Shown one piece after another: positions 1-33,607 of a stretch of DNA of 33,607 nt. The stretch is from Armatimonadota bacterium (GTDB lineage Bacteria; Armatimonadota; UBA5829; JAUSEB01), in assembly GCA_030650495.1 (NCBI GenBank), contig JAUSEB010000399.1:1-33607 (forward strand), written 5' to 3'. Position 1 is the first letter of the stretch. Each line of letters begins with the position of its first letter. The notes beneath the pieces were generated by a model. The model was not told where the DNA came from. It did no database searches and saw only the letters and a list, made by a program, of their open reading frames with translations. Made by a program: the position numbers and the translations under genes.

Positions 1-434
1 TCGAGTATTTCCAGATCAGGGCGGTATCGCTTTATCTGGGCGCGGCGTCTGAGGCTGCTGCTGCCGACTTTGGCGCTTCGTGGAAGCTCGTCTATACCCG
101 CGTAGGAACTTACAAGAACGTCGCATTGCTCAACCCGCTCAGGGATCGCGGCTATGCGCAAGCCAATCGGTATCTGAGTGGGCAAGTCCTTCATGCTATG
201 CACGGCGATGTCGATCCTGCGTTCAAGAAGCGCGACTTCGATCTCTTTTACGAAGAGGCCTTTGTCCCCGATTTTAGAAAGAGGCGTGTCCAAAATCTTA
301 TCGCCGGACGTTTTTATAATTTCCACCCGAATTTTGACGGATGGATTTCGCTGTTTTATTTGTCCGGCCACCCAATTGGTTTGAGCCAGCGCAAGCGCGC
401 TGCCGCGGGAACCGATTACTATTTCATTCATCAT
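1..434 (-). CDS. hemC: Hydroxymethylbilane synthase (porphobilinogen deaminase), N-terminal part, truncated by the left window edge
   Basis: Own translation of the minus strand from ATG at 434: MMNEIVIGSRGSALALAQTNWVAGQIKQRNPSVKIRVEIIKTSGDKILDTPLSKIGDKGLFVKEIEVALLERRIDIAVHSMKDLPTQIPIGLRIAAIPERVEQCDVLVSS...LPRSAKVGSSSLRRRAQIKRYRPDLEIL; classic HemC motifs. Absent from the ORF track because no stop lies in the window. Confidence 0.95.
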   Translation of the reverse strand, partial: MMNEIVIGSRGSALALAQTNWVAGQIKQRNPSVKIRVEIIKTSGDKILDTPLSKIGDKGLFVKEIEVALLERRIDIAVHSMKDLPTQIPIGLRIAAIPERVEQCDVLVSSYAGIDELPRSAKVGSSSLRRRAQIKRYRPDLEIL

Positions 435-576
435 ATCTATTATACGCTCGGACGCATCCTACGGCAACGGGGGATTCGTTCTTTAGCCACAGATTCACAC
501 AGATGGACACAGATAAGGTTTTGGGTGATGGGTGTTAGGTGTCGGGTCATTTTCCCCCTCGACTCCCTCGACTCCC

Positions 577-1362
577 TTAACCAAATCCGTGCAGAGCCGT
601 GGTCGCTGCAACGGCGGCGGCTCCGATTATTAGTATGTAGTGGACCCTTTTCCCTCGCCATTTCAGCGCGCCATAGGACAAAAGATATAATCCATAAGTT
701 GCCCAAGTGACCAAAGCCGCACCGATTTTCACCGGCGAAATATCGCCCCTTAGCAGCCCTGAATTCACTCCGATGACGGCGGTAATGACGCCAAGTGTAA
801 GCAGCGGGAATCCCAATGCTACAAAGTCATGGGCTAAATTGTCGATCAACTCTAACGGCGGGAGTCTTCTGAACATACCTCGAAGCTTCTTGGACTTCAG
901 CAGCTTGTTTTGCACTAAATAGATAATGGAGCAGCAAAATGATAAGGCAAAGACAGCCATGCTGAGAATAATCGCGAATATGTGTATCTTGAGCCAGCCG
1001 CTCAGGAGCGCGTCCGATTCGAAATTACGGCGGGCGACGGAACCTGCTAGGAGTATGCATATAACAGCCAAAGGCATTTCCAGCGCGCCGACCGCAGGCA
1101 GGCGATATTTCGCTAATATAATCAAATATAGCAACACGATAGCCCATGCGACAAGTATTAGAGACTCGTGCGCGGTGGCAAACGGCGACTTGCTTGAAAC
1201 GACCATACTAACAAGTCTTATTGTGTGAAATACAAAGCCTATGATTGCCGCGGCGCCTCCGTATAGGGCGAAGTGTTTATGTTTGGTGTGGAGGTTAGCC
1301 AGATACAGCGCCGCCGATATAAAGTAAGCCACCAATACCAAGCCAAGCAGCGGAGAGCTCAT
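577..1362 (-). CDS. HemX/CcsA-like cytochrome c assembly membrane protein
   Basis: 261 aa, about 8 hydrophobic segments; ATGA overlap with the hemA stop; hem operon context. Confidence 0.75.
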   Translation of the reverse strand: MSSPLLGLVLVAYFISAALYLANLHTKHKHFALYGGAAAIIGFVFHTIRLVSMVVSSKSPFATAHESLILVAWAIVLLYLIILAKYRLPAVGALEMPLAVICILLAGSVARRNFESDALLSGWLKIHIFAIILSMAVFALSFCCSIIYLVQNKLLKSKKLRGMFRRLPPLELIDNLAHDFVALGFPLLTLGVITAVIGVNSGLLRGDISPVKIGAALVTWATYGLYLLSYGALKWRGKRVHYILIIGAAAVAATTALHGFG

Positions 1363-2684
1363 TGTTGCTCCTTCTTAGGCCCGGCGGAGGAATCAGGTTC
1401 TTCACCGGGATCCATTTCTTCAGTTATTTCCACTCCGAACAGCTCGCGCACGACATCCATTTTGCCATATCCATTCGGGCTGTTGGCGTAGTCTTTGATC
1501 CGCACCATTGGATGATGCGATATTTTGTTCACGACCGATTGGAGGAGGCCCTGAACAGCCTCAATGTCCCTGTCCGAGAGATGCGAGAGCCGACCACGGT
1601 ATTTCTCCCACTCACCATCCCTGACCGAGTCGAATCGCTCACGCAGAAGCCTTATCAATGGAACAACTTCAAGAGTTTTCAGCCAGGATGTGAATTTCCG
1701 CGTTTCCTGCTCGATGATCAGGTTGACCTTTTCGACCTCTTTTTCTCGCTCTTTTATCCCCTGATCCACCAATGACTGAAGATCATCTATGTTGTAAAGG
1801 AAAACGTTGTCGAGCAGGCCAACCGAGGCGTCTATATCACGCGGAACGGCTATGTCTATCATGAAAACCGGGCGTTCATGCCGAGCGCGCATTATCTTTA
1901 ACATTTCATCGCGATTGATAATCGGTTCAGTCGCGCCGGTCGAGCTGATAACGATGTCGGACTCGATAATCGCATCGTTCAGGTTTTCAAATCCGACGGC
2001 TTTCCCACCCAGCTCTTTGGCAAGTTTTTCAGCTTTCTCCAAAGTGCGATTTGCCACAGTCACGGATGCGACGCCGTTAGAAATAATGCGTTTTGCCGTG
2101 TTCTCGCTCATCTTCCCTGCGCCGATTATTAGAACCTTTCGGCTATGCAAATCCCCGAATATGGAGTTGGCCAACTCGACCGCCGCGTAGCCTACCGAGA
2201 AAGCGCCTCTTGCAATATCCGTTTCCGTGCGCGCTCGTTTGCCGACCGTCAGGGCTTGCTGGAACAGGTTGTTCAAGATGGCTCCCGTGCAAGAGCAATC
2301 CCCCGCGACGCAATACGCGTTCTTTACCTGGCCAAGTATCTGCGGTTCGCCGAGCATCATCGAATCCAACCCGCCGGATACCCTAAATAAGTGGGATACA
2401 GCCTTATGGCCTGACAAGATGTATAGATGGCTTTTGAACTCATCCAATGGAACTTCGGTGAAGGCGCTGAGGAAATCTATCAGGACATCGTCATTCTCTT
2501 TAGCCTCGGTTACGGCGTAGAGTTCAGTCCGGTTGCAGGTGGACAGGATGCAGCACTCCGTTACACAGCCGCACATTTTAAGCCTGGAGTGCGCGTCAGC
2601 CAGACCGGATTCCGGCACAGTAAGGCGTTCCCGCACATCGACGGGTGCGGTATTGTGATTTAGCCCGATCATGACTAAATGCAT
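1359..2684 (-). CDS. hemA: Glutamyl-tRNA reductase
   Basis: MHLVMIGLNHNTAPVDVRERL...CCILSTCNRTELYAV...VLIIGAGKMSENTAKRI; canonical GluTR. Confidence 0.97.
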   Translation of the reverse strand: MHLVMIGLNHNTAPVDVRERLTVPESGLADAHSRLKMCGCVTECCILSTCNRTELYAVTEAKENDDVLIDFLSAFTEVPLDEFKSHLYILSGHKAVSHLFRVSGGLDSMMLGEPQILGQVKNAYCVAGDCSCTGAILNNLFQQALTVGKRARTETDIARGAFSVGYAAVELANSIFGDLHSRKVLIIGAGKMSENTAKRIISNGVASVTVANRTLEKAEKLAKELGGKAVGFENLNDAIIESDIVISSTGATEPIINRDEMLKIMRARHERPVFMIDIAVPRDIDASVGLLDNVFLYNIDDLQSLVDQGIKEREKEVEKVNLIIEQETRKFTSWLKTLEVVPLIRLLRERFDSVRDGEWEKYRGRLSHLSDRDIEAVQGLLQSVVNKISHHPMVRIKDYANSPNGYGKMDVVRELFGVEITEEMDPGEEPDSSAGPKKEQQ

Positions 2685-3292
2685 TCCTGCGCCCTCTTTT
2701 TCGCTTTTTCCACTTGTCCGGCGGCTATAAGATCGAGGATATCGGAATCCATAAGTCTCTTGAATGCGGCTTCACGCTGAGATTGGTCGGAATATTTGGC
2801 TTTCACAGTTTCCCGAGTTTTACTGAGAAGTTCGACAAAAGCTTCATATTCAGGAATGTAAAGTTTCTCCAAATCCTGCCTGATCTTTTTCGCCAAAGCA
2901 GGGCTTGCGCCGCCGGTGGATATGCTTATTTGCAGCTCGCCGCGCCTGATGGTCGCGGGAACGATGAAATTGCAAAGCACGGGATCGTCTACGACGTTTA
3001 TTAGGATTCCCCTATCCTGCGCGATTTGCGATACCTGCGCGTTCACTTGACGGTCGTCCGTAGCGGCGATTACAAGAAATACACCGTCCAAGTCTTCCGG
3101 CAGAAAACGCCTTGATATAAGAGCGATATTACCGTCCTGTTTCAGCAAATCGTCCGTGATTTCCGGTGAGACGATGGTTACTTCAGCGCCGCATTCCAGG
3201 AGAGAGTTGACCTTACGTACGGCAACGTCTCCGCCTCCCACTACCAGGCATTTCTTGCCTCTTAGATCCAGATTGATTGGATAGTATGTCAT
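2675..3292 (-). CDS. Precorrin-2 dehydrogenase / siroheme synthase N-terminal domain protein (ATG at 3292 preferred over TTG at 3310)
   Basis: MTYYPINLDLRGKKCLVVGGGDVAVRKVNSLLECGAEVTIVSPEI...STGGASPALAKKIRQDLE; CysG-N/SirC/Met8 type; TAG stop overlaps the hemA start. Confidence 0.9.
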   Translation of the reverse strand: MTYYPINLDLRGKKCLVVGGGDVAVRKVNSLLECGAEVTIVSPEITDDLLKQDGNIALISRRFLPEDLDGVFLVIAATDDRQVNAQVSQIAQDRGILINVVDDPVLCNFIVPATIRRGELQISISTGGASPALAKKIRQDLEKLYIPEYEAFVELLSKTRETVKAKYSDQSQREAAFKRLMDSDILDLIAAGQVEKAKKRAQECI

Positions 3293-3367
3293 AGTATCTA
3301 TCTCACACAACCAACGAAATAGTAGCTAGCCTGCATTATTCACGAATAGAGTAAAGTCACCGCAGAC

Positions 3368-3443
3368 CGTCATTCCGAACGAAGTGAGGAATCTGTTTTT
3401 TAGCTTCAGGAAAAGCAGATTTCTCGCTACTCTCGAAATGACG
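3368..3443. repeat. CGTCA...TGACG fold-back element, copy A
   Basis: CGTCATTCCGAACGAAGTGAGGAATCTGTTTTTT...AAAAGCAGATTTCTCGCTACTCTCGAAATGACG; both arms are versions of CGTCATTTCGAACGAAGTGAGAAATCTGCTTTT. Confidence 0.85.
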
Positions 3444-3461
3444 TGAATAATTCGGGCTAGC

Positions 3462-3485
3462 CACTAACCACTAATCACTAATCAC
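3462..3485. repeat. Heptamer tandem tract (CACTAAC/T)3 overlapping the ccmF stop codon
   Basis: CACTAAC CACTAAT CACTAAT CAC; the ccmF stop (tca on +, 3482-3484) lies within it. Confidence 0.9.
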
Positions 3486-5677
3486 AATATCTTCCTATTC
3501 TCTCTCACTCGCCGGAATATGGCGATGCTGCCGCCGAGTAAAGCGAGTATGGACCCCAGCCATAAAAGGCTGATGAGCTTTTTGATGCTTACTTCTATTA
3601 CAGCGGATGGGCTTGCGCCGGGATAGTTGACACTCAGTACGGCGCCAACTTGCATTTCTCCGCCTTCTCCATGTCCGCCCGACATATCGAAATGATCGAA
3701 TTTAAATGTATAATTTCCAACTATGCCTGACCGGCCTTTTTCAAGCTGAAGGGCTTGAGGCCGCTTATCCTTTTGTTGGACAAGTAGAATGGCAATTCTA
3801 CTTGTTTTGTCGACCTGAATGCCCATCAATCTGATGTCGGCGCCGCCATCAGGAGTCTTAGCGTCTATATATTGATTTCCCGATGGCGTTGGCTTCAGGA
3901 CGGGTGTAATTTGGAGTGCGCGCACTTCCGATGGCGCAATATAAAGGTCTTTCAAAAGCGAATGGTGAATGTGCGGTTTATGCATCATACCATCGTTAGT
4001 TGGGCGCATCTCAGGAAGAGCAAGAAAGCTCTTTCCATCCTTCTCCACTCCGATACGCATTGCCTGCGTCCCATTTGGAAACTTCTTTAACCCTTTATAA
4101 CTAAAATCATATCCCAGCTTGCTTACGCTGTCGCCATTCTCTGACAGAACGAGCCGGTGCGGCTGCTGCATGCTTGGTGAGAACGCCATGCCCATTAGCA
4201 TCAATGCTATACCGACGTGCGCCATGCTGCCGGCTATCATTTTCCAATCGCCGCGAGCGTATTTGCACATTTGCCGGAGGTTTACGGCCAGAGCCATAAT
4301 CGCAATCGCGGCGACCGCCGCTGAAACCGGCTTGTGAAGAATCAATTGCATCGCGATAAAGATAACCGCGGTTACAACGAGCGCTACCAGAAGGTTGATG
4401 CGGGCAGCTATAGATGTAACGCCGGAGGATGTGGATTTCTCGCGGCTCGCCCATGGAAGTATCGGCACAAGAGCCAGCGCAATCAGCAAAACAATAGCTA
4501 TTGGCGAGCTGACCATGGCGTAGTAATCCGGGCCAACGCTATCAGGTTTGCTCATAATGAGCTTTGTAAATATCGGACTCGATGTACCGACCAAAACCAG
4601 TAACGCCAACGCCGATAGGCTGATGATTGCGATAAAGAAAACGAACTCCTTGGAATCCAGGCGGCCATACCACGAGCGGCTTTCGATCTTTTTCGCGCGC
4701 CAAATCAGCAGGCCGGCGCAAAGAACGGTGAAGAAAACGAGGAAACCGATAAGGTAGGCATTTGTTCCTAGATCGCTGAATGAGTGAACGGAAAAATCGC
4801 CGAGGACTCCGCTTCGGGTGAGGAAGGTCGCATAGACAACCAGCAGGAACGATAAAAGCGCCAGGACCATATTCGTCCGCCGCATGCTGCCTCGGTATCT
4901 CTCCACCAGCATCCCATGCAGCAGAGCCGTGCCGGAAATCCAGGGCACGAGCGACGCGTTTTCCACGGGATCCCAACCCCAGTAGCCTCCCCATCCAAGG
5001 ACTTCATACGCCCAAAAGCTGCCGATAATGATGCCCGCGCCCAATGTCAGCCAGGCGAACAAAGCCCAGGGAAGACATCGGTTGCTCCAGTTTTGGTAGT
5101 CCCCCTTGATAAGCGCGGCTATTACGAACGCGGCGGGCGCGGCCATTGCGGCATAGCCGAGAAACACGAGCGGCGGATGTATGGCCATCCAGAAGTTCTG
5201 CAAAAGTGGATTTAGCCCCTGGCCGTCGGGAAACTGCATCAGCATCCCCTGCGGCGTCGCGGCAAATGGGCTTTTAACGATTAACAAGGTGAAGAAGAAA
5301 GCCTGAACGGTACACCAAAACGCCATAAGCCAAGGTTCATAATCCTTTGACTTCGCGGCCAGAAAAAGGCCGATAATCGCGCCGAATAGCGCCCATAGCA
5401 GAAATGATCCTTCCTGGCCGGCCCAAAACGCGGAAATCAGATAGTTAAGCTGCAAATCGGTCGAGCTGTATGACATGATGTAGTGAATGTCAAATCTGTG
5501 GTTCAGTATCATGACCATAAGATATGCGCTAGCGATGACAACTCCCGTGGTCATGGCATAGTAGGCCGCGCGCCCGATGGACACGTTTCGCTTATTTGCC
5601 GCGCCTGAGATATAGCCGATAATTGCAACTAGAGTAGTGGCCCAACAGAGCCAGATGAGCAGCGTTCCGAGAACCAT
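3482..5677 (-). CDS. ccmF: Cytochrome c-type biogenesis protein CcmF
   Basis: 731 aa; WWD-type motif GWGGYWGWDPVENASLVPW; many TM segments; adjacent to ccmE. Confidence 0.95.
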   Translation of the reverse strand: MVLGTLLIWLCWATTLVAIIGYISGAANKRNVSIGRAAYYAMTTGVVIASAYLMVMILNHRFDIHYIMSYSSTDLQLNYLISAFWAGQEGSFLLWALFGAIIGLFLAAKSKDYEPWLMAFWCTVQAFFFTLLIVKSPFAATPQGMLMQFPDGQGLNPLLQNFWMAIHPPLVFLGYAAMAAPAAFVIAALIKGDYQNWSNRCLPWALFAWLTLGAGIIIGSFWAYEVLGWGGYWGWDPVENASLVPWISGTALLHGMLVERYRGSMRRTNMVLALLSFLLVVYATFLTRSGVLGDFSVHSFSDLGTNAYLIGFLVFFTVLCAGLLIWRAKKIESRSWYGRLDSKEFVFFIAIISLSALALLVLVGTSSPIFTKLIMSKPDSVGPDYYAMVSSPIAIVLLIALALVPILPWASREKSTSSGVTSIAARINLLVALVVTAVIFIAMQLILHKPVSAAVAAIAIMALAVNLRQMCKYARGDWKMIAGSMAHVGIALMLMGMAFSPSMQQPHRLVLSENGDSVSKLGYDFSYKGLKKFPNGTQAMRIGVEKDGKSFLALPEMRPTNDGMMHKPHIHHSLLKDLYIAPSEVRALQITPVLKPTPSGNQYIDAKTPDGGADIRLMGIQVDKTSRIAILLVQQKDKRPQALQLEKGRSGIVGNYTFKFDHFDMSGGHGEGGEMQVGAVLSVNYPGASPSAVIEVSIKKLISLLWLGSILALLGGSIAIFRRVRENRKIL

Positions 5678-5682
5678 TTTGG

Positions 5683-6057
5683 TTATTTACTCCCTGAGAC
5701 CTCGCCCTGATATTTGGACGGGCATTTTACTATGAGCCGGTCGGCTCGAAAAGCTCCATTGTGATATGTTCCAACAGCCACAACGTGAGACGCCTGCTCA
5801 AAATTTCCCGGCTTTGAGCCTTTGTATGTAACTTGAAGCTCAGCGCCGTCTTCATCTTTAATAAAGAAGTTCAGCGCGCCGGACTTGTCGATAGTTATCC
5901 TGTCTTTCAGTAATGCGCCTTTGACTTGCACCTGCGAATCGGCGGTTTTGGCCTCGGCAATCGAAACATACGGCGTTATGGATTGAATAAAGCCTGCCGC
6001 CGCAAATGCGATGAACCCAATTATCAACAAGGCCCCGATGATATACGATTTCTTCAT
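5683..6057 (-). CDS. ccmE: Haem chaperone CcmE, CxxxY variant
   Basis: 124 aa, N-terminal TM plus OB-fold; C-terminus RADRLIVKCPSKYQGEVSGSK. Confidence 0.93.
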   Translation of the reverse strand: MKKSYIIGALLIIGFIAFAAAGFIQSITPYVSIAEAKTADSQVQVKGALLKDRITIDKSGALNFFIKDEDGAELQVTYKGSKPGNFEQASHVVAVGTYHNGAFRADRLIVKCPSKYQGEVSGSK

Positions 6058-6100
6058 ACAAATGTTTACCTATTTCATAATAGTTCAGACTTCGGCGCCC

Positions 6101-6184
6101 CGTCATTTCGAACGAAGTGAGAAATCTGCTTTTTCGAACTCACCGCAGGAAAAGCAGACCCCTCGACTTCGCTCGGGGTGACGG
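6101..6184. repeat. CGTCA...TGACG fold-back element, copy B, between ccmD and ccmE
   Basis: CGTCATTTCGAACGAAGTGAGAAATCTGCTTTTT...AAAAGCAGACCCCTCGACTTCGCTCGGGGTGACGG. Confidence 0.85.
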
Positions 6185-6210
6185 TGTACTCACCGAAAGT
6201 GAACTCTTAC

Positions 6211-6318
6211 CTATTTCCGCGTGAGGTTCTTTACCTGGCGGTCGAGTTTTACCAAAAAGATGAATATCCCTATCCAAACGATAAGCGGAGCTATCATAAT
6301 AGCCATCATAGGCGACAT
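6211..6318 (-). CDS. ccmD: CcmD-like small membrane protein
   Basis: Own translation: MSPMMAIMIAPLIVWIGIFIFLVKLDRQVKNLTRK (35 aa, TAG stop); one TM helix followed by a LDRQVKNL-type tail, between ccmC and ccmE. Absent from the ORF track, probably because of a length cutoff. Confidence 0.85.
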   Translation of the reverse strand: MSPMMAIMIAPLIVWIGIFIFLVKLDRQVKNLTRK

Positions 6319-6324
6319 ATTCGG

Positions 6325-6999
6325 TTATACTCCCTTCTTCTGATTGCGGTGAACGGCAATTGCCGAACACAAGCGGAACAACCATACATATAGTCCCAAA
6401 AAGCCAATCATAGCGGCGGATAAGACCATTCTGTATTGCGGCCCAAGACCGCCGCGCGTGGTAAGCGTGTCCGACGGATGCAGCGAAGACAGCATTCTGG
6501 GCAAGATGAAAATAAGAAATGGCACTGTTACGAACGCGATAATAGCATAAGCTGATGACAAGACGGCGCGCCGCTCATCTCCTTCGACCGCCGACCTGAG
6601 ACCAAAATAAGCCGCGTATATCATAAGCAGGATGGCCATGGTGGTCTCTCTGGGATCCCAGTTCCACGCCGTTCCCCATTGGATCTTGGCGAAAATCGCG
6701 CCGGTTAGAGTGGCTAAGATTGCGAACATAAGTCCTAACTCCGCGGACGCGACCGACTTTGCGTCATTCACCAAATCACGGCTTTTCAGGTATTTGACCG
6801 CGTATACGGTCGAAACCAGAAACGCGATAACGGCAACCATTGCGTTTGGCACGTGGAATATGATAATACGCGCGGCTTCGGGATATTGAAAACCCTTTGC
6901 GGGAGGCAGCCATAAAAACGCGGCTATTATGACGCCGCACATCCATAGACCGAGGGCAAATTGTAGAATCATTATTTTAATCTTCCCAGATGAACTCAA
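6325..6999 (-). CDS. ccmC: Haem exporter permease CcmC (TTG at 6999, or ATG at 6972)
   Basis: 224 aa; WGTAWNWDPRETTMAILLMIYAAYFGLRSAV motif. Confidence 0.95.
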   Translation of the reverse strand: MSSSGKIKIMILQFALGLWMCGVIIAAFLWLPPAKGFQYPEAARIIIFHVPNAMVAVIAFLVSTVYAVKYLKSRDLVNDAKSVASAELGLMFAILATLTGAIFAKIQWGTAWNWDPRETTMAILLMIYAAYFGLRSAVEGDERRAVLSSAYAIIAFVTVPFLIFILPRMLSSLHPSDTLTTRGGLGPQYRMVLSAAMIGFLGLYVWLFRLCSAIAVHRNQKKGV

Positions 7000-7663
7000 A
7001 CAGCATTATTGACGCGGTTATCATGACGCCCGCGTAGGCGATCAATACTCTTAGATAAGGAAAACCCTTCGACAGCGTTCCTCCGTCCAGCGCCAGGCCG
7101 GAAGCGGGTATCGCCGTGACCAGCAGCGGCGCCAGTATCGGAAATGATAGAACAGCAAACAATGCGCCTTTGGCATTTGCTTTCGATACAATCGCCGCGA
7201 CCACGGTCGAAGCCGCTGATAAGCCCACACTGCCTAAGAACAAGACGAGCAGTAATAAAGGCCAGTTCCCTACGTTTACATTCATCATTACGACAAAAAG
7301 CGGTATTACGATTATCTCCAGCGCGAGCAGGAGCGTCACGTTGAACGCCAGTTTTCCCAGAAATACGGCAGTTGGTTCGGCAGAAAGTCGAAGCGCGGTT
7401 GCGGTTCGACCTTCCTCTTCACGGACGAAAGTACGCGAGAGTCCCGACATAGCGGAAAAGAAAAGGATAACCCAGAGCAAAGCCGCCAGCAATTTCTTAT
7501 CTTGAACACCGAACCCACCTACGGAGATGCTCACCGCAACAAGGGTAGTTACCGCGAATAAGGCGACCGCGTTAAGAGCATAGCGGGTGCGAAATTCCGA
7601 TAACAGGTCTTTTTTATAGACCGCCGCGGCTTTAGACACCCAGCTCGATGACTTGGTCACCAT
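6977..7663 (-). CDS. ccmB: Haem exporter permease CcmB
   Basis: 228 aa; VYKKDLLSEFRTRYALNAVALFAVTTL...; overlaps ccmA and ccmC. Confidence 0.92.
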   Translation of the reverse strand: MVTKSSSWVSKAAAVYKKDLLSEFRTRYALNAVALFAVTTLVAVSISVGGFGVQDKKLLAALLWVILFFSAMSGLSRTFVREEEGRTATALRLSAEPTAVFLGKLAFNVTLLLALEIIVIPLFVVMMNVNVGNWPLLLLVLFLGSVGLSAASTVVAAIVSKANAKGALFAVLSFPILAPLLVTAIPASGLALDGGTLSKGFPYLRVLIAYAGVMITASIMLFEFIWED

Positions 7664-8249
7664 AACCCTCTTCTTTCTTGTCGTTTGTGGCCAGGACCAG
7701 CAGCCCCTCCTTCTTGTGCTCTGTGATTATTTCGTCTACGAGTTTCACGCCCTCCGCGTCCAAATTCGCCGTAGGCTCATCCAACAGCAAAATCGGCGGA
7801 TTGTGCAGCAGCGCGAATGCGTATTTCACCCTCTGCTTCATACCTGATGAATATGACGACAGCGGCTCATCCTCACGCCCGGCCAGCCCAACACGCGCTA
7901 TCAACTCGCGCAAGTCCTTCACACCGCGATTCATGCCCCTGACTTTAGTGAAAAATTGAAGGTTCTCTAAAGCGGTCAGTTCTTCGTAAAGCGCCAGATC
8001 TGGAGCTACTAAACCAACAAGATTTCGACGCTCGGCCTGGCTTGCTTCTTTGCCGTCTATCTCTATAATCGCGGAGCCTATCGTTGGCCGTATCAAACCG
8101 GCGATAATGCGCAGTAATGTTGATTTGCCGGAGCCGTTTCTGCCTGTGATCGCAAGAGATGAACCAAGAGGCGCCTCAGCGTTGATCTCACTGAAGACTT
8201 TCCGCTGCCCGTATTCCTTACCTATATTGCACAGCTTGAGGGAAATCAA
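7632..8249 (-). CDS. ccmA: Haem exporter ATPase CcmA (TTG start)
   Basis: ABC ATPase: GRNGSGKSTLLRIIAGLIRPT, LSSYSSGMKQRVKYA, LLLDEPTANLD. Confidence 0.92.
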   Translation of the reverse strand: MISLKLCNIGKEYGQRKVFSEINAEAPLGSSLAITGRNGSGKSTLLRIIAGLIRPTIGSAIIEIDGKEASQAERRNLVGLVAPDLALYEELTALENLQFFTKVRGMNRGVKDLRELIARVGLAGREDEPLSSYSSGMKQRVKYAFALLHNPPILLLDEPTANLDAEGVKLVDEIITEHKKEGLLVLATNDKKEEGYGDQVIELGV

Positions 8250-8467
8250 ACATTACCTCTGCCTGGTGGCGGCTTATTTTGAATTGTGAATATATTTACA
8301 ATCTCTGTAAATGCTATGCCAATTATCCCATTCGCTCCAAGCAGTGTCAAGGCAAACAGCTTTCCATCTGTGTTTATCCGCGCACATCCGCGTTTATCTG
8401 CGTTCTTATATAAGCTTGCGAAATGGAGGATTTCTGGTGTACAGTTTTTTGTGAGGTAATTGCGCGT

Positions 8468-9550
8468 ATGCCTTCCAATAGAACACAAGAGCAAATATCG
8501 GAGATAATGCGGCGCGTGAAGTCGCGTGACACAACGCCGGAGATCGCCTTTCGGAAGGCTTTGTGGGCGAGTGGTGTCAGGTATAGGCTTCACGACGCCA
8601 GGCTGCCGGGAAAGCCGGACATTGTTATCCCAAAATCACGCCTGCTTGTATTCATCGACGGTGACTTCTGGCACGGCAATCAGTATCGCAAACGCGGTCA
8701 TGCCACACTGGAAGCGCAATTTGTCGCAAGTCCAAAAGCTGAATACTGGGTTCCTAAGATAGACGGAAATATGCGCCGCGACAGGAAAAACACGGCGCAG
8801 GCGTTGGCTGAGGGATGGAATATCCTGCGATTTTGGGAGAGCGATATAAAATCGGATTTGCCGGCGTGTATAGAGACAACCCTCAAAGCGATAAAGGGGG
8901 ATTACGATTACCCAATAGCAAGCCGCTTGCCGCAACAAACTGCCATCGTTTTTACTGAATTATCTGCGCTACGCCCCATTTTGGAAGAATGCGGCTGGAG
9001 CGTAACGCTTGTTGAGAATAGCGCCGCGGCTTCCGAAGTTACACTCGCCGCCGCCGTATTTGAACAGGACGATCTTAAGGCGAAAGGCTGCGCTTGGGAT
9101 TTTATGGACTTGCTATCACAGATGGGGCCAAAGCTCCCACCCATTGCGCTTATGGAATGTCCGCCAGAGTGGATTAGAAATAAATATGCTGATGTTTTCG
9201 CGGAATTCCTATATAAACTTAGCCGGTTGGGATATTGCATAGACGCTTTCACAATGATGGCGAAAGAGAATTATGATACTTTATACGTTTTAGCAGTGGT
9301 GGAGGATGTCGTTACTACATCGATCAGTGAAGAATTGAAATTGTCGGAAACGCGGCCAAGAGAAGTTTTCGATTTCATATCTCGGCGGCTGGATATCAAA
9401 TGGTTCTTGGGCGCAGTTCCGGTGATTGATGAAAATTCTCATCGGAATGCCGTGGACTGGATACTATGCAAATATCTGAACCCGGCGATCAACCAGTGGA
9501 TACATGGGCGGGTGTTGAGCCCGGTTAATTCCTCAGTTTGCCTTGAATAA
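8468..9550 (+). CDS. Vsr-like very-short-patch-repair endonuclease fused to a degenerate C5-cytosine-methyltransferase-like domain (track start 8423; ATG at 8468 more likely)
   Basis: N-terminus: MPSNRTQEQISEIMRRVKSRDTTPEIAFRKALWASGVRYRLHDARLPGKPDIVIPKSRLLVFIDGDFWHGN...DGNMRRDRKNTAQALAEGWNILRFWESDI (Vsr). C-terminus: AIVFTELSALRPILEECGWSVTLVENS... LMECPPEWI...FLYKLSRLGYCIDAFTMMAKENYDTLYVLAVV...RPREVFDFISRRLDIKWFLGAVPV, resembling C5-MTase motifs I/II, VI and VIII-region. Confidence 0.85.
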   Translation: MPSNRTQEQISEIMRRVKSRDTTPEIAFRKALWASGVRYRLHDARLPGKPDIVIPKSRLLVFIDGDFWHGNQYRKRGHATLEAQFVASPKAEYWVPKIDGNMRRDRKNTAQALAEGWNILRFWESDIKSDLPACIETTLKAIKGDYDYPIASRLPQQTAIVFTELSALRPILEECGWSVTLVENSAAASEVTLAAAVFEQDDLKAKGCAWDFMDLLSQMGPKLPPIALMECPPEWIRNKYADVFAEFLYKLSRLGYCIDAFTMMAKENYDTLYVLAVVEDVVTTSISEELKLSETRPREVFDFISRRLDIKWFLGAVPVIDENSHRNAVDWILCKYLNPAINQWIHGRVLSPVNSSVCLE

Positions 9551-9793
9551 CAATAACCACGCGGCTGTTCCTAAAAGAAGCACAATCGTGCACAACACGC
9601 CCATAATGATTCCGAAGTACGCTCTTCCTTTTTCGCATTTTTCAGGATGGGCTTTTATACCCTGTAGGGCTAGTATTCCCAGTAAAATCGCAAAGGGCGC
9701 GGGGACAAGCAAGACCGCGAAAAGCCCAAAATAGCCAGCGGCGACGGCCCACCCGGAACGCCCGATAGGAGACGTTTCGAGCTTGATCCCACC
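9533..9793 (-). pseudogene. DUF4190-like two-TM protein fragment without a usable start codon
   Basis: Own minus-strand translation: GIKLETSPIGRSGWAVAAGYFGLFAVLLVPAPFAILLGILALQGIKAHPEKCEKGRAYFGIIMGVLCTIVLLLGTAAWLLLFKAN*; in-frame TAA directly upstream (9794-9796) and no ATG/GTG/TTG before the first TM segment. Confidence 0.55.
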
Positions 9794-9893
9794 TTAATTC
9801 CCAGCACGGCGGTCTGGCTGCGGGAACTTTGATTGTGCAAGATCAAAAGACATACTGGATTCGTCGTTCCCTCAGCATACTAAACACACACTA

Positions 9894-9963
9894 CGTCACC
9901 CTGAACTCGTTTCATGGCCTCCTTCCGATTGGTAACAGATGCAGGATCAAGTCCGGCATGACG
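9894..9963. repeat. CGTCA...TGACG fold-back element, divergent copy E
   Basis: CGTCACCCTGAACTCGTTTCA...AGATGCAGGATCAAGTCCGGCATGACG. Confidence 0.6.
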
Positions 9964-10009
9964 AAATCCCCAAAAAAGCGAGACCGCCTGAGCTTTCGCT
10001 ACTGCAGGC

Positions 10010-10033
10010 AAAAGGATAAAAGGATTAAAAGGT
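10010..10033. repeat. Octamer-like tract (AAAAGGAT)3 next to the SUMF1 gene stop
   Basis: AAAAGGAT AAAAGGATT AAAAGGT, 7 bp from the TAG stop of the minus-strand gene. Confidence 0.8.
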
Positions 10034-10039
10034 AGAGGG

Positions 10040-11029
10040 CTATGCCCGACGCCGTCTCATGCCCAAAAGTCCTACTAACCCACCAGCCAATGCGATAATT
10101 GATGACGGCTCAGGAACAACTTCGGAAACACGGAACCCGATGTGGCGGAACTCGGACAACGTGTCGTAGTGGTAGCGGTACGATGATGCTTGGAGAAAGT
10201 CGTCGGGGAGGTAAAACGAACCGCCACGCAGACCACGATCAGCGTAATTCGAGCCTTCGGATCTAATGGCTTCGTTCCACTCATAGATGTTGCCGCCCTG
10301 GTCGAATGTGCCGTAGGGACTGTCGGAGTTCTGGAACTCGCCGACTACCGTGGTGTACTTGCCGGAATCGATGGGATATGGATTACCATAATAGTTGGCG
10401 TTGTTGCCGGAGGCATCGGCCATGTCCCGACCTGGGGTCGTGTTGCTGCTCGTGGGATAGTCCCAGTAACCGGCGCCACCAGCTTTGTTGGGGTCGTAAT
10501 AAGCAGCCTTATACCACTCGTCCTCGCTGGTCACTGCCCACTTCCAATTCGCGTTGCGCTGTATGGTGTTGCCATGGCCATCATTCCAATTGTAGCCGTT
10601 CAGAGTGTATGCGCCGGCCTCGGTGGAGCCGTTGCCCTGGCCGTTACCGAGCCAATTGGCAAAACGGCACGCATCCCAATAGCTTACGTAGTTCACCGGC
10701 CTGTTCGCGTAATCCGACGCTATGCTGTAAGTGTAGCTGCCAGAGCCGCCGGTGCGCTGGATTTGGCAGCCAGCCGTGTTGCTTGCCATAAACGGGTTGT
10801 ACAACCCGTATTTATCCGTCTTTGCCTTGGCGTTCAGAAACTCGGTGTACTGTCCCGCAGTTACTTCATACTTGCCGATGTTGTAGGTATAGGCCACCGA
10901 GCCGTAGCCGGTGGTGTCTGCCGTATTTCCCGCGTTACCCACCTCGACTGTCTCCATCACTACCGCATGAGCAGCAACGCACAAGCACAACAGCGCGATC
11001 ACTGCCATTGCGCCAAAAACCTTCTTCAT
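10040..11029 (-). CDS. FGE-sulfatase/SUMF1-domain secreted protein with PEP-CTERM sorting signal (start moved to MKKVFGAMAV at 11029)
   Basis: Signal peptide MKKVFGAMAVIALLCLCVAAHA; SUMF1-like VNYVSYWDACRFANWLG...TFDQGGNIYEWNE...RGLRGGSF; C-terminal VPEPSSIIALAGGLVGLLGMRRRRA; AAAGGAGAAAAG RBS. Confidence 0.92.
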   Translation of the reverse strand: MKKVFGAMAVIALLCLCVAAHAVVMETVEVGNAGNTADTTGYGSVAYTYNIGKYEVTAGQYTEFLNAKAKTDKYGLYNPFMASNTAGCQIQRTGGSGSYTYSIASDYANRPVNYVSYWDACRFANWLGNGQGNGSTEAGAYTLNGYNWNDGHGNTIQRNANWKWAVTSEDEWYKAAYYDPNKAGGAGYWDYPTSSNTTPGRDMADASGNNANYYGNPYPIDSGKYTTVVGEFQNSDSPYGTFDQGGNIYEWNEAIRSEGSNYADRGLRGGSFYLPDDFLQASSYRYHYDTLSEFRHIGFRVSEVVPEPSSIIALAGGLVGLLGMRRRRA

Positions 11030-11075
11030 CTTTTCTCCTTTTATGGCGTTCTTCTGAGCTTTGAACGGTAGGTTC

Positions 11076-11099
11076 GTTTCGGTATTGAAATGCCGAAAC
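11076..11099. promoter_or_regulatory. Leader hairpin GTTTCGGTATTGAAATGCCGAAAC upstream of the SUMF1 PEP-CTERM gene
   Basis: Near-perfect inverted repeat 47 bp before the ATG. Confidence 0.55.
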
Positions 11100-11174
11100 A
11101 CCGTAAACTCCATCCAGCAATATGCCTGCTCGGTGTCACGTATCAATCAATATTATTATCTGTCTGCGCCACTT

Positions 11175-11194
11175 ATGAGGCCATGGCGCCTCAT
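11175..11194. promoter_or_regulatory. Hairpin ATGAGGC-N6-GCCTCAT just downstream of the putative sigma-54 promoter
   Basis: Perfect 7-bp arms. Confidence 0.5.
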
Positions 11195-11208
11195 TCAATA
11201 AAGCTATG

Positions 11209-11224
11209 TGCACAAATCGTGCCA
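11209..11224 (-). promoter_or_regulatory. Putative sigma-54 (-24/-12) promoter TGGCACGATTTGTGCA
   Basis: One mismatch to TGGCACG-N4-TTGCA; GG and GC dinucleotides exactly 10 nt apart; oriented toward the PEP-CTERM gene. Confidence 0.6.
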
Positions 11225-11295
11225 TTTCCAGCAGATGCCCGGCGGATGGATTTCAAGTAAGAGTTTAGGAATGATGAGTGCTTTTACCGCGCATG

Positions 11296-11405
11296 CGTCA
11301 TTCTGAGGAGCGGAGCGAAGAAGAATCTAATCAATTGTATATATAGCGTAACGTCTCGACTTATCCCTTACCTGTGTAGATCCTTCACTTCGTTCAGGAT
11401 GACGG
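11296..11405. repeat. CGTCA...TGACG fold-back element, copy C
   Basis: CGTCATTCTGAGGAGCGGAGCGAAGAAGAATCT...AGATCCTTCACTTCGTTCAGGATGACGG. Confidence 0.75.
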
Positions 11406-11514
11406 TCTTTCAAAGTCTGATCTCTTACGGCGGAACCTTGCAGACACTCAATACGTATGTTTTGTGATACAATAACTGCACTGTCGTTAATGGTTAAAGG
11501 AGACCTTATTCGGT

Positions 11515-12351
11515 ATGGAGTGGTTTGCGAGTATGCCTATCCAGTGGGTGATCGTAATAGTGATCGCTCTTCTGGCTATAAGATTCTATTTGGGGCGGAT
11601 GCAGGCCAAATGGGCCAAGTCGATTGCGGAGACAGCCGAAAGCCTGGCTCTTGCATTCGCGCTGGTATTTTTAATCATTCGACCGTTCCTTATCCAAGCC
11701 TATTATATACCGTCGCAATCCATGGAAACCGGTCTTCATGTTAAGGACCATCTGCTTGCCAACAAGCTGGTTTACAGGTTGAGAGAGCCAAGGCATGGCG
11801 AGATTGTTGTCTTCAAATCCCCTCCTAAACTCGAGGCTCTCGAAGGCAAGAAGGATTTCATAAAGCGTGTCATCGGCGAACCCGGCGATACAATCGAGGT
11901 CAAAGAGGGCCTGGTTTATGTCGATGGTAAAGCATATAGCCATTCGCAGCTCGACAGCTTAATAAATATACAGAGCAACTACGACGAAGAGAATGCGATA
12001 TATGTAAAGCTGCATAAGGACTATATCTCCGTTACTGAGGATAATAAGACCAGTAAGATTACGAAGAAAGAGATTGCCGAGGAAATCGGTAACTCCGACG
12101 CCAAGATTGTGATTCGTCCCGGTGTGGTGATTCGCAATGGCAAGCCGTTGAATGAGTATTACACCGCCGAAGACCCCGATTACAACTACTCAAAGGTGAA
12201 AGTACCGCGCGGCAATCTGTTCGTGATGGGCGATAACCGCAACAACAGTCTGGACAGCCATACCGAGTGGGGTTTCCTGCCCATCCAATACGTGCAGGGC
12301 AAGGCTATGTTCAACTTCTGGCCGCCTAACAGGATTGGGCTTATACGGTAA
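11515..12351 (+). CDS. lepB: Signal peptidase I
   Basis: N-terminal TMs; FLIQAYYIPSQSMETGL, KRVIGEPGDTIEV, VPRGNLFVMGDNRNNSLDSHTEWGFLP. Confidence 0.93.
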   Translation: MEWFASMPIQWVIVIVIALLAIRFYLGRMQAKWAKSIAETAESLALAFALVFLIIRPFLIQAYYIPSQSMETGLHVKDHLLANKLVYRLREPRHGEIVVFKSPPKLEALEGKKDFIKRVIGEPGDTIEVKEGLVYVDGKAYSHSQLDSLINIQSNYDEENAIYVKLHKDYISVTEDNKTSKITKKEIAEEIGNSDAKIVIRPGVVIRNGKPLNEYYTAEDPDYNYSKVKVPRGNLFVMGDNRNNSLDSHTEWGFLPIQYVQGKAMFNFWPPNRIGLIR

Positions 12352-12357
12352 AGACCC

Positions 12358-12381
12358 AGGAGTTAGAAGTTAGGAGTTAGA
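12358..12381. repeat. Heptamer tract (AGTTAGA/G)3 just after lepB
   Basis: AGG AGTTAGA AGTTAGG AGTTAGA, starting 7 bp after the TAA stop. Confidence 0.85.
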
Positions 12382-12383
12382 AT

Positions 12384-12508
12384 AGGACCCCACCCCAGCC
12401 CTCCCCTAAAGGGGAGGGAGTTGGCCGTTGTTTCGGGATTTGAATGGAGCGCAGCGGAATGGAAATCCCGAAACAAGCCGCGTAAAGGAGGGGGTTAGGG
12501 GGAGGTCT
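12384..12508. repeat. Nested fold-back element between lepB and addB
   Basis: Outer arms GACCCCACCCCAGCCCTCC / GGAGGGGGTTAGGGGGAGGTC (imperfect); inner perfect hairpins CCCTCCCC-TAAA-GGGGAGGG (12399-12418) and TTGTTTCGGGATTT / AAATCCCGAAACAA (12428-12441/12463-12476). Confidence 0.75.
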
Positions 12509-12548
12509 TCCCTTCTCTAAACTCTCAACCTAGATGAGGAGGTGAAAG

Positions 12549-15500
12549 GTGGCGGTTCAGCTCATATCGGGACCTACCGGCAGCGGCAAGACCGGCGCGG
12601 CTATCGCCGAACTCCTGCGGCTCGACCCTTCATCGTGGAACTCCACAGCCCGTTATATCGTCACCACGCGGCAGGCGGCTAGGCAGGTCACTGAGCGCAT
12701 CATTCAGCAGGCAAATCTGTCCGGCATATTGGGCAATGTCGTCTGCACATTCTATGATCTAGCGCAGGAGTTCATTGCGCGCTCCGGTTTCGCCGCAAGC
12801 CTGATTTCCGACCTCCAGAAATCCTTGATGATCGAGGAAATGCTTCCCGGCGCCAAGCTGGACTATTTCGGCAGAGTGGCGGAACTGCCGGGTTTCACAG
12901 GAGCGCTGGGGCAGGTCATCGGGGAATTGAAGCTTTCGATGGTCAGGCCGGAACAGCTTGACGAGGCGCTGCGAGTACAGGAGCAAGAGTTAGGCTATTC
13001 GTCGCGCCGGAAGATAAGGGAATTGGCGGAGATGTACCGCCGGTACCAGGAAGACATCCTGCTGCGTCATGACCTGCACGATAGAGAAGGTGTGATGTGG
13101 CGTGCAATGGAAATCCTTAAGGAACGCGATTACCTCGCCGGATTTCGCCTCTTTGTTTTTGATGGATTTGACTATTTCAACGGCGTCCAAAAGGAGTTCC
13201 TCTCGCTAATATCGGGACGCGTCCCCGAAGTAATCGTAACGCTGAACTATGAGCCGAGCAGGCCGGAAGTATCGCACATGGTCGAGGTCTCTCGGAGTTT
13301 TGTTCTTGGATTGGGCCAATCATCCGAAAACCTCAAATCTCGCAAACTACAATGCCGGACATCACTGGCACATCTTGGAACTACCGTCTTCAGCAGCGAT
13401 GTTGAGCCTGTTGCCTGCGACGACACTGTAACGATCATCGAAGGCGGCAATCCCGGAATCGAAATCGAGCTGGTTGCTGAGGAAATCCGCAAACTTGTCA
13501 TAGAGCAAGGCTATCGATTTGGCGAGATCGCTATAGTCGCCCGTGATATTGATAGTTACCGCGCGCGTATACAAAGGGTTTTCAGGGCTTATCACTTGCC
13601 GGTTGAGGATTCAGACCGGCCTCTTGCAGGAGCGGCTGTTGCCCGCCTTTTGCTTTCTTGCGTTCGCGCTGTAACTGACGGCTGGCGCAGAAGTGACGTT
13701 ATACAGATACTGAAGTCGGAACTCCTGACAAGTGATTTGCAGCCGGCTTGCAGGGCTGATGTCAATTCAACGCAACTGGGCATTCTGGAAGGCCGTGAGA
13801 ATTGGCTTCGCAGTTGGGGAGACGAAGATAAGACACACGATTTCCGCGTGGATATTCTGAAGACGGTCGTGGAATTCCAGTCGGAGGCCGAGAGAAGCGC
13901 GGCAATAGAAGGACTGGTTGATGCAACTAAAAAGCTGCTGAACGTATTTAACTGGAGAGAAAACACCGAATACAAAGCGCAGGACGCCGCCGCATATAAA
14001 ACGATTTTGCAAATTCTCGATGACCTTGCGCGAAGCCACAAGCTCATCAGTAAGGACACCGGAACGCGGCAGTTTTTCAGTCTTCTTGAGCGGTCGATTT
14101 TTGAAAGCTCTTACACGGTACCCGTATTAAGTAACGAAGTTGTCTGTTTACTGCCGGCTGATAAAGTTTACGGTGAAAAATTCAAAGCTGTTTTCATAAT
14201 CGGCCTGCTTGAGAAGGTCTTTCCGAGACAAATCCGGGAAGAATCATTCCTCCGTGATCGCGAGCGTGAGGCGCTGAATAAAAGCCTTCACGGCGCTTTA
14301 CAGATACAACTGCCTCAGCAAGAAACCGAGCGTTATTACTTCTACAACACCGTCTCTAGCGCCCAGGACAAGTTGTATCTTTGCTACCCGCTGGCGGATG
14401 AGACAGCAAAGGACAGCCTGCCATCGTTTTACATTGGGGAGGTCCGAAAGCTCTTTGCGGACGAATTGCAGACTATACGCAGAGATGTATCCGATATTAT
14501 TCCTTCTGTTGAATCTTGCCGGGACGTGGACGGTCTGAAAAGGAGTGTTGTTTACGCGTTTTCACACCTGCCGGAAGATAAGACCGTGGCCGCCAAGTCC
14601 GCTTACAACAGCTTGCCGGCAAAAGATCTGGCAAGTCTGGCAAGGGTTTTCAGTGATTTTGAAGAAAGACCGGCGCTTATCGCCGATGCAACGCTGCTTA
14701 GGCGCATGGCCGACACTGACCGTGTTTACAGATGCACGGAGCTTGAAAGCTACGCCGCCTGTCCGTTCATGCACTTCTGCCATTACACTCTGGGGCTTGA
14801 ACCGATACGCGACGAGATAGGCGGCCTCGACTGGGGAGGAATTCTACACGAAACGCTATATCGCGTGTTCACTACGCTTCGCGGCGAGCTTGGAGACGAT
14901 TTTTCCGTAATTGAGTTGGACGGGGCGGCGGTGATTTTGCAGGCCAAGAACGTCTTCGCGGAGAAGTTCGATAATTGCTCCCGGCTGGTTAACCTTCCAT
15001 CTCACGAGAAGGAAATGCAGAAGCAGAGCCTGTGGGCGTACATCGAACGTTATATATCGTCCGAAGTGAAGAACGGCTGGCCGGACTTCTCACCAACTCA
15101 TTTCGAGTTGGAGTTCGGAAACGCGGCCAAGCCCGGCAGGCAGCGCGATCCCAAGTCTACTGAAAAGCCACTTATTCTGACGGATTCCGATGGAACTCGC
15201 GTGGAGATTTGCGGGAAGATGGACCGGGTGGATTTGTCGCCTCTGGGAGCGTTAGTCATCGACTATAAGCTGGGGAGTTCTCCCGGCATTTTGAAATTCG
15301 AGAAAGGCCTGGTATTGCAAGCGATGATCTACGCTCTGGCGTTGAAGAAGGTCTTCGGAATCGAGCCTCTGGCCGCCGAGTACCGGCCTCTCAGGGAATG
15401 GAAGCCGGACGGTTTCTATGTCGATACAACCGGAATCAACAAGAGAAATAGAGTCAAGACACGGGAAGAGTTCGACGAGATGCTGAGCGCTTGCGAATCT

Positions 15501-15674
15501 CTTATTCTGGATATTGCAAAAGATATTCGCGCCGGACGGATTTCAGTGGAGCCAAAGGACTGCAAATCATACTGTTCGTATAAAGGCATATGCAGGATAG
15601 ATGACTACCAGAATCTTCTCCTCCAGGCCAGGCGGGCCGCTGAAGGGGAAGAAATCGAGGAGGCGGACGAATGA
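12549..15674 (+). CDS. addB: ATP-dependent helicase/nuclease subunit B (AddB/RexB type; GTG start)
   Basis: GPTGSGKT near the N-terminus; CPFMHFCHYTLGLEP; PD-(D/E)XK-type LVIDYKLGSS; distal CKSYCSYKGICRI cysteines; followed directly by addA. Confidence 0.9.
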   Translation: MAVQLISGPTGSGKTGAAIAELLRLDPSSWNSTARYIVTTRQAARQVTERIIQQANLSGILGNVVCTFYDLAQEFIARSGFAASLISDLQKSLMIEEMLPGAKLDYFGRVAELPGFTGALGQVIGELKLSMVRPEQLDEALRVQEQELGYSSRRKIRELAEMYRRYQEDILLRHDLHDREGVMWRAMEILKERDYLAGFRLFVFDGFDYFNGVQKEFLSLISGRVPEVIVTLNYEPSRPEVSHMVEVSRSFVLGLGQSSENLKSRKLQCRTSLAHLGTTVFSSDVEPVACDDTVTIIEGGNPGIEIELVAEEIRKLVIEQGYRFGEIAIVARDIDSYRARIQRVFRAYHLPVEDSDRPLAGAAVARLLLSCVRAVTDGWRRSDVIQILKSELLTSDLQPACRADVNSTQLGILEGRENWLRSWGDEDKTHDFRVDILKTVVEFQSEAERSAAIEGLVDATKKLLNVFNWRENTEYKAQDAAAYKTILQILDDLARSHKLISKDTGTRQFFSLLERSIFESSYTVPVLSNEVVCLLPADKVYGEKFKAVFIIGLLEKVFPRQIREESFLRDREREALNKSLHGALQIQLPQQETERYYFYNTVSSAQDKLYLCYPLADETAKDSLPSFYIGEVRKLFADELQTIRRDVSDIIPSVESCRDVDGLKRSVVYAFSHLPEDKTVAAKSAYNSLPAKDLASLARVFSDFEERPALIADATLLRRMADTDRVYRCTELESYAACPFMHFCHYTLGLEPIRDEIGGLDWGGILHETLYRVFTTLRGELGDDFSVIELDGAAVILQAKNVFAEKFDNCSRLVNLPSHEKEMQKQSLWAYIERYISSEVKNGWPDFSPTHFELEFGNAAKPGRQRDPKSTEKPLILTDSDGTRVEICGKMDRVDLSPLGALVIDYKLGSSPGILKFEKGLVLQAMIYALALKKVFGIEPLAAEYRPLREWKPDGFYVDTTGINKRNRVKTREEFDEMLSACESLILDIAKDIRAGRISVEPKDCKSYCSYKGICRIDDYQNLLLQARRAAEGEEIEEADE

Positions 15675-18600
15675 CGGAGCTTCGCCTCACGGACGCTCAG
15701 AGATCGGCTATCGATACGCTCGACAGCGATGTGTCAGTTTCCGCCGGAGCAGGATCGGGAAAGACGGAGGTCCTTGTTCAGCGGTTCTGCCGCATCGTCG
15801 AGTCCGGCATGGCTGAAGTTGATGAAATATTGACCGTTACCTTTACCGAAAAGGCCGCCAAGGAAATGAAGCAGCGGAAAGTTCGGGAGTTCTAGCGACT
15901 CTATTTGCAAACAGGCGAGACGCGCTTCGAGCAGGCAAGGCGGAAGGTCGAGTCGGCCTACATCGGCACCATCCACTCCTTTGCGACACGAGTTCTAAAG
16001 GAGAATGCTTTCGATGCGGGAATCGATCCCAAGTTCGATGTCCTGGAACAGGTCGAGGCCGCGACGCTTAGAGATAAGATACTCGAAGAGCTTATTGCCG
16101 CGAACTATGCCGATCAGACATCGGAGTATCTGGCGCTGCTCTTTGCTTTTGGGAAGAGGACCGTAAAATCTTCCATCGGGAAGGCTCACGCGCATTTGTG
16201 CAATCTTGGCAAACGCGCAAATGAAATACCTCCGATTAGCGCTCAAGATGATAATCCGCGTGATTTGGCGGATGCTTGCTTTCAATTGCTGGATGAGTTG
16301 TTGGTCTTATCAGGACAAGTCCGCATGACGGAGAAGCTCTTGGAACAACTGGAAGACTTTTCGCCAAAATACGATTCGCTGAAAGAGTCAGCGTTTCAGG
16401 CTTGCGCCAAAATCCAAGACTTGACTCCACAGGAGTATGTGTCGAGCTTCGACTGCGAAGAATATGAGGCTCTTGGGCTGATGGAGTATTTCGTCAAAGG
16501 GAGTGTTGGAACCGCCGAAGTTAGGGAGAACTATATCAAACCGGCCAGATATGCCGCTAAGCTGTTCCGCCAATCGCTTCTTGCGCCTATCGCCGCTTAC
16601 TATGTCCAATGCCTTCTCAAGATCACTGACGATTTTCAGCGTGACTACGCCGAGGCCAAATGGCGCGCCGGTATGATGGACTATGACGATCTGCTGCTGA
16701 TAACAAAGAAATTGCTTACGATCGGAGACGGGGATCCAACGGAAATTGCCGAATCATACAAACGCAAATTCAGGTTCGTCGTTATGGATGAGTTTCAAGA
16801 TACTAACGCTCTGCAGAAAAGCATCGTCCAGTCCGTCTGCCGCCCCGGCAGGTTCTTCACGGTCGGCGACGTCAAACAGTCGATATTCAGCTTCATCCAC
16901 AGTGATGTCTCGGTGTTTATCGACCATCACGACTCCATCGAGCAAAATGGGAACGGCAAGACGCTGGCGTTCCAGGAGAACTTCCGCAGCCGACCGGATA
17001 TATTGGAATTCGTAAACTGGTTCTTCGATCAGATTTGGGCCGAAGACGGGGATTTTGACTTCGAGAAGCTCATCGCCGGGGGCAAGTTTCACGATAAGAC
17101 CGATTCCGATGTCGAAATACTATTCGTCCCGCAAATGGGCGGCGCTAAAACCTCAAGGTTGTTAGAAGCAAGGGCTATTGCAAAACGCATCCTCGAACTG
17201 CTTGGACGAACGGGACGGCCGCCACTTATGGTAACCAAGAAGAAGGACGATGACAGTCCCCCACGCCCGCTGCGACCGGGAGATATTTTGATTCTCTTCC
17301 GCGCGGTGTCGGATATACCGATCTACGAGCGCGCGCTTCACGAGGCCGGTATAGAGTACTATGTGGTCAGCGGGCGAGGATTCTATTCCACTCACGAAGC
17401 GCAGGACATACTCAACCTGCTCAGGGTTATCGAGAATCCGCTGAACGATGTCCCGATGGCCGCTATGCTAAGATCGCCAATGGTGGGAATTTCCGATGAT
17501 ACACTTTGGTGGTTGACCCGCCGCGCCGCCTCTCCCGCTGAATCGCCGGAAATCGAGATGGACGAGACGGACATTCCTCAACGAAATCAGGCCATCGGCA
17601 AGCTCTACTCAGCGCTTCAGAATCTCGATTCAATTTCCGGCATAGGTCGAGACGATATCGAACGACTTGTCAGGTTCAAGGGCACACTTAATGAATTGCA
17701 CTCCTTCAGATCGGAAAGCAAGATCACAACGCTTCTCGATACGGCGCTTGCGAGGACGGAATATGATCTGAAGGCGCTCGCGTCGCATAACGGCAAGCGG
17801 AAATACGCCAATATTAGAAAACTGCTAGACGTGGCGCAGGACTTCGAGGCCAACAGCATCTTCTCACTTGGCGACTTTATTCGTTACATGGAAAATCTTG
17901 CGATACTGGCGGACCGTGAAGCTGAGGCCCCAACCGAAACCGAGGAAAGCCCGGTTGTGCGCCTTATGACCGTGCACAAAGCCAAGGGGCTGCAGGCGCC
18001 TGTGGTGTTCGTCACGGATTGCGCGAGAAAGCTCAATGTCGGTGATAGCTCGGCCTTCGTTTTCAGCAAAGAGCGCGGCGTTTCATGCAAGATACCGAAT
18101 CCCGCCACCGGCGCCGAATTGAAGCCAAGAGCTTATGAGACCATATCAGAGCAGATAAAAACCGCTGACATCGAGGAAGAAAAGCGCCTTTTGTACGTTG
18201 CATTGACCAGGGCGGAGGAGCTTCTGATCTTGAGCGGCTCCAGCAAATTCGACGCGGAGAAGCGCGACGGCAAGGCGTTTAATGAAATCGGAAGCTGGTC
18301 GGGATGGATAGAGAAAGCCCTGCAACTGGATGAGAACCGCGGTCAAACGCTGGAAGCAGGCGGCGTAAATGTCCGATTGCGCGCGGACTTGCCAGAGCTG
18401 CAGCCTGCCAACGCCGAGCGAAAGACCGTTTTGGAGACCCATCGCAAGACTCTGCTCGCAGGAGAAAAGCTGCCGGATGTAGATTTGGAAATTGCTCAGA
18501 CCATTGTGGCTCGATGTTCCACGCTATCCCCAAGCGCCTGTACCGGCCCGATGGAGCTTACCGTAAGTAAGGCGTTGGATTTCCTTACCTGCCCGTTGAG

Positions 18601-19261
18601 ATACCAGCGGCGTTATATCCTGGGAATTCCCGAACCTGAACCGGAATGGGAAGATTACCCTCCTGACGAAGAAGACGGGACGTCGGCTGCAAACGTCGGC
18701 TCAGCCGCGCATCAAATATTGAGATCGGTCGATTTTACCAAGGACATCTCGCCGCAGTTGGAAGAATACGCGCGGTATCAGGACGAGGCCGTTCGTGACA
18801 CAGCGCTGGAGTCGTGCCGGCGGCTTCTTAATTCACCCTGGCTTTCGCGTATTCAGAGTGGATCAAGTTGGCTGCAGGAGGTCCCATTCCAGGCGCATTT
18901 GGACCAGTTGCGCTTGCTCGGAAGGATTGATTTGCTTTTCAAAGACCAATCGGGGTGGATCATCATTGACTATAAGACTGGTTCAGGAGAGGGCGGCGAG
19001 CGTTATAACTTGCAGGTTGGAATATATGCGCTTGCCATAGAGCGATGCCTTGGCGTCGCCCCGATGAAAGTGGCTTTGGTCAACCTGGGTAAAGGGGAAG
19101 ACGTTGAGATAAATGTAACCGCCGAGTTACTCGACCAAACCCGGCGGTTGCTTGAAGCGATCCCGTTGGCGGTAAGATCAGGCGCCTTCCCAGCCCGCAA
19201 ATCGTCCGAGTGTGATTACTGCGGATATGGGAAAGGTTGTCAGTTGACGGTTGACGGTTGA
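15671..19261 (+). pseudogene. addA: ATP-dependent helicase/nuclease subunit A (AddA) interrupted by one in-frame TAG at 15893-15895 (track pieces 15671..15895 and 15905..19261 are in the same frame)
   Basis: VSAGAGSGKTEVLVQRF ... TVTFTEKAAKEMKQRKVREF[*]RLYLQTGETRFEQARRKVESAYIGTIHSFATRVLKENAF ... VVMDEFQDTNALQKSIV ... VRLMTVHKAKGLQAPVVFV ... WIIIDYKTGSG ... CDYCGYGKGC. Confidence 0.88.
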
Positions 19262-19268
19262 CGGTTGG
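19236..19268. repeat. Heptamer tract (GTTGACG)n containing the addA stop codon
   Basis: GTTGTCA GTTGACG GTTGACG GTTGACG GTTGG; TGA stop at 19259-19261. Confidence 0.92.
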
Positions 19269-19272
19269 TTTA

Positions 19273-19366
19273 AGCTATCAGCTAACAGTTTTTCCATCTG
19301 TATTTATCTGTGTATATCTGTGGTTAATTCTTTTTTCGTGCTTTCTCCCTTTCGTGTTTTCGTGAT
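19273..19366. repeat. Composite repeat: AGCTATC/AGCTAAC heptamers, CATCTGTATTTATCTGTGTATATCTGTGG tract, and TTTCGTGCTTTCTCCCTTTCGTGTTTTCGTG tract
   Basis: Direct reading; counterparts at 487-516, 8361-8405, 31766-31802 and 31912-31939. Confidence 0.8.
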
Positions 19367-19379
19367 TAAAAACTTACAT

Positions 19380-20840
19380 TCAGCCGTCGATTCGCATTAT
19401 CGGAATCCCGGCTTCCTGAGCAAAGTATTCGATAGATACCGACTGGTCGCCGGGGATCATCGAGTAGTGATTGCTGCCCATAATCTCTACAAATCGGTCC
19501 ATATCCAAGTCCATGTCAACCACATTCAGCGGCCACACCGCGCCCCAGACAAGCGAGTCCGCCATTTCCTTGGTGACGTTAACTGCGCTGCCGACGCCGA
19601 CATGCAGCATATATTCGCCGGCTATTCGGACTAGCCTGGCAACGGTGACGGTGTCGATTGCCTCGCCATAGTAGCCTATTGCCGCCCCTGACGCTCCCTG
19701 GCACTGCGGGCAAATCCTGACCTTGGGCAAAACCTTCTCAGGATCACCGGAGTTCGCCGCGTAGTATATGGAAGAAGCGCCGCAGTTGCTGATGACCAGC
19801 ATCCGCTTACCCCTTACTTCTATTTCCCTGATGTCGCCAAACTGGGCAGGAGCTTCGCCGTGGATCAGTGAAAGCATTACACTTGTGATAAGTCCCTTGA
19901 TGTCGCCTTCGCAGGTTGTGTTTATCATCGTCTGGCGGCCTCTATGGTCGAATCCGAACGGCAAAAACGCAGGCAGTCCGCAGCCGGTTACGCCGTACTC
20001 CAGAGATAATGTGGGTTGGCAATGGATAGAGACACCCCTGATGTCCTCACCTTCAAGCTCGTCCAATCGACGGCGGGCGGCAAGATACAAAGCGACCTGC
20101 GATCGGATTGACTCAGGGGTCAGCATTCGCCCGTCGTAGTTGAATTGCGCCCCACCTTTCTCCAGCCATTTGATAAACCCTTCGACTTCCAGCGGGTGGC
20201 TCTTCAAGATTTCCTCGGCGCGACGGATGAGTAGATATTCGCTCTCATTGAGAATATCTCCGACGAGAAATGACTTCAGTTTGGAGGCGTCGTCCTGCAA
20301 ATGCTCCATCCGCAGGCAATAGCTTCCACCCCACAGCATCAGGCGGCTTTTCCTGAGCTTCTGCAGGGCGCCGACTCCCTTCGCCCAGGCGACGGCCTTA
20401 TCTTTATTCGCGCGAATACGCGTGTGATTGAGAGCGGAGTGCGAAGGGGCTATCTCCCACAGACCGGCGCCAATGGCGCTCATCAGGCCGATGCCGGTCC
20501 AGTTGACGTCTGATTCGCAATAGAGGAGGGTCGGCAGGTTGAGTGACCGCACCAGGCCGACGGCCAGCATGGGGTCGGTCCACTTCCACGCGCCCAGGAC
20601 GATGCACTCCGCGTCTGATGATCTAAGCTCTTTAACGCAGTAGTTCACGTCAGCCGTACTGCGTATCGAGAAGAAATTCTCGCGTTTAGCAAGCGGATCC
20701 ACGACCTCAAAACCGGCGGCTTTCAGATGCGCGGCCAGTTCTTCATGGCATTTGCGATTATACGCCTCACCCTCGTCAGCTAGATCAACGCTCCTCGGAT
20801 CGGTGAAAGAAACTATCCCTACACGAATCTTGTCGGTCAT
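19380..20840 (-). CDS. L-fucose/L-arabinose isomerase-fold family protein
   Basis: 486 aa; NTTCEGDIKGLITSVMLSLIHGEAPAQFGDI, ISNCGASS, VEIMGSNHYSMIPGD; FucI-like features. Confidence 0.75.
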   Translation of the reverse strand: MTDKIRVGIVSFTDPRSVDLADEGEAYNRKCHEELAAHLKAAGFEVVDPLAKRENFFSIRSTADVNYCVKELRSSDAECIVLGAWKWTDPMLAVGLVRSLNLPTLLYCESDVNWTGIGLMSAIGAGLWEIAPSHSALNHTRIRANKDKAVAWAKGVGALQKLRKSRLMLWGGSYCLRMEHLQDDASKLKSFLVGDILNESEYLLIRRAEEILKSHPLEVEGFIKWLEKGGAQFNYDGRMLTPESIRSQVALYLAARRRLDELEGEDIRGVSIHCQPTLSLEYGVTGCGLPAFLPFGFDHRGRQTMINTTCEGDIKGLITSVMLSLIHGEAPAQFGDIREIEVRGKRMLVISNCGASSIYYAANSGDPEKVLPKVRICPQCQGASGAAIGYYGEAIDTVTVARLVRIAGEYMLHVGVGSAVNVTKEMADSLVWGAVWPLNVVDMDLDMDRFVEIMGSNHYSMIPGDQSVSIEYFAQEAGIPIMRIDG

Positions 20841-21016
20841 TATATACTCCTTGGCGGGCCGTTAGTCCGGGTTATTGTCGATAAGAGCAAAAGGAGGGCG
20901 CTCTGTCGAAGAGATGTTTGGCAAAAAACAATAGAAACAGAGGTTGCTCCAATTGACTGATTCTTGCTCGAACACAGTATTTCCTGCGGTGAATGGCAAG
21001 ACAAAGAGAGTGATTG

Positions 21017-21066
21017 GTGATTAGTGACTTGTGGTTAGTATTCACAAACCACAAGTCACTAATCAC
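21017..21066. repeat. Perfect 20-bp inverted repeat, 10-nt loop
   Basis: GTGATTAGTGACTTGTGGTT - agtattcaca - AACCACAAGTCACTAATCAC. Confidence 0.9.
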
Positions 21067-21181
21067 AAACTTGGAATACACCCTCAGCCAACGCGGTTGT
21101 TTGACAGGGACTTCTGTGGCGGATAGCATGGTTTGGACGCTGAGTTATGCTTGGAGATTTATCTGATAAGGAAGTCCAAAT

Positions 21182-22447
21182 TTGCCGACTGCCGCCTACT
21201 ATACACTTGGCTGCAAAGTGAACCAATATGAGACGGAGAAGATCCGCGCTGAGATGGAGGCGAATGGATTTGAGACCGTCAAATTCTCGGACCGTTCCGA
21301 TATCTATATAGTAAATACCTGCACGGTTACCAGCATCGCGGATGGGAAGTCGCGGCATGTTATCAGACAAGCTGTCGTAAGAAACCCGCGGGCGTTGGTC
21401 ATTGCGACCGGCTGTTACGCGGAGTTGGAACCTCAGGCTATTGGCGTTATTGATGGCGTTGATATTGTTGTGCCCAATAATGAGAAGGACGAAATCGCCC
21501 GCCGCGTATTGGCTAGATTCCCCGGTATGGCGCCTGCGCGACATCTCGTAAATAAGGCTGCGCCTCGAATGAGAACCCGCGCCGTGCTGAAAGTCCAAGA
21601 TGGATGCGATCTGTTTTGCGCTTATTGCACTGTTCCATTTGCGCGTAGTGTAAAACAGAGCCGTTCACTGAAAAACATCATCTCCGAAACCCGCGAGTTG
21701 GCGGCGTTTGGGTATAAGGAAATCGTGCTCACGGGTATACGGCTGGGGTCGTATTGCGGCGGAAATGGCAAAGATATAGCCGATATTGCGCAAGCAGTCA
21801 GTTGTATAGACGGTATCGCTAGGGTCAGGCTGAGTTCTATAGAAGTATGGGAGATAACCGATAAGTTGATTTCAGCAATGGCGAGCAATTCTAAGATTTG
21901 CCCGCATCTGCACGTGCCGCTTCAGAGCGGTGATGACAAGATACTTGGAGCAATGGGAAGGCCGTACGACACCGGCACATATAGCAAAATCGTCGATCAT
22001 GCGAGGCGGGAGATTCCAGGAATTGCGATAACAACTGATATTCTGGTGGGTTTTCCCGGCGAAACGGATGACTCATTCGAGCGAGGCCTTGCGTTTGTTG
22101 AAGATATGGGGTTTTCCCGGTTGCATGTATTCAGATATTCTCCCCGCCCGATGACGAAGGCGGCGCAATTAACTGATCAGATTCCTAATGATGTAAAGGA
22201 ACTCCGCAGCAAAAAGATGATAGAGCTTGGAGCGCGGATGTCACAGGGTTTCGCGGCGCGGCATGTTGGTCATAGTATAAGCGTATTGGCGGAGAACAAG
22301 ACCGCTGAACCTGGCCGACTGAAGGGATTCACCGGGTCTTATGTCGAAGTTACATTTGAAGCGCCCAGGCGTTATGTGGGTTCGATAGTAGATGTGGATG
22401 TGGTGGAAGCGATGGACGGCAAGTTGATTGGAAAACTTGGAGGCTAA
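21182..22447 (+). CDS. mtaB: tRNA threonylcarbamoyladenosine (t6A37) methylthiotransferase MtaB (TTG start)
   Basis: YTLGCKVNQYETEKIRAEME; radical SAM CDLFCAYCTVPFARS; HLHVPLQSGDDKIL; C-terminal TRAM-like region. Confidence 0.9.
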   Translation: MPTAAYYTLGCKVNQYETEKIRAEMEANGFETVKFSDRSDIYIVNTCTVTSIADGKSRHVIRQAVVRNPRALVIATGCYAELEPQAIGVIDGVDIVVPNNEKDEIARRVLARFPGMAPARHLVNKAAPRMRTRAVLKVQDGCDLFCAYCTVPFARSVKQSRSLKNIISETRELAAFGYKEIVLTGIRLGSYCGGNGKDIADIAQAVSCIDGIARVRLSSIEVWEITDKLISAMASNSKICPHLHVPLQSGDDKILGAMGRPYDTGTYSKIVDHARREIPGIAITTDILVGFPGETDDSFERGLAFVEDMGFSRLHVFRYSPRPMTKAAQLTDQIPNDVKELRSKKMIELGARMSQGFAARHVGHSISVLAENKTAEPGRLKGFTGSYVEVTFEAPRRYVGSIVDVDVVEAMDGKLIGKLGG

Positions 22448-22450
22448 GTA

Positions 22451-22792
22451 ATGGACGATTGCATCTTCTGCAAGATAGCTCGGAAGGAAATGGGGCGGCT
22501 GGTCTATGATGATGAGACGGTCGCTGCTTTCGATGATCTGAATCCTCAAGCCCCCACGCACGTGCTGATAATTCCAAAAAAACACATCGAAAAGCTGGCG
22601 GTGATGAGTCCCGATGACGCGCAGTTGATGGGTCATATTTTAGAGGTTGCGAACTCCATAGCCGCTGAACGTTCCATAGCGACAATGGGTTATCGTGTTG
22701 TTGTCAATAACGGCAGGGCCGCTGGGCAGTCGGTCGACCACGTTCATTTCCATTTACTGGGCGGACGGGCGCTGGGATGGCCTCCGGGGTAG
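22451..22792 (+). CDS. HIT family (histidine triad) protein
   Basis: CIFCKIARKE...GQSVDHVHFHLLGGR. Confidence 0.95.
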   Translation: MDDCIFCKIARKEMGRLVYDDETVAAFDDLNPQAPTHVLIIPKKHIEKLAVMSPDDAQLMGHILEVANSIAAERSIATMGYRVVVNNGRAAGQSVDHVHFHLLGGRALGWPPG

Positions 22793-23013
22793 TTCGGGAT
22801 TCGGAAAGGCTCTTACTTAGTTTCGTTACGTACTACCGCCCCTCGATACCCTTCGCTACTCGGGGACACGGGTGTTGGGGTGGCGATTCGGAGATGCTAC
22901 TCACATCGTACATAGAAGTTTTCACCCTCACCCCAACCCTCTCCCGTCAAGTGAGAGGGAGTTCCGTACCCATCACCCATCGCACTGGGAGAAATTACGA
23001 TCCAGCCACACGG

Positions 23014-23027
23014 ACAACGAACAACGA
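23014..23027. repeat. Heptamer tract (ACAACGA)2 next to the GH172 gene stop
   Basis: ACAACGAACAACGA, 2 bp from the stop (23030-23032). Confidence 0.7.
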
Positions 23028-23029
23028 TA

Positions 23030-24148
23030 TTAGGCCAAATCCGCCGTGCGGATGTCCTTGTCCGGGAGCATCGGGAACGGCTGCGTCGGGAGCGTCTGGT
23101 ACCAATAGGCGGTAGAGCACATATCGTCTACTCGCTCATAGTTTCCACCTGGTTCGTCTTTTTTATACTCGCCTCTCTTGATAAACTCGCCGAGCGGGCC
23201 ATCAGGATCAGCGGAATCGCGCCTGCCGTCATTGCCAATCTGTTGTATTGTTACTTTGATATCCTGCGAGAAATACACCGGGTCCATCACATGGAAGCGG
23301 TAGAACGAGACATACTTGCCTTCAATAAAGGGCGCGCCCATTTGGCGGTAGTCGAACTTGCCAAGCCCCCAGCCTGAACAAGCATAATCCTCGCTGCCGG
23401 TGCCGCAGATGGTCGGGAAATCCGTATCGCCGTCGATATACATCTTGACCTCACCTTCGCCCCACCATGTTCCCGTGCTGGCGAAGCGATCTACAAGACC
23501 TATATTCGCGCCCAGAAACCGGCCTTTGCCTTTGACACCATCCAGTATCACGTAGTCTTCACAAAGCGTTGTGTTGAGCGTCCTTCGGAACTGCGCGTGG
23601 AAGTATGGAGTCTCTTCGGTAACGGTGTCACCGATGGTGTAATCGACCTGGTAGAAGAACATACCGGCGTCCTCGCCGCGCTCGTTGCACACGGTTAGTT
23701 TGGCCTTTTTGGCAAATGGCATTGGGAAGTAGCAGTTATAGCCTTTTCCCTCCGGCATTGAAAGGAACTCGGACTCGAACGGCGCCGTGCGTCCGTGGCA
23801 CACGCCGAAGAAATCCGTCAGCGGAGCTTCGACCGACGGCGTTTCCTGCCCGTCCCAGTAGAATCGGAGAATGAGGTTCCGCATCTTCTCCGGCTCCACT
23901 TTCGGGATTGTTATCCAGATATGTCGAATTACGCCGGGACCGTCTATCTCCGCGAATGTGTAAACGTCGTCTTTTTTCAGATTCCAATTGCACGGAAGTC
24001 CCTTGCGACCGCCCATGGCTTGCCCGCCCTGGCCCTTAGCTCCGGTCTGGTTCTCCGCCGTGATAGCTCTGCTTTGGACGGATGGATCGTAGAGCGGCAT
24101 CCCGCCGAGTCTGATCACATTGGGACCGGATGGTGTTTGTGAACTCAT
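23030..24148 (-). CDS. DUF2961 / GH172-like protein (start moved to MSSQTPSGPN at 24148)
   Basis: SRAITAENQTGAKGQGG...IDGPGVIRHIWITIP...LRFYWDGQETPSVEAPLTDFFGVCHG...GTGSEDYACSGWG; RBS gcAGGtaac before ATG. Confidence 0.88.
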   Translation of the reverse strand: MSSQTPSGPNVIRLGGMPLYDPSVQSRAITAENQTGAKGQGGQAMGGRKGLPCNWNLKKDDVYTFAEIDGPGVIRHIWITIPKVEPEKMRNLILRFYWDGQETPSVEAPLTDFFGVCHGRTAPFESEFLSMPEGKGYNCYFPMPFAKKAKLTVCNERGEDAGMFFYQVDYTIGDTVTEETPYFHAQFRRTLNTTLCEDYVILDGVKGKGRFLGANIGLVDRFASTGTWWGEGEVKMYIDGDTDFPTICGTGSEDYACSGWGLGKFDYRQMGAPFIEGKYVSFYRFHVMDPVYFSQDIKVTIQQIGNDGRRDSADPDGPLGEFIKRGEYKKDEPGGNYERVDDMCSTAYWYQTLPTQPFPMLPDKDIRTADLA

Positions 24149-24304
24149 ATTGTTACCTGCCTTTATCGAATTGTGATTCAACTGAAATATACCTTGCGCT
24201 TTTGCTAGCTGGATTCCTGCCGGCGTGACATGATGAAAGGCTTGAATACCAAGAGGCGCAGATATTTCTAAGATAATTGTTGAATTGGTACGAGGGTTGT
24301 ATTG

Positions 24305-24329
24305 GTTTCGGGAACAAGATTCCCGAAAC
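24305..24329. repeat. Perfect hairpin GTTTCGGGAA-CAAGA-TTCCCGAAAC
   Basis: 10-bp perfect arms, 5-nt loop; related to hairpins at 11076 and 12428. Confidence 0.85.
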
Positions 24330-24348
24330 ACCGGAATCCTACTAACGA

Positions 24349-24615
24349 CTAACGACTATTCCAGACCGCTCCGGTTCTCTTCCGCCAGATCAGGCCTCCG
24401 AGGCTTGTTACGCCGCATAGGAGCACAAGAAGTCCCGACGGCTCCGGGTTTGATGGAACTCGGACTGTAGCGCGGGATTGGCTCTCCTGATTGGAAATCG
24501 TAGGCAGAGATAGCGCCTGCGCCGGTCTTGCGCCCATATTCACGGTCTCGTTCGATGCGGATGCAGTTGCCATACAGATGGCAAAGAGGCAAAGCACGAA
24601 GCAGAATCGTCTCAT
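24349..24615 (-). CDS. Very small secreted protein with PEP-CTERM anchor
   Basis: MRRFCFVLCLFAICMATASASNETVN...VRVPSNPEPSGLLVLLCGVTSLGGLIWRKRTGAVWNSR; TAG stop lies in a CTAACGA heptamer tract (24342-24358). Confidence 0.75.
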   Translation of the reverse strand: MRRFCFVLCLFAICMATASASNETVNMGARPAQALSLPTISNQESQSRATVRVPSNPEPSGLLVLLCGVTSLGGLIWRKRTGAVWNSR

Positions 24616-24745
24616 TTAATCTCACTCCCTGAGAACTTATTCCAAGGGATTTCCGCCCAATAGCGCCAGGGGCAAATACTGTAATAATTATCGGGTTTTG
24701 TTGAACGAATGATTAGAGGAGAATATATGAATTGGTAGTGTTAAG

Positions 24746-25678
24746 CTAATCGCGCCAATACAAAGGAGCTAGGTAGACTCCGCCCTGGCCCCAACCGCAG
24801 TGGCTGATATACCATTTGCCGTCAGTATCCTGTATTACTTCAGCGGCGTGGGATTTGATAAGGCCGGCTTCATCATCTTTGTTCCAATGGAAGGGGTCTT
24901 TGCTGCGATAGACAGCCGTGCCGCGATACCCATCCCGTGGGCCACAGAACAGGTAATAATATTCGCCTCTGCGCACGACAAATGGGGATTCCGTCGGACC
25001 GCCGAATGTCCCTTTTTCTGGGAACGTGAAGACGACTTTACGCTCTCCCCATGTTATCAAATCCTTGCTGGTCCGGCACGCTACGATGTGATAGCCTCCG
25101 CTGGGATCGCTTGTGGCCGTGTAGTACATAACCCATTGATCCCCTACCCTTAGGACAAATGGGTCGCGAGCGTCGAAACCGTCAACGACCATGGGGTTTT
25201 TCGGATGTCGTTTCCAGACCCAGAGGTCGCGCGAAGTCGCCAGATGGATTTTGTATTTCGTGCTGTCTTTGTCCCCGGCGCAGTAGAACATGTAGTAAAT
25301 CCCTTTGTGGAAAACGATGTGGGGGGCCCAAAGGTGGCGCTCATTCCATACTTGCCAGTCCACGGAGAGAGCGAACGGCTTTTTGTCCCAGGGAGATTGC
25401 GTCAGGCTCATCGCGATGGCGTGTGCGAAGTTATCCTCATCTAGTGGATTAGCAGGCTCGGCGTGGGTGATGCCGTAAAGATGCCACATTCCATTTGCGC
25501 CGCGAATGAAGCAGTGGTCGTTGATATACCATTTCTCTTGCTCGCCGACGCTGGGATCGTATATCTTGACGAATTTCCCGGCGGTAACCAATGGCTCATT
25601 CTTCGACATAACAGGAGCCGCGACCAGGCATAAAATACCTAGCTGAAGCGCAAATGCGGCTCGTATGACGATAGTCAC
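24746..25678 (-). CDS. Secreted five-bladed beta-propeller glycosidase-like protein (GH43/GH32-like; GTG start)
   Basis: Signal peptide; repeated blades WYINDHCFIRGANGMWHLYGIT, LWAPHIVFHKGIYYMFYCAG, DARDPFVLRVGDQWVMYYTATS, TESPFVVRRGEYYYLFCGP. Confidence 0.8.
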   Translation of the reverse strand: MTIVIRAAFALQLGILCLVAAPVMSKNEPLVTAGKFVKIYDPSVGEQEKWYINDHCFIRGANGMWHLYGITHAEPANPLDEDNFAHAIAMSLTQSPWDKKPFALSVDWQVWNERHLWAPHIVFHKGIYYMFYCAGDKDSTKYKIHLATSRDLWVWKRHPKNPMVVDGFDARDPFVLRVGDQWVMYYTATSDPSGGYHIVACRTSKDLITWGERKVVFTFPEKGTFGGPTESPFVVRRGEYYYLFCGPRDGYRGTAVYRSKDPFHWNKDDEAGLIKSHAAEVIQDTDGKWYISHCGWGQGGVYLAPLYWRD

Positions 25679-26553
25679 ACTTTGGCCTCCGTCATATTAT
25701 CCGTCGATTGCTGAGTTAAGGAGTCCATCGAGAACATATCTTCAAGCCCTTCGCGGAAGGTGTAGCGAGGTTCGTATTTAAGCATCTTACGAGCTTTCGA
25801 GATGTCGAAAACAAATCTTGCTCCATCCACGCTTCGCTGCTCTATGCGCTCGATCTCTCCGCAGTAGCCAGCAATATCGCAGACGATTTTTCCGGCTTCC
25901 TCAGCGCTCAACTCTTCGCCCGTGCCGATGTTATAAGCCTGGTTCCATTTGTCCCAGCTTGCCGTCAGAGCCAGGTAGTTGGCCAGCGAGATGTCTTTGA
26001 TGTACGTGAAGTCGTTACCCTGCTTGCCGCCGTAAAGAGTAGGCTTCAACCCTCTATTAATCCTCTCAAGAAAAGCGCCGATAAGCCCATGGCCTCTCTT
26101 CTCTCTGCCGTAAAGATGAGCGTACCTGAGGATGATGTGCGGAGTGTGATCTCTGACGTAGACTTCGCCCATATACTTTGTGCAGCCGTAGATGGAGTTA
26201 CCCCTGGTCGGGAATGACTCCGTTATTGGTGGTTCATTCATAATCGGCATATATACAGAACCCGTTGAGGCGTAAACAAGGGGTATGTTCTGCCGCATCG
26301 CAAAATCAGCTATATTCTTCGTGCCAATCACATTGGTCTCGAAAGCCAGTTTGGGGTCCTTGTCCGCGTCTTCGAATCTAGCGATAGCGGCCAAATGGAG
26401 TATCCTATCAGGCTTTTCCTCTGTACATATCTCATCCCGTATATCCCTGCCGTCCATTATGTCATATCCGATGACTTCGTGGCCTTCTTTCTCCAGCAGC
26501 CTTTGGGTCTCCATGCCGACGAATCCCAGATTGCCTGTAACTAGAACCTTCAT
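25675..26553 (-). CDS. NAD-dependent epimerase/dehydratase (extended SDR)
   Basis: MKVLVTGNLGFVGMETQRLL; YGCTKYMGE (YxxxK); LRYAHLYG. Confidence 0.92.
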   Translation of the reverse strand: MKVLVTGNLGFVGMETQRLLEKEGHEVIGYDIMDGRDIRDEICTEEKPDRILHLAAIARFEDADKDPKLAFETNVIGTKNIADFAMRQNIPLVYASTGSVYMPIMNEPPITESFPTRGNSIYGCTKYMGEVYVRDHTPHIILRYAHLYGREKRGHGLIGAFLERINRGLKPTLYGGKQGNDFTYIKDISLANYLALTASWDKWNQAYNIGTGEELSAEEAGKIVCDIAGYCGEIERIEQRSVDGARFVFDISKARKMLKYEPRYTFREGLEDMFSMDSLTQQSTDNMTEAKV

Positions 26554-26707
26554 TATCCCCTCCGCGTTTCCTTACAGATTACGACGCCGGCACTTTAGAT
26601 AAATTTCGCTTTCGAGACCGCTGTATCCTCCAAGAAGTTCTTCCATATCCCTTGGAGGTAGTAATTAGACTCGTGGTTAATGGTAATGTATCGAGTAGAA
26701 AGGTATT

Positions 26708-26751
26708 GGACATGGATGTCCGATGAGATTAAGCCCCGGACATGGATGTCC
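26708..26751. promoter_or_regulatory. Two identical GGACATGGATGTCC imperfect palindromes (26708-26721, 26738-26751), 30 bp centre to centre
   Basis: Exact 14-nt duplicates; arms GGACAT/ATGTCC around GG; second copy ends 21 bp before the PIG-L ATG. Confidence 0.75.
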
Positions 26752-26772
26752 AGGGCCATCAATCGGAGGCAA

Positions 26773-27618
26773 ATGGCAAAAAGAGAGCATCTGCGAATAG
26801 CGGTATTCGGAGCGCACCCGGCGGATATTATCTTTAACTCAGCCGGTACGATTGCGACCCATGCCCAAAAAGGCGATAAAGTCCTGGCGGTCCCGGTCAC
26901 CTATGGCGCCCGGCACTGTAACCCGTTCCTGGCGCCGGCTAAGGAATCCGGCTACCGCCCGCTTGAGGAAGTGAAAGCAAAGAAGCTCGTTGAAATCCAA
27001 AATGCGTGCAAAATACTGGGGGCCGAGCTTCACCAACTGGACTTCAAGGATCAGATATTCGTAGGCAATCATGAGGAAATCCAAGAGATCACGGACATAA
27101 TACGGGGGTTTCGTCCCGACATCGTTATAACGCACCACCCTACTGACACGGCTTTTTCCGACCAGCCAGATCATGCGACCACCGGCACTGCCGTAATGCG
27201 CGCCGTCAAATACGCTAACGAGTGGGGAGCGGAATCAAAAAAGCCCGGCTTCCAGGTCAATACGGTTCTTCTGTGGCCCAGCCACCACGATACCGCTATG
27301 TACCTGGTGACGCCTTATATCACTCCCGCAAACTACTATGTAGATGTATCCGAGGTTGTAGAATTGAAGAGCCAGGCGCTCAGATGTCTGGAGGGAAGTA
27401 TGCTCGCGACGGAAGAAGCCGTTGACGGGGCCATTAAAGCAATGAGCGTGTCCTGGGGCGGTGCGGCAGGCGTCCCGCACGCGGAGCCTTATATATACAC
27501 GTCTCCATTTGTGGTCAAGGGACTGTCCAGAAGAGAGATAGGTCCCCACCGGCAAATGCTTCTGCCGCCGGGCTGGACAGTTGAGCAATACGAGAGTTTG
27601 TTTCCATTGGAGGATTGA
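26773..27618 (+). CDS. PIG-L family deacetylase-like protein with AHPAD motif (start moved to 26773)
   Basis: MAKREHLRIAVFGAHPADIIFNSAGTIATH...RPDIVITHHPTDTAFSDQPDHATTG; GGAGG RBS 5 nt before ATG. Confidence 0.85.
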   Translation: MAKREHLRIAVFGAHPADIIFNSAGTIATHAQKGDKVLAVPVTYGARHCNPFLAPAKESGYRPLEEVKAKKLVEIQNACKILGAELHQLDFKDQIFVGNHEEIQEITDIIRGFRPDIVITHHPTDTAFSDQPDHATTGTAVMRAVKYANEWGAESKKPGFQVNTVLLWPSHHDTAMYLVTPYITPANYYVDVSEVVELKSQALRCLEGSMLATEEAVDGAIKAMSVSWGGAAGVPHAEPYIYTSPFVVKGLSRREIGPHRQMLLPPGWTVEQYESLFPLED

Positions 27619-27647
27619 ATGTAGGAGTTCACTCTCGTTTCGTAAAC

Positions 27648-27733
27648 CGTCACCCCGAGCGGAGTCGAGGGGTCTGCTTTTCCTTGTAATCAATTCTCAA
27701 AAAGCAGATTTCTCACTTCGTTCGAAATGACGG
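27648..27733. repeat. CGTCA...TGACG fold-back element, copy D
   Basis: CGTCACCCCGAGCGGAGTCGAGGGGTCTGCTTTT...AAAAAGCAGATTTCTCACTTCGTTCGAAATGACGG. Confidence 0.85.
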
Positions 27734-27763
27734 TATGCCGAAGTCTGGCCTATGTTAGCGCTC

Positions 27764-28438
27764 TTACTCCCCTACCATCCTTCGAGCTTTGATAATACGC
27801 GGCTTCCTGGACACCATTTTCATTATGCCGGGATCCAAGGCGGCTGCAAGAGACAGCGTGTCCTTCTCAGCTATCGACTGGCTCTCCGTCACGGAAACAA
27901 GAACCCTGATCAGCGCGGAAGGCTGGACTTCTCTCGAAAGCAGGGCGCCTTTCCATGTCTCGAACCGTTGGGCTGTCAGTGTGTCTTTTGCCCCATTCAA
28001 CCCGGCATACCAATAGGCGCAAACTGTAAGCTGCCCATCCTTCTCTTTCAGCAGAAGCATTTTTATTGAATGAGGCTTGCCGGTGTGCGGCCTCAACACT
28101 GTCGTCCGTTCTTTGACACGGACCCAGCCGTGGCTTTCAAAGCAATACTCCGGTTTGTGAATATCGGCTATATCAAGGCCGTAGACAATGGCCAGATTGG
28201 CCCAGCGCGCTTCCGGATTAATATAATCACGGATCAAAACACTTGAATTGGGGAGTAATTCAGCGGATTCTCCGGGATCTACATTGTATCCCGTCCACCC
28301 TTCGATCTCGCGTGGAATGCCGTCGAATTTCTCCACAACCCGTCCCAGGAGCGTTGTGGGTCTTACGAAGGAAATCAGACCGGCAAACGCCAGGGCAAGA
28401 AGCATAACTATGCAGGCATTTCTTTGTACTTGGCGCAT
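27764..28438 (-). CDS. EpsI-like exosortase-associated protein (DUF3485)
   Basis: IPREIEGWTGYNVD...ELLPNSSVLIRDYINPE...KPEYCFESHGWVRVKE...YWYAGLNGAKDTLTAQRFETW; overlaps the exosortase. Confidence 0.85.
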   Translation of the reverse strand: MRQVQRNACIVMLLALAFAGLISFVRPTTLLGRVVEKFDGIPREIEGWTGYNVDPGESAELLPNSSVLIRDYINPEARWANLAIVYGLDIADIHKPEYCFESHGWVRVKERTTVLRPHTGKPHSIKMLLLKEKDGQLTVCAYWYAGLNGAKDTLTAQRFETWKGALLSREVQPSALIRVLVSVTESQSIAEKDTLSLAAALDPGIMKMVSRKPRIIKARRMVGE

Positions 28439-29310
28439 CCAACCAACCTCGCAAAAAGAAGCAAAAGCGCAGCCGTGACGAGCAGCAGCGCGTATCCGGT
28501 GAAATCATGGGCAATTTTTAGAGCGGATATTCCCCAGTAACGGCCCACGATTGAGATCAGCATAATCCTAACGGAGTTGACCGCGATACTCAGAGGCAGC
28601 GCAAAAGCAACGAGAATAACTTTTCCGTACAGCGTTCCTTTGCGTATATAAGCGAAGAATGTCGCAATGGCAAGCATAGACACGACCAGGCGGAAGCCGC
28701 TGCAGGCGCCGCCGACATCTACGATCAATCCAGGAAGAGCAATATGTGAACCCTGGCTGACAGCTTCCGCGCCAACAAGATTCAGTCCGGCGGTCGCAAG
28801 GTTGATGGACAGCATCTGCGCCTTGAAACTCACAACTGAAAGTACAGATTCCGGCGGAGGCGCGGCAAACCACAATAAGAATAAAGGAAAGCTAAACGAT
28901 TTGGCGACTTCAAAGCCTGCTATTGCGACAATCGCCCCAAATAGGAAAATAGGTAAAGTGAATCCCGTAACGCTCGCGCTGGCTCCCATCCAGGCGAACC
29001 AACCCAATAAGATGGCAAATAATAGTATTGGATAGCCCAACCGGGAAGGTTGCAACAGCAAACGCCCTATGCTTTTTCTGTTGAACCAGATTATGAATAT
29101 GGAGGCCAAAGGCACGAAGGGGCCATGCGAGTAGAAGCTCTCTTTCTCGAACCACCTGCTCCACCAGAAAGCCAGCGCGGGCCAATAGGCTATTCCCGCC
29201 GCCGCCAGTGTTGTTACACACATCGCAAGCGCCGGTCGGGACCGCGCAACATCGCGAACATATACGGATGGAGCTTCAGTTACATCTTCTTTTGTCAATT
29301 TCAAAACCAT
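28408..29310 (-). CDS. Exosortase (PEP-CTERM sorting transpeptidase)
   Basis: Polytopic; catalytic-type GGACSGFRLVVSMLAI, NSVRIMLISIVG, IAHDFTGYALLL (Cys/Arg/His). Confidence 0.92.
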   Translation of the reverse strand: MVLKLTKEDVTEAPSVYVRDVARSRPALAMCVTTLAAAGIAYWPALAFWWSRWFEKESFYSHGPFVPLASIFIIWFNRKSIGRLLLQPSRLGYPILLFAILLGWFAWMGASASVTGFTLPIFLFGAIVAIAGFEVAKSFSFPLFLLWFAAPPPESVLSVVSFKAQMLSINLATAGLNLVGAEAVSQGSHIALPGLIVDVGGACSGFRLVVSMLAIATFFAYIRKGTLYGKVILVAFALPLSIAVNSVRIMLISIVGRYWGISALKIAHDFTGYALLLVTAALLLLFARLVGCAKYKEMPA

Positions 29311-29330
29311 CTCTGCAGTATCCCGGCGTT

Positions 29331-29364
29331 AAAAACAGCCGGGCCATATTCCCGGCCCGGCTGT
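29331..29364 (-). terminator. Rho-independent terminator of the PEP-CTERM operon
   Basis: Perfect 11-bp stem ACAGCCGGGCC/GGCCCGGCTGT, 8-nt loop, then TTTTT on the minus strand; 20 bp after the 29385 stop. Confidence 0.85.
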
Positions 29365-29384
29365 GAATGGTTGACTAGGCGCTG

Positions 29385-30182
29385 CTAATCCACCTTTACA
29401 GATACACGTTGAGATCGAAACTTCCTTATAGCCCATCCAGCCGCCGGAAGAATACCCGTGGCAATTACAGCGGCGGCGCCCGCGGGTTCCGGTATTGGCG
29501 GCGGTGGCTTTTTACCGCCGCCGTGATCGGTAAGAAGAAGGCCAGCCAGTGGTAACAAGTTCGGATTCCTTTTATGAGGAATAATCGCTGGTGCGACAGA
29601 CGACGGAACCGCTGCCACCACCGTCGGCGCAATTGCCACAGGAATCGAAGGAGGCGTCGTAACCGAAGGTAAAACAGCAAGAGGCGGTGGAAGCGGAACT
29701 TCACTGGCTCTAACAACCTGGTACATTTGCGGCGCTTCCGCTTTTACCTTTTCGCGCACCGGCAGTTTCTTAATAACCGGATTTCCGCATTTCTTGATCA
29801 ACAGAGGTTCGCCGGTATCCTTTAAGGCAAAAACCGGCGTTCCGCGGCGCAGTACCTTCCGCTGTGCAAACATTTGCCCGTTTCTTGTAAATACATATAC
29901 ATTATGTGGAGTCGCTTCAGTAACTCTGGTTAGTATCACGTTATCTTGAATAAACATCGCCAGCTTGTCAGGCGGCTGATTGAAATGACGCGCAAATCGA
30001 TTGCTAACAACAGCGTCTTTGGTGATTGCTGTAACAAGCTCATCAACAGAGGACACCGGATTTCTCAGATATGATCCACGCGGCACGCTGGGTTGGGCGC
30101 ACATCGCTATACCCGGCAGGGTCAATGCAAGCGCAATTATAATCAATTCCAGCTTTTTCACGGTAATCACCCCGGCTTTCAT
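29385..30182 (-). CDS. Secreted PEP-CTERM-type protein of the exosortase locus
   Basis: Signal peptide; SVDELVTAITKDAVVSNRFARHFN...KKCGNPV; Pro-rich linker; C-terminal PIPEPAGAAAVIATGILPAAGWAIRKFRSQ. Confidence 0.8.
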   Translation of the reverse strand: MKAGVITVKKLELIIIALALTLPGIAMCAQPSVPRGSYLRNPVSSVDELVTAITKDAVVSNRFARHFNQPPDKLAMFIQDNVILTRVTEATPHNVYVFTRNGQMFAQRKVLRRGTPVFALKDTGEPLLIKKCGNPVIKKLPVREKVKAEAPQMYQVVRASEVPLPPPLAVLPSVTTPPSIPVAIAPTVVAAVPSSVAPAIIPHKRNPNLLPLAGLLLTDHGGGKKPPPPIPEPAGAAAVIATGILPAAGWAIRKFRSQRVSVKVD

Positions 30183-31036
30183 TCAATTACTATGGGGATC
30201 TCCACCGGCTCGCTGTAAATCCCGTTGGACTTAACGCCCCAAACGCTCAGGAGCACATTTCCCGGAAGAAGCCCCGGCTTGCTTTCGCTCTTTGGCGCAA
30301 CCTCCAGGTAAATCAGTTTTCTCATGGGCCCGGCCCCGGCTATTTGCCTGCCGTCTCTTGTAATCATATATGACCAGCGGTCCAAACCTCTGCGATCTTG
30401 TATGTAGAAGGCCGTCGGCTTGGAGATGTGAACAGGGCGGCTTTCTTTGATGGCAATATCCGCGTTGGTGTCAAGCGAGCGTAGAGTTACGATGAAACTT
30501 AGGTCAATCCCTGCCTGCTTAGGTGGAATAAAACTCCGCGGTGTCTCAGCCGGCGCGGCGCTCGAATCAACGCTATCTAGCGCATTCCCTAAGGTTTGCA
30601 CCATCCCCTTGACTGCATCAGGAGGTTCCTGAACGTAAAATACAAACTCGGCGATTCCATACATTCGGCTTCCGCCGTTTAGCCTCACATCACCCTTTGC
30701 CAAATGCCTCCCCGCTTTAAGTCCGGCAGTATGTATGATGATTGACCACGGCGGTTTTTTCAACGTCCCGTAATGGCGTCCATCCAGACTAACAGTAATT
30801 TGATATGGCTGCTGTTTACCTTTGACGGCGAAAGTCAATGTAAGCCGGTCACCTTTGTATAACGGCAGGGAAGGAGACCAAGTTGTCCTTCCAACAGGCC
30901 CCAAAAAGACCCGTTCCCCTCCAGTAGGAGTAGACGCCATAGCGGAAACGGAGATTACAGGCTTATTTTCTTTAGCAAAAACACCTGACTGCAAGAGGAT
31001 CATTAATGCAACAGAGTAAAAGAGATATTTTCTCAT
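30179..31036 (-). CDS. Secreted protein of unknown function, co-operonic with the PEP-CTERM protein
   Basis: Signal peptide MRKYLFYSVALMILLQSGVFA; ATGA overlap with 29385..30182; beta-rich middle region. Confidence 0.8.
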   Translation of the reverse strand: MRKYLFYSVALMILLQSGVFAKENKPVISVSAMASTPTGGERVFLGPVGRTTWSPSLPLYKGDRLTLTFAVKGKQQPYQITVSLDGRHYGTLKKPPWSIIIHTAGLKAGRHLAKGDVRLNGGSRMYGIAEFVFYVQEPPDAVKGMVQTLGNALDSVDSSAAPAETPRSFIPPKQAGIDLSFIVTLRSLDTNADIAIKESRPVHISKPTAFYIQDRRGLDRWSYMITRDGRQIAGAGPMRKLIYLEVAPKSESKPGLLPGNVLLSVWGVKSNGIYSEPVEIPIVIE

Positions 31037-31155
31037 GGCATTCCACCTGAAATCGATGTGGTAGAGCTTTTGCTTTTACTGTACCCCCGCCAGCTATGAG
31101 CTAAACTCTGAAGTTGTTACGATGTAGGGGTAAAGCATTTGCGTTAGACTCAAAA

Positions 31156-31692
31156 CTATGTCTGCATCCATCGTTCTTCGATGGCAAGAAGCGCGTCGGG
31201 CTGTTGGAGGAAATCATGGGTGTCCTGAATCAATTCAAAATGCTTTACTTCTTCGCCGGCGAGGAATTGATAGAGTCTTTTCGCTTTTTCATCGGAGGTT
31301 TGGTCAGCCGCGCGTTTGTAAAAATCATGCCCCTGCCGCTCCATATCCATCGCTACGCGGTAGGTCTCCATTCTTGGCTGATCCGTGGCGCCGACTTCTT
31401 CAAACGACACTTTGAAACGCTCAAATATACTCTTTATATGCTGTTTCGCATCAGGGGTGGTAAGAGCCAAAAGCTCGTCGATGTCGAAGTCCGACTTGCC
31501 GGTAAGAGTGGAAGTGAATTGCTTGATGATTTCGATATGTTTCAACTCTTCGTTTGCCAGAAAGTCAAAAGTCGCTTTTGCCAATGGGTTATCTACGTTG
31601 TTCTTACCGTTTTCTAGTATCTCGTAGCTCTTCATCTCATTTTGCAGAGCTGTTTCCAGCACTTGCGTGACATCATTCGCGGTTTGCACCAT
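31156..31692 (-). CDS. Ferritin-like / rubrerythrin-type di-iron protein
   Basis: ALQNEMKSYEIL...FLANEELKHIEII...AMDMERQGHDFYKRAAD...FLAGEEVKHFELI; two E...ExxH pairs. Confidence 0.9.
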   Translation of the reverse strand: MVQTANDVTQVLETALQNEMKSYEILENGKNNVDNPLAKATFDFLANEELKHIEIIKQFTSTLTGKSDFDIDELLALTTPDAKQHIKSIFERFKVSFEEVGATDQPRMETYRVAMDMERQGHDFYKRAADQTSDEKAKRLYQFLAGEEVKHFELIQDTHDFLQQPDALLAIEERWMQT

Positions 31693-31810
31693 GCTCGTCC
31701 TCCTTTTAGAGTTCTTGAGTGATGATACCCAAACTCAGCAATAGCAAACCGTGGATGAGATGGTCATAATCACGAAACCACGAAAGGGAGAAAACACGAA
31801 AAGGGAAGAA

Positions 31811-31899
31811 GTTAATATGCTACGGCTTGTAGTTCAAAGCCGAAGCCTAGAGTAATAATGCCGACTTCGGCTTTGAACTACAAGCCGAAGTATATTAAC
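31811..31899. repeat. Long inverted repeat with 23-bp perfect inner arms and 8-bp outer arms
   Basis: GTTAATAT-gcta-CGGCTTGTAGTTCAAAGCCGAAG - 19 nt - CTTCGGCTTTGAACTACAAGCCG-aagt-ATATTAAC. Confidence 0.9.
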
Positions 31900-31911
31900 C
31901 GTGGATTCTGG

Positions 31912-31939
31912 AGCTGTCAGCTGACAGCTGACAGCTATC
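31912..31939. repeat. Heptamer tract AGCTGTC AGCTGAC AGCTGAC AGCTATC near the hemL stop
   Basis: Direct reading; 10 bp from the stop at 31950. Confidence 0.92.
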
Positions 31940-31949
31940 TCTCAACTAA

Positions 31950-33233
31950 TTACATTGCCGCCAGGATTTCTTCAGCAGCGGCGATCGTGTCCGCTATGTC
32001 TTGATCGGAATGAGCAGTGGAGACGAATGCGGCCTCGAATTGCGATGGAGCGAAGTAGAATCCGCGATCTAGCATACCACTGAAGAACTTGGCATAGCGG
32101 GAGATATCGGAGTTTTTCGCCGTGGTGTAATCGGTTACTTCAGTTTCAGTAAAGAACATGGTCATCATGGAGCCTATGCGGTTACTCTGTACTGCGATAC
32201 CGCTTTCTTTTGCGGCGGAAGCCAAACCTTGAGCCAAAGCCTCGCCCTTTTTGTCCAAATCGGCGTAAACGTTGCTTTCTTTCAATATCTTGAGCATTTC
32301 GATTCCGGCTGCGACTGCAAGCGGATTGCCGGAGAGAGTTCCCGCCTGATAGACCGGCCCCACGGGAGCCACGCATTCCATAATATCCCGGCGTCCGCCG
32401 TAAGCCCCCATAGGCAGGCCGCCGCCAATTATCTTGCCAAGTGTAGTTAAGTCCGGGGTAACGCCGTAAAGCTCCTGCGCGCCGCCATAAGCTACGCGGA
32501 ATCCTGAGATGACCTCATCGAAGATAAGCAATACGCCCTTCTCTTCAGTCAACCGGCGCAGCTCCTCCAGGAATCCCGGCTTTGGCGGGATTACGCCCAT
32601 ATTGCCGGCTATCGGTTCCAGAATTACACACGCTATTTCGTTTCCATAGGCGCTCAGAGTTTCTCTAATTGCCGCGATGTCGTTATAGGGGAGAGTTATC
32701 GTGTCCGCGGTGAGGTTCTTTGGCACACCTGCGCTGTCCGGTATGCCGAGAGTAGCGACGCCTGAGCCGGCTTTGGCGAGCAAGCCGTCGCTGTGGCCGT
32801 GATAGCACCCTTCAAATTTGATTATCTTGTCCCTGCCGGTGTAGCCGCGAGCCAGCCTGATTGCGCTCATAACGGCTTCCGTGCCTGAGTTGACCAATCT
32901 TACCATCTCAACTGATAGGACGGCGTCAACTATCATTTGGGCCAATATGACCTCCGCCTCGGTCGACGCTCCGAAGGTAGTCCCCTTCTCCGCCGCCATA
33001 CGAATCGCTTTGACAATACGCGGATGCGCGTGGCCAAGTATCAATGGCCCCCATGAACACACAAAGTCGATATATGAGTTGCCGTCAACATCATACATCC
33101 GCGAACCGGCGCCTCTTTCGATGAACACCGGACTGCCACCGACAGACTTGAACGCCCGTACCGGACTGTTCACACCACCGGGAATCAGGTTCTTTGCTTG
33201 CGAGAATAACTTAAGAGAACGATCTATATGCAT
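31950..33233 (-). CDS. hemL: Glutamate-1-semialdehyde 2,1-aminomutase (ATG at 33233; track start GTG at 33242)
   Basis: [18 protein letters not shown]...[13 protein letters not shown]...[19 protein letters not shown]. Confidence 0.97.
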
Positions 33234-33258
33234 ATTTTTCACCTTGCAAAGTATATCA

Positions 33259-33473
33259 GCAGGCGGATTTTACAGTCAATGAGCAAGCAAACGGACGCAT
33301 AATTCATAAAAACTGTAAAATTTGCCTGCAGGCCCGGAACTAACCGGGCTTGCTATACGTCTATATATATGTATTGATCCTTTCCTTCCTCCTTCTAGTG
33401 GCCCGCTCCGGCGGGCCACACTTATTGTACCTCCTATATATCTCCCATCCTCAGAAGGAATGCCGGGCCTGCA
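33259..33473 (+). promoter_or_regulatory. Structured intergenic region: 18-bp helix, alternative GCCCGG/CCGGGC pairings and a 9-bp hairpin; candidate leader RNA of the MFS gene
   Basis: GCAGGCGGATTTTACAGT (33259-33276)/ACTGTAAAATTTGCCTGC (33312-33329); TGCAGGCCCGG (33327-33337)/CCGGGCCTGCA (33463-33473); GCCCGG/CCGGGC (33332-33337/33344-33349); GTGGCCCGC-TCCG-GCGGGCCAC (33398-33419). Confidence 0.6.
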
Positions 33474-33500
33474 AGACGGAGTTTAAGTTGGCAGTGTTTA

Positions 33501-33607
33501 ATGAAAAAACCGATGTCAGACAACACGGATAGATTTCTAACCGCAAACTTTGCGCTGCTTTGTGTGGGATCGCTGTTCTTTCACATCAGCTTTCACAGCC
33601 TGCTTTC
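33501..33607 (+). CDS. MFS transporter, N-terminus, truncated by the right window edge
   Basis: Own translation: MKKPMSDNTDRFLTANFALLCVGSLFFHISFHSLLS; MFS-like first TM segment. Absent from the ORF track. Confidence 0.65.
   Translation, partial: MKKPMSDNTDRFLTANFALLCVGSLFFHISFHSLL

Follow-up and report, generated by a model that had tools for sequence, protein, structure and literature searches.

The fusion gene and its nuclease domain

The window, by which we mean the whole stretch of 33,607 nucleotides that was analysed, contains a gene that joins a Vsr-type endonuclease to a C5-methyltransferase (C5-MTase) half stripped of its catalytic motifs. We place the start of this gene at the ATG at 8468; a second in-frame ATG occurs upstream, at 8423, and the ortholog described below begins at the position corresponding to 8468. 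The neighbours of the gene are the cytochrome-c maturation (ccm) genes, a gene for an FGE-domain protein, a signal peptidase-like gene and AddB/AddA. An initial annotation, made from the sequence, had raised the question of nearby defence genes; none was found among these window neighbours. An Rfam scan of the window gave no match.

Several other features of the window were recorded. The AddA-like helicase-nuclease gene (15671-19261, forward strand), which adjoins AddB (12549-15674), has an in-frame stop at about 15893-15895, which separates the Walker A region from the remainder of the gene and may reflect either a genuine disruption or a fault of the assembly. An FGE-sulfatase-domain protein with a PEP-CTERM-like tail (10040-11146, reverse strand) and an exosortase (EpsH) with a DUF3485 protein (27764-29310, reverse strand) constitute an exosortase sorting system. 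An intergenic repeat, CCGTCATTTCGAACGAAGTGAGAAATCTGCTTTTT, and its reverse complement are interspersed between unrelated genes at 3367-3443, 6080-6210 and 27621-27753.

Table 1. Features of the fusion gene and its surroundings (positions in the window).
Feature	Positions	Strand	Basis
Cytochrome-c maturation (ccm) operon, divergent neighbour of the fusion gene	3482..8249	-	ORFs and synteny; gene names assigned from sequence
Possible ribosome-binding site GTGAGG upstream of ATG 8468	8451..8456	+	Putative, sequence as read
Whole gene, Vsr endonuclease and disarmed C5-MTase	8468..9550	+	360 aa plus stop; ORF, alignment, ortholog L056 in matching synteny
Vsr nuclease domain, residues 1-142	8468..8893	+	TIGR00632, PF03852; 1cw0 by sequence and fold
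E25, Vsr catalytic position	8540..8542	+	Alignment to 1cw0
D51, Vsr catalytic position	8618..8620	+	Alignment to 1cw0
D64-G-D-F-W-H69, D64 replacing H64, catalytic H69	8657..8674	+	Alignment to 1cw0
D105, equivalent of E. coli D97	8780..8782	+	Alignment to 1cw0
Pseudo-MTase core, residues 157-280	8936..9307	+	C5-MTase Rossmann fold order without the motif III strand; models, Foldseek, profile
Motif I (SAM-binding) place, VFTELSAL vs FFAGIGL	8948..8971	+	Alignment
Junction of motif II-III deletion (~29 columns)	9014..9025	+	Alignment
Motif IV place, LAAAVFEQDDLK vs LATASFPCNDLS, catalytic Cys lost	9044..9079	+	Alignment
Motif VI place, LMECP vs LLENV	9149..9163	+	Alignment
Motif VIII place, KENYDTL vs PQSRQRLF	9263..9283	+	Alignment
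Retained post-VIII segment SETRPREVFDFISRRLDIKWFLGAVP, present in both dead proteins	9344..9421	+	Alignment
Junction of TRD and motif IX deletion (~130 columns)	9422..9448	+	Alignment
Retained motif X helix and C-terminal tail AVDWILCKYLNPAINQWIHGRVL	9449..9517	+	Alignment, profile, model

The nuclease half is readily recognised. TIGR00632 scores 116.4 bits over residues 5-126 (cut-off 97.85), the Pfam Vsr family PF03852 scores 93.1 bits (cut-off 27), and E. coli Vsr (1cw0) aligns with the window protein with E=7.5e-17. The nucleolytic active site of Vsr is formed by the positions E25, D51, H64, H69 and D97 of the E. coli enzyme (PMC12907096), and all five are filled in the window protein, by E25, D51, D64, H69 and D105. 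An aspartate at position 64 is reported for the functional V.NgoAXIII and for V.Nme18VIP (PMC12907096). Since the catalytic positions are filled and D64 is known from a functional Vsr, the nuclease half looks intact, as far as the alignment can tell. Residues C66, H71, C73 and C117 of E. coli Vsr, which we take to be its structural zinc ligands, are not kept as a set, C66 being replaced by D and C117 by S in the alignment to 1cw0. The corresponding stretches, GDFWHG and WES, are also read in the intact Vsr-MTase fusions described below, which argues that the absence of the zinc ligands, which members of the D64-type subfamily do not need to have, is a trait of that subfamily and not damage.

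Descent and losses of the methyltransferase half

General family searches did not recognise the C-terminal half: Pfam and NCBIfam gave no match to residues 151-360 alone, and a phmmer search of this half against the PDB gave chance matches only (30S protein S15, E 0.13). In a whole-genome tblastn search, an intact standalone C5-MTase matched residues 205-324 with 31% identity (E=9e-13). A profile built from the MTase part of 20 intact Vsr-C5-MTase fusions found the dead domains of both the window protein and its ortholog, with E-values, computed for a database size of one million (Z=1e6), of 1.7e-16 and 4.2e-20. The MTase models of PADLOC matched the ortholog at E=1.2e-7 and the window protein at E=0.004.

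The AlphaFold2 model of the window protein, computed with 22 sequences, reached a pLDDT of 85 and a pTM of 0.84, and a Foldseek search with it returned Vsr first, followed by M.HhaI (E=1.4e-5), DNMT2, M.MpeI and DNMT1. To guard against a fold imposed by the intact relatives, a second prediction, of the C-terminal half, used the two dead sequences and no others. The pLDDT of this model was lower (52), while the order of strands and helices was unchanged and the best Foldseek matches were again M.MpeI and M.HhaI (E=1e-4), which speaks against a bias from intact homologues as the source of the MTase fold. Both models thus give the C-terminus the Rossmann MTase fold on which the initial annotation had staked its reading. 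Chance resemblance to a C5-MTase is ruled out by the tblastn, profile, PADLOC and structure searches. Residues 150-360 are a true C5-MTase relic by descent, and the description of the protein as a Vsr fused to a non-catalytic C5-MTase-like domain holds in the light of the profiles, the 20 intact relatives and the alignment.

The motif losses were read from an alignment of the dead proteins to the intact fusions. Motif IV had been described as missing together with about 30 residues. The PC pair is indeed lost, SFPCND having become VFEQDD, but the strand LAAAV in front of it is kept, and the deletion removes about 11 residues of the loop behind it. Nor does the protein end before a full target recognition domain (TRD), as had been thought: since the motif X helix is present at the C-terminus, the TRD was excised from inside and the protein is not truncated. 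The ortholog has lost motifs I, IV and VI as well, its motif VIII is altered, and the TRD and motif IX (~130 columns) are deleted. We defined as conserved the columns of the MTase half common to at least 19 of the 20 intact proteins (n=133); both dead proteins have a gap at 59 of these and both keep 28, the kept columns falling mainly in the strands and helices of the core, in the post-VIII segment and in the C-terminal helix. Without motifs I, IV (PC), VI (ENV) and VIII (QxRxR), the TRD and motif IX, the MTase half, judged by its aligned sequence, cannot be catalytic.

These losses bear on a role first suggested for the dead MTase, that of a DNA- or base-reading domain which places the nuclease on specific DNA. 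C5-MTases bind DNA, and their fold is retained in our models. It is the TRD of a C5-MTase, however, that reads the sequence, and the catalytic loop that holds the flipped base; these DNA-contacting parts, together with motif IX, are deleted in both genera. What is more, E. coli Vsr recognises its site without a second domain. The absence of the TRD and the catalytic loop disfavours a reading role, which we consider highly improbable.

Intact relatives, inactivation and selection

A scan of 84,980 genomes recovered 20 intact Vsr-C5-MTase fusions of one architecture (L057-L076) and one further dead fusion (L056). The intact fusions come from Thermodesulfobacteriota, Acidobacteriota, Nitrospirota, Chloroflexota, Bacillota, Planctomycetota, Poribacteria, Myxococcota and Armatimonadota; an example of this widespread form lies at 4986-7539 of L064. 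All 20 align end to end, in agreement with the suggestion that the window gene originated from a Vsr-MTase fusion. In viral scans the fusion was absent, two contigs having Vsr only. In the tree of Vsr domains the two dead proteins are sisters (support 98) and the nearest rows beyond the pair are intact fusions; a single clade for all fusions was not rejected (p-AU 0.56), with the deep forks unresolved. A 3064-base contig from Verrucomicrobiia (L099) encodes a Vsr with a 97-residue C-terminal tail; its Vsr domain groups with the fused ones (support 98), and the tail does not resemble an MTase. The protein may be a frameshifted or truncated fusion.

At nine intact-fusion loci the next gene encodes DUF4928 (PF16280), which PADLOC rates as a Type II restriction enzyme. 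A DUF4928-similar protein was recognised by eye at L069 and L070 and was not found at L058, L060 and L076. On a Burkholderia plasmid the same three parts form an unfused operon in the order MTase, DUF4928, Vsr. The presence of DUF4928 next to intact fusions and in this operon identifies the parent as a Type II restriction-modification system. DUF4928 is absent from the window genome (G000) and from that of the ortholog (G001), whereas G037, an Armatimonadota genome with an intact fusion, has it; the dead fusion thus no longer belongs to that restriction system. No convincing remnant of a TRD or of DUF4928 was found beside the window gene or the ortholog. A TRD-like match on the contig of the ortholog (L023, 1950-2072; E=0.002, 43 aa) was rejected as chance, being on the opposite strand and arginine/glycine-rich.

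Descent from a restriction-modification system, and the listing of Vsr by PADLOC, would also suit a defence nuclease in which the disarmed enzyme cleaves foreign DNA, such as phage DNA with modifications or mismatches, instead of serving host repair. Against this, the restriction subunit is absent, no defence genes are adjacent and the gene has been inherited vertically at a housekeeping locus, and we find such a role improbable.

The ortholog (L056, equivalent to L002/L023; JAUSGG010000228.1) belongs to Armatimonadota isolate E14_metabat.bin.108, of another genus in the same family as the window genome. It is syntenic with the window gene, the ccm operon adjoining the dead fusion in both genomes. 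Among 291 Armatimonadota genomes there is no dead fusion beyond these two, and one genome (G037) has an intact fusion; in the sister family f3 the ccm genes are present and the fusion is absent. The deletions shared by the two dead proteins point to a single inactivation, in an ancestor that preceded the split of the two genera. The dead form is seen in n=2 genomes, each assembled from a metagenome (completeness of G000 95.5%, contamination 5.8%), and its identical architecture in two independent assemblies rules out misassembly.

The window protein and its ortholog are 73% identical in the Vsr half and 39% in the dead half. The neighbouring ccm genes of the two genomes are 61-77% identical, a range comparable to the value for the Vsr half. 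Divergence of the dead half at the three codon positions is 0.51, 0.38 and 0.71, and omega=1 is rejected in both halves (2dlnL 141 for Vsr, 56 for the dead half). As synonymous sites are saturated, the omega values themselves were discarded and the rejection of omega=1 alone counts. Of 190 pairs of intact fusions, 182 show stronger conservation in the MTase half than in the Vsr half, and the dead pair shows the reverse. This reversal, taken with the rejection of omega=1, indicates that constraint on the dead half is relaxed and not gone: it evolves faster than the Vsr half, yet not neutrally. The view of the protein as a relic of a fusion is therefore right as to the faster evolution of the MTase part and wrong if neutrality is meant, and the possibility of a decayed singleton does not apply, since a second genus has the dead form at the syntenic locus under purifying selection.

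The same data speak to the gene being a pseudogene in decay, a functionless relic of the fusion. All catalytic motifs are gone from the MTase half and it evolves at a higher rate than the Vsr half, as decay would have it. The frame, however, has stayed open in two genera since the shared ancestral inactivation, neither half evolves with omega=1, the Vsr active site is intact, and the Vsr half is as similar between the genomes as the ccm genes are. We give decay very little credence; the fusion has more the look of a restriction-modification enzyme that became a stand-alone nuclease.

Possible role and comparison with known systems

The initial annotation had found no MTase encoded alongside the nuclease. 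For the window this is correct, but the genome does contain two other C5-MTases, outside the window. Both genomes contain an orphan HhaI-like C5-MTase with intact motifs (G000 C242:6731-7600, L025; G001 C168:2518-3420, L028); the two orphans are 60% identical and share a neighbour gene that is 71.5% identical, so that synteny is conserved. On the basis of its presence in both genomes, this enzyme is the best candidate for a partner. MutL is also encoded in both. The window genome has no other Vsr gene. G001 has two further Vsr genes beside other MTases, and a repair role of the dead fusion could be redundant there. Caulobacter VsrA depends on the unlinked orphan MTase ScmA, and for Vsr enzymes of the D64 type activity is reported on T:G mismatches within degenerate motifs that several MTases methylate (PMC12907096).

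Our preferred reading, to which we assign a probability of roughly 0.6, is that a Vsr was domesticated from a disarmed Type II system and acts as a stand-alone T:G nuclease, with the MTase remnant as its scaffold. The ancestor of one Armatimonadota family would have acquired, next to its ccm operon, a Type II system consisting of a Vsr-C5-MTase and DUF4928. The DUF4928 restriction gene would then have been lost and the MTase half disarmed once, through loss of motifs I, II-III, IV, VI and VIII, the TRD and motif IX, with the Vsr active site retained. The stand-alone Vsr would nick 5' of the T in T:G mismatches, starting short-patch repair. The lesions repaired would be deaminated 5-methylcytosines produced by other, unlinked C5-MTases, among which the orphan HhaI-like enzyme is the best candidate. 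The pseudo-MTase core would persist in a scaffolding role, as a folded support of the Vsr half, and we propose that the reason for its retention is that the Vsr half evolved in fusion with it.

Alternatively, the disarmed MTase may be a purposeful pseudoenzyme that binds the orphan C5-MTase or MutL and so brings Vsr to methylated sites, a bacterial analogue of DNMT3L in its pairing with DNMT3A, by which repair would follow methylation. This would account for the purifying selection on the dead domain and for the fact that both genera retain the core fold, the post-VIII segment and motif X, and it has a candidate partner in the intact, syntenic orphan C5-MTase common to both genomes. On the other hand, the dead half is the faster-evolving one, and selection for folding alone accounts for the data. 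By this analogy a partner-binding role is possible, though we judge it unlikely.

If the domesticated, stand-alone nuclease is the correct reading, the two genera would exemplify, at one syntenic locus, the disarming of a selfish restriction-modification system and the domestication of its repair nuclease. Should the dead half have a function, it would be a bacterial pseudo-DNA-methyltransferase. In open-access full texts we found no description of a bacterial pseudo-DNA-methyltransferase or of a nuclease in fusion with a dead bacterial C5-MTase, and none of Vsr-C5-MTase fusions, with or without DUF4928, a domain named in one paper only of this literature. Vsr and C5-MTases are known families; the disarmed fusion is apparently new, in that we found no open-access paper on it. 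The analysis also brings to attention the widespread architecture of a C5-MTase with N-terminal Vsr and DUF4928, and opens to testing the idea that Vsr enzymes of the D64 type act in trans for orphan MTases.

Compared with E. coli Vsr (V.EcoKDcm; 1cw0, 1vsr), the window protein has the same nuclease fold and the E25, D51, H69 and D97 positions, and differs in having D for H64, in not keeping the presumed zinc ligands, in its 210-residue C-terminal extension and in having no adjacent dcm partner. It shares D at position 64 with Caulobacter VsrA (of the VsrA/ScmA pair), V.NgoAXIII and V.Nme18VIP; relaxed sequence context is reported for the two Neisseria enzymes, and VsrA resembles the window case in being unlinked to its orphan C5-MTase; PMC12907096, the source for these enzymes, describes no fused pseudo-MTase.

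M.HhaI (PDB 1hmy, 2i9k and others) has the core fold seen in the C-terminal half in both models; the window protein, in contrast, is missing the SAM motif, the catalytic Cys, the TRD and the motif III strand. In DNMT3L, too, selection maintains a C5-MTase domain that lacks catalytic activity, but DNMT3L is a eukaryotic regulator of an active MTase and has no nuclease; the likeness is one of analogy, and we claim no relationship beyond the shared fold. The intact fusions, such as that of G037 (JADLDR010000143.1, L068), have FAGIGL, ANDID, SFPCNDLS, ENV, PQSRQRLF, the TRD, motif IX and usually DUF4928, all of which the window protein has lost. What it has in common with them is the domain order over the full length, the D64-type active site, the linker, the post-VIII segment and the motif X helix.
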